From positions 2,094,777 to 2,158,776 of the forward strand of contig VLTH01000002.1 in the NCBI GenBank assembly GCA_008125075.1: DNA of 64,000 nt. The letters are read 5' to 3'. The position numbers were made by a program, and so were the translations under genes. This DNA is from Acetivibrio alkalicellulosi (GTDB lineage: Bacteria > Bacillota > Clostridia > Acetivibrionales > Acetivibrionaceae). How positions within the stretch are numbered: the first letter of the stretch is position 1; every line of letters starts with the position of its first letter. Below the pieces are notes generated by a model. That model saw only the letters and a list, made by a program, of their open reading frames with translations. It searched no databases and was not told where the DNA came from. Shown piece after piece: positions 1-64,000 of this stretch.

Positions 1-1890
1 TTATTGTGCTGTTTGTTATTTTAAATCCACTCTCCACTATAAAATCAACTACTCATATTCCAATTTGATGATACTATTTCAAACAATTTTATTGGATTTT
101 CATTTCTTATAAAATTATTAACTGACAGTGCACTTGCAAAATCTATACCTTCCTCTGATTCATTTTTTAGCTCAAGTATATTAAACTTTGAATTACCTGG
201 ACTTGCAAATCTCACTGTCTGTTGCCTAGTACCACTTAATATTACCTTATGATTTCCACCTGCAGCAAAATTGCTAATTGATCCAGATATCTGCCTAAAA
301 TCCCCTTTTACTTCCAGTATGCCTTCTCTCAAATAACTTGAATGTCCATATCTGCTTGCTGTATAAAAACTTCCTCCCACATATACATAATCATTTTCTT
401 TTGTCATAATTATGCATCCCCAACATTCTCCGTATGTTACATCTCCACTTGCATTTGTACTCTCTGTCTGTATCCGGTAGTCTCCTTCTATATATATTTC
501 TCCTCCATTTACATTGAGAACTTCGCTTTGTTGTATCATGTTACCCTTTACTTGTAGCTCTCCTCCTCCTATGTCTATACTACTACTAGTATTTAGTTTG
601 CCATTTACAACTAGCTTTCCACCACCTAAGTTTATATTTCCACTGCTGGTTAGGCTTCCATCTATATCTATTGTATGTCCATTCATATTTATTGTGCTGT
701 TTGTTATTTTAAATCCACTCTCCACTATAAAATCACTACTCATATTCCAATTTGATGATACTATTTCAAACAATTTTATTGGATTTTCATTTCTTATAAA
801 ATTATTAACTGACAGTGCACTTGCAAAATTTATACCTTCCTCTGATTCATTTTTTAGCTCAAGTATATTAAACTTTGAATTACCTGGACTTGCAAATCTC
901 ACTGTCTGTTCCCTAGTGCCACTTAATATTACCTTATGATTTCCACCTGCAGCAAAATTGCTAATTGATCCAGATATCTGCCTAAAATCTCCTTTTATTT
1001 CCATCGTCCCTTCTCTCAAATAACTTGAATGTCCATATCTGCTTGCTGTATAAAAACTTCCTCCCACATATACATAATCATTTTCTTTTGTCATAATTAT
1101 GTATCCCCAACATTCTCCGTATGTTACATCTCCACTTGCATTTGTACTCTCTGTCTGTATCCGGTAGTCTCCTTCTATATATATTTCTCCTCCATTTACA
1201 TTGAGAACTTCGCTTTGTTGTATCATGTTACCCTTTACTTGTAGCTCTCCTCCTCCTATGTCTATATTACTACTAGTATTTAGTTTGCCATTTACAACCA
1301 GATTTCCACCACCTAAGTTTATATTTCCACTACTGATTAGGCTTCCATCTATATCTATTGTATGTCCATTCATATTTATTGTGCTGTTTGTTATTTTAAA
1401 TCCGCTCTCCACTATAAAATCACTACTCATATTCCAATTTGATGACACTATTTCAAATAATTTTATTGGATTTTCATTTCTTATAAAATTATTAACTGAC
1501 AGTGCACTTGCAAAATTTATACCTTCCTCTGATTCATTTTTTAGCTCAAGTATATTAAACTTTGAATTACCTGGACTTGCAAATCTCACTGTCTGTTCCC
1601 TAGTGCCACTTAATATTACCTTATGATTTCCACCTGCAGCAAAATTGCTAATTGATCCAGATATCTGCCTAAAATCTCCTTTTATTTCCATCGTCCCTTC
1701 TCTCAAATAACTTGAATGTCCATATCTACTTGCTGTATAAAAACTTCCTCCCACATATACATAATCATTTTCTTTTGTCATAATTATGTATCCCCAACAT
1801 TCTCCGTATGTTACATCTCCACTTGCATTTGTACTCTCTGTCTGTATCCGGTAGTCTCCTTCTATATATATTTCTCCTCCATTTACATTA
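1..1890 (-). repeat. 687-bp tandem repeat array
   Basis: Three copies of a 687-bp unit lie within the repeat protein: about 1890-1204, 1203-517, and 516-1 (cut by the window edge). The copies differ at only a few positions. The period is an exact multiple of three (229 codons), so copy number can change without breaking the frame. Near-identity suggests recent duplication or continuing homogenisation. Confidence 0.9.
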
Positions 1891-2639
1891 AGAGCTCCAT
1901 TTTGATGTATCAAGTTACCCTTTATTAGAAGCTTATTTCCATTTAAATCTAAAGTCCCCCCATTTAAATACATACTGCCTTCAATAACCATATCCTCATC
2001 TAATGTTAAATTACTATTAATTATAGTAGCTTCATGTGATAATATTGATACTGCTGGTATTTCCAAGGGTTCTAATTTTAGTACAGTTTCTTCTGTTGTA
2101 TCAGGTACTTTTATAGGATCTGTCATTTCTAGTTCTTGTTCTTCAACAGGCATTTCTGTTGGATCTTGTTCTTCAACAGGCATTTCTGTTGGTTCTTGTT
2201 CTTCAACAGCTTGGTCTGTTGACTCATCTTTTTCTAAAAGCTTTATTATTTCTATAGACTCTGGAATTACTTCTCCTATTATATCTTCTAGCTTTACAAT
2301 GTCCGTTGATTCTATAGGTTCTTGTATTTCGTGTTGCATTGGCTCTTGTACCACCACATAATCTTCTGTTAGTTCAGGTAATTCTATAGGCTCCATTATA
2401 TCTATAGCCTCTAAAACTTTTATATCTTCAAGTATTGGCTTTTCTTTTAATTCTAGCTCTTCCATTATATTTGGTACTGATTTTATATCCTCTGTTTGTA
2501 TTGAAAACATTTTTTCCTGAGATATTTTTTCTTGCTCATTTGAATAATTAATAGTATAAGTAAGTGTTTCCAAGGCATGGCCAAAAGTCAACATAATAAC
2601 CAACATAAAAATTAAAACTACCTTCATCTTTTTTTTCAA
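45..2639 (-). CDS. Secreted tandem-repeat beta-rich protein, frameshifted at its 3' end
   Basis: About 864 residues, not assigned to a named family. The best start is a TTG at 2639: GGGGAGG lies 8 nt upstream, and it gives MKKKMKVVLIFMLVIML, a signal peptide. An acidic Pro/Glu-rich region of about 180 residues follows, with three 10-residue repeats (EEQxPTEMPV type). The rest is 229-residue tandem repeats rich in short Gly/Asn/Asp strands (MNGHTIDIDG, GGGELQVKGN, GGEIYIEGDY), which suggests a stacked beta-helix or bactofilin-like fold on the cell surface. The reading frame closes at 45-47 because of a single extra base compared with the two other repeat copies. Without it the frame would continue past the left edge of the window, so the gene is either a broken surface protein, phase variable, or a sequence error. 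Function unknown. Confidence 0.7.
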   Translation of the reverse strand: MKKKMKVVLIFMLVIMLTFGHALETLTYTINYSNEQEKISQEKMFSIQTEDIKSVPNIMEELELKEKPILEDIKVLEAIDIMEPIELPELTEDYVVVQEPMQHEIQEPIESTDIVKLEDIIGEVIPESIEIIKLLEKDESTDQAVEEQEPTEMPVEEQDPTEMPVEEQELEMTDPIKVPDTTEETVLKLEPLEIPAVSILSHEATIINSNLTLDEDMVIEGSMYLNGGTLDLNGNKLLIKGNLIHQNGALNVNGGEIYIEGDYRIQTESTNASGDVTYGECWGYIIMTKENDYVYVGGSFYTASRYGHSSYLREGTMEIKGDFRQISGSISNFAAGGNHKVILSGTREQTVRFASPGNSKFNILELKNESEEGINFASALSVNNFIRNENPIKLFEIVSSNWNMSSDFIVESGFKITNSTINMNGHTIDIDGSLISSGNINLGGGNLVVNGKLNTSSNIDIGGGELQVKGNMIQQSEVLNVNGGEIYIEGDYRIQTESTNASGDVTYGECWGYIIMTKENDYVYVGGSFYTASRYGHSSYLREGTMEIKGDFRQISGSISNFAAGGNHKVILSGTREQTVRFASPGNSKFNILELKNESEEGINFASALSVNNFIRNENPIKLFEIVSSNWNMSSDFIVESGFKITNSTINMNGHTIDIDGSLTSSGNINLGGGKLVVNGKLNTSSSIDIGGGELQVKGNMIQQSEVLNVNGGEIYIEGDYRIQTESTNASGDVTYGECWGCIIMTKENDYVYVGGSFYTASRYGHSSYLREGILEVKGDFRQISGSISNFAAGGNHKVILSGTRQQTVRFASPGNSKFNILELKNESEEGIDFASALSVNNFIRNENPIKLFEIVSSNWNMSS
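2128..2210 (-). repeat. 30-bp short tandem repeat coding a Pro/Glu linker
   Basis: Nearly three 30-bp units encode the decapeptide VEEQ(E/D)PTEMP in the spacer between the signal peptide and the large repeats. It is an in-frame minisatellite, typical of variable-length wall or linker segments. Confidence 0.8.
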
Positions 2640-3085
2640 ATTTAATTCCTCCCCAAAATCAATAAATTTTTCATCCCTAAAAACAACAAAATCATTGTGA
2701 AAACAAAAATTTGTATACACTATATAACATCATTCTAAATTAAATCTTATTATTATCTATTGAGATTTTTAAAGAGAATAGCACAAAATAAATTTTACGA
2801 AATATTAATTATTAGAAACTTGTATTTATATAGTATTTTATTGAACATATTATATCACTTTATAAAATAAAAAAAAAGTACTAAAAGTAACATTTTTTAT
2901 TTTTGTTGGAATATAAATCATCTTCATTAAAATGTACTTTTAATACTTATTAAACTTAAGCACTTATGTCAAACACTTATATCCCAGTGTATGTAACAAA
3001 AGTGAAGAAAATATGCACTCTATCCGTTGCAACTATATAAAGTTAAAGAATACGAGCATTCTGATTAAAATTTCACCCTTTTCCC
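2640..3085. other. Intergenic region with one dispersed-repeat copy
   Basis: No credible open frame. The segment lies between the uvrA stop and the start of the repeat protein and is very AT-rich. Around 2992-3020 it carries a copy of the GTGAAGAA-type dispersed repeat (related to 6041, 16535, 24679, 27173 and 49267). No clear terminator with a U-tract was found for uvrA. Confidence 0.6.
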
Positions 3086-5935
3086 CTATAATACCCTTAG
3101 TTGAGGCATGGGTTGTAAAATTTTCTTAAGAAAACTTCCTGTATATGATCCTTCAACTTTAATTATCTCTTCTGGTGTACCTTGAGCAACTAAATATCCT
3201 CCTTTATTTCCACCTTCAGGACCTAAGTCAACAATGTAATCTGATGTCTTTATAACATCTAAATTATGTTCGATTACTACAACAGAATTACCCCCATCAA
3301 CTAATCTTTGAAGAATATCTATTAACTTGTGTACATCAGCTGTATGAAGTCCAGTTGTTGGTTCATCAAGTATATACATGGTTTTTCCAGTGCTTCTTTT
3401 AGAAAGCTCTGTTGCAAGCTTTACACGTTGTGCTTCTCCTCCTGAAAGAGTTGTTGATGGTTGTCCCACTTTAATATATCCTAGACCTACATCGTGTAAT
3501 GTCTGAAGTTTCCTTTGTATCTTAGGAATATTCTTGAAAAATTCAAGAGCATCTTCAACAGTCATATCAAGTATTTCAGCAATGCTTTTACCCTTATATC
3601 TCACTTCAAGTGTCTCTCTGTTATATCTTTTGCCCTTACATACTTCGCAGGGAACGTAGACATCTGGCAAGAAATGCATTTCGATTTTAATTATTCCATC
3701 TCCTCTGCATGCTTCACAACGGCCACCCTTCACGTTAAAACTAAATCTCCCTGCTTTATATCCTCTAACTTTTGATTCTGTAGTACCAGAAAATATATCT
3801 CTAATAATATCAAATACACCTGTATATGTTCCAGGATTAGACCTTGGTGTACGACCTATAGGAGATTGATCTATATCAATAACCTTGTCTAGATGCTCAA
3901 GACCTTTAATATAATCATGATTTCCTGGTGTCATTTTAGCCTTATTTAATTCATTTGCAAGCTTTTTATAAAGAATCTCATTTACAAAAGAACTTTTACC
4001 TGACCCAGATACTCCTGTTATACAAGTAAATACTCCTAAAGGTATCTTAATGTCAATATTTTTTAAATTGTTTTCTTTAGCCCCAACTACTTCAATCCAT
4101 TTTCCATTTTGCTTACGCCTTTTTTCTGGAATTTCAATATATTTTCTACCACTTAGATATTGACCTGTAACAGAATCCGGACTCTGCTTTATTTCTTCAA
4201 TAGTCCCCTTTGCAACAATTTGTCCACCATGTACTCCTGCTCCTGGACCTAAATCTATAATGTAATCAGATGCATACATTGTATCTTCATCATGTTCTAC
4301 AACTATTAAAGTGTTTCCTAAGTCTCTCATTCTTTTGAGGGTCTTTAAAAGCCTCTCGTTATCCCTTTGGTGGAGTCCAATACTTGGTTCATCTAATATA
4401 TATAACACACCCATAAGACCCGAGCCTATTTGAGTAGCAAGCCTTATCCTTTGAGCTTCACCGCCTGAAAGGGTTCCTGCAGATCTTGATAAAGTAAGAT
4501 AATCTAATCCTACATCAACTAAAAATCCCAATCTCTCATTTATTTCCTTTAAAATCTGATGAGCTATTAATCTATGTCTTTCTGATATATTAATGTTCTC
4601 AAAAAAGTCCTTAACTTCCCCTACTGGTATAGAACATACTTCATGTATATTTTTAGCTCCAACGGTAACTGATAAACTCTCTTTTTTTAATCTGGCACCA
4701 TTACATTCTGAACATGAGTTATTGCTCATAAATGCCTCATAATACTGTTTCATACCATCAGACTGGGTTTCCTTATAACGCCTTTCTAGGCTATTTATTA
4801 CACCTTCAAAGGCGGCCATAAAAGTTCCTTTTCCATATTCCTTCTCATACTTTACAGTTATCTTTTGTCCCTTTGTTCCATAAAGTATAATATCTAAAAT
4901 ATGTGACGGAAGTTCTTCAATTGGAGTTGATACACTGAAATTATAATGCTTTGCTAAAGCATTTATATACATTCTTGCATAACCATCCTCTTTTCCTATA
5001 TTCCATCCACCAACACTTATAGCTCCAGCTTCTAAAGACAGTTTTTTGTTAGGTATCACCATATCAGGGTCAATCTTTAGCAAGGTTCCTAATCCACTGC
5101 AATTAGGACATGCCCCAAAGGGATTGTTAAAGGAAAACATCCTTGGAGCAAGTTCTTCCATACTTATTCCACAATCATTACAGGCAAAATTCTGGCTAAA
5201 AAGAATTTCTTCTTTACCAATTACATCAACAATAAGAATTCCACTACTCAAATTAAGCACAGTTTCTATGGAATCAGCAAGTCTTTTGTGTATATCAGCT
5301 CTTACAACTATCCTGTCTACTACTATTTCAATGTTATGCTTTTTATTTTTGTCAAGGTTAATAGGATCATTTATATCCATAACCTGTCCATCTACTCTGA
5401 TCCTTACGTATCCTCCCTTTTTTATATCTTCTAAAAGTTTGTGATATTCTCCTTTTCTCCCCCTTACTACTGGAGCCAAAAGTTGTATTTTTGTTCCCTC
5501 TTCAAGTTCCATAATGTGGTCAACCATTTGATCTACAGTTTGCTGTGAAATCACCTTACCACATGAAGGACAATGAGGTATTCCTATTCTTGAGTACAAA
5601 AGCCTTAAATAATCATATATTTCTGTTACTGTACCCACTGTAGATCTAGGATTTCTACTGGTAGTTTTCTGATCAATTGATATTGCCGGGGATAATCCTT
5701 CTATATAATCTACGTCAGGTTTCTCCATTTGTCCCAAAAACTGTCTTGCATATGCAGACAAAGACTCAACATAACGTCTTTGTCCTTCAGCATAAATAGT
5801 ATCAAATGCTAACGATGACTTTCCCGAGCCACTAAGTCCGGTAATAACAACTAATTTATCCCTTGGAATTTCAACATTTATGTTTTTAAGATTGTGCTCC
5901 CTTGCACCTTTTATTAAAATTTTGTCCCTTATCAT
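3086..5935 (-). CDS. uvrA: UvrABC excinuclease subunit A
   Basis: 949 residues, the usual UvrA length. UvrA is the dimeric ABC-type ATPase that finds bulky DNA lesions and loads UvrB in nucleotide excision repair. Visible features are two ABC halves, each with a Walker A (GLSGSGKSS near residue 33, GVSGSGKSS near 640), two LSGGEAQR signature motifs, Walker B ILDEPS and [10 protein letters not shown], and CxxC zinc-binding pairs (CPSC, CNDC/CPNC, CEAC/CEVC). The ATG start has a weak AGGTG upstream. A LexA-type box overlaps the -35 about 90 bp upstream. Unusually for this group, uvrB is not adjacent: an opposite-strand block of about 3 kb lies between them. Confidence 0.98.
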
Positions 5936-5999
5936 TTTTACACCTGATTTCTTTAATTTATATTATTTTAATATTTATTTTTTGTATTTACCAAGTAAT

Positions 6000-6038
6000 A
6001 TTATATCAGATATATTTAAAAAATCAAACATAAGTTCG
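6000..6038 (-). promoter_or_regulatory. uvrA promoter with overlapping LexA (SOS) box
   Basis: On the minus strand CGAACTTATGTTTG (6038-6025) fits the Gram-positive LexA consensus CGAAC-N4-GTTyG. It overlaps a -35 TTTGAT (6028-6023) placed exactly 17 bp from a -10 TATAAT (6005-6000). The arrangement predicts LexA repression released by DNA damage. Confidence 0.82.
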
Positions 6039-6040
6039 CT

Positions 6041-6076
6041 TTAAGTGCGTGTAATAAATGTGAAGAAAAATATTCC
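6041..6076 (+). repeat. Dispersed GTGAAGAA repeat copy
   Basis: The segment GTGCGTGTAATAAATG followed by TGAAGAAAAATATTC matches related intergenic copies at about 2992, 16535, 24679, 25628 (inverted), 27173, 27437 (inverted) and 49267. Non-coding. Confidence 0.7.
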
Positions 6077-6127
6077 TACAAACTCAAGGTGCGCAGTTTA
6101 GATCTATGCACACCTACACAAAAAAAA

Positions 6128-6182
6128 TTGACAAATTAAAACTATTATAGTAGTCTTGTAATGTAAACTATCATAGTAGTCT
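6128..6182 (+). promoter_or_regulatory. Candidate promoter with paired palindromic operators
   Basis: TTGACA at 6128-6133 is followed by two direct copies, 26 bp apart, of ACTAT(T/C)ATAGTAGTCT (6141-6156 and 6167-6182). Each copy contains the short palindrome ACTAT-N-ATAGT. This looks like a repressor operator pair on the promoter of the following membrane-protein gene. The cognate regulator is not identified, and the -10 is not clear. Confidence 0.5.
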
Positions 6183-6229
6183 AAGAGTATTTAGGAAATT
6201 TTAAATATTATAATTGTGAGGAAATGTTT

Positions 6230-6922
6230 ATGAGTAAATTTATAAAAATAATATCAATAGTTGGCTTTTTAATTGCTGGTGTAGGTGCGATTATAAAATA
6301 TCTTCACGAATTGGGATATGGTATAAATCTGATTGAAAATTATAATAAACTTGAAAATAGCTTTTCATCTTTTGCTATTACAATACTCAGAACATTAACG
6401 TGGAAAGAGTGGAAAGATTTATATTTATATTTATTTCTTGTTATATGCTTAAATTTAATTCTTCTATTTTTTAAAAAAAACTTAAAGTTTTACACCTTAG
6501 TATCACTTATCATACCAACTTCACTATTTATGTTTTTTATAGTCTTGAGTATTAAATATATTTCAATTTTTCAAATGAGTATAATATCGTTAAGCATAGT
6601 ATATATTTTTATTTATTTATTATTACTCAAAATAAAAGCAAATTGGTATATTGTATCATTAGTAAATTGTTTTTATATTTTTACATATATTAATTGGCTA
6701 GAAATTCTTAATATATCAATATTATTAAGCCCTAGAAATCCTTTCATGTCGTATCACCCTATAGAATTTAAATTTAATGATCCTATAAGATATAATATTG
6801 AGAATAGGTTTAATTTTGGAGCTATTGGTTATTTTGTTTCAAATGCTGGAATAATTGTTGTCATACTGTCAATAGCAGTGCTAATTATTCTCAATAGAAC
6901 TAAAAGAACAAATTCGCCATAG
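6230..6922 (+). CDS. Multi-pass membrane protein of unknown function
   Basis: 230 residues from the ATG at 6230, which has GTGAGGAA 6-8 nt upstream; another ATG 6 nt earlier is too close to that site. About five or six hydrophobic helices are visible, for example IISIVGFLIAGVGAII near the N-terminus, LYLFLVICLNLILLF, a long central pair, and a final VSNAGIIVVILSIAVLIIL. The C-terminus is short and basic. No family is recognised. The gene is the first of the plus-strand insert between uvrA and uvrB and sits just behind the paired palindromes at 6141-6182. A decayed HTH coding fragment overlaps its 3' end in another frame. Confidence 0.6.
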   Translation: MSKFIKIISIVGFLIAGVGAIIKYLHELGYGINLIENYNKLENSFSSFAITILRTLTWKEWKDLYLYLFLVICLNLILLFFKKNLKFYTLVSLIIPTSLFMFFIVLSIKYISIFQMSIISLSIVYIFIYLLLLKIKANWYIVSLVNCFYIFTYINWLEILNISILLSPRNPFMSYHPIEFKFNDPIRYNIENRFNFGAIGYFVSNAGIIVVILSIAVLIILNRTKRTNSP

Positions 6923-7055
6923 GATAAGATTAACACAAAAGCAGTTTGGAGCATGCTTTGGTGTGGGTAGACGAGCTGTTGGGAGGTGGGAGTCAGGAAG
7001 GAGTAAGGTTATCAAGGAGGTATTTGATAAGATGGAGGAATTTAGTTCGTTGTAA
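6894..7055 (+). pseudogene. XRE-type helix-turn-helix fragment
   Basis: Read in a frame different from the preceding gene, this segment encodes about 53 residues including RLTQKQFGACFGVGRRAVGR and WESGRSK. That is a good match to the helix-turn-helix of XRE/HigA-like DNA-binding proteins. There is no plausible start codon or ribosome site, and the frame is closed upstream by a stop. It is best read as the 3' remnant of a lost regulator gene whose 5' part was replaced by the membrane-protein gene. Confidence 0.65.
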
Positions 7056-7280
7056 AAGCAGTGTATATGTTAAATGTCAGTGGTCAAATTAAAATACTTA
7101 ATTTTTGGATAAGGGTAACTAGCAAAGAGTAAATTATAAATCAAAATTCCTCCTAAATTCTGAAATATGAATTCTGAATTTTTTGGTATATAAAGATATG
7201 ATAGTAAAACTAATTTAAAGTTTCTATTAATCATTCATATATTTAAACCGATATATATAAAAATTTAACGAAAGGAGAAG

Positions 7281-7304
7281 TATGATATAATTTTTTATAT
7301 CATA
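7281..7304 (+). promoter_or_regulatory. Perfect hairpin between Shine-Dalgarno and start codon
   Basis: TATGATATAA (7281-7290), loop TTTT, and the exact complement TTATATCATA (7295-7304) sit between the ribosome site AAAGGAG (7271-7277) and the ATG at 7316. Folded, the hairpin would remove 24 nt and leave an effective spacing of about 14 nt. An ATG inside the hairpin would give only a two-codon peptide. Confidence 0.55.
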
Positions 7305-7315
7305 CATAAAGTAAT

Positions 7316-7705
7316 ATGATTATTTATGATAAAGAATTTTGCAGAATTGAGTTTAATAAAGACAAAGGTGTTTTATCTCAGCATTGGAATGGATTTACTG
7401 ATTCAGAAAGTTTTAAAGAAGCTATTATGTTTACGTTAGACTTTTTTCAAAAAGAACCTTCTGCTAAATATCTTATTAGTGATACCCTAAATCAAAAAGC
7501 AGTACGTCCAGAAGATGGTGAGTGGGTGGCAAAAGAAATTAATCCCCTTCTTGTAAAAGCTGGCCTGAAAAAAATGGCTTTTGTTATGCCACAGAATGTA
7601 ATTACTCAAATAGGTGTAAAAAACTTTTCTACAAAAACTGATGCTCCTATGAATATTAATTTTCTAACTACTTTTGAAGATGCACTTAAATGGATTATAA
7701 GTTAA
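7316..7705 (+). CDS. Small STAS/SpoIIAA-like domain protein
   Basis: 129 residues, no signal peptide or membrane helix. The layout IEFNKDKGVLSQHWNGF, a helix, YLISDTLNQ, a helix, KKMAFVMPQN, FLTTFEDALKWI resembles the alternating beta-alpha fold of SpoIIAA-like/STAS proteins and the related small cytosolic family common in Bacteroidetes and Clostridia. This family call is by pattern and is not secure. The gene is 110 bp upstream of a chemoreceptor-like protein in the same direction (from 7816), so it may be a cytosolic partner of that sensor. Its start codon is separated from its ribosome site by a hairpin. Confidence 0.55.
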   Translation: MIIYDKEFCRIEFNKDKGVLSQHWNGFTDSESFKEAIMFTLDFFQKEPSAKYLISDTLNQKAVRPEDGEWVAKEINPLLVKAGLKKMAFVMPQNVITQIGVKNFSTKTDAPMNINFLTTFEDALKWIIS

Positions 7706-7815
7706 TGATGTGAAGAAACTCAATGGGCTATCTATATGTTACATTTTTACTCTTAGATGTTCATAACAAAGAAATCCAACAAACTAATTTAAATCTTATT
7801 ATAAAGAGGATAAAT

Positions 7816-9084
7816 ATGAAATTAAAAAATCTTATAATTATATTGTCAATAATATATTTGTCTGCATTAATTTCTGGTATTTATTCATGTTATAGTGTAA
7901 ATAACAGCTTAGAAATTGCAGGCAAATATAATTTGTTTTTTAAAAACATGTTGATACTGTCATCTGTAATTATTTCAAATTTGATGATTTTTTTTGTAAT
8001 TATTTTTTACTTATTTAAGAGTTACATTAAACCAGTCCGTAAACTAAAAGATGCCACACATCAAATAAGTAACGGTAATTTAAATATAAATTTGAATTTG
8101 AATACAAAAAAAGAAGTTGACCAATTAACATCATATTTTAATGGGATAGTTTCATGTTTTAATGAAGTTATGAACAAAATCAAAGAGATTACTGACTCAA
8201 TACTTAAATATAGTTCTTATTTAAAGAAAAGTTCAACAGACTCCGTCGAGTCTTTTGATGCAATATTTCTTTCACTTCAGGATATTGCAAGAGGTTATGA
8301 GGAACAGGCATATGAATCTGAGAAAACTTCTTATGTAGCAAAAAAACTAGGCAGTGAAATTGAACTAGCTGTAAAAAGATCCTCTGAAGTAGAGCAAATT
8401 ACAAATATTACAAAAGGTTTAAGTGTAAAATCAAAAGATATTGTTGACGTTATGATAAACAATGCTGAAGAAACAAAAAAAATAACTAGTGTATTTTTAG
8501 AAAACACCATTAATTTAAATGAAAATACAAAACAGATTAGGGATATTAATTCTATTATTACTACAATAATTAAAAAGATAAACTTACTTTCGTTAAATGC
8601 TTCTATTGAAGCTGCAAAATTTGGAAATGCCGGGCAAGGCTTTGCATTTATAGCTAGTGATATGAGAAATCTTGCAAATCAATCTAAAAACTCGGCAAAA
8701 TTGATTGAATCTATACTTGATAGCATTCAGATAAAAACTAAATTATCATTAGAAACATCAAATATGGCACATAAAATAGTTGATGAACATATGAGTTCAG
8801 TATATTCGGTTCAAGACCTATTTCAAGAGATTTCTTGTTCTATGGACAGTATTATATCTAAAATAACCGAAATGAATACTAGTATTAAAAAAATAGATGA
8901 TTTCAAGCTGGAAACAATTAATTCCATTACATCAATTGCAGCAGTTACACAAGAAAGTGCTGCAACAAGTCAGGAAATTTGTGCAACTTCAGAAAATCAA
9001 AAAAATGCTGCTACTGAAATAAAAGAATTTGCAGAAAAATTATATACAGTCTGTGAAGAACTTGCAAAAACACTTAACATATAA
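7816..9084 (+). CDS. Methyl-accepting chemotaxis-type transducer with a minimal sensor
   Basis: 422 residues from the ATG at 7816, with AGAGG 7 nt upstream. An in-frame extension starting at 7723 lacks a ribosome site. There are two membrane helices (about residues 4-24 and 45-70) with only about 20 residues between them, so there is almost no extracellular ligand domain. A HAMP domain (KPVRKLKDATHQISNGNLNI) follows, then a coiled-coil signalling domain with the hairpin tip LNASIEAAKFGNAGQGFAFI and ASDMRNLANQS. The tip is recognisable but diverged. No cheA, cheW or flagellar genes lie nearby. The protein may sense the membrane state or a cytosolic partner such as the small STAS-like protein upstream. 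Confidence 0.85.
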   Translation: MKLKNLIIILSIIYLSALISGIYSCYSVNNSLEIAGKYNLFFKNMLILSSVIISNLMIFFVIIFYLFKSYIKPVRKLKDATHQISNGNLNINLNLNTKKEVDQLTSYFNGIVSCFNEVMNKIKEITDSILKYSSYLKKSSTDSVESFDAIFLSLQDIARGYEEQAYESEKTSYVAKKLGSEIELAVKRSSEVEQITNITKGLSVKSKDIVDVMINNAEETKKITSVFLENTINLNENTKQIRDINSIITTIIKKINLLSLNASIEAAKFGNAGQGFAFIASDMRNLANQSKNSAKLIESILDSIQIKTKLSLETSNMAHKIVDEHMSSVYSVQDLFQEISCSMDSIISKITEMNTSIKKIDDFKLETINSITSIAAVTQESAATSQEICATSENQKNAATEIKEFAEKLYTVCEELAKTLNI

Positions 9085-9185
9085 AAATTCATCCAAAGTA
9101 AATATGATGGTCATTGGAACGTAGGAAGGCAAGTTGTATATAGGAGAAAACCTAGTAAACAATAATTTTGAAATTTTTCTTTCAT

Positions 9186-9377
9186 TTTATTATAAAGTCT
9201 TTTAACCTGCATCTTTAGCTCAACTTCTTACCACTGATTCTGAGTCATGACATATACATCAATTAAAGAAATTTCATTACCATCTCTGTCAATACCTATA
9301 GGGTCTTGCAGAGAGACCTCACTTTGGATTTTCTTATTTGATCTAATTTGCATAAGTATTTCATTAGCTAAACGGGT
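9186..9377 (-). pseudogene. Remnant of a SigE/SigK-type sporulation sigma factor
   Basis: Directly after the uvrB stop and in the same frame, the minus strand reads [40 protein letters not shown], about nine unrelated residues, a TAA (9230-9228), then EVELKMQVKRLYNKM. These blocks match, in order, the region 2.4 to region 3 segment of the mother-cell sigma factors SigE and SigK (ENEILM..., [21 protein letters not shown], ...VELKMQVKKLY). There is no start, the reading is interrupted by a stop, and both ends are missing. This is a decayed gene fragment, likely left by recombination at the uvrB 3' end. Confidence 0.85.
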
Positions 9378-11357
9378 TCACTCAAGTTTATTTTTTATTT
9401 CATTTATCTTATCCCTTAGCTCTGCTGCTCTTTCAAATTGCAAATTAGCTGCTGCTTCTTTCATTTCCTTTGATAATTTATCTACAAGTTTCAATGCTGC
9501 ATCTTTATCCATTTCTTCCACATCACCATAAACAGAGTATTTAACTTCATCCTCTGCCACTTTTGTTGCTTCAATTACGTCACGAATTCCCTTCTCAATA
9601 CTCCTTGGAGTAATGCCATGAAGTTGATTATACTCCACTTGTATTTTTCTTCGTCTGTTTGTTTCACTTATGGCTTTTCTCATTGACTCAGTTACTACAT
9701 CGGCATACATTATAACTTTACCTTCAACATTTCTTGCAGCCCTTCCAATAGTTTGAATAAGTGATGTCTCTGAACGTAGAAATCCTTCCTTATCTGCATC
9801 AAGTATAGTTACAAGAGATACCTCTGGAAGATCTAACCCTTCTCTTAAGAGATTTATCCCAACTAACACATCAAATACACCAAGACGCAGCTCTCTTATT
9901 ATTTCCATTCTCTCAATAGTATCTATGTCTGAGTGTAGATACTTAACCTTAAAATCCATCTCATTTAAATAGTTAGTAAGATCCTCGGCCATCTTTTTTG
10001 TAAGTGTTGTTACAAGCACCCTGTGATTTTTTTCAATTCTTTCGCCTATTTCTCCAATAAGATCATCAATCTGTCCTTTAACAGGCTTTACAATCACCTC
10101 AGGATCAATAAGTCCAGTTGGCCTTATTATCTGCTCAACTTCTTGCTTAGAATTTGCTTTTTCATATTTTGCAGGTGTTGCACTAACAAATACAATCTGA
10201 TTTATTCGCTCTTCAAATTCACTAAACTTAAGTGGTCTATTGTCATATGCCGAAGGTAGCCGGAATCCATACTCAACTAGAGACTGTTTTCTAGATCTAT
10301 CACCATTATACATTGCACCTACTTGTGGAATAGTAACATGTGATTCATCAATTACCATTAAGAAATCCTTTGGAAAATAATCAATAAGGGTAAAAGGAGA
10401 GCTCCCAGGTTTCCTGCCACTTATGTGTCTGGAGTAATTTTCTATACCTTGACAAAAACCAACTTCTTGCATCATTTCAATATCATATCTTGTCCTTTGT
10501 TCAAGCCTTTGTGCCTCTAAAAGCTTTTCTTCATCCTTTAGCTCTTTTAATCTCTCTTCGAGCTCTTGTTCAATTGATATAATAGCCCTTTCCATCTTAG
10601 CTTTTGTTGTAGCATAGTGGGATGCTGGAAAAATAGCTGCATGAGATCTTACTCCTGTTATTTCTCCTGTAAGAGAGGCAACCTCAGTAATTCTCTCAAT
10701 TTCATCTCCAAAAAACTCAACTCTTAATACTTCTTCTGAAGAAGATGCTGGAAAAATCTCCAGAACATCTCCCCTAACTCTGAATCTTCCTCTTCTAAAA
10801 TCTATATCATTTCTGTCATACTGAATATCTACAAGTTTTCTTATTATTTCATCTCTGTCCTTTTGCATCCCAGGTCTTAAAGAAAGCATAAGTTCAGTAT
10901 AATCCTCTGGATCTCCCAAACCATATATGCAAGAAACGCTGGCTACAATTATCACATCTCTTCTTTCTAGAATAGCCGCCGTTGCAGAGTGCCTTAGCTT
11001 ATCTATCTCGTCATTTATTGATGAGTCCTTTTCAATATAGGTATCGGTAGAAGGAATATATGCCTCTGGTTGATAGTAATCATAATAACTAACAAAATAC
11101 TCAACACAGTTATTTGGAAAAAACTCTTTAAATTCACTACAAAGCTGTGCAGCTAAAGTTTTATTATGGGCTATCACTAATGTGGGTTTTTGAACCCTTT
11201 CAATAACATTTGCCATTGTAAATGTTTTTCCTGATCCAGTAACCCCTAAAAGAGTTTGTTCCTTTAATCCTATATTTAGTCCTTCAACCAATTTATCTAT
11301 AGCCTTTGGTTGATCTCCACAAGGCTTATAATCTGATGCTATTTTAAATTCAGGCAT
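9378..11357 (-). CDS. uvrB: UvrABC excinuclease subunit B
   Basis: 659 residues, normal UvrB length. UvrB is the damage-verifying helicase-like subunit that receives DNA from UvrA and recruits UvrC. Visible features are Walker [13 protein letters not shown] (about residues 39-50), the beta-hairpin region [12 protein letters not shown], the DESH box [11 protein letters not shown], helicase motifs [15 protein letters not shown] and QTIGRAARN, and a C-terminal UVR coiled coil ([20 protein letters not shown]). The ATG has AGGAGGG upstream. A perfect palindromic LexA-type box covers the -35. The gene ends immediately before a sigma-factor remnant in the same frame. Confidence 0.98.
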
Positions 11358-11393
11358 AAAAATACCCTCCTAATTGTTATATAAGATAAAATA

Positions 11394-11430
11394 ATTATAC
11401 CACAAATTTTTATTTACAAACATATGTTTG
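11394..11430 (-). promoter_or_regulatory. uvrB promoter with overlapping LexA (SOS) box
   Basis: CAAACATATGTTTG (11417-11430) is a perfect 14-bp palindrome fitting the LexA pattern C(G/A)AAC-N4-GTT(C/T)G. Its half on the minus strand supplies a -35 (TGTTTG) exactly 17 bp from a -10 TATAAT (11399-11394). Confidence 0.85.
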
Positions 11431-11470
11431 GGAATTTAAATTTTTTAACTTTGTTCCAAAACTTCTAGTT

Positions 11471-11503
11471 AAAAAAAGATGGACATTTTGTCCATCTTTT
11501 TTT
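11471..11503 (-). terminator. Terminator hairpin after the topoisomerase A gene
   Basis: A perfect 15-bp stem AAAAAAAGATGGACA / TGTCCATCTTTTTTT with a 3-base loop, with A/T tracts on both sides, so it can act in both directions. The stop codon of the minus-strand topoisomerase gene overlaps the stem. Confidence 0.85.
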
Positions 11504-13685
11504 ATACACCTATCTTTAACTGATAGTCTTCCTCATCTTCATCCTTTAAGTAACAACCTACAGCAGGTATGTTTTTTGTCCTGTAGTAATCAAGATCCTT
11601 AAATCCAACCTCTTCTATACTTTTAACTTTTGTCATTACACTTTCCTTTTTAGCTTTAAGCACCTGCACTCCCTGGGAATCTCTAGTTGACTTTGAATTA
11701 ATATTTGAAGTATTAAAAATCAATACTTTATCAAGGCTACTAAATGCAACCAATTCCTTGTCCTCTAAAATATGTGATATATAAACAAGTTTTGATAAAT
11801 CACAGTATCCATTGGCAAGTTTTTTTCTATTAGTTTTTGTGGCGTAACTGCTTAAATCAATTTTAGCCATTTTACCATTTTCAAAGGCAAATAACATATA
11901 TCCCTTGTATTCATCTGTTGCAACCATATATATTATACTCTCTCCCTCTTCTAATCCTAAAAGGTTTGCAAGATATAATCCTAAGCTGCTGGCTTTACAG
12001 TCTTCAAGCTCAAATACCTTTATTTTGTATACAGTATGTTTATCTGAAAACAATAATAAATCAGTTTTGTTACGAGTTTCCAGTTCTTGAATTATTTCAT
12101 CATCATCCTTTAGTTTGTGCTCAGGATTACTTCTCAAGGAAGTCAAAGGTATTTTCTTCATGTAATTGTGGTCTGTTAAAAATAATTTTAAATTATAGTC
12201 TTCTATAAGATGCTCATGGGTTATCTCTTCAACATGCTCTTCATGTATTATTTCAGTTTTTCTGGCTGTGCCATACTTCTTAGATACATCGTTTAACTGT
12301 TTGACTATTATTTTCTTTATCTTTTTTTCGCTAACATAAGTTTCTTTTAGATCTGCAATGTCATTTTGAAGGTCTTCAATCTCACTTACACGATTTAAAA
12401 TATACTCCTTATTTAAATTTCGGAGCTTTATTTCAGCAACAAACTCTGCCTGTACCTGATCTATGCTAAAACCATCCATTAAGTTAGGTACTACAAGTGC
12501 ATCCTCTTCAGTATTTCTTATTATTCTAATTGCTTTATCAATATCTAAAAGAATCTTCTCTAAACCAAGAAGCAAATGTAATTTATCCGACTTCTTTTTT
12601 ATATCGTAGGCAATTTGTCTTTTTATACAGTTAATACGAAAGATAATCCACTCTTTTAATATGTCCTTTATTCCCATAACTCTAGGACGTCCATTAATTA
12701 AAATATTAAAATTACAACTAAAACTATCCTGAAGAGGTGTAAACTTAAATAGTTTATTCATTAAAGCATCTGGATCGGTATTTTTTTTGATGTCAAATGT
12801 AATTTTAAGCCCCTTTAAATCAGTTTCATCCCTCACATCTGAAACATCTTTTATTTTATTATTCTTAACAAGATCAATAACTGCATCTATAACAGATTCT
12901 GTAGTTGTTGTATATGGAATCTCATATATTTCTATACAGTTATTATCCTTGTCAAACCTATATTTTGCTCTGAGCTTAAACCCACCTCTTCCAGTATTGT
13001 ATATCTGCTGCATTTCTTTTTCGTTGTATATTAGCTGTCCTCCTGAGGATAAATCAGGTGCTTTTAAGTAATCAATAATATTTATATCCTCATTGTTTAT
13101 ATATCCAATTGTAGCATCGCATACTTCCTTTAGGTTAAAGCTGCAAATATTACTTGCCATCCCTACAGCTATTCCCTGATTGGAACTAACCAAAATATTA
13201 GGGTATGTGGAAGGAAGAAGAACAGGTTCTTTCATTGTGCCATCATAGTTGTCAATAAAGTCAACAGTGTTTTTGTCAAGGTCTCTAAATAATTCCTCAC
13301 ATATTTTATCAAGCTTAACCTCTGTATAACGCGGGGCTGCAAATCTCATCTCTCTAGAATACTGCTTACCAAAATTCCCTTTTGAATCTATATAGGGGTG
13401 TAAAAGGGCATTATTACCCCTTGTCAATCTGACTAAAGTCTCATATATTGCCATGTCACCATGAGGATTAAGCTTCATAGTCTGTCCAACTACATTTGCA
13501 GATTTTGTCCTTCCACCTGTCAAAAGCCCCATTTTATACATAGTAAAAAGAAGTTTTCTATGTGATGGTTTCAAACCGTCTATCTCAGGAATTGCCCTTG
13601 ATACAATAACGCTCATAGCATAAGGCATATAGTTTTTTTCAAGGGTATCTACTATTTTTTGTTCAATTATATTACTTGACTGCAT
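11502..13685 (-). CDS. Type II topoisomerase subunit A, non-canonical GyrA/ParC family
   Basis: About 727 residues from the second ATG (13685), which is 7 nt from AGGTG; the first ATG at 13691 is only 1 nt away. This is the DNA-cleaving subunit of a type II topoisomerase. It shows the winged-helix region RAIPEIDGLKPSHRKLLF, the quinolone-region equivalent LNPHGDMAIYETLVRL, the catalytic tyrosine in AAPRYTEVKL, and GIAVGMASNI. The canonical serine and aspartate of the quinolone region are Met and Glu here. The C-terminal half is charged and diverged, and I see no GyrA box (QRRGGRG type), which argues for a topoisomerase IV-like enzyme rather than housekeeping gyrase. It lies 44 bp downstream of its B subunit, apparently in one LexA-controlled unit. 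Confidence 0.9.
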   Translation of the reverse strand: MQSSNIIEQKIVDTLEKNYMPYAMSVIVSRAIPEIDGLKPSHRKLLFTMYKMGLLTGGRTKSANVVGQTMKLNPHGDMAIYETLVRLTRGNNALLHPYIDSKGNFGKQYSREMRFAAPRYTEVKLDKICEELFRDLDKNTVDFIDNYDGTMKEPVLLPSTYPNILVSSNQGIAVGMASNICSFNLKEVCDATIGYINNEDINIIDYLKAPDLSSGGQLIYNEKEMQQIYNTGRGGFKLRAKYRFDKDNNCIEIYEIPYTTTTESVIDAVIDLVKNNKIKDVSDVRDETDLKGLKITFDIKKNTDPDALMNKLFKFTPLQDSFSCNFNILINGRPRVMGIKDILKEWIIFRINCIKRQIAYDIKKKSDKLHLLLGLEKILLDIDKAIRIIRNTEEDALVVPNLMDGFSIDQVQAEFVAEIKLRNLNKEYILNRVSEIEDLQNDIADLKETYVSEKKIKKIIVKQLNDVSKKYGTARKTEIIHEEHVEEITHEHLIEDYNLKLFLTDHNYMKKIPLTSLRSNPEHKLKDDDEIIQELETRNKTDLLLFSDKHTVYKIKVFELEDCKASSLGLYLANLLGLEEGESIIYMVATDEYKGYMLFAFENGKMAKIDLSSYATKTNRKKLANGYCDLSKLVYISHILEDKELVAFSSLDKVLIFNTSNINSKSTRDSQGVQVLKAKKESVMTKVKSIEEVGFKDLDYYRTKNIPAVGCYLKDEDEEDYQLKIGV

Positions 13686-13729
13686 ATTCATTCACCTTTC
13701 TTTATGATAAGAGGACAAGTTATTGTCCC

Positions 13730-15709
13730 TTAACTTACATCTACCATATCCATGTACTTATGCCCATTTTCTTCTATGTGTAGCTTTCTTCCCTGAAGGT
13801 TATCACCTAAAAGAATATCAAAGTATTGTATCGTTCTTTCAATTTCATCAGGTACAACTTTAATAAGCTTTCTTGTCATTGGGTTCATGGTTGTTTGCCA
13901 CATCATCTCAGGCTCATTTTCTCCAAGGCCTTTAGAACGCTGAAGTGAGTACTTTCCGTTTAATTTAGATAATATATCATTTTTTTCCTTATCGGAATAA
14001 GCAAAAAGTGTTTTATTTTTTGTAGTTATTTCAAATAGTGGTGATTCAGCAATAAAAACTTTCCCTGTATCAATTAGTGTAGGTACCAGTCTATAAAGCA
14101 TTGCTAGTATTAAAGTCCTTATTTGAAACCCATCTACATCTGCATCTGTACATATTATTATTTTATTCCACTTAAGGTTATTAATATCAAAAGTGTGTAG
14201 ATCTTTATTGTACTTTGTCTTTATCTCAACTCCACATCCTAGCACCTTTAACAAATCTACAATTATTTCATTTTTAAAAATACTATCATACTCAGCTTTT
14301 AAACAATTTAGTATCTTTCCTCTAACTGGAATTATTGCCTGGAACTCTGCATCTCTTCCAAGCTTACAAGCACCTAAAGCAGAATCTCCCTCTACAATAT
14401 ATAGTTCTCTTCTGCTTAAGTCCTTCGTTCTACAATCTACAAACTTTTTTACCCTATTTGATATATCAACGTTACCACTTAATTTCTTTTTTATATTTAT
14501 TCTTGTCTTTTCAGCAGTTTCCCTACTTCTCTTGTTAACAAGAATTTGCTCAGCAATTTTATCACTTTCAAGCTTATTTTCAATAAAATATATTTCTAAT
14601 TGCTGTTTTAAAAACTCTGTCATAGCATCTTGAATAAACTTATTGGTTATTGACTTTTTAGTTTGATTTTCATAACTAGTTTCAGTTGAAAAAGAGTTTG
14701 TAACTAGTATAAAACTGTCCTGTATGTCTTGAAAAGTAATTTTAGCCTCATCCTTATTGTATTTTCCTAAGGATTTGATATATTTATCTATCTCATATAT
14801 AAAGGCATTTTTAACTGCCCTATCAGGAGATCCCCCATGCTCTAAAAAACTAGAATTATGGTAATACTCAAGTAAGTTTACCTCATTACTAAAGCAAAAA
14901 GCTATCTGCATTTTCACCTTATATTCAGGCTTGTCCTCCCTGTCCCTTCCTCTTGTTGTCGCCTCATAAAACTGAATCTCTGTAAACCCTTTGTCTCCAC
15001 ATACTTCTTTTATATAGTCAACTATTCCATTTTCATAACAGTATTCAAATGTCTGTTCTGACTCCTCATCAAACAACATAAATTTCAATCCTGCATTTAC
15101 AACAGCTTGTTTTTTTAATATATTTGTATAGTACTGGAGAGATATGTTTATATCAGTAAAAACCTCCAGATCAGGTCTCCACTTGATAATTGTTCCTGTC
15201 TCCCCACTACTATGCTTTTCTTTCTTAAGTCCTCCTATATTTTCACCTTTCTCAAAGTGAAGAGAGAACTTAAAACCATCCCTTAAAACAGAAACATCCA
15301 TATATTCAGAGCTATACTGAGTTGCACAGCTTCCCAAACCATTTAATCCAAGACTGAATTCATAATTCTCCCCAGTATTGTTTTTATATTTTCCTCCTGC
15401 ATATAACTCACAAAAAACAAGTTCCCAGTTATAGCGTTTTTCGTTTTCATTATAGTCAAGAGGAATGCCTCGTCCATAATCTCTCACTGTAACAGAAAAA
15501 TCCTTATGCCTTATAACCTCAATAACTTTTCCATACCCCTCTCGGGCTTCATCTATAGAATTAGAAAGTATTTCAAAAACAGAGTGTTGGCAGCCCTCAA
15601 TGCCATCTGAACCAAAGATAACAGATGGTCTAAGCCTTACCCTGTCAGCACCCTTTAAAGATGTTATACTTTCATTCCCATATTTCACTGTTTTGTTTTG
15701 TCTCACCAT
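13730..15709 (-). CDS. Type II topoisomerase subunit B, non-canonical GyrB/ParE family
   Basis: 659 residues. This is the ATPase/Toprim subunit partnering the A subunit downstream. Visible motifs are the GHKL ATPase boxes EILSNSIDEAREGYG, RDYGRGIP and LGLNGLGSCATQYSS (canonical GGLHGVG is altered), Toprim YIVEGDSALG and CTDADVDGFQIRTL (usually DADVDGAHI), and SLQRSKGLGENEPEMMW. The Mg-binding acids EGDSA and DxD are intact, so it should be active, but the sequence is clearly off the main GyrB/ParE lines. Such second topoisomerase pairs are known in clostridia; the job is probably decatenation or damage-related. A LexA-type box lies 77 bp upstream. Confidence 0.92.
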   Translation of the reverse strand: MVRQNKTVKYGNESITSLKGADRVRLRPSVIFGSDGIEGCQHSVFEILSNSIDEAREGYGKVIEVIRHKDFSVTVRDYGRGIPLDYNENEKRYNWELVFCELYAGGKYKNNTGENYEFSLGLNGLGSCATQYSSEYMDVSVLRDGFKFSLHFEKGENIGGLKKEKHSSGETGTIIKWRPDLEVFTDINISLQYYTNILKKQAVVNAGLKFMLFDEESEQTFEYCYENGIVDYIKEVCGDKGFTEIQFYEATTRGRDREDKPEYKVKMQIAFCFSNEVNLLEYYHNSSFLEHGGSPDRAVKNAFIYEIDKYIKSLGKYNKDEAKITFQDIQDSFILVTNSFSTETSYENQTKKSITNKFIQDAMTEFLKQQLEIYFIENKLESDKIAEQILVNKRSRETAEKTRINIKKKLSGNVDISNRVKKFVDCRTKDLSRRELYIVEGDSALGACKLGRDAEFQAIIPVRGKILNCLKAEYDSIFKNEIIVDLLKVLGCGVEIKTKYNKDLHTFDINNLKWNKIIICTDADVDGFQIRTLILAMLYRLVPTLIDTGKVFIAESPLFEITTKNKTLFAYSDKEKNDILSKLNGKYSLQRSKGLGENEPEMMWQTTMNPMTRKLIKVVPDEIERTIQYFDILLGDNLQGRKLHIEENGHKYMDMVDVS

Positions 15710-16025
15710 ATCAATTTAGCCACTCCCATTACATTTTTATACCTTTTGCATCTTACACTTATATCATCTAAAATCCAGCTTATATCAAACCTATGTTCGT
15801 GTCAAGATATTGCCTTAATAAAAAATTATATTGTAAAATTTCTTTTTGTTATTGCTAAAATACACATTTTATAATATAATATACTTCCAGACAAAAACCA
15901 ATTACTTACGTTACTTCTCATAAATTCTTTATTCACATGATATATTTATACGCAAGTCGTATTCTATAAAAGATTATCCAGTAACCCAAAATAGTAATAA
16001 CATATTTTAAAAGGAGTGATATAAT
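15710..16025. other. Divergent intergenic region
   Basis: No credible gene. It contains the LexA-type box for the minus-strand topoisomerase operon and the upstream region of the TTG-started gene at 16026. Nothing else stands out beyond AT-rich sequence. Confidence 0.6.
15786..15799 (-). promoter_or_regulatory. LexA-type box upstream of the topoisomerase operon
   Basis: On the minus strand CGAACATAGGTTTG (15799-15786) fits CGAAC-N4-GTTyG. It overlaps a possible -35 TTTGAT with AT-rich -10 candidates (TGATAT/TATAAG) 17-20 bp downstream. It is 77 bp before the start codon of the B subunit. Confidence 0.72.
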
Positions 16026-16484
16026 TTGAATGATTTGTGTAATTTAAAACTAAATTGGGATGTAACAAGGATAGACTCTATCTATCAGATTGAAATGTTA
16101 GATACAAAAGACTTTGGCTCTTACATATTTGAATTTTTACTTCCAAACCTTCAAAAGAGTTATAAACATACAAAGCAATATCTTTCTACTAGTTCTAGAA
16201 AGAATATTTATAGCATAAAGAAACTTTTAGCCGATCTTATTCCAGACCATAATTGTGTCAAAATATCTACAAATGAAGATGTGGGATCTGAATACTTTAC
16301 AAAATATGAAGCACTATTCTCACTAACCGAAAGCTTAAATTTAATCTATTTTTTTTCAGCAATAGTAAAAGAAAAAATAAATTCTATATATTCAGATTCA
16401 GAATATAAATTATTATTGCGTACTATTATGAAATTGACTCAGCCTATTCGACGAGATATTCAACATCTTATTGAAGTTGACTAA
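16026..16484 (+). CDS. Hypothetical cytosolic helical protein
   Basis: 152 residues starting with TTG at 16026. AAGGAGTGATATAAT places GGAG 9 nt upstream, and no in-frame ATG competes. There is no signal peptide, and I recognise no known motif. The composition is mixed, with a likely helical core (YEALFSLTESLNLIYFFSAIVKE, LLLRTIMKLTQPIRRDIQHL). It stands alone, divergent from the topoisomerase operon, and is followed by a dispersed repeat and a hairpin terminator. Confidence 0.6.
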   Translation: MNDLCNLKLNWDVTRIDSIYQIEMLDTKDFGSYIFEFLLPNLQKSYKHTKQYLSTSSRKNIYSIKKLLADLIPDHNCVKISTNEDVGSEYFTKYEALFSLTESLNLIYFFSAIVKEKINSIYSDSEYKLLLRTIMKLTQPIRRDIQHLIEVD

Positions 16485-16534
16485 TGAAAGTAAAACGTTA
16501 ATTATACAAATGTATTTTTATACTATCCTTGACG

Positions 16535-16612
16535 GGTGCATATTATTTAAGTGAAGAAGAATGTGGAAGAAACATTGTGAAGCAAGTCTTAGAGCCATTT
16601 AATGGGGCGCGG
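16535..16612 (+). repeat. Long copy of the dispersed GTGAAGAA repeat
   Basis: Starts GGGTGCATATTATTTAAGTG, continues AAGAAGAATGTGGAAGAAAC and ends near TAGAGCC...GGGG. About 78 bp align by eye with both arms of the inverted element at 27173-27440, so this looks like a solo arm of the same element. Confidence 0.72.
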
Positions 16613-16626
16613 AAAGGGTGAGCATA

Positions 16627-16652
16627 AAAGTTTGCTTTTTAGCAAACTTTTT
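16627..16652 (+). terminator. Hairpin terminator
   Basis: Perfect 10-bp stem AAAGTTTGCT / AGCAAACTTT with a TTTT loop, followed by two more T. Likely ends transcripts from the gene at 16026. The same AGTTTGCT/AGCAAACT stem appears in the structured repeat at 45.7 kb. Confidence 0.65.
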
Positions 16653-16799
16653 GTAAAAATACAATTTTCCTTTTTATACCACAATAACTTACTAATTTGA
16701 TTGCAGCTTATCTTCGATATGTTATTAATATTTACAATATATTCATAACATAAAAATTCGACTTATATATAAAAATATTACATGAGGTGATATTTTTAT

Positions 16800-17408
16800 A
16801 TGAAAAAAAGAATTGTTTTAATTTTAGCTTTTATTTTGGTGTTTACATCAAATGTCTTTGCTAAACCAATAGAATATACTGTTAAACCTGGTGATAGTTT
16901 ATGGAAAATTGCTGTTAAACATGAAATAGGTTTAAGCGAGATAATTTCAGCAAATCCACACATTAAAAACCCTGCTCTTATTTATCCTGGGCAAAAAATA
17001 ACAGTACCCAATATTGATGATGTAAAGGCACAAGAAAACGAAGTTATACGACTTGTTAATGCTGAAAGATCAAAAAATGGACTTCCTGCATTAAAAGCAA
17101 ACTGGCAAGTTTCTAGAGTAGCAAGATACAAATCACAAGACATGGTTGACAAAGGTTATTTCTCACATACTTCGCCTACTTATGGTTCTCCATTTAGAAT
17201 GATGGAATCCTTTGGAGTGAAATTTTCAACTGCTGGTGAAAACATTGCAATGGGACAAAGAACTCCTGCAGAAGTTATGAATGCATGGATGAACTCACCT
17301 GGCCATAGAAACAACATCTTAAGTCCATCATTCACCGAGATAGGTGTGGGTCTTGCTAAAGCAGCTAATGGAAGGACATACTGGACTCAAATGTTTATAA
17401 AACCTTAG
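16800..17408 (+). CDS. Secreted LysM-CAP (SCP-like) domain protein
   Basis: 202 residues. The signal peptide MKKRIVLILAFILVFTSNVFA precedes a LysM peptidoglycan-binding domain (YTVKPGDSLWKIAVKHEI to YPGQKITVP, about 26-70) and a CAP/SCP domain (about 78-200). The CAP domain shows the signatures NAERSKNGLPALKANW, GYFSHTSP, AGENIA and WMNSPGHRNNILSPSF, with the two histidines expected of the family. The arrangement matches YkwD/SafA-like clostridial proteins bound to cell wall or spore cortex; the biochemical role of bacterial CAP domains is unclear. GAGGTG is about 12 nt before the ATG. Single gene with its own terminator region. Confidence 0.92.
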   Translation: MKKRIVLILAFILVFTSNVFAKPIEYTVKPGDSLWKIAVKHEIGLSEIISANPHIKNPALIYPGQKITVPNIDDVKAQENEVIRLVNAERSKNGLPALKANWQVSRVARYKSQDMVDKGYFSHTSPTYGSPFRMMESFGVKFSTAGENIAMGQRTPAEVMNAWMNSPGHRNNILSPSFTEIGVGLAKAANGRTYWTQMFIKP

Positions 17409-17957
17409 TATGCTATTTTATTCTTCCTAAAAATATTGTCTATAAAGCAAACTTTTTAGAAAATATTCCTAGTGGGAATTGCTACTTTATACTCAGACAT
17501 AGTTGCCATATGTTAAATCTGTTATTTAAATCACAACTATAATAAAAAGTGAGGAGGCCACCAAGCCCCCTCACTTTTTATTAATTATTTTACTACATTT
17601 CAATATTTCTAATCAAAGGCTATTTATTAGGTTGTTTAATTGTAATAAATAACTAAATTTTTATCTTTAGTTCTCTTTATTTTTAGTCATAATAATTGTT
17701 GTATTCTATGTTAATTTCGTGTTAAAATTAATAGGGTCATTTTAAACCGTAATAAATATTAGTGTAAATTTTGATTAGACATTCATCATCAAAAAGCTCA
17801 TCAACATTTGATGAAAAGTATAATGAGAATGAATGTCTATGTACATGTTTGCGAAATATAACAAATTACAAGGGCATTGTATTAAAAGCTTCTATTTTGA
17901 AAAGTATCTTCAGAATAGTATTATAAATATTTATATATGTTTTAAGGGGGAAAACTT
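17409..17957. other. Intergenic region with terminator and palindrome
   Basis: Non-coding. It holds a strong hairpin at 17544-17579 and a nested palindrome at 17775-17840 (TAGACATTCAT ... ATGAATGTCTA, with CATCAA...TTGATG inside). The palindrome resembles the second half of the repeat family near 42.1, 50.7 and 56.1 kb. No further gene seen. Confidence 0.6.
17544..17579. terminator. Bidirectional hairpin terminator
   Basis: AAAAAGTGAGG (17544-17554) pairs with CCTCACTTTTT (17569-17579). The A tract before and the T tract after the stem are typical of a rho-independent terminator after the LysM-CAP gene. Confidence 0.85.
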
Positions 17958-19658
17958 GTGTCAGATATTCAAAGTATTATTTTTGGTCTTTTAGGAGGTT
18001 TAGCTGTATTTATTTATGGTATGAACCTTATGGGGGATGGTCTTCAAAAAGCTGCAGGTGAACGATTAAGGCGAATTTTAGAAATATTAACCAGTAATCC
18101 ATTTATGGGTGTGCTTATGGGAATAATAGTAACAATGATGCTTCAAAGTAGTACAGCAACTACTGTTATGGTAATAGGCTTTGTAAGTGCAAAACTCATG
18201 ACTTTACCTCAAGCTATAGGAGTCATTCTAGGAGCTAATATTGGAACCACCATTACAGCTCAGTTAATTGCCTTTAAAATAGGCCACTATGCTTATATAA
18301 TAGCTGCTTTAGGCTTTATTTTCTACTTCTTTTTCAACAAAAAAATAGTAAAATATCTAGGTCAAACTGTTTTTTCTTTTGGCCTTTTATTTATAGGTCT
18401 TAACATAATGAATGATGCAATGAAACCATTATCTCAAAGTGCAATGTTTGAAGATATAATTCAACAAATATCATCATCTTCTTTGTTAGGTCTTGTTGTA
18501 GGAGCTTTATTAACTCTTGTTGTTCAAAGTAGTAGTGCTACAATAGCTGTTTTACAAAACCTCGCTGAACAACCTGATGCAGATGGACAAGCTATAATCA
18601 CTCTTAAAGCCTCCTTACCAATCCTTTTTGGAAGCAACATTGGAACAACAATAACAGCTACATTAGCAGCTATAGGCGCTAGGATAAATGCAAAAAGAGC
18701 AGCATTAGCACACTCAATATTTAATGTGGCAGGTGCAGTTGTTTTCATGATGTTCATTCCTGTTTTTGCTAATTTTGTGGTTTTTATTTCTCCTAAAGGA
18801 ACAGAAACTGATATTATTGCAAGACAAATAGCAAATGCACACACTTCATTTAACATAATAAACACTCTTATATGGATACCTTTAATTTCTCTGCTTGCAA
18901 AAACTGTTACATTTTTTGTTAGAGGTCAGGAAGATACAATAGAAAAAAGGGTTCTATACCTTGACTATAAAATCTTAAATAATGCTTCTATTGCAATGGA
19001 TCTTGCAACAAAAGAACTTACCCGGATGGCAACTTTAGCACAACAGATGATGGAAAATTCAAAAAAAGCTTTTATTGAAGAAGATATGGAATGTGCAAAA
19101 AAAGTACATGAGATTGAAGAAATAGTGGACATGCTTCAGTGTGAAATAGTGAAGTTTCTTTCTACCATGCTTTCCCAGTCTAGCCTTACCGATCGTCAAT
19201 CAATCAGACTTGCAGGTCTTATGCATGTAACAAATGATATTGAGCGTATGGGTGATCATTGTAAAAATATCGCCGAATTCGCAGTAGAAAAAAAAGAAGG
19301 TAACCTGCCTTTTTCAGAAGAAGCTATCAACGACATAACAGAAACTTTTCATAAATTAAATCAAATGGTTAATGACTCAATTTTGTCATTAAGCCACGAT
19401 AATACAGCTATTGCAAAAAAAGTTTTGTCAGAGGAATATGAAATTGATGACATTGAGGTAAAACTCCGCAACAGACATATTAAAAGACTAAATTCTGGAC
19501 TTTGTAATCCTATTTCGACAATAATATTTATAGAATTAATTCATAATTTAGAACGAATAGGTGACCATTGTAATAATATTGCAGAAGCAGTTTTGCATGA
19601 TCTAGAAAACAGACCTACTCACGGAGATTCACAATGTTGTGAAGTTGTAAAAAAGTAA
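17958..19658 (+). CDS. Na+/phosphate cotransporter with C-terminal PhoU domain
   Basis: 566 residues starting with GTG at 17958, AAGGGGG about 7 nt upstream. NptA/PNaS family membrane symporter importing phosphate with sodium. The two inverted Na_Pi_cotrans repeats are visible, with paired QSSTATTVMVIGF and VQSSSATIAVLQ motifs and twin GANIGTTITAQ and GSNIGTTITAT. A cytosolic PhoU-like helical domain (about 340-550) carries two repeats, each with an ERxGDHCxNIAE motif. No pst or pho genes are adjacent. A phosphate link to the ppk/ppx operon at 52-56 kb is possible but only inferred. Confidence 0.95.
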   Translation: MSDIQSIIFGLLGGLAVFIYGMNLMGDGLQKAAGERLRRILEILTSNPFMGVLMGIIVTMMLQSSTATTVMVIGFVSAKLMTLPQAIGVILGANIGTTITAQLIAFKIGHYAYIIAALGFIFYFFFNKKIVKYLGQTVFSFGLLFIGLNIMNDAMKPLSQSAMFEDIIQQISSSSLLGLVVGALLTLVVQSSSATIAVLQNLAEQPDADGQAIITLKASLPILFGSNIGTTITATLAAIGARINAKRAALAHSIFNVAGAVVFMMFIPVFANFVVFISPKGTETDIIARQIANAHTSFNIINTLIWIPLISLLAKTVTFFVRGQEDTIEKRVLYLDYKILNNASIAMDLATKELTRMATLAQQMMENSKKAFIEEDMECAKKVHEIEEIVDMLQCEIVKFLSTMLSQSSLTDRQSIRLAGLMHVTNDIERMGDHCKNIAEFAVEKKEGNLPFSEEAINDITETFHKLNQMVNDSILSLSHDNTAIAKKVLSEEYEIDDIEVKLRNRHIKRLNSGLCNPISTIIFIELIHNLERIGDHCNNIAEAVLHDLENRPTHGDSQCCEVVKK

Positions 19659-19711
19659 TTTAACTTAGTGAACATAGGGGCCTTAAGTAGAGATTCCATT
19701 TCACCTAAAGA

Positions 19712-19755
19712 TTATTCTATGACTCCATCTTATAGAAGGTGAAGTCATAGAATAA
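19712..19755. terminator. Bidirectional terminator between converging genes
   Basis: TTATTCTATGACTCCATCT and AAGGTGAAGTCATAGAATAA form a long, nearly perfect stem with a short loop between the convergent Na/phosphate symporter and cooS genes. Confidence 0.8.
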
Positions 19756-19764
19756 GATAAATCC

Positions 19765-21897
19765 TCAAGTAAGACCTAGTTCTTTACGCTTCTTTTCAAT
19801 ATGTTCTTTGTATATTTCAATAGTTTTCTCTGCATCCATTTCAACAACAACTTTGCCAAGTCCTAATGATTCTGTGGTCTCTGTAAGTGTTTTTACTACA
19901 ACATCACTTCCTGTAATTGAGGGAACTGGAGCTACATGAACCAGCCATCCCAAAGCAACAGCTGTACAAGCATCAGCTACTGCTTTTTGCTCAAGGTACT
20001 CAGGAGCTCCAATAACAAGTGGTAACATATTGGTATCAACATCTAGCTCATCTGCTATTTCCTTAGCGGTCTGAGTCATTTTTCCTATATCAACACAAGC
20101 CCCATAAGTGAGCACAGGAGGTATACCAAGCTTAGTACATACTGCTTTAAGGCCTTCTCCCGCTTCATTTGCAGCTTTCGGGTTTGTAAGCCCAGTATAT
20201 TCCATTACTGCAGAAGTACAACCACCAGATAATACTAGTATATTATTTTCAATTAAACCCTTAGTTATTTTAAATATATTACTACCACCCTGACCATACC
20301 TGGCTGTAGTACATCCAACTATTGTCGCAATCCCTCTTATATTACCATTAACAATTTGCTCTATTAAGGGTTTAAAACTTCCTCCAAGTGCCTTTTTAAC
20401 AGATTCTGTACTAAATCCTACCATACATTCAGAAACATGATTAGGAACATACGTTTTTCTTTTTGATGCTTTTCTATTTGAATATGCTTCTAGTGCCATA
20501 TCTAAAGCTTTTTCTGCCTGTTCTTTCATCTTTTCAGGAATAAAGTCTATAGTTTCAGTCCCCTGAAGTTTTATTACAGGATGAACACTAAGAAGCTTAG
20601 TGCCAAATCTTTCAGCAAACAATGGCATAGTAGGTACTGTGCAATTGTAATCAAACATAAATAAGTCTATAACTCCTGTTGCCAACAAATACTCTTGAGA
20701 TAACCATTCACCCTCTTGTCCTCCATAACCCTTTGTGTTATGAGTTCCTTCATAATTAATTAACTGCTGTCCTTCACAAACGTGACCTAAAATCTGTATG
20801 CCTTCAGCCCCCATATTTTTTGCCTTTTGCTGCCATTCATTTGTAGATGCTAAATCAATAGCTACATGAGCTAGTAAAGGCATATGTCCATTAGTTACTA
20901 CATTTATCATGTTTTCCTTTAGAAGACCCATGTTTTGTTTTGTCATCTTAATTTCCTGGGTTCCCATAAGAATTTCCTGCATTATATTCAAAATAAATAA
21001 TCCCTGATATTCATTGGCAATTCCTAGTCTTACACTATTTAATAAAAATTCTATAGGATCAGACCTGAAGTTTGTCATACAAGTTGTTTGAGAATAAGCA
21101 ACTTCACTATAGCCTCCACCTGGAAATAACCCTAGTTTATTCCATAAATCTTTTCTCTTTGAAGGCGCAAATGCTTCTACAGTCCTCGAAGGAATATGAT
21201 AAGGACCATGTATATCTTCAATAACCCAATTTGCAAAATCTACAGCTAATTGATTAATTGATTTGTCTATTTTAAGTCCAGCCATTTCAGAGAATTTTTT
21301 AAGTTTTTCTTCGTCTCTTATTTTAAGCCCGCTTTCAGGATGTTCACCTGCAGCTTTAAGTGTTCTAGCTGCTTGATGAGCATGAAAAATATTAGCGGAT
21401 GTTCCTATTGTAACATGCCTGTACACAAAATTTCTTGCAACCATGGTATGAGCATCTACTCCACATGTTCCTCTTGGAGATTTTGTACTTATTCTACATG
21501 GACCATTTGCACATAGCTGACATGATAGTCCTTCTATACAGTATTTACATTGAGTAGGCTGTTGCTGTGCAAACCTATCAAATACATTTGTCATTTCCAT
21601 ATCATGTACAACCTGATACATTTCTCTCATTGCAGGATCTAGTATAACATTCAAAGGATATCCTTCTTTGGATTGATATTCCTTATTAATATGCTCTCTT
21701 TGCCACCTGTGAAGCATTTCTCCTTCTGGAGACTTTTCAATATTATTATAGTTTGTCTCTACGCTTTTATATGGATTAATATGAATTTTAGTATCATTAT
21801 AATCCTCTGGTTTAAGCTGAGCCCCAAAAGTTTTATTATCTCCCCTCATTGTCTTTGCGCTTTTTTCATATGACTGTTTAATATCATTTTCAAACAC
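19765..21897 (-). CDS. cooS: Anaerobic carbon monoxide dehydrogenase catalytic subunit
   Basis: 710 residues from a GTG at 21897, AGGAGG 7 nt upstream. Ni-Fe CODH oxidises CO to CO2 and passes electrons to ferredoxin, or runs in reverse. The N-terminal cysteine cluster CKYCIEGLSCQLCANGPC (about 118-135) with a later RGTCG supplies the D and B cluster ligands. The C-cluster set appears complete: NGHMP, GHVCEG, DYNCTVP, VGCTTARYG, SGGCTSA and YGACVD. The late lysine (YLEQKAVADA) is kept. The N-terminus is longer than in stand-alone CooS proteins. No CooC maturation ATPase, CooF ferredoxin or acetyl-CoA synthase gene is adjacent, so partners must be elsewhere. Neighbours are single transcription units closed by terminators. 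Confidence 0.97.
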   Translation of the reverse strand: MFENDIKQSYEKSAKTMRGDNKTFGAQLKPEDYNDTKIHINPYKSVETNYNNIEKSPEGEMLHRWQREHINKEYQSKEGYPLNVILDPAMREMYQVVHDMEMTNVFDRFAQQQPTQCKYCIEGLSCQLCANGPCRISTKSPRGTCGVDAHTMVARNFVYRHVTIGTSANIFHAHQAARTLKAAGEHPESGLKIRDEEKLKKFSEMAGLKIDKSINQLAVDFANWVIEDIHGPYHIPSRTVEAFAPSKRKDLWNKLGLFPGGGYSEVAYSQTTCMTNFRSDPIEFLLNSVRLGIANEYQGLFILNIMQEILMGTQEIKMTKQNMGLLKENMINVVTNGHMPLLAHVAIDLASTNEWQQKAKNMGAEGIQILGHVCEGQQLINYEGTHNTKGYGGQEGEWLSQEYLLATGVIDLFMFDYNCTVPTMPLFAERFGTKLLSVHPVIKLQGTETIDFIPEKMKEQAEKALDMALEAYSNRKASKRKTYVPNHVSECMVGFSTESVKKALGGSFKPLIEQIVNGNIRGIATIVGCTTARYGQGGSNIFKITKGLIENNILVLSGGCTSAVMEYTGLTNPKAANEAGEGLKAVCTKLGIPPVLTYGACVDIGKMTQTAKEIADELDVDTNMLPLVIGAPEYLEQKAVADACTAVALGWLVHVAPVPSITGSDVVVKTLTETTESLGLGKVVVEMDAEKTIEIYKEHIEKKRKELGLT

Positions 21898-21960
21898 GTT
21901 TTTCCTCCTATAAGTAAATTTTATTAAGTTTTTAATTATGAAATGTTGCTTTAAGATATA

Positions 21961-21984
21961 AAAGCGGCCAGAAGGCCGCCCTTT
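21961..21984 (-). terminator. Terminator after the CBM25-like gene
   Basis: On the minus strand GCGGCC-TTCT-GGCCGC is followed by TTTTAT. The GC-rich stem is conspicuous in AT-rich surroundings. It separates the CBM gene from cooS, so cooS probably has its own promoter in the 60 bp between. Confidence 0.88.
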
Positions 21985-21986
21985 AG

Positions 21987-22382
21987 TTAGTGAGAATTGA
22001 AACTATAATTTCTGCCCTTATTGTTATCCCAGTTATTTGCACTATCTTTAAAAACAACATTGATGTTCATATTTTCATTATTAGGGATTAATGCTCTAAA
22101 TGTTCTTTCTCCAATATTGTCCATTTGATAATACCTTATGTCATCCCAATGTTGGTTGTTGCCATAACTTACTACTGCATATACATCGTTTGCTCCGCTA
22201 CTTGCCAGTAAACCATTATAGACAAGTCTAATATTTTGTCCTTCACTGCTTATGCTAACTCCTTGAGTTCTATGCTCATCAGAATAAAAATCCTCTGCAA
22301 ACTCTGTAATAAACTCGCCACATCCACACATGGTACAACCCTCAGTTTCATCAAATCTTTCATCTAAGTCAAATTTAGGCAT
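21987..22382 (-). CDS. Small cytosolic starch/glycogen-binding protein (CBM25-like)
   Basis: 131 residues from the ATG at 22382 (GGAGGT 8 nt upstream). No signal peptide. The C-terminal ~85 residues look like a CBM25/CBM53 starch-binding module: VYAVVSYGNNQHWDDIRYY, the Met-rich turn, INVVFKDSANNWDNNKG. These keep the aromatic and WDNN residues that bind alpha-glucan. Ahead of it is an acidic N-terminus with a Cys-rich turn GCTMCGCGE that could bind metal or form disulfides. Since it is cytosolic, glycogen is the likely ligand; glgA lies 25 kb away. Single gene with its own terminator, next to cooS. Confidence 0.75.
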   Translation of the reverse strand: MPKFDLDERFDETEGCTMCGCGEFITEFAEDFYSDEHRTQGVSISSEGQNIRLVYNGLLASSGANDVYAVVSYGNNQHWDDIRYYQMDNIGERTFRALIPNNENMNINVVFKDSANNWDNNKGRNYSFNSH

Positions 22383-22549
22383 TAACAATTACCTCCATTA
22401 ATGAATTGATTATTTCATAAATAGTTTTCTCATAGTTTTATAGAAATATATCAGTATATAAATTCTATTTGAGATTATTTAATTTATTTTTGTTATATTT
22501 TGCTATTTTCACAAAGATAGGCAGTCCTTAGCTAAAGCTAAAAATTAGG

Positions 22550-22617
22550 GCTTCAGGTGGAGTCTCTACTCCACTTGAAAGCTATAAGAACAACTCCACC
22601 TTTCTGAAGGTGGAGTC
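22550..22617. terminator. Two tandem hairpins of the CTCCACCT family
   Basis: CTTCAGGTGGAG / CTCCACTTGAAAG and ACTCCACCTT-TCTG-AAGGTGGAGT are adjacent stems downstream of the SLC13 permease gene. Related stems appear at 25583 and 63157. Probably terminators or a small repeated palindrome. Confidence 0.65.
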
Positions 22618-22661
22618 TTAAAGTATTACAAAACTTAGTACATAACAAGTTTTAAAAAGTT

Positions 22662-24515
22662 TTAAAAAGTATAAAATATTTGAAGCATGATAATTATACA
22701 TATACCTATAATAATCTGCATTGGCATACCAACTTTTAGAAAATCAAAAAATTTATATTTACCTGCCGCCATAACCATTGCATTAGGAGGGGTTGCAACA
22801 GGAGTTGCAAATGCCATACTTGATGAAAAAGCAACAGCCATAACCATAGGAACAGGATTTACTCCCATTTGCTGAGCAGTTAAAATTGCAACAGGATATA
22901 ACAGAACCGCTGTAGCGGTATTGCTTATAAATTGGCTAAAAAGTGATGCTATAACATATAGACCTGCTAGCACTGCTACAGGACCTATGGAACCAAGTCC
23001 GGTAATCAACACTTCAGATAAAAACTCTATCCCACCAGTTTTTTCTAATGCAGTAGCCATTGGAAGCATACACGCAATAAGTATAACAGTATGCCAATTA
23101 ATAGAACGGTAAGCTTGGTCAGTTTGTCTCACGCATCTTGTTAGAAGCATTAAAAGAGCTGCTATTACTACTGCCATTACAGCAGGTAACCACTCAAAAA
23201 CCATTACCAGCATCATACATAGCAAAATACTACCTGCAACGATAGATTTAATTGGATGTTGTATTGTAGACTCAGGTTTTTGTCCATGACTTAAAACGAC
23301 AGTATGGCCCTTCTCTTCATGTAAAAGATTTATATCTTTCCATTTTCCATGAACCAACATAGTATCACCATACAATAGCTTTTCATTCTTAGATGGTCGC
23401 CTTGCATCTCCATATTGGTGTTTAATTGCAATAATAGTAAGACTATATTTATCTCTAAAATGAATATCCTCTATTGTTTGGTTGATCAGTTGGGACTGAG
23501 GTGTAAGTATTACTTCTGCTAACTGAGACTTATCTAATGTCAATTTCTTTTGTGCTTCAGATTCAACAATACTTATTCCAGTATCATTAATTAAATTATT
23601 TAAAGACTCTTTTTCACCATAAACAATTAAAATATCTTCACCTTCAATAAGATAATCAGGTCCTGCGGTAAATTGACGTGAGGGATTTGCAGAAGATAAC
23701 AGAAAGCGTTTTTTTGAAAGATTTTTTATAGCCTCTAACACCGTTACATCATATTTAGAAGTCCATTGTAGTTCTTTTAGAGTTTTCCCAACTGAGCTAT
23801 TACCTTCAGATACTTGAATACAATGAATAAAAGAACTTATATTATATTGCTCAATTAGGTCAATTTCATTAATTCTCTTTGAATTACCTGAAGCTTTCTC
23901 AATAGGCTTGTCAAGCATTCTACGACCAATAAACCATAGATATACAATTCCTATTATAAGAGAGATGCTTCCAATAGCAGTGAAAGAAAAAAAGGAAAGC
24001 CCTTCATAGCCATAATTAATCAAGCTCTCACTTCCTATCAAGTTAGGAGCTGTACCTATCAATGTTAATGTACCTCCCATACTACTTGCAAAAGCTAATG
24101 GAATAAGAAGCTTTCCAGGGGATATATGCATTTTCCCACAGAGACTCACAATTACAGGAAGAAGTATGGCAACTGTGCCAGTATTACTCATAAATCCACT
24201 TAACACAGCAACTAATACCATCATAAAGATAGTCATTCGAAACTCACTGTTTCCAGTAAATTTAACAAGCATATTTCCAGCTCTATCTGCAAGACCTGTT
24301 TGAAACACTCCCTCTCCTACTACGAAAAGAGCAGCAATCATTATAACAACACTATTTGCAAATCCTGAAAATGCTTCCTGAGTAGTTAAAATGTTTGTTA
24401 AAAACAAGACTAAAAGAGATGTCAATGCTACCAAATCAGACCGAAATCGAGGTACCAAAAAACAAATAGTAGTTGCTATCAAAATAAAAAAAACCAATTG
24501 CATATCTGTTATCAT
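22662..24515 (-). CDS. SLC13/DASS-family anion permease with TrkA-C domains
   Basis: 617 residues from the ATG at 24515 (GGGAG 9 nt upstream; a TTG nine bases earlier overlaps the ribosome site). Two membrane halves flank a cytosolic region of about 210 residues with two RCK-C/TrkA-C-like domains (SSVGKTLKELQW...ILIVYGEKESL; NQTIEDIHFRDKYSLTIIAI...DTMLVHG). Family signatures are SNTGTVAILLPV, LIGTAPNLIGS, SNTATAVLLYPV and FATPVATPPNAMV. The substrate could be sulfate, a dicarboxylate or another anion; the sequence alone does not decide. A divergent MerR/TipAS regulator lies upstream. Confidence 0.9.
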   Translation of the reverse strand: MITDMQLVFFILIATTICFLVPRFRSDLVALTSLLVLFLTNILTTQEAFSGFANSVVIMIAALFVVGEGVFQTGLADRAGNMLVKFTGNSEFRMTIFMMVLVAVLSGFMSNTGTVAILLPVIVSLCGKMHISPGKLLIPLAFASSMGGTLTLIGTAPNLIGSESLINYGYEGLSFFSFTAIGSISLIIGIVYLWFIGRRMLDKPIEKASGNSKRINEIDLIEQYNISSFIHCIQVSEGNSSVGKTLKELQWTSKYDVTVLEAIKNLSKKRFLLSSANPSRQFTAGPDYLIEGEDILIVYGEKESLNNLINDTGISIVESEAQKKLTLDKSQLAEVILTPQSQLINQTIEDIHFRDKYSLTIIAIKHQYGDARRPSKNEKLLYGDTMLVHGKWKDINLLHEEKGHTVVLSHGQKPESTIQHPIKSIVAGSILLCMMLVMVFEWLPAVMAVVIAALLMLLTRCVRQTDQAYRSINWHTVILIACMLPMATALEKTGGIEFLSEVLITGLGSIGPVAVLAGLYVIASLFSQFISNTATAVLLYPVAILTAQQMGVNPVPMVMAVAFSSSMAFATPVATPPNAMVMAAGKYKFFDFLKVGMPMQIIIGICIIIMLQIFYTF

Positions 24516-24678
24516 ATGTATCAACTCCCTTTCTGAAATAGATATTTTGCCTCAAAAAACATTCTATTACATTTAAATTAGATTATACTCATTTTTCTTA
24601 GTACCTTGTAAAACTCTACACTACACAGTTTTATATTATATATTTATTCTTTTAAAAATGCAAATGCCCCCCCGATGC

Positions 24679-24720
24679 GGGTGTATTTAATAACTGTGAA
24701 GAAAAATAATATGCACCCAG
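24679..24720 (+). repeat. Dispersed GTGAAGAA repeat, palindromic copy
   Basis: GGGTGTATTTAATAACTGTG, then AAGAAAAATAATATGCACCC. The ends are inverted complements (GGGTGyATwTwAT / AATATGCACCC), so this copy is a roughly 42-bp palindromic unit between the SLC13 and MerR genes. Confidence 0.72.
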
Positions 24721-24757
24721 ATGCATAGAAGGATAGCGAATTTTTATTTTTTTAGTA

Positions 24758-24788
24758 TTGACATTAACGCAACGTAAAGGTTTATGAT
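24758..24788 (+). promoter_or_regulatory. MerR-type promoter with 19-bp spacer
   Basis: -35 TTGACA (24758-24763), a 19-bp spacer holding the imperfect dyad TTAACG-CA-ACGTAA, and -10 TATGAT (24783-24788). The over-long spacer is the hallmark of promoters activated by MerR-family proteins through DNA untwisting. It points to autoregulation by the gene directly downstream. Confidence 0.85.
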
Positions 24789-24810
24789 ATAATTAACAGG
24801 AGGTGATAGT

Positions 24811-25566
24811 ATGGATTATACAGTTCACAAATTAGCAAAACTAGCAGGCATCAGTTCAAGAACACTTAGATACTATGATCAAATTGATCTTTTAAAGCCG
24901 GCAAGGATCAATTCATCAGGCTATCGGCTATATAGTGAAGTAGAAGTTGACATGCTACAACAAATATTATTCTATCGTGAACTTGGATTAAGCTTAGAGG
25001 ATATTAAGAATATTGTTACTTCACCCTCTTTTAATCGAACTGAAGCTCTACAACAACACCATATAAAACTCCTGGATAAAAAAATTCAATTGGAATCGCT
25101 AATTGCTAATGTTGAAAAAACAATAGCAATGGCAGAAGGGAGAATATTTATGTCTCACAAGGAAAAATTTGAAGGTTTTAAGCAAAAGCTAATTGATGAA
25201 AATGAATTGAATTATGGTAAGGAAATACGAGAAAAATATGGTGATGAAACCATAGATAGTTCTAATGAAAAAATTAAAAATATGTCTCAAGACAAATACA
25301 ATTCTGTGGAAGAACTATCAAGTAAAATTAATGAATTATTAAAAATTGCTTTTGAAAAGGGTGACCCCTCAAGTGAAGAGGCGCAAAAAGTATGTAAACT
25401 TCATAAAGAATGGATCTTGAATTTCTGGGATAAATACTCAAAAGAAGCTCATATGTCACTTGTACAGGGATATGTTGATGACCCTCGATTCACAGCTTAT
25501 TATGATAAAATCGCACCTGGATGTACCATTTTTTTAAGAGATGCAATGAAAATATTCACTGAGTGA
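24811..25566 (+). CDS. MerR-family regulator with TipAS effector domain
   Basis: 251 residues, AGGAGGTGATAGT before the ATG. The N-terminal winged helix is classical: YTVHKLAKLAGISSRTLRYY and DQIDLLKPARINSSGYRLYS. A dimerisation coiled coil (about 75-115) and a TipAS-type antibiotic-binding domain (about 125-250, with KEWILNFWDKYSKEAHMSLVQGYVDDPRF) follow. TipAS members sense peptide antibiotics and other hydrophobic drugs and activate their own and efflux promoters. Its own promoter has the expected 19-bp spacer. No clear efflux gene is downstream; the divergent SLC13 permease is a possible target. Confidence 0.93.
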   Translation: MDYTVHKLAKLAGISSRTLRYYDQIDLLKPARINSSGYRLYSEVEVDMLQQILFYRELGLSLEDIKNIVTSPSFNRTEALQQHHIKLLDKKIQLESLIANVEKTIAMAEGRIFMSHKEKFEGFKQKLIDENELNYGKEIREKYGDETIDSSNEKIKNMSQDKYNSVEELSSKINELLKIAFEKGDPSSEEAQKVCKLHKEWILNFWDKYSKEAHMSLVQGYVDDPRFTAYYDKIAPGCTIFLRDAMKIFTE

Positions 25567-25582
25567 ATTCGTATCTAAACAT

Positions 25583-25627
25583 TAGGACTTCAGGTGGAGA
25601 AACTACTCCATCTGAAGTCCTAGCTTT
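25583..25627 (+). terminator. Terminator after the MerR-type gene
   Basis: TAGGACTTCAGGTGGAG pairs with CTCCATCTGAAGTCCTA around a short loop, followed by GCTTTTT. A long stem with a T tract; it belongs to the same palindrome family as 22550-22617. Confidence 0.85.
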
Positions 25628-25668
25628 TTCCACAATGTTTCTTCACTTTAAAAATATGCATCCATACG
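25628..25668 (-). repeat. Dispersed GTGAAGAA repeat, inverted copy
   Basis: Read on the minus strand it gives GGATGCATATTTTTAAAGTG, then AAGAAACATTGTGG, a shortened arm of the element seen at 16535 and 27173-27440. Confidence 0.65.
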
Positions 25669-25875
25669 CTCCTTCCTCGTTGCAGCTTTCACCTGATGTA
25701 ATATATAATAGCATTAAAGGGAGTTGAAAATATTTTTAAATTATAATATATTTATCTCATTAATATTTATAATTTTTTTAAGCATAGTATATTTATCTGA
25801 CAACATTTCTATGGTAAAATGTTCATTGAATAAGAGCTTTTAAATTATTTAATTTAAACTGTAAAGAGGTAGAAA

Positions 25876-27150
25876 ATGAAGAGGTACTTTTATGATATCC
25901 ACTGCCACGCAATGAATATGAGTCATCCAAACTTCCTTGCATTTTTAAAAATGTTCGAAGAGATGCTTTTTAAAGATACTGACAAATTTCTTAAACGAAA
26001 TAGATTTTTAATCTTACTTGCAGTAAATTTTCTTATGATTAAGTTTTTATTTTTTAAAAAGTTTGACTATAAAAATATCACAAACTTGCTAAAAAAGGTT
26101 GGAGCAGCTAAATACCCAAATAGGGCAAAAAACCTTTTAGCAACGATGGAAAATGATATTGGTAGCTTTTTTCTTCTAATGGAAGAATGTCTAATGGATA
26201 ACTCAATAGAGAATGGACAGTTAGTTATGGACAATAAAAAATATGACAAAATAGTTCTAACCCCGTTAATAATGGATTTTGGATCTAAAACTGTTTACTA
26301 CGATGATATCCATTATAACAACAGACCTGTAAATAAGCCTGTAGTTGAACAGATTATAGACCTTTTTAATGGAATAAGAAATTACAAAAAGCTTTCTCCT
26401 TATAAGATGTTTGAAATTTACCCATTTATGGGTATCAATACAAAAAACTACTCTTTAAATGATGTAAAAAATATGTTGGGCACATACTTCGGAAACTATA
26501 AAGGCACCCATCAAATATTTAGTAAAAAAATGGGTTATTTCACAGGAAACCCACAGTGCATAACAAGTAATATATATGCAGGCGTTAAATTATATCCACC
26601 TTTAGGTTTTGATCCTTGGCCAGAAAATAAAAGAGAGCGAATGAAAGTTGAGTTACTTTATGAATTTTGTCAAGAAAAACAAATCCCAATTACTTGTCAT
26701 TGTAGTGATGAAGGTTTTTCCATTATGAGCAAAGAGCAAATGGAAAACCTGACCTCTCCTGCAAAATGGGAAAACGTCCTTAAAGTATATAGTTCATTAA
26801 AGATTAACCTTGCTCATTTTGGAAAGCAAGATCACTCTACTGAGTGGCAGAATAAAATACTAGAACTTATTATTACATATGACAATATTTACTCTGATAT
26901 ATCTCACAGGGGATTTGACGATAATTTCTATATGGATTTTAAAAACTTACTGGATAACTACAAGGATGAACACATTAAGAAAAAAATTAAAGAAAGAATC
27001 CTTTTTGGTTCTGATTTTATGGTAAATCTTTTGAAAACAGATTCCTATTGTGAATATTTTGAGGTTTTTTCAAAAACGAAACATTTTAGTTCAGAGGATA
27101 AAGATTTGTTTTGTTCTGCTAATCCTGAACGTTTTCTGTTTAAAAGCTAA
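25876..27150 (+). CDS. Amidohydrolase-type metal-dependent hydrolase
   Basis: 424 residues, AGAGG 8 nt before the ATG. It is a TIM-barrel hydrolase of the amidohydrolase-2 type. Candidate metal and catalytic residues in order are the N-terminal DIHCHAMN (HxH after strand 1), KLYPPLGFDPW (strand 4 Lys), ITCHCSDEG, NLAHFGK (two barrel His) and FGSDFMVN (final Asp). Between the first and second elements is a long helical insert (residues about 20-130) not usual in small members. No partner gene suggests the substrate. Monocistronic by appearance; a repeat element follows the stop. Confidence 0.75.
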   Translation: MKRYFYDIHCHAMNMSHPNFLAFLKMFEEMLFKDTDKFLKRNRFLILLAVNFLMIKFLFFKKFDYKNITNLLKKVGAAKYPNRAKNLLATMENDIGSFFLLMEECLMDNSIENGQLVMDNKKYDKIVLTPLIMDFGSKTVYYDDIHYNNRPVNKPVVEQIIDLFNGIRNYKKLSPYKMFEIYPFMGINTKNYSLNDVKNMLGTYFGNYKGTHQIFSKKMGYFTGNPQCITSNIYAGVKLYPPLGFDPWPENKRERMKVELLYEFCQEKQIPITCHCSDEGFSIMSKEQMENLTSPAKWENVLKVYSSLKINLAHFGKQDHSTEWQNKILELIITYDNIYSDISHRGFDDNFYMDFKNLLDNYKDEHIKKKIKERILFGSDFMVNLLKTDSYCEYFEVFSKTKHFSSEDKDLFCSANPERFLFKS

Positions 27151-27172
27151 AAAAATTTAATTTGTGTACATG

Positions 27173-27440
27173 GGGTGCATTTAGTGAGTGTGAAGAAAAA
27201 CATTCAAGAAACTTAAGTTACCCAGTCTAGAGCCTGTAAATACTCCTGGGGGCCTTTTCAAAACTCGCTATCCCTCAAACAATGCTCTCCTTTTCCTGTC
27301 GTATTAGAAGTCTTAGAAGGTGGTGAAAGACTTAAAAACAAATGGGTTCAATACCCCAAGCTTTTATATTAGCAGGCTCTACAACTTACTTCACAGTGTT
27401 TCTTCCATGTTTTTCTTCACTTAAAAAATATGTGCCCGTA
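27173..27440. mobile_element. MITE-like element with ~80-bp inverted arms
   Basis: The left arm starts GGGGTGCATTTAGTGAGTG and runs through AAGAAAAACATTCAAGAAAC to TAGAGCCTGTAAATA...TGGGGG. The right arm, on the minus strand, starts GGGCACATATTTTTTAAGTG and runs through AAGAAAAACATGGAAGAAAC to TAGAGCCTGCTAATA...TTGGGG. About 80 bp match in inverted orientation around a non-coding core of about 100 bp. Solo arms occur at 16535 and 25628, and short ones at 2992, 6041, 24679 and 49267. There is no transposase and no clear target duplication. Confidence 0.6.
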
Positions 27441-28091
27441 CTAAGGTGGAGGAAGTATATTATTTTTATATACATAGCTTGCCAATTGATTTCGATCGCT
27501 AAGACCTAGTTTTGATAAAATCTCGGACAATATGTTTTTTATCCTTCCTACACTGAGGCAAAGATTAAATGCTATATCTTTATTGTTCATCCCCTCTGCA
27601 ACCATTCGCATTATCATTATATCTCTTTCTTTAAAATCAAGTTCCTTAGTGATCTTAACTTCTTCAACTGTATCAGTTGATATATTATTAATAACAGAGC
27701 TATAGGGATTTTTACTAAATATCCCAAAGCCTTTGGCTGTGTTTTTGACTGCTTGAATAAGTTCTTCCGGTGTAATGTCCTTCAATATGTACCCATCTGC
27801 CCCACTTTTTAATGCATCATAAACATTTTTATCATCTTCAAATGTAGTAAGTATTAAAACTTTTATTTTAGGATATTTCTGCTTTATTAGTCTTGTGCCT
27901 TCAATTCCATTGCATACAGGCATCTTTATATCCATTAAAATCAAATCTACATCTTTGTTTTGGCATAGTTCAAAAGCTTTAAGTCCATTTTCGACACAAT
28001 CAATAACACAGATATCTGGATCATTTTCAATTATACTTTTAAGACTCTCACTTAATAGTTTTTGATCATCTGCAATAATTACTCTAATCAT
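27441..28091 (-). CDS. NarL/FixJ-type response regulator
   Basis: 216 residues, AGGAGG 11 nt before the ATG. Receiver domain 1-120 with the acid pair (IIADDQ), phospho-acceptor Asp in LILMDIKMPVCNG, Thr in LILTTFED and Lys in GYILKDITP. C-terminal LuxR-type helix-turn-helix (FKERDIMIMRMVAEGMNNKD, IAFNLCLSVGRIKNILSEIL), slightly unusual in having GRIKN where most have GTVKN. The domain pairing matches a HisKA_3-type kinase, and just such a kinase is encoded two genes upstream on the same strand (28868-34042), so the two likely form a two-component pair. Confidence 0.93.
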   Translation of the reverse strand: MIRVIIADDQKLLSESLKSIIENDPDICVIDCVENGLKAFELCQNKDVDLILMDIKMPVCNGIEGTRLIKQKYPKIKVLILTTFEDDKNVYDALKSGADGYILKDITPEELIQAVKNTAKGFGIFSKNPYSSVINNISTDTVEEVKITKELDFKERDIMIMRMVAEGMNNKDIAFNLCLSVGRIKNILSEILSKLGLSDRNQLASYVYKNNILPPP

Positions 28092-28233
28092 AACATTTGA
28101 TGCCTCCTTAAAAATATTATAAATTTATTAAATTAATTGGTCCAAGTAATGCTTTAAATAAGTTCTAATCTTTCATAGGTGGTAGTGCTGCTTTTTCATA
28201 TAAAACAAAGTACTCGAACGAAGTCTTGCAAGT

Positions 28234-28836
28234 TCACCTGTACTGGATATAATACCTTAGCCTTTTTGACACTCTATTTGCCGCAAACTCAATATAAATA
28301 AACTCAACCAGCATTCCAGCAACAAACCAGACAAAAAACAGAAAAATTGAAGTCATTTTAAATATATTTCCAGCATCACTATAATACCATATTTGATAGC
28401 CTGTTATCCACCAAAGAATATATCCTGCAATTAACTCAAATATAATTATGGATATTGAATACATAGTTCCTCTAAAAATCCAGTGAAGATCATGGCGACA
28501 AGAATACCTATATAACTTTTCAATTACTAACATAGAACATACTCCATAAACAGGTAGCATCCACAAAGAACACTGCCCAAAGAAAACATACCAAGGAGTA
28601 TCCCATATAGCATTTAATCCTAGGCTCTCATCAGTTCTCCACTCTGTTTTAAATGCAAGATTTATTATAGGTATCATTCTTCCAATTCTAACAATGCTAT
28701 AATAACATACTTCTGAAAACACCCCAATCATACCATAAAAGAAAAACCTGAGAAGACCATAAGCACTTATACCAATAAATCTTTTAAGCTTTTTATCATT
28801 TTTGAGTCTGACCCTAACAAGTCTTTTCACCGGCAT
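28234..28836 (-). CDS. Multi-pass membrane protein, CmpB-like (putative ABC permease family)
   Basis: 200 residues with a basic N-terminus (MPVKRLVRVRLKNDKKLKRF) and about five membrane helices. The pattern GLLRFFFYGMIGVFSEVCYY, LWMLPVYGVCSMLVIEKLY, FRGTMYSISIIIFELIAGYI, then WYYSDAGNIFKMTSIFLFFVWFVAGMLVEF resembles the ABC_trans_CmpB family. That family name is historical and a transport role is unproven. It lies between a histidine kinase (31 bp upstream) and its presumed response regulator (142 bp downstream), all on one strand, which suggests a role in the same signalling unit, perhaps as membrane sensor or target. Confidence 0.7.
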   Translation of the reverse strand: MPVKRLVRVRLKNDKKLKRFIGISAYGLLRFFFYGMIGVFSEVCYYSIVRIGRMIPIINLAFKTEWRTDESLGLNAIWDTPWYVFFGQCSLWMLPVYGVCSMLVIEKLYRYSCRHDLHWIFRGTMYSISIIIFELIAGYILWWITGYQIWYYSDAGNIFKMTSIFLFFVWFVAGMLVEFIYIEFAANRVSKRLRYYIQYR

Positions 28837-28867
28837 AATTCTACCTCCCCAACTATTATAAAAATAT

Positions 28868-31800
28868 TTATATATCTAAAGGTAGTTCTAAGTTTATCTT
28901 AAAGCCAGCATTTAAACCTGTAGCAAAGCTAACACTACCTTTTAGTTCTTTTATTCTCTCTTCAATACCATTAATCCCAAATCCCTTTTTTATATCTTTA
29001 CAACCCTTGCCATCATCATTTATTACCAATTCAATCCTACCATTTCTAAATAATATGTCAATAAAAATATTTTTGGCCTTTCCATGTCTTACAGAATTAG
29101 TCATCGCCTCCTGACACACCTTAAATAATGTATATGAGTAAGATGAATTGCGATAGTCATAGGTGCCTTGAATATTAAGTTTTACACTTACTCCAGATGC
29201 CTTAAAGTCCTCCACAAGTTTTTCTACAGCAGTTATAAACTTATTAACCTCAAGTTTTTCAGGTACAAGACCATATATTGATCTTTTTAGTTCCTTCATA
29301 CCTTCTCTTGCTGTATTTATTGCATCTGTTAGCTTCGTTTCTGCTTTTGATGGGTCATTCATCATTTCCATTTTACACACTTCAAGAAGTTTAATAAGAA
29401 GTACCATACTGTGCCCTAATGTGTCATGAACATCCATTGCAAAACGATTTCTTTCCTTTGTTATTGCAAGTTCTTCAACAGTTTGGGCATGCTCTTTCAG
29501 TTTCTCAATCATTTCTTTAAGCTCAATATTTTTCTTGTTTAATTCTTCTGCTAAAACTCTTTGCTTATTGCTCATAATTTCTAGTTCTTCAGTTCTTTCA
29601 ACTACTTTTTGTTCTAGTGTATCATTCCACATTTTTATCTCATCTCTGGATTTCTCAATTTCCTTAGAAGATATCATCAGTTTATTATAAAGCCTTGCAT
29701 TTTCAACTGAAACACCTGCCTGACAAGCTATCAAATCTAAAACTTCCAGCTCTTCTTTAGAAAATAAATTACCAATAAGACTATTGTCAATATAAATGAC
29801 ACCTAACATATTTCCTTTTGACATTATAGGTGTACACATAACTGATCTTATTTTATTAATAATAACACTTCTTTGAGTGCTATACTTTTCATCCATTAGA
29901 GCATCTGAAACAATAAGAGGTACTTTTTCATCTTCTACCTTCTTAATAATACTTCTGCTCACATTAAAACTCTCTGCATTAAATTCTTCATTTGAAACAT
30001 TTCTTGCCACAAACATTTCTAAGTTTTTTTCATCATCCTCAGGATATAAAAATAAAATTCCCCTCTCTGCTCCCACATGTTCTAAGACACTATCCATAAT
30101 TTTTTCCATAAGCTCATCTAAGTCAAGTATTGAGCTTAAAAATCTACTTGTATTTAATATAGTTGAAAGCTTCCTTTCCATATTTAAACGGGTACTGCTT
30201 GATGAATTATGAATTTCAACCACTGCTTCTTCTTCTATGTGAGCAAAACACTTCCTAATATAGGATACAGCTCCAATACTTTTGAATATCTTATTTGCTA
30301 TACTAAAACAGCTCTTAGATTTCCCATTAAATCCTGATGCCTTATACATAATACCTAATTCATAAAATCCTTTAGCAGTCTCGTATCTTCTACCAATCTT
30401 TTTTGTTTGTAGTATACTTTTTATTAAGAAGTTTCGAGCCTTGAGGTTTTCCCCCGCCAAAAAGTAAGATTTACCCAAACATCTCAAGGCTCCACCATAG
30501 TGATTTGCCCATGACTTAGTTTTCTTTACTGCCAGTTTAGAATAGTAAACTATGTTTTTTATATCATTTTCATTAATTCTTTTTCTTTTAATTTTATATT
30601 CCACTTGTTTAATAAGAGCCTCTGCAAAATAAGGATAAACATTAATAGTATAGTCCTTAATAAAGGAATTAGTTTCATTTATATATTTTGCTTCTTCTAA
30701 AGCCTTAACAGCTTCATTTATACTTTCTTTTTCAAGTTCCATATATCCTCTACATATAAGAGTACAACAATATAAATACTGATTTTTCATACCTTCATTT
30801 AAGTCTAGTGCCTTTTTAATGTTTGCCTTAGCTTCCTCAAAATTACCACTTTCCAAAAAGCAAAAAGCTAACTCAATATATCCTGATATAGCTCCATATG
30901 TATTCTTAATCCTTTTACTTACATCTAAATATTTTTTATTTACCTCAATTCCTTCTTGATAATGTGAAGTATATCTATATCCATACCCCAATCCACTTAA
31001 TACCATTCCAAGTTCCCACATGTCTCCTACATTAACAAACATATCCCTAGCTTTTTCAAATGTTTTAATACTTTGGACATGCATACCCTTCCACGAGTAA
31101 GAAAACCCCATGAACTGAAGACTTTGAGCAACACCCCATTCATTACCGATTTCTTCTCTTAACATTATAGCTCTAAGATGATATTTTTCAGCTCTAGAAA
31201 ACAACGGCAGAGTTGCTAACACAGCTGCATATCCACTTGCACTGCGTCCAAGGTTTTCAGTTCCAGAAAACTTTGCTTCAGTTATATTTAACATTTTTAA
31301 TATAATAAGTTTTAATTTAGAATGATCACTAAGCATATAAAGCCAATTCAAACCAAGATATGACGATACTATTTCACAATCTTTTTCTTTTGGGTCTACA
31401 GACAATTTTCTCTTGTAATCTGTTATAAAAGCACTCCTAAAAAGATGAACTAGAAGTTCAACTATAAACTTCACTTCCCACTCTATTCTCTTAACCGGAA
31501 GCCTTACTCCTAAAAGGTTAAGGCTTTTTGAGAAGTTTTCTTCACATTCTTTCCAGTTACCTTTTTTAAAATATGCCAATCCGACTTTTCTATAAATACG
31601 TGCTTTGTCAATATTATTAGGAATATTTGGAATTACTAGTTTTAAAAGTTCAATAGCTTCATTGTTTTTTCCAATTGTAAGATAGACATCTACAAGATCG
31701 GAGCAACAATTAATCCACTTTTCAATAATTCGGCTTACTTCTAAGTCATTATTGTTTGCATTTTGATTTATCGATTTGCTTAAAAGTTCTTCTGCCATAG

Positions 31801-34042
31801 TATAGTACTTTATTGCTTCTTCATTTGCATAAGAAGCCTTTGCCTTTTTAGCAGCAGGTATTAGATATTCAAGCATTTTATCTTCCTTACATGCTTCAAC
31901 ATAATGATGAACCAACTTAAACAATACATCTTCTTTATTCTCCTTTGCACTGTTTTCAATAATAGTGGCAATTTTAAAATGTAATGTACGTTTTTCTTCA
32001 TCATCAATCATTTGATAAAAAGCTTCTCTTATTCTATCATGTACAAAAATTAATTTTCTCTTACCTGTTATTCTTTCAATGAGTTGTAGGGAAATAAACA
32101 TATCTATCATTTCAATATATTTGTCCATACTAAATTCTAACACCTCAAAAAGAACATTTACATCAACTTCTCTTCCAATAACCGAAGCCGTACATAATAT
32201 ATCAATCTGTTCTCTCGTAAGTCGGTTTATTCTTTTGAGTATGGCCTCAATCATATTTCCAGATACAGATATATCTTTCAGTTTATTTAGATCAAATTCC
32301 CACCAATGATTATTTCTAAAAACTGCACCCTTTTCAACTAACTCTCTTAATAAGTTTATGGAAAAAAACGGGTTCCCTTGAGTCTTATTATGAATAAATT
32401 TACTTATTTTTTCGGTATTTTCTTCTTTTTCTCCAAGTATTCCAGCTATAAGACTATTTAGCTCTTTAAAAATTAATGAAGTTAACTCTACTTCCTCTAG
32501 AGGAAGCTTTTTACTTATAGCTTCATTCTTTAGAGCATATAATCCATGCTTAACATTTACTTCATTGCTTCTATATGATCCAACTATTAAAAGCTTTTCA
32601 TTCCCCATTCTTCTTAATATCTCACCTAAAAGGTTTAAACTTCCTTCGTCTGCCCACTGTAAATCATCTAAAAAAAACACAACTTCACATTTAAAAGGAA
32701 GTTTCATAAAGAAATCTGCCAATACCATTAAAAGTCTTTGATTTTCTCTTTCAGGTTCTAAGGGCATCAATTTATCTATACTACTAAGATATTTTTTGAT
32801 AGCTGGGTTTAATTCAATAAAAATTTGACCAAAAGACCCAATTATACCACGAAGTCTTTCAATCTCACCTTCTAACTCTTCACTTTTCATTCGTTCAATA
32901 TATCGAATATACTCATCAATTATTTCTTTAAATAGCTGATAAGGCGTTTTATTTTTTTGATTTAAACACCGTGCTTTCAAAAAAACACCTTCGTGCTGGT
33001 ATACATTTTTTGATATTTCTTCAACAAAGCTAGTCTTTCCAGAACCTGCCTCGCCCCTTACCAGCAGAACACTTGCATAACCGTTTCTAACTCCCTCAAT
33101 AAGTCTTTGAGCTCTCTTAATTTCTTTATCTCTACCTATTAATCTTGTATTATATGTTAATTTCAACTTGTAATCATTGTCACCAGGTTTAAAACTGTAA
33201 TTACCATTTATGATCTTTTCAATATCTTTTAATAGTCCTGGTGCACTTTGATACCTTAAATCTGGATCCTTTAAAAGAAGTTTCATTATTACTTCACTTA
33301 AAGAAAATGGAATATCATCTCTAACTTTATGTAACTCTGTTGGTAATAAAGCCAATTGCTGGTGAAGTATCTTATTTACATCACTTCCTCTAAAAGGTGG
33401 CACCCCTGTCATCATAGCATAAAATACTACTCCTAAAGAGTACAGGTCACTTCTTTCATCTATTCTTCTATTAAGTATACCTGTTGCTTCTGGAGACATA
33501 TATCCAAAAGTCCCAACCACTTCCTCCTGCCCGCTTATTTCCCCAAGCTCTAAAATGTTAGACATTCCAAAATCCAGGAGCTTTACATTTAATTTATCAG
33601 ATATATTTTCTAAAAAGATATTTCCTGGCTTTAAGTCTCTATGTATTATTGACTTGCTATGTACATAAGATAATGCTTCTGTTAATTGATTTATTATTGT
33701 CATACTTTCTTCTATTGAAAATATCTTACCTCTTTTAATAAGGTCATCTAAGCTTTCGCCATGTAAAAACTCTGTAACAATATATGGAACACCCGTGTAG
33801 TCTCCCATATCATATACTTTTATTATATTTGGGTGGTTAAGTCTGCTTATTATATGAACTTCCTTTTTAAAACGTATAATATCTTCTATATACCTTGTTG
33901 TAATTATATCTTTCATTAGCTTTACAGCAACAAAATCATTTGTTTTTAAGTCTAAAGCCCTATAAACAAAACTACTTCCACCTTCTCCATAAAGCTCTTC
34001 AATTTTATATCGATTGTTGACTGTTAAACCCCTATAATCCAT
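28868..34042 (-). CDS. Giant Ser/Thr kinase - ATPase - GAF - histidine kinase
   Basis: 1724 residues from the ATG at 34042 (GGGAG 8 nt upstream); a longer frame runs into repeat DNA and is rejected. Domains: Hanks-type Ser/Thr kinase (about 12-275; GEGGSSFVYRA, IHRDLKPGN, LLDFGMSN, GYMSPEA); an AAA-type STAND-like ATPase (Walker A RGEAGSGKTS near 336, Walker B VVFFLDDLQWADE near 457); a long TPR-like helical region (about 700-1270); GAF (about 1287-1445); a coiled coil; HisKA_3 with the phospho-acceptor in RFAMDVHDTLGH (near 1534); HATPase_c (about 1640-1724; INDDGKGC, GFGINGIEERI). No membrane helix. Two kinase chemistries in one chain are known for cyanobacterial and some clostridial regulators. 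The HisKA_3 type fits the NarL regulator encoded downstream. Confidence 0.94.
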   Translation of the reverse strand: MDYRGLTVNNRYKIEELYGEGGSSFVYRALDLKTNDFVAVKLMKDIITTRYIEDIIRFKKEVHIISRLNHPNIIKVYDMGDYTGVPYIVTEFLHGESLDDLIKRGKIFSIEESMTIINQLTEALSYVHSKSIIHRDLKPGNIFLENISDKLNVKLLDFGMSNILELGEISGQEEVVGTFGYMSPEATGILNRRIDERSDLYSLGVVFYAMMTGVPPFRGSDVNKILHQQLALLPTELHKVRDDIPFSLSEVIMKLLLKDPDLRYQSAPGLLKDIEKIINGNYSFKPGDNDYKLKLTYNTRLIGRDKEIKRAQRLIEGVRNGYASVLLVRGEAGSGKTSFVEEISKNVYQHEGVFLKARCLNQKNKTPYQLFKEIIDEYIRYIERMKSEELEGEIERLRGIIGSFGQIFIELNPAIKKYLSSIDKLMPLEPERENQRLLMVLADFFMKLPFKCEVVFFLDDLQWADEGSLNLLGEILRRMGNEKLLIVGSYRSNEVNVKHGLYALKNEAISKKLPLEEVELTSLIFKELNSLIAGILGEKEENTEKISKFIHNKTQGNPFFSINLLRELVEKGAVFRNNHWWEFDLNKLKDISVSGNMIEAILKRINRLTREQIDILCTASVIGREVDVNVLFEVLEFSMDKYIEMIDMFISLQLIERITGKRKLIFVHDRIREAFYQMIDDEEKRTLHFKIATIIENSAKENKEDVLFKLVHHYVEACKEDKMLEYLIPAAKKAKASYANEEAIKYYTMAEELLSKSINQNANNNDLEVSRIIEKWINCCSDLVDVYLTIGKNNEAIELLKLVIPNIPNNIDKARIYRKVGLAYFKKGNWKECEENFSKSLNLLGVRLPVKRIEWEVKFIVELLVHLFRSAFITDYKRKLSVDPKEKDCEIVSSYLGLNWLYMLSDHSKLKLIILKMLNITEAKFSGTENLGRSASGYAAVLATLPLFSRAEKYHLRAIMLREEIGNEWGVAQSLQFMGFSYSWKGMHVQSIKTFEKARDMFVNVGDMWELGMVLSGLGYGYRYTSHYQEGIEVNKKYLDVSKRIKNTYGAISGYIELAFCFLESGNFEEAKANIKKALDLNEGMKNQYLYCCTLICRGYMELEKESINEAVKALEEAKYINETNSFIKDYTINVYPYFAEALIKQVEYKIKRKRINENDIKNIVYYSKLAVKKTKSWANHYGGALRCLGKSYFLAGENLKARNFLIKSILQTKKIGRRYETAKGFYELGIMYKASGFNGKSKSCFSIANKIFKSIGAVSYIRKCFAHIEEEAVVEIHNSSSSTRLNMERKLSTILNTSRFLSSILDLDELMEKIMDSVLEHVGAERGILFLYPEDDEKNLEMFVARNVSNEEFNAESFNVSRSIIKKVEDEKVPLIVSDALMDEKYSTQRSVIINKIRSVMCTPIMSKGNMLGVIYIDNSLIGNLFSKEELEVLDLIACQAGVSVENARLYNKLMISSKEIEKSRDEIKMWNDTLEQKVVERTEELEIMSNKQRVLAEELNKKNIELKEMIEKLKEHAQTVEELAITKERNRFAMDVHDTLGHSMVLLIKLLEVCKMEMMNDPSKAETKLTDAINTAREGMKELKRSIYGLVPEKLEVNKFITAVEKLVEDFKASGVSVKLNIQGTYDYRNSSYSYTLFKVCQEAMTNSVRHGKAKNIFIDILFRNGRIELVINDDGKGCKDIKKGFGINGIEERIKELKGSVSFATGLNAGFKINLELPLDI

Positions 34043-34087
34043 AATCATGTCTCCCAATAAATGGCTAGTGTATCTTAATAGTAATAA

Positions 34088-34210
34088 TATCATATCACAT
34101 CGGAAGCCGCAAGCAAAGTAGTATGTTCCGATGTGATAAACAGAGGTACTATATCTTCTCAAAGTTTTGCTTTCTAACCTATTCTAACTATATTTTTTTG
34201 AGAAGAATAG
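34088..34210 (+). repeat. Structured repeat, two-hairpin copy
   Basis: The first stem TATCACATCGGAA / TTCCGATGTGATA encloses the loop GCCGCAAGCAAAGTAGTATG (34092-34131 approx.). The linker AAACAGAGGTACTATA follows, then a second stem TCTTCTCAAA ... TTTGAGAAGA. The same plan recurs at 45668-45785 with paired base changes in the first stem and a conserved loop. Either a structured RNA or a REP/MITE-like repeat. It lies upstream of the giant kinase gene, on its leader side. Confidence 0.75.
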
Positions 34211-34255
34211 TTATCACATCGGAAGCCGCAAGCAAAGTAGTATGTTCCGATGTAC
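34211..34255 (+). repeat. Second, solo copy of the first hairpin
   Basis: Begins TTATCACATCGGAAGCCGCA and continues AGCAAAGTAGTATGTTCCGA. Identical in stem and loop to the hairpin 120 bp to the left, so the repeat occurs here as a direct tandem of one full and one partial unit. Confidence 0.8.
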
Positions 34256-34334
34256 ATGATACTTTTTTATTATAAATTATCCATATTTCATTAAAAAGAG
34301 TTTGAACAAATATGTGAAGTGAATAAAATGATAA

Positions 34335-34362
34335 AAACTCAGGTATTTTTTCACCTGAGTTT
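34335..34362 (-). terminator. Terminator of the small 34.4-34.6 kb gene
   Basis: On the minus strand AAACTCAGGT-loop-ACCTGAGTTT is a perfect 10-bp stem followed by TTTTATC. It lies 26 bp past the stop codon at 34388. Confidence 0.85.
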
Positions 34363-34387
34363 CCTATTTGATTAATATTATATTCCG

Positions 34388-34638
34388 TTAGCAACCAGTA
34401 ATGTCACATATCCTACGATAACAGTATGAATAATCTTGCCTGGTAAAATTACTTATATGGATAAATAAATTTTTATTCTTGTTCCTGATACTTTGAATTA
34501 GGAGGACATCAAAATCACAGGTAATTACTAAAGTTGACTCTATTTTTTGTAGGGTATTTTTATACTGTTTTATTAACATATAACCTCTGCCTTCTCTTTG
34601 CAAAATTCGTCCATAATACTTCTTTTTTTTAATCTCAT
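34388..34638 (-). pseudogene. Small unknown gene with a poly-A(8) frameshift
   Basis: From the ATG at 34638 (AAGGGGAG 4 nt upstream) the frame gives only 21 residues, ending at a TAA near 34573. If the run of eight A (minus strand, 34630-34623) had nine, the frame would run through to 34388 and give 83 residues starting MRLKKKKYYGRILQREGRGY and ending RRICDITGC, with a hydrophobic TLVITCDFDVLLIQ segment. Alternatively an internal ATG at 34579 overlaps the short frame's stop and could be translationally coupled. No family recognised. The unit has its own terminator, a candidate promoter and three palindromes upstream, so it looks like a real transcription unit. Confidence 0.45.
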
Positions 34639-34727
34639 ATTACTCCCCTTTTAAATCAAATTCCATATAAGTTTTACCAAGTATTCTATCATATCAACTG
34701 AATCATATGTAACATTGCCGGTCGACA

Positions 34728-34759
34728 ATTATATAATACAATATAACAAGTCACGTATG
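34728..34759 (-). promoter_or_regulatory. Candidate promoter for the small 34.4-34.6 kb gene
   Basis: On the minus strand TATAAT (34733-34728) follows AT-rich DNA. Upstream elements are weak (GTGACT 15 bp before it, or TTGGCA 17 bp before an alternative TTATAT). A weak -35 fits a promoter that depends on an activator bound at the three palindromes further upstream. Confidence 0.4.
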
Positions 34760-34784
34760 TAAGTGCCAAAAGTAACTAATTTCC

Positions 34785-34862
34785 GTTACTATAGTCACGA
34801 AAATTTATACAAAAAAGTGACTACAGTCACGAAAATATAATTTTATGCGTGACTATAGTCAC
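34785..34862. promoter_or_regulatory. Three 14-bp palindromes spaced exactly 32 bp
   Basis: GTTACTATAGTCAC (34785-34798), GTGACTACAGTCAC (34817-34830) and GTGACTATAGTCAC (34849-34862). The third is a perfect palindrome. The first two also share the following GAAAAT. The core GTGA-N6-TCAC is the half-site layout of CRP/FNR-type operators. Centres are exactly 32 bp apart, three helical turns, so bound dimers would face the same side of the DNA. They sit about 145-225 bp upstream of the small minus-strand gene and behind the cheR stop. Confidence 0.7.
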
Positions 34863-34925
34863 TTTTGTATATAAATGTTTATTTGTGAATCCATTATTTA
34901 ATTATTCAAATTAGGAATGTGTAAA

Positions 34926-34992
34926 ATTTTACTTTCACTTTTCACGGAGCTTATTTGGCATCAAATGGTTCCTATTATTTCTTTCACGACCT
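34926..34992 (+). repeat. Dispersed TTTGGCATCAAAT repeat copy
   Basis: TTTTACTTTCACTTTTCACG, then GAGCTTATTTGGCATCAAAT. It matches copies at 50575, 56303 and 62874. Its right half is diverged here. Confidence 0.75.
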
Positions 34993-35033
34993 TCCAAGAC
35001 TTCTAATACAACGACAAAAAGGAGAGCATTCCA

Positions 35034-36182
35034 TTATTTCTGTGTTAGTCTCCTTTTGTAGATTCTATAATCCTCATTATAATTGCTAAAAAACCTTACT
35101 CCTTCATTTGGTAGAATACTCTCACTCTTGCCCAATACTAAAAATCCACTTATATCCAATGAGTTATAAAAATACTCTAATACTTTCTTTTGAAGATTCC
35201 TATCAAAATATATCATAACATTTCTACAAAGTATTAACTGAAATTCATTAAGTATACCTTTTTCTAAAAGACTATGCTGAAAAAATAGAATCTTTTCACT
35301 TAGAAATTTACTAACCTTAGCACAATTGCCTTTTATATCGAAATAATTATAAAAATCCTTTGTCCCTCCTGCCCTAGTATAATTATTTTTTTCAGTTATA
35401 ATTGTGTCTAAAGAATAAAATCCATTTTTTGCTTCTTCAATTATATATGGATTAATGTCAGTAGCATATATCTGAGTTTTATGAAGCATTTTTTGTTCAT
35501 TAAGGAGCATTGCCAATGAATAAGGCTCCTTTCCATTTGAACAACCTACACTCCAAATCCTAATATGGGAATATGACTTAAGATATGGCAATACCTTTTC
35601 ACGCAATATTGTATAAACTTCAGGATTCCTAAAAAATTCAGTAGTATTTATTGAAAAATCTAAAAAAAGCTGTTCAAATGCTTCCTGATCTGTAAGTATT
35701 ATTTTTTGAAATTCTTCGAAATCTTTTATTCCATACCTTATCATTGTAATTTTAATACGCCTTATAATACTCTCTATTTGATATTGAGTATAATCATAAC
35801 CATAATTCAAATTAATACTTTCAAGGAAGTGTCTAACCTTCAAATAATCAAGTTTTGACTCATTTAGCACTAAACTACTTACTAATGATTTTTTTTGCGT
35901 CATTTTATTAACATACAAACATTGTATGCCAAGTCCGTACAAGTAAGAATATAAGAAGTTTTTTATAACATAAATATTGTTTTTTTCATACTTTTGAATC
36001 TCAAGTAATTGTTCTACTATTATACCTGGAATTATATTTGCATCTAAAAAAGTAATGTGAATTTCAATATCTGCATATTTATTCAAATAACAGATAAGCA
36101 GTTTTAATTCATTTTCTTCCTCTAGTTCTCCAGTAACTGAAATATGTATAACTCCTTTACATTTATCCACATAAACACTCAA
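35034..36182 (-). CDS. CheR-type methyltransferase with N-terminal STAS-like extension
   Basis: 382 residues. SAM-dependent protein-glutamate methyltransferase: CheR_N helices (about 110-170), then the Rossmann SAM site RIWSVGCSNGKEPYSLAMLL (near 207), IYATDINPYIIEEA, and the conserved LILCRNVMIYFD. The first ~105 residues (VIHISVTGELEEENELKLLI and ADIEIHITFLDANII) resemble a STAS-like beta-alpha fold not found in ordinary CheR. No cheB is nearby. It is the last gene of a three-gene set behind two histidine kinases (72 bp after the hybrid kinase), so it probably modifies those sensors rather than chemoreceptors for flagella. Confidence 0.88.
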   Translation of the reverse strand: MSVYVDKCKGVIHISVTGELEEENELKLLICYLNKYADIEIHITFLDANIIPGIIVEQLLEIQKYEKNNIYVIKNFLYSYLYGLGIQCLYVNKMTQKKSLVSSLVLNESKLDYLKVRHFLESINLNYGYDYTQYQIESIIRRIKITMIRYGIKDFEEFQKIILTDQEAFEQLFLDFSINTTEFFRNPEVYTILREKVLPYLKSYSHIRIWSVGCSNGKEPYSLAMLLNEQKMLHKTQIYATDINPYIIEEAKNGFYSLDTIITEKNNYTRAGGTKDFYNYFDIKGNCAKVSKFLSEKILFFQHSLLEKGILNEFQLILCRNVMIYFDRNLQKKVLEYFYNSLDISGFLVLGKSESILPNEGVRFFSNYNEDYRIYKRRLTQK

Positions 36183-36253
36183 AAAATTCCACTCCCATAT
36201 GACGTTTTATATTAAATTAAATACACACTAATTGTTTGTATTTTATCATTTAA

Positions 36254-39200
36254 TCACTTTTCGATCCATGCCTTAATAATTCGTATTAATGTATCATAAT
36301 CTACAGGTTTAGATATATAGTCATTTGCTCCTGCCTCAATACATTTTTGTTTATCTTTTTTTAATGACTTTGCTGTAAGAGCTATAACAGGTATACTTTT
36401 TAGGTCTTTATCTTTTCGAATTTCTTTTATAGTTTCATATCCATTCATTACAGGCATCATTATATCCATTAATACTAAATCTATTTTATTATTACGCATA
36501 ATATTAAGAGCAGTCTTTCCATTATCCGCATCAATAATATTAGCACCATAATCTTCTAAGGCTGAAGCTAAAACAAATAGATTTCTCGTATCATCATCCA
36601 CAATTAAAATAGTTTTTTTATCTAGACTTAATGCACATTCTTTTTTCATCTTTGAAAACACATTATATTCCCTTTGATATACGTCCCTTGCTTTATGTAA
36701 AAATAGAGTAACTTCATCAAGCAATCTTTCCTCAGAATTAGCAGTCTTAATTATAACCCTATCAGAATACTTTCTTATGATCTTTTCCTGATCCATACTT
36801 AAATCTTTGCCTGTATATATAATAACAGGTGTTTTTATATTCTTTTCATTTATATATTTACATACATTAATTCCATCTCCTTCTTTTATTTCTAAGTCTA
36901 AGATCACTGCATCATAAATTGTTTTTTCTAGTTCAAATTTAGCTTGTTTTTCTGTTTCAACTACCTTTATGTTTATATCCTCACTCTCTATAAGTTCTCT
37001 TATGCACTCTTGCTGAGTTATATTATCCTCAACAACTAAAAGACATTTAGTGCTCTTTTCACTAAACGCTAACATTTTAAGTATTGCTTCTTTAATCTCT
37101 TCATCTTTTAAAGGCTTTTGATTATATCCTAATGCTCCCATTCTTTTAAGCTCATTATCCTCATCACAAACTGAAATTATATGTATGGGTATTCGACGTA
37201 GCTCAACTGTACTTTTAATTTCCCTTAATACTTCTACTCCGCTTATATCAGGAAGTTTTAAATCTAGTAAAATACCATCTACCTTATGGTTTCTTACTTT
37301 ACTAAGTCCTTCTTTTCCAGTGTATGCCACCAGAGTTTCAACCCCTAAATCTTCATTTACTTTTTTTATATAATTGACAAATTCTCTGTTGTCTTCAATT
37401 AATAAAATAACTTTTGTGTTTTTCAAATTTTTAGTTTTATCATTTTTCAGCTCATGTTTAAATAATAATTGATCATCACAATTATTACTTAAAAGTGCAT
37501 TAGGTAAATAAAACGAAAATGTACTTCCTTTTCCCTCTTTACTTAAAACCTTAATTTCTCCTTTCATATTATGTGCCAATTTTTTACTAATGGACAATCC
37601 AAGTCCTGTGCCCCCATATTTTCTTGAAATGGATCCATCGCCTTGTTGAAACTCTTCAAAAATAACCGAAAGCTTTTCTTCTGAAATTCCTATTCCCGTA
37701 TCTATTACTGAAAAAAGTACTCCTTTTTCTGTGTCTGATGTTATATTGAGTGTAACTGATCCATTGTGAGTAAACTTAAAGGCATTTGATAGAAAATTTC
37801 TTAGTATTTGTAATATTCTATTCTTATCTCCCTTAATTCTTGAATTTAGATAATCCTCAAGTATAAATTCAATATTTTTATGTTTTGCATTGCTGTCAAA
37901 CATCTGTTTGAGGTTTTCAATTAGCTCACCAGAGTTAAATGTAGTAACATTTAATTCTATCTTACCTGACTCAATTTTTGAATGATCCAAAATATCATTT
38001 ATTAGCCTTAATAGTTCCTGCCCAGCGTTGTATATAACATTTATTTTTTCCTTATCTTTTTCACACAGATCCCCGATTGGTTTTCTATTCAACATTTTTG
38101 CAAGTAAAATAATTGAATTTAAAGGAGTTCGAAGTTCATGGGACATGTTAGCTAAAAACTCTGACTTGTATTTGCTTGCCATTTCTAGTTCTTCAGTTCT
38201 CTTTATAAGCTCTTCTTTTGACCTTTCTAGATCTGAATTCTTATTGTTCAATAGATGTGACTGCTCTTCTAAGAGCTGTTGTTGTTCTTCTAATTGAGAG
38301 TTTGTTTGTTGTAGTTCCTCACTTTGTTGTTGAAGGAGTTGCTGTTGTTCCTCTAACTGGGAGTTTGTCTGCTGTAGTTCTTCTGTCTGTTGCTGAAGCA
38401 GTCTTTGCTGTTCTTCTAATACATGGTTAGCTTCTTTTAATTCATCTGCCTTCTCTCTCAACTCAATCTGAGCCTCTTCTGAAATTTTTAAAAGGTTACT
38501 AATCCTGTGATTTTGAATTGCTGAGTATAGATAACTAGAAATTATTTTCCCTGCATCTTCTAAAAAATCCTGCTTTAAAATTGTAAAGGGTTCAAATGAA
38601 GAAACTTCTATTACACCATAAAGCTCTTCCTCATATGTAAGAGGTAAGGCATATATATTTAAAGGCGCTTCGCACAAGGTACCAGTATTAATAGTAGCTT
38701 CCTGCTTTCTTATATTTCTTAATAGTATAGGCTTTTTTTCAAGAGCAGTTTGTCCCACAATACCCTCTCCAAGAGCATATTTATTTGCAAGCTTATCTCC
38801 TTCTGTAAAGGCATACGATGCGTTTATAGACAAGTATTCATCTTCACTGTTATAAAGGTACAAAATACCCCGCCCTGCATTTAAAAACCTTGAGACAAAA
38901 CTTATAGCTTTAGATGTGAGTTCAGAAATAGGCTTGTTTCCAGACAATTCATCATTTAAATTGTTACAACCATCTTTTAACCAGAACTGTTCTCTTAATT
39001 TTATAATAAGTTTATTATAATAGTCTAACATCTTTGAAATTTCATTTTTACCAGGTATGCTTACCTCAGATAATTCTCCTGTATTAGCACCAGCAAACAT
39101 TGCTTCCTGAAGGGTATTAACCTGTTTTAAAATACTATTAATTATTATAAAGAATAAAACAAAGGTTATTATTAAAAGAGCACTTAAAAAAACAGATAAC

Positions 39201-39778
39201 CTTGATATGTGTAATACTTGAATTTTTTTAGAATATTCAATGAGTTCTTTAGCAACTCCTCTTTCATTTTCGCTCAATTGTCCAAGTATATCTTCCAATT
39301 GATGTACATATTCATTATTTTTTACATTTACTATAAAAAATGCTTTGTCATGGTTATTATCCAGTACCATGTCTATTACTTCTTTTCTACTTTCTCTCCA
39401 ATCATTAAATATCTCTCTTGCTCTAGACTCTAACTGTCTTCCCTTACTTTCATGTGGTAAATTATCTCTAATAAAATCCAAATTGTTATTTATTCTCTCA
39501 TCTATTAATCTTAGCTTATCAAGTTCAAAATTCAAAGTAACGTCATCATCAAGAAGCATAATACTTCTAGTATCTCGTTGTATCTTAATTACATCAATCC
39601 ATGCTTCACTAGCAGCATTTGACACTTTCAAAGACTGATTATACATTTTATGAGAAACATTTCCAAGTTCCAATATACTATTATACACAAACAAACCAAA
39701 TACAAGAAACATAAAAATGCAGACAATAAAAATACCCGACATTCTTTTTTTTATGCTAATTTTATCAATAAACCTCAT
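36254..39778 (-). CDS. Hybrid sensor histidine kinase with three receiver domains
   Basis: 1174 residues. TM1 (about 13-32), an extracytoplasmic helical sensor with a CHASE3/4HB-like look, TM2 (about 195-216), HAMP, GAF (about 280-420), and a long Gln-rich coiled coil with 21-residue repeats (about 440-520). Then HisKA (NMSHELRTPLNS, His near 545), HATPase_c (DTGIGISEEKL, GGTGLGLSISK) and three receivers: REC1 with Asp in LLDLKLPD, REC2 with LDLEIKEGD, and REC3 with LVLMDIMMPVMNG. REC2 lacks a typical proline after its Asp, so it may be diverged. No HPt domain in the chain. Second gene of the set, 19 bp after the response-regulator kinase. Confidence 0.93.
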   Translation of the reverse strand: MRFIDKISIKKRMSGIFIVCIFMFLVFGLFVYNSILELGNVSHKMYNQSLKVSNAASEAWIDVIKIQRDTRSIMLLDDDVTLNFELDKLRLIDERINNNLDFIRDNLPHESKGRQLESRAREIFNDWRESRKEVIDMVLDNNHDKAFFIVNVKNNEYVHQLEDILGQLSENERGVAKELIEYSKKIQVLHISRLSVFLSALLIITFVLFFIIINSILKQVNTLQEAMFAGANTGELSEVSIPGKNEISKMLDYYNKLIIKLREQFWLKDGCNNLNDELSGNKPISELTSKAISFVSRFLNAGRGILYLYNSEDEYLSINASYAFTEGDKLANKYALGEGIVGQTALEKKPILLRNIRKQEATINTGTLCEAPLNIYALPLTYEEELYGVIEVSSFEPFTILKQDFLEDAGKIISSYLYSAIQNHRISNLLKISEEAQIELREKADELKEANHVLEEQQRLLQQQTEELQQTNSQLEEQQQLLQQQSEELQQTNSQLEEQQQLLEEQSHLLNNKNSDLERSKEELIKRTEELEMASKYKSEFLANMSHELRTPLNSIILLAKMLNRKPIGDLCEKDKEKINVIYNAGQELLRLINDILDHSKIESGKIELNVTTFNSGELIENLKQMFDSNAKHKNIEFILEDYLNSRIKGDKNRILQILRNFLSNAFKFTHNGSVTLNITSDTEKGVLFSVIDTGIGISEEKLSVIFEEFQQGDGSISRKYGGTGLGLSISKKLAHNMKGEIKVLSKEGKGSTFSFYLPNALLSNNCDDQLLFKHELKNDKTKNLKNTKVILLIEDNREFVNYIKKVNEDLGVETLVAYTGKEGLSKVRNHKVDGILLDLKLPDISGVEVLREIKSTVELRRIPIHIISVCDEDNELKRMGALGYNQKPLKDEEIKEAILKMLAFSEKSTKCLLVVEDNITQQECIRELIESEDINIKVVETEKQAKFELEKTIYDAVILDLEIKEGDGINVCKYINEKNIKTPVIIYTGKDLSMDQEKIIRKYSDRVIIKTANSEERLLDEVTLFLHKARDVYQREYNVFSKMKKECALSLDKKTILIVDDDTRNLFVLASALEDYGANIIDADNGKTALNIMRNNKIDLVLMDIMMPVMNGYETIKEIRKDKDLKSIPVIALTAKSLKKDKQKCIEAGANDYISKPVDYDTLIRIIKAWIEK
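38270..38430 (-). repeat. 63-bp repeats coding a Gln-rich coiled coil
   Basis: Encodes repeats of the 21-residue unit EELQQTNSQLEEQQQLLQQQ(S/T), three heptads each, linking GAF to HisKA in the hybrid kinase. Length change by whole repeats would shift the helix register by full heptads only. Confidence 0.85.
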
Positions 39779-39797
39779 TGCATATACCCCATTTTAA

Positions 39798-41072
39798 TTA
39801 ATAATAAATGTCAGAAAATTCAACATGCACCCTCTGAATAGCATCTCCCCTTAGCTTTTCTTCAAAAGGCAATTCAATATCTCTAGTTTCCGGCTCTAAG
39901 TTTGCCGGCAATTCAATAATAAAATCACTTCCCTTATTGCATTCACTTGTAGCATAGATTTTGCCGCCTTGCATCTCCACAAGTGATCTTACAAGACTTA
40001 ATCCTATTCCACTTCCCTCATTTTTTCGTGTAAGAAAATTTTCCACTTGTTTAAACCTTTCAAAAATCACCTTTAGTTTATCTTCACCTATTCCAATCCC
40101 AGTATCCTTAACAGATATTTTTATATTATTCCCATTATCCCTTACAGAAACAATAATTTCTCCACCTTTACCAGTAAACTTAATTGCATTAGAAAGAAGA
40201 TTTAATATAATGCGTTCCATGGCATTTAAGTCGCAGTAAACAGTTTTTTCTTCAATATCCGTATCAAAAATAAGGGAAATTCCTTTATTAGATGCATATT
40301 CAACAACTGATAAGGTAATCTCCTCAACAACCTCAATTATATTAAGTTTTTTTAGTTCCAATGAAAAGAATCCAGTATCAATTTTAGTGATGTCTATTAG
40401 ATTGTTCACCAACCTTAACAATCGAAAACAATTTTGCTTTTGCATGCATATCTTTTCTTTTATTTTATCCCGATCCAAAACCTGCTCATTCTTAAGGTAT
40501 GAGCTAATTATTTGAGTTGAACTAAATAAAATATTCAATGGTGTCCTAAGCTCATGAGAAATGTTTGCCAAAAATGTACTTTTTGCTTCATTTGCAGCTT
40601 CTGCTGTCTCCTTTGCAGCTCTAAGTTGCTTTGTCTGTTCACGAACTCTTTTTTCTAATACTAGATTCATTGTTCTCTCTTTTTCAATAAGCTTTAAGTA
40701 TACATTTATCCTATTAATTAGCTGGTATTCGTCTATTGGCTTTGTCAAGTAATCTACTGCGCCAATTTCAAAACCTCTTCTTTTAAATTCTTCTCCTACA
40801 AAAGAAGCAGTTAAAAAAACTATAGGTATATCACAGGACTTTTTTCTTTTTTTTATAATTGAAGCCAACTCAAAGCCATCCATTCCTTCCATATGAACAT
40901 CTAAAATCATTAAATCAATGTTTTCTTTAAATAATATTTTTAATGCCTTATCACCTGAGGCTGCTTCAATAACCTTTGCATTAATATGCTCTTTAATAAG
41001 AGTTTTTAGAGAAAAAAGATTATTAACATTGTCATCTACAATTAATATTGTATATGCTAAATTATCTGTCAT
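39798..41072 (-). CDS. Response regulator - histidine kinase hybrid
   Basis: 424 residues. An N-terminal receiver (about 8-125; acid pair VDDN, Asp in LMILDVHMEGMDG, Lys in DYLTKPIDE) is joined by a coiled coil (EKRVREQTKQLRAAKETAEA) to HisKA (NISHELRTPLN, His near 173) and HATPase_c (DTGIGIGEDKL, GSGIGLSLVRS). No membrane helix or other sensor, so its kinase output is probably gated by phosphorylation of its own receiver. First gene of a set with the membrane hybrid kinase and CheR downstream; the chain suggests a multi-step phosphorelay. The ultimate DNA-binding output is not in this set. Confidence 0.92.
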   Translation of the reverse strand: MTDNLAYTILIVDDNVNNLFSLKTLIKEHINAKVIEAASGDKALKILFKENIDLMILDVHMEGMDGFELASIIKKRKKSCDIPIVFLTASFVGEEFKRRGFEIGAVDYLTKPIDEYQLINRINVYLKLIEKERTMNLVLEKRVREQTKQLRAAKETAEAANEAKSTFLANISHELRTPLNILFSSTQIISSYLKNEQVLDRDKIKEKICMQKQNCFRLLRLVNNLIDITKIDTGFFSLELKKLNIIEVVEEITLSVVEYASNKGISLIFDTDIEEKTVYCDLNAMERIILNLLSNAIKFTGKGGEIIVSVRDNGNNIKISVKDTGIGIGEDKLKVIFERFKQVENFLTRKNEGSGIGLSLVRSLVEMQGGKIYATSECNKGSDFIIELPANLEPETRDIELPFEEKLRGDAIQRVHVEFSDIYY

Positions 41073-41166
41073 TCACTCACCACCTCCGCATACATTCTAA
41101 ATAATTGTTTTGTTATGTTACTTTCCATTTATTATTTTATATAAAAAATTCATGTTGTCAATATAT

Positions 41167-41904
41167 TTAGTACTGTACATCTAGTAGTGCCAAACCATTT
41201 GAAGGAACAGTAGGACCGGCCTTACTCCTGTTCCTCTCTATTAATATATCATTAATTTTTTGTGGCTCGATTCTTTTAAACCCTATTTCTAACAACGTTC
41301 CGGTCATAATTCTAACCATATTGTATAAAAATCCATTTCCATAAAATACAAACTCTATTATGTTACCTTCTTTTGTAATGTCTATGGAATAAAGATGTTT
41401 TATCATAGACTTCTTTTTACTTTTTAATGAACTAAAGCTTGAGAAATCATGTTCTCCAATTAAGAATTTTGCTGATAAAGCCATTTTGTCTATATCTAAA
41501 AATTCAGGAACATGTAAAGTATATTTTCTTAAAAAAGGATTGGGAAATTTATCATTCCAAACTCTATAAACATACTTTTTACTCTTTGCATGAAACCTAG
41601 CGTGAAACATTGTGTTTACATCTTCAGCCTCATAAACTACAATGTCTTCTGGAAGATATATGTTACAATAGTTTAAAAATTCTTCTCTTTTAAGAGTACT
41701 TTTTGTATGAAAGTTTGCTACCTGTTTAAAAGCATGTGCTCCTGCATCAGTTCTTCCAGAGCCTATTATTTCAATCTTTTCCCCTGTTATTCTAGAAAGC
41801 ACATTTTCAACTTTGCCCTGTATAGTCTTATCACTATCTCCAAGCCTTTGCCATCCTCTATACTTACTTCCATCATACTTAATTGTAATCTTTATATTTC
41901 TCAT
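41167..41904 (-). CDS. truA: tRNA pseudouridine synthase A
   Basis: 245 residues from the ATG at 41904 (AAGGAG 9 nt upstream); the longer frame to 41949 adds 15 residues without a better site. TruA makes pseudouridine at positions 38-40 of the tRNA anticodon arm. Visible: ITIKYDGSKYRGWQR, the catalytic Asp in GSGRTDAGAHAFKQVANF, FHARFHAKSKKYVYRVW, FLYNMVRIMTGTLLEIG. Length is normal. Its terminator region joins convergent or tandem hairpins near 42.0 kb. Confidence 0.96.
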   Translation of the reverse strand: MRNIKITIKYDGSKYRGWQRLGDSDKTIQGKVENVLSRITGEKIEIIGSGRTDAGAHAFKQVANFHTKSTLKREEFLNYCNIYLPEDIVVYEAEDVNTMFHARFHAKSKKYVYRVWNDKFPNPFLRKYTLHVPEFLDIDKMALSAKFLIGEHDFSSFSSLKSKKKSMIKHLYSIDITKEGNIIEFVFYGNGFLYNMVRIMTGTLLEIGFKRIEPQKINDILIERNRSKAGPTVPSNGLALLDVQY

Positions 41905-42010
41905 CTTAACCTGCTCCTTATTATAACTACCGTCCATTTGTTTACACACCTTTCCTTAAATGAATACCAAAAATAAGTCTTTCACTTTGCTCCAATGTTT
42001 CTATCAAAAA

Positions 42011-42031
42011 AGGTTCGGTAAAACCGAACCC
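42011..42031 (-). terminator. Terminator downstream of icd
   Basis: On the minus strand GGGTTCGGT-loop-ACCGAACC is followed by TTTTTTG. It lies about 145 bp past the icd stop, beyond a repeat element. Confidence 0.85.
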
Positions 42032-42053
42032 AAATACATAATTAACCTTTTTT

Positions 42054-42160
42054 TATGCGCGTGCCATTTGTTTGCTTCGCAAACATGCACATGCGCAACG
42101 TCATTCATTCGCTTTATACTTTTCTTTCTATGTTGGTAAGCTTTTTGCTCATGAATGTCT
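42054..42160 (+). repeat. Two-part palindromic repeat, copy 1
   Basis: The first hairpin TGCGCGTGCCATTTGTTTGC - TTC - GCAAACATGCACATGCGCA (42055-42098) is followed by TCATTCATTC ... TCATGAATGTC, the second inverted pair. Related copies: 50735-50812 and 56121-56216; the second pair alone occurs at 17775-17840. Confidence 0.75.
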
Positions 42161-42173
42161 ATTTAATTTACTT

Positions 42174-43376
42174 CTAGTTATCAAAATTCTTTCTGATTTC
42201 TTTAAGAAAATCTTCAGTATTTACTATTTTCTTTTCCTCTACTTCAGACAACTGTGCTAAATCTTTAGTCATTATACCTTTTTCAATTGTATCAATAGAT
42301 GCTTTTTCAAGTTTTTCGGCAAATTCAACAAGTTCATTTATCCCATCAAGCTCTCCACGTTTTTTCAATGCACCTGTCCATGCAAATATTGTAGCCATTG
42401 AATTTGTGGATGTTTCTTCACCTTTAAGATGTTTATAGTAGTGTCTAGTAACAGTACCATGTGCAGCCTCATATTCAAACTTTCCATCAGGAGAAACTAA
42501 AACTGAAGTCATCATTGCAAGACTACCAAAAGCAGATGCCACCATATCTGACATAACATCTCCATCATAGTTTTTACATGCCCACAACATGCCACCTTCT
42601 GACCTTACAATACGAGCTACAACATCATCAATTAATGTATAAAAATATTCAATATTGTTGGCCTCAAACTTATCCTTATACTCATTTTCAAATATTTCTG
42701 CAAATATATCTTTGAATCTATGGTCATAAATCTTAGATATAGTGTCTTTAGTAGAAAACCACAAGTCAATTTTTTGATCAAGTGCATAATTAAAACATGC
42801 CCTTGCAAAACTCTTTATAGAATCATCTGTATTATGCATACCAAGTATAATACCTGGACCATCAAAATCATGAATTGTTTGTCTTGATACTTCTCCACTT
42901 TCAGAAGTAAAAACAAGTTCTGCTTTTCCTGCTGATGTTGCATGGAATTCAACATCCTTATATACATCACCATATGCATGCCTTGCAATTACAATAGGCT
43001 TTTCCCATGTTTTTACAAAAGGTTTTATGCTCTGAGCAATTATTGGTGCTCTAAAAACTGTTCCGTCTAGCAGTGCTCTTATTGTACCATTAGGGCTTTT
43101 CCACATTTTCTTTAATTTATACTCTTCAACCCTTTGAGCATTAGGAGTAATTGTGGCACACTTAACACCTACGCCATACTTTTTTATTGCCATAGCTGAA
43201 TCAATTGTCACCTGATCATCTGTTTTGTCCCTATTTTCAAGTCCTAAGTCATAATACTCACTTTTAAGTTCAACATATGGTTCAATAAGTATATCCTTTA
43301 TCATTTTCCATATTATACGGGTCATTTCATCTCCGTCTATTTCTACTAGTGGAATATTCATTTTTATTTTGCTCAT
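42174..43376 (-). CDS. icd: NADP-dependent isocitrate dehydrogenase, eukaryotic-like dimer type
   Basis: 400 residues, AGAGGAG upstream of ATG. Oxidative decarboxylation of isocitrate to 2-oxoglutarate in the TCA branch that supplies glutamate. The sequence is of the eukaryote-like subfamily: [73 protein letters not shown], and [20 protein letters not shown], which carries the NADP-binding arm. Length and motifs are complete. No citrate synthase or aconitase is adjacent, so it stands alone, divergent from an ftsH-type gene. Confidence 0.96.
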
Positions 43377-43712
43377 TTTAACTCGCTCCTCTCAGATTTT
43401 TTTATATTTATGTAATATAATTCTCTGTATAAAATACCCTATTATTTTAAAATAAATTCTAACATTAATCAAGCAGCACAAATAAATAGAGCATTTTTCA
43501 TTCTATTAACCTTTTAGGAAAGTATAATTCATTAATTCCTTGGATTATTTAAAGCTAGAAAAAGTTATAGTTGGTACTATTTATTTATAGGTATATCTTA
43601 TTATTTTTGGTTCTTTTGATGGATAGAAAAAAAAAGAATAGTTTGATAAAATAATTGTGTGTGCAATATCTTTATATATTTAAGCCTTCTATTAAGTGAA
43701 AGGCGGTATTTT
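43377..43712. other. Divergent intergenic region icd / ftsH
   Basis: AT-rich and non-coding. It must hold promoters for both genes, but none is clear enough to place. No repeat family member seen. Confidence 0.5.
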
Positions 43713-45602
43713 ATGTTTTCAAAACTTATTTTGCTATTTAAAAATAAAATAATTCCAAATATACGTTATTTTTTTCTTGTGCTTATTCCTAAAAACTTCA
43801 GATCTATTACTGGCTCTAAAGTTTCTAGGATTAGTTTTTTGTTGGTTGTACTTCTCATGGTAATATCAGTTGCTATTATATTAACCAACTCAAACAATAC
43901 CTATCCCAATGAATCCCAATCTACTTTTATTAGTTATAGGGAATTTTTAGATCATGTGGAATCAGGAAGTGTTTTGACCATCATAGATTATACACAAAGT
44001 TCAAAAAAGATAACAGGAAGGCTCCATGACAACACATTATTTACTACAGATAATCCACAATCTTCAGAGCTAAAAAAATATTTATTAGAACAGGGAATTA
44101 AACTTGAAGAAAAAAGATTTGTAGAAACAATTCCTCAGATACTTTTAAATGTAGTTTTATCCTTTTTACCTTTCATCTTTATTATTTTGATTATTGTCTT
44201 TTTAATGGGGCAATTATTAAAAAAACAGTACTCCGGTAATAAGGATTCAAAATTTAATATTACAAAAAACTGTGGCCTAACCTTTGAAAATGTGGCTGGG
44301 AATGAAGAAGCAAAAGAAAATATGATGGAGTTAGTTGAATTTCTAACACGCCCAGAAAGATTTTTGAACTTTGGAGTGGTTGCGCCTAAAGGAACTGTGC
44401 TTTTTGGACCTCCTGGTACCGGCAAAACTCTTCTTGCTAAAGCGCTTGCAGGAACTGCCGGCGTTGCTTTTATAGCTGTATCAGGTTCAGATTTTGTTGA
44501 AAAATTTGTTGGTGTAGGTGCTTCTAGAATCAGACAGTTGTTTCAATTTGCCCGCAAAGCCAGTCCATGTATTATTTTTATTGATGAAATTGATGCTCTT
44601 GGAAAACGAACTTCAAGTGATGGTGGAGGTTCTAGCGATGAAAGAGATCGGACGCTAAACCAGATACTTGTAGAAATAGATGGATTTTCAGGTAGTGAAG
44701 GTATTATTGTTATTGCTGCAACTAACAGACTAGACATGTTAGATCCTGCTCTATTGCGTTCAGGAAGATTTGACAGGCAAATACAAGTTGACCTTCCAGA
44801 TGTTGATGCAAGATATTCTATTTTAAATCTTCACTCAAAAAATAAACCCTTAAATAGTGATGTTGATTTAAAGGAAGTGGCAAAAATGACTGTATATATG
44901 TCTGGGGCTGATCTTGCAAATTTAATGAACGAAGCCGGAATCTATGCAGTTAGAAATTCTCATCAATCTATCACAATGAAAGACATTGATCTGGCAATAA
45001 GTAAAATTCAGGCAGGTGAAGAAAAGCGAAATAAGAAGAACATTACATTAAAAGATAAGGAAATAACAGCATTCCATGAAGCTGGCCACGTGCTTGTTGC
45101 AAAGCTTCTATCTGGCACAACTGTTTCAAAAGTCACTATTATTCCCACCACCAAAGGTGCAGGAGGTTATACATTGTTCGTGCAGGATGAAAAAATGTTT
45201 TCAACCAAGAAAGACCTTTTAAATAACATAGCTATATTTCTTGGTGGAAGAGCTTCAGAAGAAATCATTTTTGGTGAAAACGAAGTTACTAATGGTGCAA
45301 GCAATGACTTGAGAAAAGCAACACAAATTGCAGTTGATATGGTCAAAAATTATGGTATGAGTCATACAGTTGGTTTGGTAAGTTTTTTAGATATTAGCAA
45401 AAATAACTCTTCCGGTACAACTTTAAATTCAGTTGAAGATGAAGTTAAAAAAATTATAGAAGAAGTATACAAAGAAACAAAAGAAACTTTAAAGAACAAT
45501 GCAGACTGTCTTCGAAATATAGCAACTTTGCTACTTGAAAGAGAAACTATTTACAGAAAAGACATTGATAATATAGTTGAAGCCACTATGTTCGATAGAT
45601 AG
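43713..45602 (+). CDS. FtsH-type membrane AAA protease
   Basis: 629 residues from the ATG at 43713 (AAAGGCGG 6 nt upstream). Membrane-anchored ATP-dependent zinc protease for quality control. Two helices (ISFLLVVLLMVISVAIILT and LLNVVLSFLPFIFIILIIVF) frame a small extracytoplasmic domain. AAA: GPPGTGKTLLAKALAG, CIIFIDEIDALG, DPALLRSGRFDRQ. Zinc protease: AFHEAGHVLV, then the third ligand near TNGASNDLRKAT. About 40 basic residues precede TM1, longer than in housekeeping FtsH, and it is not next to tilS/hpt, so this is probably a second FtsH paralogue. Confidence 0.93.
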   Translation: MFSKLILLFKNKIIPNIRYFFLVLIPKNFRSITGSKVSRISFLLVVLLMVISVAIILTNSNNTYPNESQSTFISYREFLDHVESGSVLTIIDYTQSSKKITGRLHDNTLFTTDNPQSSELKKYLLEQGIKLEEKRFVETIPQILLNVVLSFLPFIFIILIIVFLMGQLLKKQYSGNKDSKFNITKNCGLTFENVAGNEEAKENMMELVEFLTRPERFLNFGVVAPKGTVLFGPPGTGKTLLAKALAGTAGVAFIAVSGSDFVEKFVGVGASRIRQLFQFARKASPCIIFIDEIDALGKRTSSDGGGSSDERDRTLNQILVEIDGFSGSEGIIVIAATNRLDMLDPALLRSGRFDRQIQVDLPDVDARYSILNLHSKNKPLNSDVDLKEVAKMTVYMSGADLANLMNEAGIYAVRNSHQSITMKDIDLAISKIQAGEEKRNKKNITLKDKEITAFHEAGHVLVAKLLSGTTVSKVTIIPTTKGAGGYTLFVQDEKMFSTKKDLLNNIAIFLGGRASEEIIFGENEVTNGASNDLRKATQIAVDMVKNYGMSHTVGLVSFLDISKNNSSGTTLNSVEDEVKKIIEEVYKETKETLKNNADCLRNIATLLLERETIYRKDIDNIVEATMFDR

Positions 45603-45667
45603 TATGTAGAGTTTTACAAAGGACCCGAGGAACATTTACAGGCTAAAAATCTATATTTATTTTATCA

Positions 45668-45785
45668 ATATCATATCGCAGCGGAAGCTGCAATCAAAGT
45701 AGTAAGTTCCGCTGCGACAAACAGAGGAACTATATCTTCTAAAAAAGTTTGCTAAAAAAGCAAACTTTTTGAGAAGAATATCATA
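45668..45785 (+). repeat. Structured repeat, two-hairpin copy with paired changes
   Basis: The first stem TCGCAGCGGAA / TTCCGCTGCGA encloses the loop GCTGCAATCAAAGTAGTAAG. The linker AAACAGAGGAACTATA follows, then a second stem containing AGTTTGCT-AAAAA-AGCAAACT. Compared with the copy at 34088 the first stem differs on both sides in a way that keeps pairing, while loop and linker are nearly unchanged. Confidence 0.78.
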
Positions 45786-45854
45786 TTAGAACATTGAAAT
45801 TATGTAAAATACTCTTTATAATTTTAATTGATATTATTTTTTGGGGAGGACAAA

Positions 45855-46895
45855 ATGCAAAAAAAAATTACAATGGAACATATAGCTAACAAACTTGGTA
45901 TTACCAAAAATACTGTTTCTCTGGCATTGCGAAACATGCCCGGAGTTAGTGAAAAAACCCGGAAGCTGGTTCTTAAAACAGCAGAGCAAAATGGCTATAA
46001 GTATAAAAACTCTGTTGATATAAACACTAACCAGAAAACAAAAAATATATGCCTTATGCTCTCTGATGCCACTAGAAATGCTGCTAATTTTTTTTCCTTT
46101 ATTCAATATGGTATAGAGTCTGAAGCTAAAAAAAATAATTTAAACACAATTCTTTATTGTTTTAATGAAAATAAAGATTTTGAAATTCCTTTATGCATAA
46201 GAGACGGTATTATTTCAGGTATAGTAACTCTTGGAAGGCTTACTAAGAAAACTGTTAAATCTATTATCCAACTAAATCTTCCACTTGTTGTAATCGACCA
46301 TTTCTTTGATGATATAAAAGCTAATTATATTCTAAGTGATAATGTATCAGGAGGTTTTATTGCTACAGAGCATCTAGTCAAGTCAGGACATAATAAAATT
46401 GGTTTTTGCGGAGATATATTTTCCTCATCTAGTTTTTATGACAGATATCTCGGATACCTAAAGGCTTTAACACTATACAGTATACCCATTTATTCTAATT
46501 ACTCAATAATTGACAAAAGTATGTCAGAGGCACCTAGTCAAGAATATGTAGTTGAAGAATTGAAAAAATTCGCATCTCTTCCCTCTGCTCTATTTTGCTG
46601 CAATGATAGTGAGGCAATTGCTATAATAAAAGGATTTTCTTCAATTGGTATATCGGTTCCTGACACTGTCTCAATTGTAGGGTTTGACGACATTGAGTTA
46701 TCAAAAAATATAACTCCAGAATTAACAACTATGCACATTTGCAAAGAGTCATTAGGTGAACGTGCGGTTAAAAAACTTATTTCTCAAATAAACGAAAAAA
46801 ATAATATAGAAGAAAAAATATTACTCTCTGCGTACCTTGTTGAAAGACAATCAGTAATAAACATTAAAAATGAAAATGAGCCTAATATAATATAA
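45855..46895 (+). CDS. LacI-family transcription regulator
   Basis: 346 residues from the ATG at 45855 (GGGGAGG about 6 nt upstream). The N-terminal LacI helix-turn-helix and hinge are clear: ITMEHIANKLGITKNTVSLA and LRNMPGVSEKTRKLVLKTAE. A periplasmic-binding-protein-like sugar-sensing core (about 65-335) follows, with LPLVVIDHFFDD, GGFIATEHLVKSGHNKIGF, PSALFCCNDSEAIAIIKGF and VSIVGFDDIELS. The effector is unknown. The adjacent carbohydrate gene is glgA on the opposite strand two genes away; glycogen control is a guess only. Confidence 0.93.
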   Translation: MQKKITMEHIANKLGITKNTVSLALRNMPGVSEKTRKLVLKTAEQNGYKYKNSVDINTNQKTKNICLMLSDATRNAANFFSFIQYGIESEAKKNNLNTILYCFNENKDFEIPLCIRDGIISGIVTLGRLTKKTVKSIIQLNLPLVVIDHFFDDIKANYILSDNVSGGFIATEHLVKSGHNKIGFCGDIFSSSSFYDRYLGYLKALTLYSIPIYSNYSIIDKSMSEAPSQEYVVEELKKFASLPSALFCCNDSEAIAIIKGFSSIGISVPDTVSIVGFDDIELSKNITPELTTMHICKESLGERAVKKLISQINEKNNIEEKILLSAYLVERQSVINIKNENEPNII

Positions 46896-46924
46896 TTAAC
46901 GCTAATAGATTATTAGGCTCATTT
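46874..46924. terminator. Bidirectional terminator between convergent genes
   Basis: AAATGAGCCTAATA (46874-46887) and TATTAGGCTCATTT (46911-46924) form a 14-bp perfect stem between the LacI gene and the minus-strand methyltransferase gene. Confidence 0.85.
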
Positions 46925-46932
46925 CACTTTTA

Positions 46933-47583
46933 TTATATATAACTTTGTTTCTTTTGACATATTACTGTAAAATCATTATTTAAATAGCCTTCTACCACTC
47001 TAATATTTTTTAAAAATGTATGTTTTTCCTCTATCATGTTTAGTACTTTTTTAGGATCATAATAGAAATATAAGTCTTCTTTATCTGGAGATTTTTCATG
47101 TAAAAGATTAAATACAACTATACTAGATGCCAGATAAAAAAATCTTCTTAACGCATAAGACAAAAACTCCATATTATTATTTAAGTTTAAATTAAATATA
47201 CCTGATGCATAGACAACATCAAAGGCTCCTTCACTAAAATAATCACTTTCGAATATATCCATATGGTAAAATGTACCTTTTAGTTTTTTATGTTTAACCC
47301 TCTCAATCATACTATCAAGTATATCCACACCAGTGTATTCTGCTTTAATGTTTTTCTCTTGTAAGTATTCTAACAAGTTTCCTAATCCGCAGCCTACATC
47401 TAATATTTTTTTGTTTTCTAATTCTAAATTTGATATTAACACATCAAACCTTAGGTTTTGAGATTCTCTACTTTCCCATCCTAAAATCTTATAATCAGGT
47501 ACATCCTTTTTCATATTAGACTCATAATAACGCTTAATGTAATTACTTTTATTATTATTTTTTGCCAAGTTTGCTTCTTCCAA
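46933..47583 (-). CDS. Class I SAM-dependent methyltransferase
   Basis: 216 residues, TTG start with GAGG 9 nt upstream. Rossmann methyltransferase with motif I KILDVGCGLGNLLEYL, motif II acidic YTGVDILD, and FDVVYASGIFNLNL around motif IV. The substrate is unknown. It lies 38 bp downstream of glgA on the same strand and is probably co-transcribed, though no functional link with glycogen is known. Confidence 0.85.
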   Translation of the reverse strand: MEEANLAKNNNKSNYIKRYYESNMKKDVPDYKILGWESRESQNLRFDVLISNLELENKKILDVGCGLGNLLEYLQEKNIKAEYTGVDILDSMIERVKHKKLKGTFYHMDIFESDYFSEGAFDVVYASGIFNLNLNNNMEFLSYALRRFFYLASSIVVFNLLHEKSPDKEDLYFYYDPKKVLNMIEEKHTFLKNIRVVEGYLNNDFTVICQKKQSYI

Positions 47584-47621
47584 TTCAAATTACCTCATTT
47601 CATAATGCCAAGGAGTGCATA

Positions 47622-49064
47622 TTATTTACTCAATGCCTTTTTGAAAAGATCGTTATACTCCTTAGCTGACTTTTCCCAACTAAAATCTATAGACATACCA
47701 TTATGCATAAGTGACATCCATGTGGATCTATGATAATAAAAAAGGACTGCCTGCTTTATTGCATAAAGCATATCGTGTGCATTGTATCTTGAAAAGGTAA
47801 ACCCATTTCCTTTTTTATTAATTTCATTATATTGGGTAACTGTGTCTTTAAGCCCTCCAGTTTCTCTCACAATTGGAATAGTTCCATATCTCATGCTAAA
47901 CATTTGGCTCAATCCGCATGGTTCAAAAAGGGACGGCATTAAAAACATATCAGAGCCTGCATAGATTCTTTGAGCAAGTAATGAATCATATTTTAAATTG
48001 ACAGAAATCTTATTAGGATATTTTTCTTTGTAATGCTTAAACATCTGTTCATATTTCTGATCACCTGCACCAAGAATTATTAACTGGATATCTAGACCTA
48101 GTATCTCTTCCATTACGTACTCAATAAGATCAAACCCTTTTTGGTCAACCATTCTTGATATAATACTTATAACAGGAATGTCAATTCTTTCTTGTAAGCC
48201 AAGGCTTTTTTGAAGCATATTCTTGTTAACAAGTTTTCCTTCTAAGTTATTCTTATCAAAATTTGAATATATTCTATTGTCAGTTGCAGGATCATTTAAC
48301 TCCATGTCAATACCATTTAAAATGCCGTATAAATCTTCTGATCTTTTGATTAATGAATTATTTAAGTTTTCTCCAAAAAAATCTGTTTTTATTTCCTGTG
48401 CATAAGTCTTGCTTACAGTAGTTATTATGTCAGAATATACAATACCTGACTTCAGATAGTTTACCTTATCAAAGAACTCCGCACCCTCATGTGTAAAATA
48501 TTCCCACGAGACTCCTAAAACTTCTCCCAAAACTTCTTTTGGAAATACTCCTTGATATTTAAGGTTATGAATAGTAAACATTGTCCTTATGTCTTTGTAA
48601 TAATCCAAATGCTTATAAGAGGCATTTAGTAAAAGACTAACTACTCCAGTCTGCCAATCATTACAATGAATAATATCTGGCTTGAAATCAATAAAAGGCA
48701 GCATTTCAATAAGTCCTTTGCAAAAAAAAGCAAATCTCTCTGCCTCATCATTATAACCATAATATCCATCTCTTTTAAAGTAATGCTCATTATCTAAAAA
48801 GTAATATGTAACTCCATCATGTTCTAGCATTAAAATGGCGCAAAACTGATGTCTCCAGGAAATATCAACATATATGTATCCAACATACTGCATTTTATCT
48901 ACATACTCCTGAGGTATGTTCTTATACTTAGGCATTACAACTCTTACATCCTGACCTAGTCTTTTTAAAGCCTTTGGGAGAGAAGCCGCTACATCGGCTA
49001 ATCCTCCTGTTTTTGCAAAAGGATCTACTTCTGATGATGCAAAAAGAATTTTGTTTTTTTTCAT
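47622..49064 (-). CDS. glgA: Glycogen synthase, ADP-glucose type (GT5)
   Basis: 480 residues, AGGAGGTCCTT before the ATG. Transfers glucose from ADP-glucose to the growing alpha-1,4-glucan. GT5 signatures are present: MKKNKILFASSEVDPFAKTG then GLADVAASLPKAL (KTGGL motif), HCNDWQTGVVSLLL, FTIHNLKYQGVFP, ILNGIDMELNDPATD, and the acceptor/donor site LMPSLFEPCGLSQMFSMRYG. Length is standard. glgB, glgC and glgD are not adjacent, unlike the usual clostridial operon; the small CBM25-like protein at 22 kb may act on the same polymer. Confidence 0.96.
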   Translation of the reverse strand: MKKNKILFASSEVDPFAKTGGLADVAASLPKALKRLGQDVRVVMPKYKNIPQEYVDKMQYVGYIYVDISWRHQFCAILMLEHDGVTYYFLDNEHYFKRDGYYGYNDEAERFAFFCKGLIEMLPFIDFKPDIIHCNDWQTGVVSLLLNASYKHLDYYKDIRTMFTIHNLKYQGVFPKEVLGEVLGVSWEYFTHEGAEFFDKVNYLKSGIVYSDIITTVSKTYAQEIKTDFFGENLNNSLIKRSEDLYGILNGIDMELNDPATDNRIYSNFDKNNLEGKLVNKNMLQKSLGLQERIDIPVISIISRMVDQKGFDLIEYVMEEILGLDIQLIILGAGDQKYEQMFKHYKEKYPNKISVNLKYDSLLAQRIYAGSDMFLMPSLFEPCGLSQMFSMRYGTIPIVRETGGLKDTVTQYNEINKKGNGFTFSRYNAHDMLYAIKQAVLFYYHRSTWMSLMHNGMSIDFSWEKSAKEYNDLFKKALSK

Positions 49065-49373
49065 AAGGACCTCCTGAATATTTTTTTAAGGTGATAATTC
49101 TCAAAAACAGGCTTTTACAAATATATATTTTAACCTCCTTATATTATAATAAACATTTTCAAATAAATAAATTTATTTTTACAAAAATTACGAAAATATT
49201 TGTTCAACAAATAATTATAAAAATCTAATTTATCTTAATACTAATATAAGCATCTATTTACTTGAGAGTAATTGTAATAAATATGAAGAATAATATGCAT
49301 CCTTTACTTGATCAGAACTTGCACATGCTTAAATGATATTTTTGAAAAAGTTTATGAAATCTGGAGGCTGAAT
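49065..49373. other. Divergent intergenic region with one repeat copy
   Basis: Non-coding. A GTGAAGAA-family repeat lies at about 49267-49302 (GTAATAAATATGAAGAATAA, then TATGCATCC). The frame that extends the MFS gene upstream to 49308 has no ribosome site. Confidence 0.6.
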
Positions 49374-50570
49374 ATGGAAGCTAACAAAAAATGGGACTTA
49401 GCAGCATTGGCATCTATTCCTTTAATTATGACACTTGGAGGTTCAATGTTAATACCAGTCCTACCAACTATTGAAAAGGAAATTGGTATTACAAAATTTC
49501 AATCAAGTTTAATACTAACAATATATTCAATTGCATCTATACTTTTAGTACCAGTTGCAGGTTATCTGTCAGATAAATATGGAAGAAAGAAAATAATTAT
49601 CCCCAGCCTTATAATTACAAGCTCTGGTGGTATTATTTCTGGACTTTCAGCCTGGCTTATTCCAAACCCATTTTGGATGATAATTGTTGGTAGGTTGGTT
49701 CAGGGAATAGGTGCATCAGGCGCTTTTCCAGTTGTAATTCCTACTGTAGGAGACATGTTTAAAGAAGAGGCTGATGTAAGTAAAGGTCTTGGTATAATCG
49801 AAACTTCCAACACCTTTGGTAAAGTTGTCAGCCCTATACTAGGAGCAGTATTAGCATCTCTACTCTGGTTTATGCCTTTTTTTGCCATTTCTTTTTTTGC
49901 AGTGATATCTATTTTTCTTGTTTTGATTTTAGTCAAAACGCCTAAGAAACAGGATAATGACAAAAAAGAAAACTTTAAAGTGTTTGTAAAAAAAGTAAAG
50001 GACATCTTTAAAAAAGAAGGTCGATGGCTTTCAGGAATTTTTATTGATGGTCTTATATCAACATTTGTTCTATTTGGTTTTCTCTTTTTCTTTTCTTCTC
50101 TACTAGAGGACAAACATGGAATAGAGGGAGTTACTCGAGGACTAATAATTGCAGTTCCTCTGCTTGCCCTTTGCATTACTTCATATACTACTGGAAAGAT
50201 AATAGGCAAAAAAAAGCCTCTGATGAAATGGATAATAGTAGGTGGAAACGCATTAGCTGTGATATCACTAATTATAATGAGTTTATGGGATAACCTTATT
50301 TTTCTCACCACTACTTTATCCTTTGCAGGAATAGGTATAGGTGCAACACTTCCCTGCCTTGATGCCTTAATAACAGAAGGTGTTGAAAAACTACACCGAG
50401 GAACAATAACAGCTATGTACAGCAGCGCGAGATTACTTGGAGTAGCTCTCGGACCTCCTATAGTAGCTTTACTTCTAAAGTCAAGTACTAATACAGTTTT
50501 TTATACTTTAGCTGCTGTAAGTCTAGTAGCAATAATTTTAACTATTCTACTAATTAGGCCCAAGGATTAG
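49374..50570 (+). CDS. MFS transporter, drug-efflux type
   Basis: 398 residues from the ATG at 49374 (TGGAGG about 7 nt upstream). Eleven or twelve hydrophobic helices. MFS motif A in loop 2-3, GYLSDKYGRKKIIIPSL; a motif C-like GIIETSNTFGKVVSPILGAVL in helix 5, typical of drug/proton antiporters; a central basic loop (KKQDNDKKENFKVFVKKVKD). Resembles the Bmr/TetA(P)-like exporters of Firmicutes. Substrate unknown; no regulator adjacent. Confidence 0.88.
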   Translation: MEANKKWDLAALASIPLIMTLGGSMLIPVLPTIEKEIGITKFQSSLILTIYSIASILLVPVAGYLSDKYGRKKIIIPSLIITSSGGIISGLSAWLIPNPFWMIIVGRLVQGIGASGAFPVVIPTVGDMFKEEADVSKGLGIIETSNTFGKVVSPILGAVLASLLWFMPFFAISFFAVISIFLVLILVKTPKKQDNDKKENFKVFVKKVKDIFKKEGRWLSGIFIDGLISTFVLFGFLFFFSSLLEDKHGIEGVTRGLIIAVPLLALCITSYTTGKIIGKKKPLMKWIIVGGNALAVISLIIMSLWDNLIFLTTTLSFAGIGIGATLPCLDALITEGVEKLHRGTITAMYSSARLLGVALGPPIVALLLKSSTNTVFYTLAAVSLVAIILTILLIRPKD

Positions 50571-50574
50571 CTAA

Positions 50575-50660
50575 AATATTACTTTCACTTTTCACGTGGA
50601 CTATTTGGCATCAAATAAGGCCTAAAGTGAAATGTTAGTGGAAGTTATTTCTAGTAATCC
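50575..50660 (+). repeat. Dispersed TTTGGCATCAAAT repeat copy
   Basis: AATATTACTTTCACTTTTCA, then TTTGGCATCAAATAAGGCC, AAGTGAAATGTTAGTGGAAG and TTATT. The outer ends are inverted (AATAnTACTTTCAC / GTGGAAGTTATT). Copies at 34926, 56303 and 62874. Confidence 0.8.
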
Positions 50661-50734
50661 TAAACAGGTATCACAAGGCACTGCATGATTAAAAACTATT
50701 CTTAAAATACTTTTCAGAATAGAACCTTTTGATT

Positions 50735-50812
50735 TTATGCGCGTGCAATTTGTTTGCTTCTCAAACATGCACATGTTCAGCGACATTCATTCCCATTATA
50801 CTTTTTATATTA
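50735..50812 (+). repeat. Two-part palindromic repeat, copy 2
   Basis: TGCGCGTGCAATTTGTTTG-CTTC-TCAAACATGCACATG followed by GCGACATTCATTCCC. Same plan as 42054, with the second inverted arm decayed. Confidence 0.72.
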
Positions 50813-50849
50813 TGCGGCTGAGCTTTGTTTATTCTGTCTACTGACTCAT

Positions 50850-51518
50850 CTAGGCAAACCAACTCCATGGTTCTAGATTTGGTAGACTGGATTCAAATTT
50901 AACATATTCTCTTGTTGTTGGATGAATAAAACTTATTTCTTTTGACCATAAAGCTATTTGCTGACCTGGTCTATTCTTTTTTCTTCCATACTTTTGATCT
51001 CCATATAAAGGATGTCCAGAATTTGAAAACTGCACTCTTATCTGATGTGGTCGTCCTGTTAAAAGGTTTACCTCAACAAGCGTAAAATTTTCATTTGTGT
51101 CTAAAACACTATACTCTAAAATAGCCTGTTTGGCACCTATTGTATCACTACTAACGATACTTACAATATTTGTGCTAGAATCCTTTAAAATGTAATCATT
51201 CATCTTACCACTTTTATCTTTCAATATACCATGCACAACTGCTAAATATCTCTTATAAAATTCTCTTTTTCTAATAGCATCAGAAAGTCTTGATGCCGCT
51301 TTAGAAGTTCTTGCAAAAACCATTATGCCTCCAACAGGACGATCTAACCTGTGGACAAGACCTAGATATACATTTCCTGGCTTATTATATCTTTCTTTTA
51401 TGTACTCTTTTAAATGGCTCAAAATGTCAACATCATTTGTCTCATCTCTTTGTACAGGAACATTAATAGGCTTTTCTACAACAAGTATGTGATTATCCTC
51501 ATAGATAATTTTCACCAT
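50850..51518 (-). CDS. RluA-family pseudouridine synthase
   Basis: 222 residues from the ATG at 51518 (GGGAGG 7-9 nt upstream), overlapping the upstream gene's TAA by one base (TAATG). It makes pseudouridine in rRNA or tRNA. Catalytic motif GLVHRLDRPVGGIMVFARTS with the active Asp; other family blocks are YEDNHILVVEKPINVPVQRD, LLTGRPHQIRVQFSNSGHPL and YGDQKYG. No S4 domain at the N-terminus, so it is of the short RluA type. Last gene of a four-gene operon with polyphosphate genes. Confidence 0.93.
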   Translation of the reverse strand: MVKIIYEDNHILVVEKPINVPVQRDETNDVDILSHLKEYIKERYNKPGNVYLGLVHRLDRPVGGIMVFARTSKAASRLSDAIRKREFYKRYLAVVHGILKDKSGKMNDYILKDSSTNIVSIVSSDTIGAKQAILEYSVLDTNENFTLVEVNLLTGRPHQIRVQFSNSGHPLYGDQKYGRKKNRPGQQIALWSKEISFIHPTTREYVKFESSLPNLEPWSWFA

Positions 51519-52387
51519 TAATTTGCCTCCCAGCGCCCATAAATCCCACATGGCAACACAAGGCCTGTAGATGACACAGGAATACCAACCTCGCCACAGG
51601 AAATTGTACCCTTGTACTTGCTTTTTACTGTCAGTTTAAGAATATTTGAAATTACTGTGGGTGAAAATCCAGTAGTATAAGAGTTTATTAGAAAGAATAA
51701 TGGCTCTGGAGATAATACCCCCATACATTCCTCTACAAATTGATATAGGGAGTCTTCTATTTTCCATATTTCTCCTTTGGGTCCTCTTCCATAGGAAGGA
51801 GGATCCATAATTATACCATCATATAAATTACCCCGACGTTTTTCCCTTTGAATAAATTTAATTACATCGTCTGTTATAAACCTTACTGGACGGTCTGATA
51901 AGCCTGATAGAGAAATATTTTCCTTTGCCCATTGAACCATGCCTTTTGCAGCATCAACATGGCATACAGAAGCTCCTGCATAAGCAGCTGCAACAGTAGC
52001 CCCTCCTGTATATGCAAAAAGATTTAGTACATTCACTTTTTTAGAGGTAGAACTTATCTTATCTATTATCCATTTCCAATTGACGGCCTGTTCAGGAAAA
52101 AGCCCAGTGTGCTTAAATCCTGTAGGCTCAATATAAAAGGATATTTTATTATAAGAAACGCCCCACCTTTGAGGCAACTTTTTCTTATAATCCCAAGCTC
52201 CTCCTCCTTTTGAACTTCTATGGTAACAGGCATCGGCATTTTCCCACAAACTCTTATTTTTCTCTGTAAAAGGCCATATTATTTGTGGGTCTGGCCGCCT
52301 TAGTACATATTTTCCCCATCTTTCAAGCTTTTCACCGTTACCAGTATCAATAAGTTCATAATCTTTCCAGTCATCTGCTATAAGCAC
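51518..52387 (-). CDS. RlmI-like class I rRNA methyltransferase
   Basis: Best start is GTG at 52387, 8 nt after GGAGG; an ATG at 52402 overlaps the ribosome site. About 289 residues. SAM-dependent methyltransferase of the RlmI/RlmK type: FKHTGLFPEQAVNWKWI, motif I VLNLFAYTGGATVAAAYAGA, the acidic VDAAKGMVQWAKEN, and the catalytic MDPPSYGRGPKGE. No PUA domain is visible, in contrast to RlmI. Co-directional with ppk (26 bp before) and rluA-type (1-nt overlap after), indicating an RNA-modification tail on the polyphosphate operon. Confidence 0.87.
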   Translation of the reverse strand: MLIADDWKDYELIDTGNGEKLERWGKYVLRRPDPQIIWPFTEKNKSLWENADACYHRSSKGGGAWDYKKKLPQRWGVSYNKISFYIEPTGFKHTGLFPEQAVNWKWIIDKISSTSKKVNVLNLFAYTGGATVAAAYAGASVCHVDAAKGMVQWAKENISLSGLSDRPVRFITDDVIKFIQREKRRGNLYDGIIMDPPSYGRGPKGEIWKIEDSLYQFVEECMGVLSPEPLFFLINSYTTGFSPTVISNILKLTVKSKYKGTISCGEVGIPVSSTGLVLPCGIYGRWEAN

Positions 52388-52413
52388 ATTTGATTCCTCC
52401 ATTTAATTACCAT

Positions 52414-54528
52414 TTACTCTATATCTTGCTCTGTTCTTTCAGAAACTGCTTTTTGGGCTTCTTTAATTGCCTGAGAACAAAAATACTCCTGACAATTAAT
52501 CTTAGATCTACCTCGTTTGTCAACTTTCGTATAGTTACCATCTTTATCTAGTATTCTTCCCTTTTCTGTATCTTTAAGACAAATTTTCAGCATTTCTTTT
52601 AAACGATTAGAGATTTTTGCATCTTCAACAGGAAATAGTATTTCAACTCTTCTATCAAGATTTCGGCCCATCCAGTCAGCACTAGATAAATAGACAGACT
52701 CTTCTCCACCATTATAGAAGTAAAATATTCTACAGTGCTCCAAAAATCGTCCAACTATACTCTTAACTCTAATTTTATCACTTAGTCCTTTAATTCCTGG
52801 TCTTAAACAACAAATACCTCTTACAAGCAAGTCGATTTCCACACCTGCATTAGATGCATTGTAGAGCTCATTAATTATTCCTTCATCTACAATTGAATTT
52901 AAATTAGCAATTATTCGTGCCTTTCCACCATTTCTAGCATTTTCTGCTTCCTGCCTAATAAGGCTTTTAAGCTTATTTCTCAGTGCTATTGGTGCAACAT
53001 GTAATTTATACATCTTATTTAACCGGGAATAACCTGATAACATGTTAAACATGGCAGAAGCGTCTGCACCAAAATATGGATTTGATGTAAACAATCCCAC
53101 ATCTGTATAGAGCTTTGCTGTTATGTCATTGTAATTCCCTGTACTCATGTGTACATACCTCTTAATTCCATCTTCTTCTCTTCTTACTACTAAAAGAATT
53201 TTACAGTGAGTTTTAAGACCAACAAGCCCATATATAACATGACAACCAGCCATTTCTAATCTTTTTGCCCATATTATGTTGTTTTGCTCGTCAAATCTGG
53301 CTTTAAGTTCAACAAGCACTGTAACCTGTTTACCATTTTCGGCTGCCTGTGCAAGAGCTTCAACAATTGGTGAATTTCCACTTACCCTATATAATGTTTG
53401 TTTTATAGCAAGAACATTAGGATCATTTGCTGCTTGTTTTACAAAATCAATAACAGGTTCAAATGACTCATATGGATGATGAAGTAAAATATCCCTTTGC
53501 GAAATCACACTAAAGATATCTTCTTCGTCAATAAGTTCTGGAATTAGCTGAGAACGATACTCCTCATATTTCAAATGCTCATGTCCTGGTATAGCATAAA
53601 CTTTCATTAGAAAAGTAAGGTCTAATGGACCTTTAACTTCATATACTGTCTCTCTAGGAACTTCAAGCTCTCCAATTAACATTTCCAATAAATCAGCAGC
53701 CATACCATGTTCAATTTCAAGCCTGATTACCATTCCCCATTTTCTCTTTTTTATATATTGTTGAATGGCTTCTAGAAGATCCTCAGCTTCTTCTTCATCA
53801 AGTCCCTGATCTGTATTTCGTGTAATTCTATAACAAGCCATTGTAATAATATTGTGTCCTTCAAATAGACTTTCAATATACATCTTTATTATATCTTCAA
53901 GTAATATAAAATATTTTTCTCCCTTTTCTTCATGAACTGTTGGAAGCTCAATAAGCCTATCTAAAACTGAAGGAACCTGAACCATCGCAAATATTGGCTC
54001 ATCAATTTCATCTTTGTTTTCAAGTAGAAGAGCTATATTAAGACTTTTATTAAGTATAAGAGGAAAAGGCCTGCTTCTATCAACTACCATTGGAGTTAGA
54101 ACAGGATAAACAGTATTATAGTAAAAAGTGTCTATAAAAGATTTTTGCTTATCAGTTAAATTCTTAGGCTTAATTATAAATATCTTTTCCTTCTTTAGCC
54201 CTGGTATTAATGAGCGATTATAGCAACTATATTGGTCACAGATCATTTTATGTGCTCTAAGTGAAATCAGGCTAATTTGTTCTCGTGGTGTAAAACCAGC
54301 TATGTCAGGTTCCTTAAACCCTGCTAGTACCTGATCAAATAAAGATGCTACTCTAACCATAAAAAACTCATCAAGATTTGAGCTTACTATAGACAAAAAC
54401 TTAATCCTTTCAAAAATAGGATTACTATTACTGTTACAAGCTTCATTAAGCACTCTCTCGTTAAATTCCAGCCAACTAAGCTCCCTATTAAAATAATTAT
54501 TTTTTAGCTCGTACTCAAATTTTTTCAT
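52414..54528 (-). CDS. ppk1: Polyphosphate kinase 1
   Basis: 704 residues from the ATG at 54528 (GAGG 9 nt upstream); an ATG at 54537 sits on the ribosome site. PPK1 reversibly makes polyphosphate from ATP. Visible: N-terminal YFNRELSWLEFNERVLNEA, PLILNKSLNIALL, PYESFEPVIDFVKQAANDPN, KARFDEQNNIIWAKRLEMAG, the phosphohistidine HxK region VGLKTHCKILLVVRRE, VHMSTGNYNDITAKLYTDVG, and a second block EHCRIFYFYNG and YLSSADWMGRNLDRRVEILF. Complete length. It starts just after the ppx stop, so the two are translated together. Confidence 0.96.
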   Translation of the reverse strand: MKKFEYELKNNYFNRELSWLEFNERVLNEACNSNSNPIFERIKFLSIVSSNLDEFFMVRVASLFDQVLAGFKEPDIAGFTPREQISLISLRAHKMICDQYSCYNRSLIPGLKKEKIFIIKPKNLTDKQKSFIDTFYYNTVYPVLTPMVVDRSRPFPLILNKSLNIALLLENKDEIDEPIFAMVQVPSVLDRLIELPTVHEEKGEKYFILLEDIIKMYIESLFEGHNIITMACYRITRNTDQGLDEEEAEDLLEAIQQYIKKRKWGMVIRLEIEHGMAADLLEMLIGELEVPRETVYEVKGPLDLTFLMKVYAIPGHEHLKYEEYRSQLIPELIDEEDIFSVISQRDILLHHPYESFEPVIDFVKQAANDPNVLAIKQTLYRVSGNSPIVEALAQAAENGKQVTVLVELKARFDEQNNIIWAKRLEMAGCHVIYGLVGLKTHCKILLVVRREEDGIKRYVHMSTGNYNDITAKLYTDVGLFTSNPYFGADASAMFNMLSGYSRLNKMYKLHVAPIALRNKLKSLIRQEAENARNGGKARIIANLNSIVDEGIINELYNASNAGVEIDLLVRGICCLRPGIKGLSDKIRVKSIVGRFLEHCRIFYFYNGGEESVYLSSADWMGRNLDRRVEILFPVEDAKISNRLKEMLKICLKDTEKGRILDKDGNYTKVDKRGRSKINCQEYFCSQAIKEAQKAVSERTEQDIE

Positions 54529-54533
54529 AATTA

Positions 54534-56084
54534 TCATCCTCTACGTCTTATAACAGGTTTATTTCCCATAACTTCTTCAAAAAAGTTTGTATTACTTACA
54601 AAGCTCCATTCTTCTAGCATTATATCTTCATCTGACCATACATTAAAGTGTAGTTCTTGTCCATGTTTGTGTACTTCAATCTTTTTTATTTTTTGCTTAT
54701 GAGATATATCTAAGGCTTCAGCTATTCTTAGAATTACTGTTAGCTTTGAAACAATTATCTTTTCCTGAGCATCAAGTACAAAATAATTCTCATGCGACAA
54801 ATCTGGAATTTCATCACTATGATATCTGGCTATATTAGCAACAAGATTTAATTCAGCATCTGACAATCCCATTATATCCTGAAAACGAATAATATTAAAA
54901 GAGTGCACATCATGATTGTTATGATTAACATACTTACCAATATCATGTAATATCGATGCAACCCTTAAATAAAATCTTTCAATATCTTTTAGCATATGAA
55001 CCTTTTTTGTCTGATCAAAAATTGATAGTGCCATTTTTTCAATAAATAGACTATGTACTTCATCAATAGAATACTTCTTTCCAATATGCCACACAGAGGT
55101 AATTATGTCTTCATAAGCTTCTTTCTTTCTTATAGTATTAAATCTTTCATCTACCATGTGAACTAAAAGGCCGTGTCTTAATGATACCATCGGAGCATAT
55201 ATGGTTTTAGAATCAGTCATTTCAAGAAAACTATTAAACAGTATAATCGAAGGTAAAAGAATCTCAGCTTGATTTCTTGAAAGCTTAAATTCATCAATTA
55301 TTTGAGATGTGGTCATAGTATGCACTTTTTCGTATAATACTTTTAACTCTTCTTTTTTAATATGGTATTTATTGTTATTGTTTTGTTTTTTTGATGTACA
55401 CAATTTCATAATTGTTTTTAGTTCTCCTCCAAGACCAACAAAGCTTTTAATATTAAACTTTGGCAATATGGAATTCATATAGTCTATTCTACTTTTTATA
55501 AACTCTTCCATTACCCCAGGAAAATCAAGAGTCCTTTTTTCAAGATCTGCTAAAATTTCACGTAGTCTTAAAGACCCAACCTTCATATATTCAGTAAATC
55601 TTAAGCTTCCTTCACTATATACTGAAACTTCAACACCTCCTGAGCGTATATCAACTATCAATGTCCCTTTATCTGCAAATTTTTTTTCATCAGACATATA
55701 ACTGCGTATAGCCTTGTACATTAAAAACCTTTCTTGAGCATTATTAATTACCTCGACTTCTAAGCCGGATCTAATTCTTATCTGTTCTAAAACATACTCC
55801 CTGTTTTCCGCTTCCCTTATTCCACTTGTACTCACAGCCCTATAAGTCTTTAGCTTGTAAGACTGAATAGTTTTAAAAAAACCCTTTAAAGTTTCGCACG
55901 TATCATGAATAGATTGTACCTGTATCCTTCCATATGAAAAGGTATCCTTGCCTATGTATGTGGGCATATATAAATCTTCAAGAGTACTTATTTCTCCCTC
56001 CGGTGTAACCTGTGCTATCATCATTCTAAGAGAATTTGATCCAGCATCAATTGCAGCCATTATTTCATATTTTTGTTTTTGCAT
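54534..56084 (-). CDS. Ppx/GppA phosphatase with C-terminal HD domain
   Basis: 516 residues. Sugar-kinase-fold exopolyphosphatase/pppGpp phosphatase: phosphate-1 motif MAAIDAGSNSLRMMIAQV at the N-terminus, STSGIREAENREYVLEQI, and DIRSGGVEVSVY in place of the usual DIGGGSxE. The C-terminal HD domain shows ASILHDIGKYVNHNNHDVHS and a late ADALDISHK-like RIAEALDISHKQK. The altered DIGGGS box (DIRSGG) could change catalysis. First gene of the operon with ppk1 immediately downstream, the usual opposing-enzyme pair that sets polyphosphate and alarmone levels. Confidence 0.93.
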   Translation of the reverse strand: MQKQKYEIMAAIDAGSNSLRMMIAQVTPEGEISTLEDLYMPTYIGKDTFSYGRIQVQSIHDTCETLKGFFKTIQSYKLKTYRAVSTSGIREAENREYVLEQIRIRSGLEVEVINNAQERFLMYKAIRSYMSDEKKFADKGTLIVDIRSGGVEVSVYSEGSLRFTEYMKVGSLRLREILADLEKRTLDFPGVMEEFIKSRIDYMNSILPKFNIKSFVGLGGELKTIMKLCTSKKQNNNNKYHIKKEELKVLYEKVHTMTTSQIIDEFKLSRNQAEILLPSIILFNSFLEMTDSKTIYAPMVSLRHGLLVHMVDERFNTIRKKEAYEDIITSVWHIGKKYSIDEVHSLFIEKMALSIFDQTKKVHMLKDIERFYLRVASILHDIGKYVNHNNHDVHSFNIIRFQDIMGLSDAELNLVANIARYHSDEIPDLSHENYFVLDAQEKIIVSKLTVILRIAEALDISHKQKIKKIEVHKHGQELHFNVWSDEDIMLEEWSFVSNTNFFEEVMGNKPVIRRRG

Positions 56085-56120
56085 TAGGTATTACACCCTT
56101 TCTAAACTCTATTTATCCTG

Positions 56121-56216
56121 TACAATTTGTTAACACTTAAAACATGCACATACTCAAGAGACATTCATTCCCACTAAACATTTTCATACTATCTCATGAA
56201 TGTCTCTATTGAGTAT
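56121..56216 (+). repeat. Two-part palindromic repeat, copy 3
   Basis: ACAATTTGTTAACA...AACATGCACAT is the degraded first hairpin. The second is well kept: ATACTCAAGAGACATTCAT (56150-56168) pairs with ATGAATGTCTCTATTGAGTA (56196-56215). Confidence 0.75.
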
Positions 56217-56302
56217 TATACCACTTAAAATATATATGGCAAATTCATTTATTTATTTTTTCGCTTCCTTTTTGTTCCTGACTCAGTTATACTTTTATAA
56301 AA

Positions 56303-56392
56303 AATATAACTTCCACTTATCAACCGGCCTATTTAGCGTCAAATAAGGCATGCATTAAATAGTAGAGATGTTATATTTTCTGTGTTCCTAAT
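56303..56392 (+). repeat. Dispersed GGCATCAAAT-type repeat, degraded copy
   Basis: AAATATAACTTCCACTTATC, then TATTTAGCGTCAAATAAGGC and GATGTTATATTTTCTGTGTT. It shares the layout of 50575 and 62874, but the left end carries AACTTCCAC, the complement of their right end. Confidence 0.65.
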
Positions 56393-56495
56393 ACATATTT
56401 TGTTTGTACCATTTACAAAATAATATAATGAACTTATAATATAACTTAAAGTATTTTTTTAAAGAGTTATGTTACTCTAAGCTGGGAGGAAATCG

Positions 56496-57314
56496 ATGGA
56501 AATTAAATCTTTTAAAAAGCTAAAATTATATGGTTTTAACAATCTTACAAAGACACTAAGTTTTAATATATATGATATATGTTATGCTAAAGATCTTGAA
56601 CATAGAAAAGGATATATAGATTATATTGATGAACAATACAATGCTGAAAGGTTAACTAAAATTTTATTAAACGTGGCATCTATTGTTGGAGCTAATGTAT
56701 TAAACATCGCCAGTCAGGATTATGATCCTCAAGGTGCCAGTGTTACAATGCTTATATCTGAAGAAAAACTCATTAATGCTCCAATTGACGAATCGTCCCA
56801 AACTGCAACACCAGGCCCATTACCTGAAACAGTATTAGCACACCTTGATAAAAGTCATATAACAGTGCACACATATCCGGAGAGTCATCCAGACGATGGA
56901 ATAAGTACTTTCAGGGCAGATATTGATGTTTCAACATGTGGTCAGATATCTCCATTAAAGGCATTAAACTATTTGATTCATAGTTTTGACTCAGATATTA
57001 TTACAATTGACTACAGGGTTCGAGGCTTTACAAGGGATGTAGAAGGCAAGAAATATTTTATTGATCATAAGATTAACTCAATACAAAATTATATATCAAA
57101 TGATACTAAAAACATGTATCAACTTATTGATGTTAATGTATATCAAGAGAATATTTTTCATACAAAGATGCTTATAAAAGATTTTGATCTAGACAACTAT
57201 TTATTTGGAGTAACAAAAAAAGATCTAGTACCTAGTGAAAAGAAAAAAGTAAAGCAAAAACTAAAAAAAGAAATGTCTGAAATCTTTTACGGTCGAAATA
57301 TATTTAAAGTTTAG
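56496..57314 (+). CDS. speD: S-adenosylmethionine decarboxylase proenzyme, E. coli-type
   Basis: 272 residues, GGGAGG 6 nt before the ATG. A pyruvoyl enzyme giving decarboxylated SAM for spermidine synthesis. The self-cleavage site is at [20 protein letters not shown]: the Ser becomes the pyruvoyl group. The downstream block [20 protein letters not shown] also matches the class 1B SpeD of E. coli rather than the short class. Length is normal. speE, the usual partner, is not next to it, and no other polyamine gene is in the window. Confidence 0.95.
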
Positions 57315-57388
57315 TTTATTACTTGATATATCTATGAATCTTTTTTATTTATAGTATATTTAGTGATATTTGTAATTAAGGAGGATTA

Positions 57389-58333
57389 ATGGAAAGCTAT
57401 TTGATTTCAATAGTAATACCTGTATATAACGAAGGGAAACAAATATTCAACAACATTGATGTAATAAAAAACACTTTATTAAATCATAAGATTCCCCATG
57501 AAATAATTCTTATAGACGACGGCTCAATTGACAACACCTGGACAGAATTAAAAAGACTAAGCTCCCAATTCCCTAATATACGTGGTTTTAGGTTAAGCAG
57601 AAACTTTGGAAAAGAATTTGCTTTATGGGCAGGAATTGATGCTGTTGGAAATAACCCATGTATTGTTATGGATTCTGACCTTCAACATCCTCCTGAAATA
57701 ATTCCGGAAATGATAAGATTATGGAAAGATGAAGGATATGAAGTGGTTGAAGGTGTTAAATCTTCAAGAGGACAGGAATCTATTTTTAGTAAATTTAGTG
57801 CTAAATTTTTTTATTTTTTGCTAAAAAAACTATCAGGTTATGAACTAAATAATGCATCTGATTACAAGCTTTTAGACACAAAAGTTTTAAACTCCTTAAA
57901 AAATATGCAGGAAAGAAATACTTTTTTTAGAGCACTATCTGCATGGGTAGGTTATAAAAGAACAAGCGTTAGCTTCGAGGTTGCTGAAAGAACAAAAGGA
58001 ACATCTAAATGGTCTAAAATAAAGCTTTTTAAATTAGCTATAACAGCCATTACATCCTTCTCATCACTTCCATTACATATAGTCACTATTTTAGGTTCAA
58101 TTTTTTGTTTGGCAGCTATAGTTTTAAGTATTCACACCTTATATTTTAAGATTAGGGGAATTGCAGCTGGAGGTTTTGCAACTGTTATACTTCTTCAATT
58201 AATTATTGGTGGACTATTAATGGTAAGCTTAGGTATAATAGGCACTTACATTGCAAGGATTTTTGATGAAATAAAGCTTAGACCTCGTTATATTATAACT
58301 GAACAAACTATTGACAATAACAAAAGTGAGTAA
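57389..58333 (+). CDS. GT2 membrane glycosyltransferase (DPM1/GtrB-like)
   Basis: 314 residues, AGGAGG upstream. GT-A domain at the N-terminus: ISIVIPVYNEGKQIFNNIDV, EIILIDDGSIDNTW, the metal-binding PCIVMDSDLQHPPE, and NNASDYKLLD. Two C-terminal membrane helices (HIVTILGSIFCLAAIVLSIH, and TVILLQLIIGGLLMVSLGII continuing) place it with polyprenyl-phosphate sugar transferases such as GtrB and ArnC. It probably loads a sugar on undecaprenyl phosphate for the membrane protein encoded 61 bp downstream. Confidence 0.92.
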   Translation: MESYLISIVIPVYNEGKQIFNNIDVIKNTLLNHKIPHEIILIDDGSIDNTWTELKRLSSQFPNIRGFRLSRNFGKEFALWAGIDAVGNNPCIVMDSDLQHPPEIIPEMIRLWKDEGYEVVEGVKSSRGQESIFSKFSAKFFYFLLKKLSGYELNNASDYKLLDTKVLNSLKNMQERNTFFRALSAWVGYKRTSVSFEVAERTKGTSKWSKIKLFKLAITAITSFSSLPLHIVTILGSIFCLAAIVLSIHTLYFKIRGIAAGGFATVILLQLIIGGLLMVSLGIIGTYIARIFDEIKLRPRYIITEQTIDNNKSE

Positions 58334-58394
58334 AAAGGTATACAACAGCAGTTAAAATATCAACCTTAAGAAATAAAAATTTCGGAGGATTTTT

Positions 58395-60449
58395 ATGTTT
58401 GCTTTAATAAGTCTTATAATACCAAGTTTTTGTGCGTATCATTTGCTAAAAAAGGTATTTCCTTATTTGTTTAACTTTATTGAGCATAAAGAAACCTGGA
58501 AAAAAACAATTAATTTACCTGAGTGGCTAATTACTATTCCAGCCTCTTTCCTTGTTGGAAACTTATTTTATACTTGGCTTGTTTATATTTTTGCATATTT
58601 ATTTAGAAACTCTAAAAGCCCTTTATTGTATTCTAATATTATAGTAATGACATTGTTTTTTATTCTTTCAGCTTATTTTATAGTATCTTTTAAACACAAG
58701 TATAAAAAAGTGAAACCAAATATTAAGAAAAATCTTTTACCGCTTAATAGGAATTTTTTTAATAATAACAAATTAGAAATAATCTACATTGTAATATGGA
58801 CGTTTATTTGGAGCTTTTTAATGATTAGAACACTATACATAACTGGAAATACACTAAAAATTAGTTTCTCAGTATATAGCGATTTTGGGACTCATTTATC
58901 TATGATTCGCTCATTTTCTCTTGGTTCCAACTTTCCAACCCAATACTCTCACTTTGCAGGTGATCCAAGAATTTTATATCATTTTATGAATCAGTTCTTT
59001 GTTGGTAATCTTGAGTTTCTTGGACTTAGACTTGACTTAGCATTTAATCTTACAAGCATACTATCTATACTGTCTTTTATGATGCTTTTATATGCATTTG
59101 CCGTTATATTGACAGATATAAAAGCCGTAGGCATATTAACATCAGTCTTCTTCTTTTTTAGAAGTTCTCCTGCATTTATAAAATTTTTTAATGAAATTAG
59201 TTCTTTAGATCAAATATTAAATCATGCATACTTCATAGGTTACACTGAAAATGAGAATTGGGGAATTTATACTCAGAAAGTTTATTTAAACCAAAGACAT
59301 CTTCCCTTTGCCCTTGCTATTATGATGCTTATATTTATTATTGTTCTTCCCATGTTTTATGATATGATTAAAGCAATTAAAGATAGAAAAGACAACAACC
59401 TAAACAACCAAAATGAAGAAAATAATAATCTATTATATGAATTTGCATTTAAAAAAGATTCCTGGCTTCCTGAAAATACTCTAAGATATTTGTTATGTGG
59501 AATTATATTAGGGTTAATAGGATTTTGGAATGGTGCTGTGCTACTTACCATACTGCCTATATTGTGCATTATAGCTATATTTTCCAAAAAAAGATTGGAG
59601 TTTTTAGGAATTGCCTTAATATCTTTAGCTTTATTATACCTTCAACTAATATTTTTTACAGGCAATGAGGGTACAACTGTAGAAAATATTTTTTACTTAG
59701 GATATTTATCACCACAAAAAGACCTTTTTTCAATTACTTTGTTTATGTTTAAATTGTTGGGTATATTCCCTATAGTATTATTAGTCAGCTTATTCTTTGC
59801 TCCAAAAGGAGGTAAGATACTTGCTCTGGCATTCTTTACCCCTATTATCGTAGCCTTCACCATTCAGTTGACACCTGATATTACCGTTAATCATAAATAT
59901 ATAGTCATTTCTGTTGTTCTTTTAAATATTTTGCTGTCTAACTTTATTTATAAACTTTTTGCATCTAAAAAAATAGTTTTAACTATAATATCTTCAGTAC
60001 TAATTATTTTTCTTACCTTAACGGGAGTAATAGACTTGATTGCTCAATATAATTCAGACAAACATTACGTAAGTTTCAAATTAGATCATCCTGTTCTTAT
60101 CTGGACTAAAAATGAGACTGAACCTGATTCTATTTTCTTAAGTCACTCATATGTTACTCATCCAATTATGCTTGCTGGAAGAAAAGTTTTTTACGGGCAT
60201 TCTTACTTTACCTGGAGTGCAGGATATGATGTTTTTGACCGATCAAGAGTTGTAAATGACATTTATCAGAGTACCAGCTCTGATAAGCTAAAAAAACTCG
60301 TTCAACAACATAATATCGACTATATTGTTATTGAACATGAAAATAGAACTTCCGATAAGTATAAATTAAATGAAGATATAATTAAAAATACTTTTAATCT
60401 GGTATTTGAAGATTCATACTATAAAATTTCAATTTATAAAACTAAGTAA
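58395..60449 (+). CDS. Large multi-pass membrane protein, GT-C-like
   Basis: 684 residues, GGAGG 6 nt before the ATG. About 13 hydrophobic helices, with a large extracytoplasmic first loop holding YSDFGTHLSMIRSFSLGSNF and GDPRILYHFMNQFFVGNLEF, and a soluble C-terminal tail (about 560-684, with VIEHENRTSDKYKLNEDI). An acidic residue in the first loop (YSDFGTH) and this architecture resemble polyprenol-dependent GT-C glycosyltransferases, but I do not recognise the exact family. The gene follows a GT2 polyprenyl-sugar synthase and probably transfers that sugar to an outer acceptor. A hairpin terminator follows. Confidence 0.65.
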   Translation: MFALISLIIPSFCAYHLLKKVFPYLFNFIEHKETWKKTINLPEWLITIPASFLVGNLFYTWLVYIFAYLFRNSKSPLLYSNIIVMTLFFILSAYFIVSFKHKYKKVKPNIKKNLLPLNRNFFNNNKLEIIYIVIWTFIWSFLMIRTLYITGNTLKISFSVYSDFGTHLSMIRSFSLGSNFPTQYSHFAGDPRILYHFMNQFFVGNLEFLGLRLDLAFNLTSILSILSFMMLLYAFAVILTDIKAVGILTSVFFFFRSSPAFIKFFNEISSLDQILNHAYFIGYTENENWGIYTQKVYLNQRHLPFALAIMMLIFIIVLPMFYDMIKAIKDRKDNNLNNQNEENNNLLYEFAFKKDSWLPENTLRYLLCGIILGLIGFWNGAVLLTILPILCIIAIFSKKRLEFLGIALISLALLYLQLIFFTGNEGTTVENIFYLGYLSPQKDLFSITLFMFKLLGIFPIVLLVSLFFAPKGGKILALAFFTPIIVAFTIQLTPDITVNHKYIVISVVLLNILLSNFIYKLFASKKIVLTIISSVLIIFLTLTGVIDLIAQYNSDKHYVSFKLDHPVLIWTKNETEPDSIFLSHSYVTHPIMLAGRKVFYGHSYFTWSAGYDVFDRSRVVNDIYQSTSSDKLKKLVQQHNIDYIVIEHENRTSDKYKLNEDIIKNTFNLVFEDSYYKISIYKTK

Positions 60450-60505
60450 TAGTAACTGCATTCAAAGAAATAAGTTGTGCTGGTATAAACAGAAGTTCAA
60501 GAAGT

Positions 60506-60535
60506 GTCTTATACCCCTTGCTCTATAAGACTTTT
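60506..60535 (+). terminator. Terminator after the glycosylation pair
   Basis: GTCTTATA (60506-60513) pairs with TATAAGAC (60524-60531), followed by TTTT. Confidence 0.75.
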
Positions 60536-60634
60536 AGCTTATAAGTTTGCTTAAAAAAATAACTTATAAATATGTTTAAGTTAAAAAAATATATGTAAAA
60601 AAATAATTTTTACACTTTTTGCACAAAATATTAT

Positions 60635-60663
60635 TTGACATTCTCATGTTTTAAAGATAAAAT
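60635..60663 (+). promoter_or_regulatory. Promoter of the DEAD-box helicase gene
   Basis: -35 TTGACA (60635-60640), 17-bp spacer, -10 TAAAAT (60658-60663). It implies an untranslated leader of roughly 85-90 nt before the ATG at 60757. Cold-inducible DEAD helicase genes often have regulatory leaders; no specific structure was identified here. Confidence 0.75.
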
Positions 60664-60756
60664 TTTATAGTCACTAAAAAGGAAGTAGGTGGATTTATTT
60701 CATCACTCCTAACAAAGCATGTAGCTTAAATTTATAATTATGAAAAGGATGTATAT

Positions 60757-62385
60757 ATGGAAAATTTAGCTTTTAACCAACTAAACTTATCTAACGAATT
60801 GCAAAAGGCAATTACTGATATGGGTTTTGAGGAGGCTACACCTATTCAATCTCAAACCATTCCTCACATACTTAATGGTTTTGATGTTATAGGACAAGCT
60901 CAAACAGGTACAGGTAAGACATGTGCTTTTGGTATTCCTGCAGTTGAAATGATGGATCCTGATATTGATGATCCACAAACTATTATTCTTTGTCCTACCC
61001 GAGAACTTGCCGTTCAAATATCTAAGGAACTAAAAAATGTATCTAAATATAAAGAAAAGGTACGAATACTTCCAATTTATGGTGGTCAGCCTATTGATCG
61101 CCAAATTAGCGCACTTAAAAGACGACCACAAATTATAATAGGAACACCTGGCCGTGTTATGGATCATATGAGACGCAGTACTTTAAAGCTGTCAAACATT
61201 AAAATGATAGTTCTAGACGAAGCGGATGAAATGCTTAATATGGGATTTAGAGAAGATATAAATACCATATTAGAAAAAATACCTACTCAAAGGCAGACTA
61301 TACTTTTTTCGGCTACAATGCCAAAAGAAATATTGGAATTAACTAAAAAATATCAGAAAGACCCTATTCATATAAAGTCTGCTCATAAAGAAATTACAGT
61401 ACCTGCTATTGAGCAATTCTATCTTGAAGTTAGCTCAACAGCAAAATTAGAGGTATTATCAAGACTTCTTGATGCAAATGATATAAAACTATCACTTATT
61501 TTTTGCAATACTAAAAAAATGGTGGATGAACTTACTTCAAGTCTGCAATCAAGAGGATATTCTGCTGAAGCACTTCATGGCGACATGAAACAAGATCAAA
61601 GGGACAGGGTTATGGCAAGATTTAGAAAAGGACTGATTGATGCTCTGATTGCTACAGATGTTGCTGCTCGTGGAATAGATGTTGATGATGTAGAGGCTGT
61701 TATAAACTATGATATACCTAATGATGAAGAGTATTATGTACACAGAATTGGAAGGACTGGCAGAGCTGGACGAACTGGGAAAGCTTTTACTCTTGTAGTA
61801 GGACGAGAAATCTACAAAATAAAAGATATTCAAAGATATACAAAGTCAAATATACAGCTTATTAAGCCTCCATCACTTATGGATATAGAAGAAAGAAAAA
61901 TTGGACTTACATTAAACAAAATAAAAGAAACCCTTAATGATGGAAGTTTTACCAAGTACGTTCAATATATAGAAAAATTTCTTGAAGACACTACACCAGT
62001 TATGACTGATACTTATGTAACAACACTAGAAATAGCTGCTGCCCTTCTAAAAATTCTTTCCTATCAGGAGGGTCAGGAAAATGTAATTGAAGAAATTGAC
62101 AATAGTGATTCTGAAACCTCTGAAGGAATGGTAAGGCTTTTTATCAATATAGGTAGAAATAATAAAGTTCAACCTAGACATATTGTTGAGAGCATAGCCT
62201 CCTCTACAGGCTTACCAGGTAAACTAATTGGTGCAATTGATATCTTTGATAAATTCACTTTTGTTGATGTTCCAAGAGAATATGCTTCTCAAGTGCTATC
62301 ATCAATGAAAGATCATACAGTTAAAGGTAAAAAAGTTGTTGTTCAAAAATCTACTAAAAAAAGAAAACTTCATAGGAGAGCTTAA
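60757..62385 (+). CDS. DEAD-box ATP-dependent RNA helicase (CshA/DbpA type)
   Basis: 542 residues. Two RecA cores with all motifs: Q motif FNQLNLSNELQKAI...TPIQSQTIP, AQTGTGKTCAF, PTRELAVQ, GGQ, TPGRVMDHM, VLDEADEML, SATMP, IFCNTKK, ATDVAARGIDVDDVE, HRIGRTGRAGRTGKA. The C-terminal ~75 residues (MVRLFINIGRNNKVQPRHIV, then KFTFVDVPREYASQVLSSM) form a DbpA-type RNA-binding domain, followed by a basic tail KSTKKRKLHRRA. Likely roles are ribosome assembly and RNA turnover, especially in the cold. It has its own promoter, and the stop codon lies in the loop of its terminator. Confidence 0.96.
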   Translation: MENLAFNQLNLSNELQKAITDMGFEEATPIQSQTIPHILNGFDVIGQAQTGTGKTCAFGIPAVEMMDPDIDDPQTIILCPTRELAVQISKELKNVSKYKEKVRILPIYGGQPIDRQISALKRRPQIIIGTPGRVMDHMRRSTLKLSNIKMIVLDEADEMLNMGFREDINTILEKIPTQRQTILFSATMPKEILELTKKYQKDPIHIKSAHKEITVPAIEQFYLEVSSTAKLEVLSRLLDANDIKLSLIFCNTKKMVDELTSSLQSRGYSAEALHGDMKQDQRDRVMARFRKGLIDALIATDVAARGIDVDDVEAVINYDIPNDEEYYVHRIGRTGRAGRTGKAFTLVVGREIYKIKDIQRYTKSNIQLIKPPSLMDIEERKIGLTLNKIKETLNDGSFTKYVQYIEKFLEDTTPVMTDTYVTTLEIAAALLKILSYQEGQENVIEEIDNSDSETSEGMVRLFINIGRNNKVQPRHIVESIASSTGLPGKLIGAIDIFDKFTFVDVPREYASQVLSSMKDHTVKGKKVVVQKSTKKRKLHRRA

Positions 62386-62402
62386 ACTCTCCTTTTTTTT
62401 TG
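62374..62402 (+). terminator. Terminator overlapping the helicase stop codon
   Basis: AGGAGAG-CTTAAA-CTCTCCT followed by a run of nine or more T. The TAA stop is inside the loop, so translation and termination are tightly coupled. Confidence 0.9.
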
Positions 62403-62458
62403 TTTTTTTCAATAAATTCTATTTTATGACTCCTTGCAGATTTCCGTCATAGGTTGCA

Positions 62459-62842
62459 TTATTTTAAGACTTGATATAACTTTAAAATCTTATCTATTAT
62501 GTTTTTTTCTCTAGAACCAAGTACAGGATGTATAATGCCAAGGGTTTCTATTATTTTATCTATATTCATTTTACTACTCCTATATGTATTAAAGTGTCTA
62601 TCTAAATTTGTGTAAGTATCTAAATACAATTTACTTTTTTGAGCAGCAATTCCTAGAATTTCTCTTTGCTCATTTGGGGCATGCTGAGCTAATATATCCA
62701 GTACTTTACATATAGAATCTATTGGACTAGTGGTAGCTATTTGATTTCTATCATTACTAGGATTTAAATTTAATACCTCTCCTATTTTTCCAGCAGCAAA
62801 AATTCCATTTGCCACATCATATAAAGCCTTGTAATTGTACAA
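62459..62842 (-). CDS. Hypothetical helical protein
   Basis: 127 residues if started at TTG 62842, which is 9 nt from GAGG; GTG/ATG codons at 62851/62848 sit on the ribosome site. Mostly helical and cytosolic, no signal peptide: YNYKALYDVANGIFAAGKIG, then SPIDSICKVLDILAQHAPNE, KIIETLGIIHPVLGSREKNI. I do not recognise the family. It is convergent with the helicase gene and followed by its terminator region. Confidence 0.6.
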   Translation of the reverse strand: MYNYKALYDVANGIFAAGKIGEVLNLNPSNDRNQIATTSPIDSICKVLDILAQHAPNEQREILGIAAQKSKLYLDTYTNLDRHFNTYRSSKMNIDKIIETLGIIHPVLGSREKNIIDKILKLYQVLK

Positions 62843-63205
62843 ATTCATCACCCTCTTTAGTTAAGGAATGTGTGAAATATTACTTTCACTATTCACTGGG
62901 CTTACTTGGCATCAAATAAATCCTTTAGTGAAATAGTTGTGGAAGTTATATTATCAGCGTTCCAAAACATTTAATAAGTTACTCTATTTACCTATCCTAT
63001 AATATGTATAACTTCTATTCTTCGTTACTTTTAACGAGAAATATTACCATTTTATTTTTTCCTGGAAATAATTAAATGCACCAAAACACTGGTTAAATAT
63101 ACACAATTCCAAATATTGGACTACTACTTAAAACTTCTCCTTATTATTAAAAGAAGCTCCACACTTTATAAAAGGGTGGAGTCAGCATTTCTAATATTAT
63201 ATACT
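62843..63205. other. Intergenic region with repeat and hairpin
   Basis: Non-coding. Contains a GGCATCAAAT-type repeat (62874-62970) and a hairpin at 63157-63182 (CTCCACACTTT / AAAGGGTGGAG) that may terminate the gene starting at 63562. Nothing else seen. Confidence 0.6.
62874..62970 (+). repeat. Dispersed TTGGCATCAAAT repeat copy
   Basis: GAAATATTACTTTCACTATTC, then CTTGGCATCAAATAAATCC, TTTAGTGAAATAGTTGTGG, AAGTTATATT and GCGTTCC. It is the fullest copy along with 50575. Confidence 0.8.
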
Positions 63206-63562
63206 TTATTCAACTGGGCTATTTAAATAAGTTTGCCATCCATATGCATTATCTGATTTTTTCTCTATTTCTGGGTTTATGTCTCCTCGCAATCTTTTAA
63301 ATTTGTCATGTGTTAAAATATTTCCTAGAACATCTCCACATTCTGCTAAAACTTCACATATGCAATCGATATCAACAAATTTTAGGATACCTTTATCCAA
63401 ACTTGCTACAAGCAAATCACCTATAACAGCCTCAACTACAAGAGCCTGTTTTTGACCTGATCTCAATACAATTACAACTCTCTCGCCTTTTAGAAGTTTA
63501 AGCAATTCTCTTATGTTCTCAGGAAAATCTCTATGCCTTCTAGTATCTACATCTCTATGCAT
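63206..63562 (-). CDS. Hypothetical protein with possible Sm-like core
   Basis: 118 residues, GGAGGAGG upstream of the ATG. A basic N-terminus (MHRDVDTRRHRDFP) leads to a beta-rich core: NIRELLKLLKGERVVIVLRS, GQKQALVVEAVIGDLLVASL, LKFVDIDCICEVLAECGDVL. The order of short strands around a bend resembles the Sm/LSm-like barrels found in some spore-coat-associated proteins, but that is a shape guess. No partner gene gives further help. Confidence 0.55.
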   Translation of the reverse strand: MHRDVDTRRHRDFPENIRELLKLLKGERVVIVLRSGQKQALVVEAVIGDLLVASLDKGILKFVDIDCICEVLAECGDVLGNILTHDKFKRLRGDINPEIEKKSDNAYGWQTYLNSPVE

Positions 63563-63733
63563 AAACCAACACCTCCTCCAAAGCAGGTTACTACTATATA
63601 TTATGCAAAATTCTCATTATTGCTACTTTTTATGTCTACTTGTTATATGTATTTATATTTTTCTTCATGTAACATTTCCTCTTCAATATGAATAATATAT
63701 AGTTAGTATTTATTTTGTCTGGAGGTATGTAAT

Positions 63734-63850
63734 ATGTTTGCAAAATCAAAAAAAAATACTGAAAGAAACGCTAATGTATTTCTGTGGACAATTGTAATTA
63801 TATTTCTTCTGCTCCCAATTTTAAAGTCATTTGGTGCTATTTGTCTGTAG
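63734..63850 (+). CDS. 38-residue single-span membrane peptide
   Basis: A short gene with GGAGG 8 nt before the ATG. The basic N-terminus MFAKSKKNTERNA is followed by one membrane helix, VFLWTIVIIFLLLPILKSFG, and ends AICL. Good ribosome site, charge-then-helix layout and clean stop argue for a real small protein. Function unknown; similar sized peptides in spore formers act as regulators of membrane enzymes or in sporulation. Confidence 0.55.
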   Translation: MFAKSKKNTERNANVFLWTIVIIFLLLPILKSFGAICL

Positions 63851-64000
63851 AATCAAATACTTTGAAAAATAAAATTATCTTTCCTCATAATTTTCTTGTT
63901 GGCTAAGAGACCTATGGTTAAAAAATAGTTTTATGTAAATTCCTATGTTTTAAAAATTTTTTTTATTAAAAGAGCCAATATAATGGCTATGCCATTAAAA

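Follow-up and report, generated by a model that had tools for sequence, protein, structure and literature searches.

Introduction

In Bacillus subtilis, parEC is a LexA target. In Staphylococcus aureus, parEC is likewise placed under LexA, with the box CGAACGTACGTTTG, and gyrase is said not to be LexA-regulated in the available part of that report (PMC11442139). For parCE of Bacteroidetes, the accessible text describes an SOS-like site and induction by mitomycin C, and its authors consider topoisomerases a possible recurring component of the SOS response (PMC8565304). In Streptomyces venezuelae, parE, which encodes a topoisomerase IV subunit, is listed as a LexA target in the accessible sections (PMC9380542). 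A DAP-seq and motif study of Clostridium thermocellum DSM 1313, as far as its text is available, includes Clo1313_1916 and Clo1313_1918 (excinuclease A and B) and the “DNA gyrase B” Clo1313_1922 in the LexA regulon; all three are conserved targets in its footprint scan, and since the LexA protein precipitated, binding was left unconfirmed in a separate assay (PMC8457756).

LexA-type control having been reported in C. thermocellum, S. aureus, Bacteroidetes, and Streptomyces, the regulatory headline of the present work is not new. The original prediction for the locus studied here, that LexA controls a second topoisomerase, is supported below, but such control had already been described in the latter three. 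Elsewhere, the words topoisomerase and gyrase are absent from the available text of the C. difficile LexA paper (PMC4234289) and from that on C. acetobutylicum, whose LexA passages name no topoisomerase (PMC3828012). None of the sought terms is present in PMC3998124, and the accessible parts of PMC12448304 and PMC4023603 contain nothing on topoisomerase control by LexA. The literature searches, which covered a minority of the subscription journals, brought up no paper that deals with this enzyme lineage or treats it as a second topoisomerase under LexA. Not found in print were the way the second topoisomerase contrasts with gyrase, the promoter geometry, the boxes on both topoisomerase lineages, and a nearly exclusive alternative topoisomerase lineage with phage kinship.

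The reading favored here, at a probability of roughly 0.8 and on sequence grounds, is that the topoisomerase pair would be the sole non-gyrase type IIA enzyme of its genome, topoisomerase IV-like, and that its operon would be repressed by LexA and induced by damage together with UvrA and UvrB.

Results and Discussion

Organization of the Locus

The window, i.e., the whole 64 kb stretch of Acetivibrio alkalicellulosi DNA that was analyzed, belongs to a 5.3 Mb clostridial genome. Its minus strand carries, in this order, a topoisomerase B-A operon, uvrB, and uvrA, and an exact CRAAC-N4-GTTYG box stands ahead of each unit. The B subunit of the second type IIA topoisomerase (13730–15709, minus strand) consists of 659 residues with ATPase and TOPRIM regions (Pfam DNA_gyraseB, DNA_gyraseB_C, and Toprim), and the named loci near it include those of Herbivorax sp. 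(87%) and Pseudobacteroides (81%). The A subunit of the same enzyme (11502–13691, minus strand), located 38 nt 3′ of B, is the DNA cleavage subunit of 729 residues (Pfam DNA_topoisoIV). Both uvrB (9378–11357, minus strand) and uvrA (3086–5935, minus strand) match NCBIfam equivalog models over cut-off. The boxes lie at 15786–15799 (CGAACATAGGTTTG on the gene strand), 11417–11430, and 6025–6038, i.e., 76, 59, and 89 nt from the ORF starts of topoisomerase B, uvrB, and uvrA, respectively. All three had been predicted from the window, and they are real, exact, and correctly positioned; they are very probably LexA operators.

The order topoB-topoA-uvrB-uvrA recurs in genome G013 with a box before each unit: that of uvrB is the same as in the window, that of uvrA is exact, and that of the topoisomerase has one mismatch. 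From this order and that of the Clo1313 locus tags, Clo1313_1922 is taken as the probable orthologue of the window’s B subunit.

With up to one mismatch, the window holds four matches; shuffled sequences hold 3.37 on average and 42 of 100 reach four, so this count is unremarkable, yet all four matches are exact. Window counts alone were thus too weak a basis for judgment. The fourth exact match (37897–37910), not mentioned in the original prediction, lies inside a long minus-strand ORF and is probably due to chance. At 45–2720, an 891-residue ORF contains near-identical internal repeats of about 229 residues, with a partial third copy, as judged by eye.

Conservation of the Topoisomerase Box

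The order to which the genome belongs was sampled with 58 genomes. Six were left out: G050, G053, and G057 show no copy of the pair, and in G027, G034, and G052 the pair is cut by contig ends. Fifty-one regions were fetched in addition to the window, and two were dropped (one without a B subunit on the contig, the other with just 92 nt upstream), which gave 50 readable second-topoisomerase promoters. Within 300 nt upstream, the box was found with at most one mismatch in 39 of the 50 and exactly in 23, where dinucleotide (Markov) shuffles gave 1.2 and 0.02, respectively. In the same sample, it occurred in 0 of 19 gyrA and 0 of 20 gyrB upstream regions. A B subunit was sought beside gyrA in the fetched stretches and none was there; these stretches therefore served as the gyrA control, and the gyrB regions were fetched separately. 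The difference between 39/50 and 0/39 corresponds to a Fisher p of 2 × 10−15, with relatedness ignored. More widely, 51 of 115 homologues are boxed (117 distinct ones, minus two with short upstream regions). A preliminary test on 250 nt upstream of 78 of 80 named loci gave 7 exact boxes and 20 with at most one mismatch (0.1 and 1.65 expected). The comparison of orthologous promoters thus came out as anticipated, though 11 of the 50 lack the box.

The unboxed promoters belong to G004–G006, which are of the window’s own genus, to four of six f7 members, one of three f10 members, one f15 member, and two f16 members. LexA is present in seven of these genomes (G004–G006 and the four of f7), and the f10 promoter keeps TTGACA with a two-mismatch box. 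The boxed f7 promoter of G039 is without TTGAC, and its box may be a chance match. In three boxed draft genomes (G011, G043, and G045), no LexA match was found.

Promoter Geometry

Upstream of the topoisomerase operon, a perfect −35 element, TTGACA (15805–15800, minus strand), abuts the box (15799–15786) on its 5′ side, and a weak candidate −10 element, TAAGCT (15782–15777, minus strand), follows at a spacing of 17 nt; many relatives have AATAAT near this position. Of the 39 boxed promoters of the order, 36 have TTGAC no more than 9 nt before the box (the background rate is 0.02 per 9-mer), and when the boxed homologues are aligned on the box, cTTGACA immediately precedes it in most of them. 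Since TTGAC directly precedes the box and the spacer measures 17 nt, the operator fills the spacer between −35 and −10; it does not lie on the −35 itself. In some more distant members (L044, L063, L069, and L082), the order is reversed, with the box upstream of TTGAC, and G007, the nearest relative, has its box at 260 nt upstream.

The proposal that two of the window’s boxes sit exactly on a −35 followed by a 17 bp spacer and TATAAT is correct in part. TATAAT is indeed present in both uvr promoters, but the overlap at uvrA is loose, as the right half of the box enters a −35 that is weak whether read as TTTGAT (17 nt) or as TTGATT (16 nt), and uvrB, with an extended −10, offers a poor hexamer, TGTTTG, at 17 nt.

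The fixed geometry bears on the idea that the palindrome before the topoisomerase is a relic or due to chance, located beside a strong −35 and free of LexA control. Such an origin would agree with the 11 boxless relatives and with the ordinary count in the window at one mismatch. It accounts poorly for exact boxes in 23 of 50 promoters, for their absence from all 39 gyrase regions, for this geometry, and for the LexA regulon reported for C. thermocellum, and we consider it improbable.

LexA and Its Candidate Sites in the Genome

A genome-wide LexA motif scan, proposed with the original prediction, gave a favorable result: exact CRAAC-N4-GTTYG sites number 19, and those of the reversed pattern 8, which corresponds to an expectation of about 0.1 per 64 kb. 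Of the 19, seven fall within ORFs, which is about the control number, and the other 12 precede genes or ORFs. The box-bearing genes include uvrA, uvrB, the topoisomerase, and lexA with a divergent yneA-type gene. Further exact boxes stand ahead of a radical-SAM repair protein (TIGR03916), an ssb-like gene, a precorrin-6A reductase gene, and the ATG of a Pol IV-type polymerase, though the last falls within a longer reading that starts at TTG. A box with one mismatch, AGAAC-N4-GTTCG, is found 21 nt upstream of recA. The genome’s LexA scores over the cut-off of TIGR00498, and the box CGAACATTAGTTTG lies 93 nt upstream of lexA; its half-sites are identical to those of the topoisomerase operator. 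Across the order, a LexA match was obtained in 53 of 58 genomes, and an exact box precedes lexA at all 30 loci fetched. The whole set resembles the usual SOS regulon of a Gram-positive bacterium, with the topoisomerase pair included.

Another exact box, CGAACGTATGTTCG, lies a few nucleotides 5′ of the longest ORF of an integron-integrase-like tyrosine recombinase (box at L010:1501–1514, genome C2:801956–801969; ORF at L010:1522–2616), which scores over the cut-off of NF040815 and under that of TIGR02249. SOS control has been reported for integron integrases of Vibrionaceae in the available part of one paper (PMC3323433). The remaining three exact boxes stand beside a repeat, ahead of ORFs without Pfam hits. 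This repeat, GAAATAGGTTAAT...AGGGAT, has four copies (C1:661322, C2:803083, C2:1092138, and C2:1113910; L003, L011, and L012). In three of them CGAAC-N4-GTTCG follows 3 nt later beside the ORFs, and the fourth is without an exact box. Possibly, the copies are attC-like sites with a palindrome that resembles a LexA box.

The identity of the half-sites at the topoisomerase operon and at lexA also weighs against a second alternative, in which the palindrome would bind another repressor with a LexA-like site (e.g., a phage-type or XRE protein) and would have been kept from phage relatives. The kinship of the enzyme with phage topoisomerases, described below, and the varying placement of the box between lineages lend this some appeal. 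Yet the same motif precedes uvrA and uvrB, and the LexA regulon published for C. thermocellum includes the probable orthologue of B, so we give another repressor little credence. LexA remains the preferred candidate, and the scan, the orthologous promoters, and the C. thermocellum regulon together support the placement of a second topoisomerase in the SOS regulon.

Identity of the Enzyme

The Pfam domains, the catalytic tyrosine, and the TOPRIM region identify the pair as a type IIA topoisomerase. The B subunit retains the TOPRIM motifs EGDSA and DADVDG as well as QTK, and EGDSA and DADVDG are seen in the five B subunits shown; its HATPase_c match (24.6 bits) falls slightly under the cut-off of 26.4. 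The A subunit retains the catalytic Arg-Tyr, and all 17 family members that were aligned have the Tyr122 equivalent. At E 1e-5, B matches five NCBIfam models and A matches ten, in every case under the cut-off. For the gyrase models, A reaches 547.6 bits against a cut-off of 877 (TIGR01063) and B reaches 472.1 against 882.4 (TIGR01059). For the topoisomerase IV models, A reaches 411.9 against 813.25 (TIGR01061) and 359 against 1475 (NF010586), cut-offs that many canonical clostridial ParC proteins also fail, and B reaches 412.6 against 899.95 for the parE-type model TIGR01058.

A tree built from 52 A subunits gives the family its own clade, with an SH-aLRT support of 100 and a long stem, separate from GyrA (90) and from the 20 rows of canonical ParC (89); the tree is unrooted and designates no sister group. 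E. coli ParC stands alone on a long branch. The epithet “atypical” in the original prediction is therefore apt, given that all matched models score under cut-off and A has its own clade, and the same two results rule out a canonical ParEC.

PF00521 proteins number two in the genome, namely, the window’s A subunit and GyrA. The GyrA box (QRRGGKG) is absent from the seven family members displayed, including that of the window, and is present in the genome’s own GyrA. As the box is missing and the catalytic residues are kept, a relaxing and decatenating enzyme may be expected, and from the missing box together with the copy number we infer the role of a decatenase. That the pair is instead the cell’s DNA gyrase, as the name given to its probable orthologue implies (PMC8457756), with SOS raising supercoiling, is the least probable view and was rejected, because, although the best NCBIfam matches of B are gyrase models, the scores lie far under their cut-offs, a separate GyrA (830 residues, L020) and GyrB (646-residue frame) are encoded elsewhere, and the pair has no GyrA box and a clade separate from GyrA.

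A quinolone pocket unlike that of gyrase was also considered and dropped, since positions 83/87 are Met/Glu both in the pair and in the genome’s own GyrA. The segment of the A subunit (11502–13691) that follows these positions has strongly diverged from gyrase, for which reason the quinolone response is not predictable.

Distribution in Clostridia and the Canonical parE

The family was found in 123 of 243 genomes sampled from the class. Its unbroken copies score at least 819 bits at an identity of at least 52%, and the next homologues score about 401. Two strong TIGR01061 matches, i.e., GyrA and a ParC-like protein, were obtained in 48 genomes; this screen overlooks some ParC carriers, such as G183, G257, and G269, which are visible with NF010586. 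By the same screen, only 3 of the 123 family genomes also have a ParC-like protein (Fisher p 5 × 10−13, from hand-compiled lists and with relatedness ignored). The class genomes outside both lists show neither the family nor a ParC-like match. In a sample of the phylum, the family was present at E 1e-125 or better in 14 of 299 genomes, eight of them outside the window’s class.

For the canonical parE, 35 upstream regions of B subunits were compared; their genomes have ParC-type matches and were chosen largely among the highest-ranking ones. An exact core GAAC-N4-GTTY occurs in 21 of the 35 (0.48 expected). In f19, f49, f57, and f68, it occurs in 12 of 12 regions, always 16–26 nt before parE; in f48, it occurs in 8 of 11, 16–163 nt before parE; and in genomes with an over-cut-off ParC, it occurs in one of four. 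No core box was present in eight regions from four further genomes, each of which has two B subunits with ParE unassigned. As these eight regions indicate, a LexA-type box on the canonical parE is frequent but not universal. Its placement is unlike that in the window’s lineage, which suggests that the two topoisomerase lineages acquired LexA control separately.

Kinship with Phage Topoisomerases

Tblastn searches with the A subunit found Geobacillus virus E3 (54% identity), Bacillus phage vB_BcoS-136 (53%), and FADO (51%), over 98% of the length; with the B subunit, the identity in E3 is 60%. B and A are adjacent in the phages. In E3 (L382:2030–6133), the annotation joins them into a single product that spans an in-frame stop, with peptide evidence noted in the record. 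Matches ranking above these named phages are bacterial replicons recorded as plasmids and unannotated “Bacteriophage sp.” contigs of possibly bacterial origin. One such contig, L387, groups within the clostridial clade and may itself be bacterial, and the “phage” rows L390 and L393, which fall among GyrA, are probably mislabeled bacterial DNA.

In the best trees, the clostridial clade stands beside the Bacillus/Geobacillus phages with support values of 85, 93, and 95.6, and further phage or plasmid enzymes (AM9, GR1, and pBS32) branch outside this combined group. By this phylogeny and the model scores, the pair is assigned to a deep lineage common to large Bacillus/Geobacillus phages that is neither gyrase nor canonical ParEC. 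On the basis of the trees, a phage origin of the clostridial enzyme is tentatively favored. In an AU test on the 46 rows that remained after 15 were dropped, one clade of all six mobile rows was not rejected (p 0.117).

A bolder and tentative proposal, which we hold to be possible but rather doubtful, is that about half of the class Clostridia exchanged topoisomerase IV for a topoisomerase captured from a large phage and that the captured operon came under LexA independently of the canonical parEC. If so, LexA control would track the job of second topoisomerase rather than the gene lineage. Should the favored reading hold, a second type II topoisomerase under SOS control would be a recurrent trait of Clostridia that survives an exchange of the enzyme, which would point to decatenation as a part of damage repair rather than an accident of one operon. 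The family would also make it possible to test how a phage-related enzyme fills a chromosomal housekeeping role, and a common clostridial enzyme would be set apart from gyrase, with which annotation has mixed up its orthologue.

Proposed Role in the Damage Response

The pair would work as topoisomerase IV does, by ATP-dependent relaxation and decatenation. LexA would occupy the operator between −35 and −10 and repress the operon; a block of RNA polymerase is suggested by this position. Upon DNA damage, RecA-triggered cleavage of LexA would allow the enzyme to rise alongside UvrA and UvrB, and the extra enzyme might help to part sister chromosomes that are recombined or stalled and interlinked. 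Both LexA binding and induction by damage are predicted here from the operator and its promoter.

Comparison with Known Systems

The C. thermocellum LexA regulon likewise comprises recA, uvrA, uvrB, and a YneA-like gene. In the available text, the study labels the probable orthologue gyrase B and does not discuss a role as second topoisomerase, the promoter geometry, or the lineage (PMC8457756). Like the window, S. aureus has a second type IIA topoisomerase operon, parEC, with a LexA box, as seen in the accessible part of that report (PMC11442139). Its enzyme is named topoisomerase IV (ParE and ParC), whereas the window’s pair belongs to another lineage, by a tree that holds no S. aureus ParC. 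The Bacteroidetes differ from the window in a non-canonical LexA, the motif CTAA-N5-TTAG, and a topoisomerase IV assigned by annotation, according to the text available (PMC8565304). S. venezuelae differs in being an actinobacterium and in that the parE described in the accessible sections is an additional one (PMC9380542). The topoisomerases of E3, vB_BcoS-136, and FADO share the lineage of the window’s pair and its adjacent B and A genes, but they are encoded by phages.
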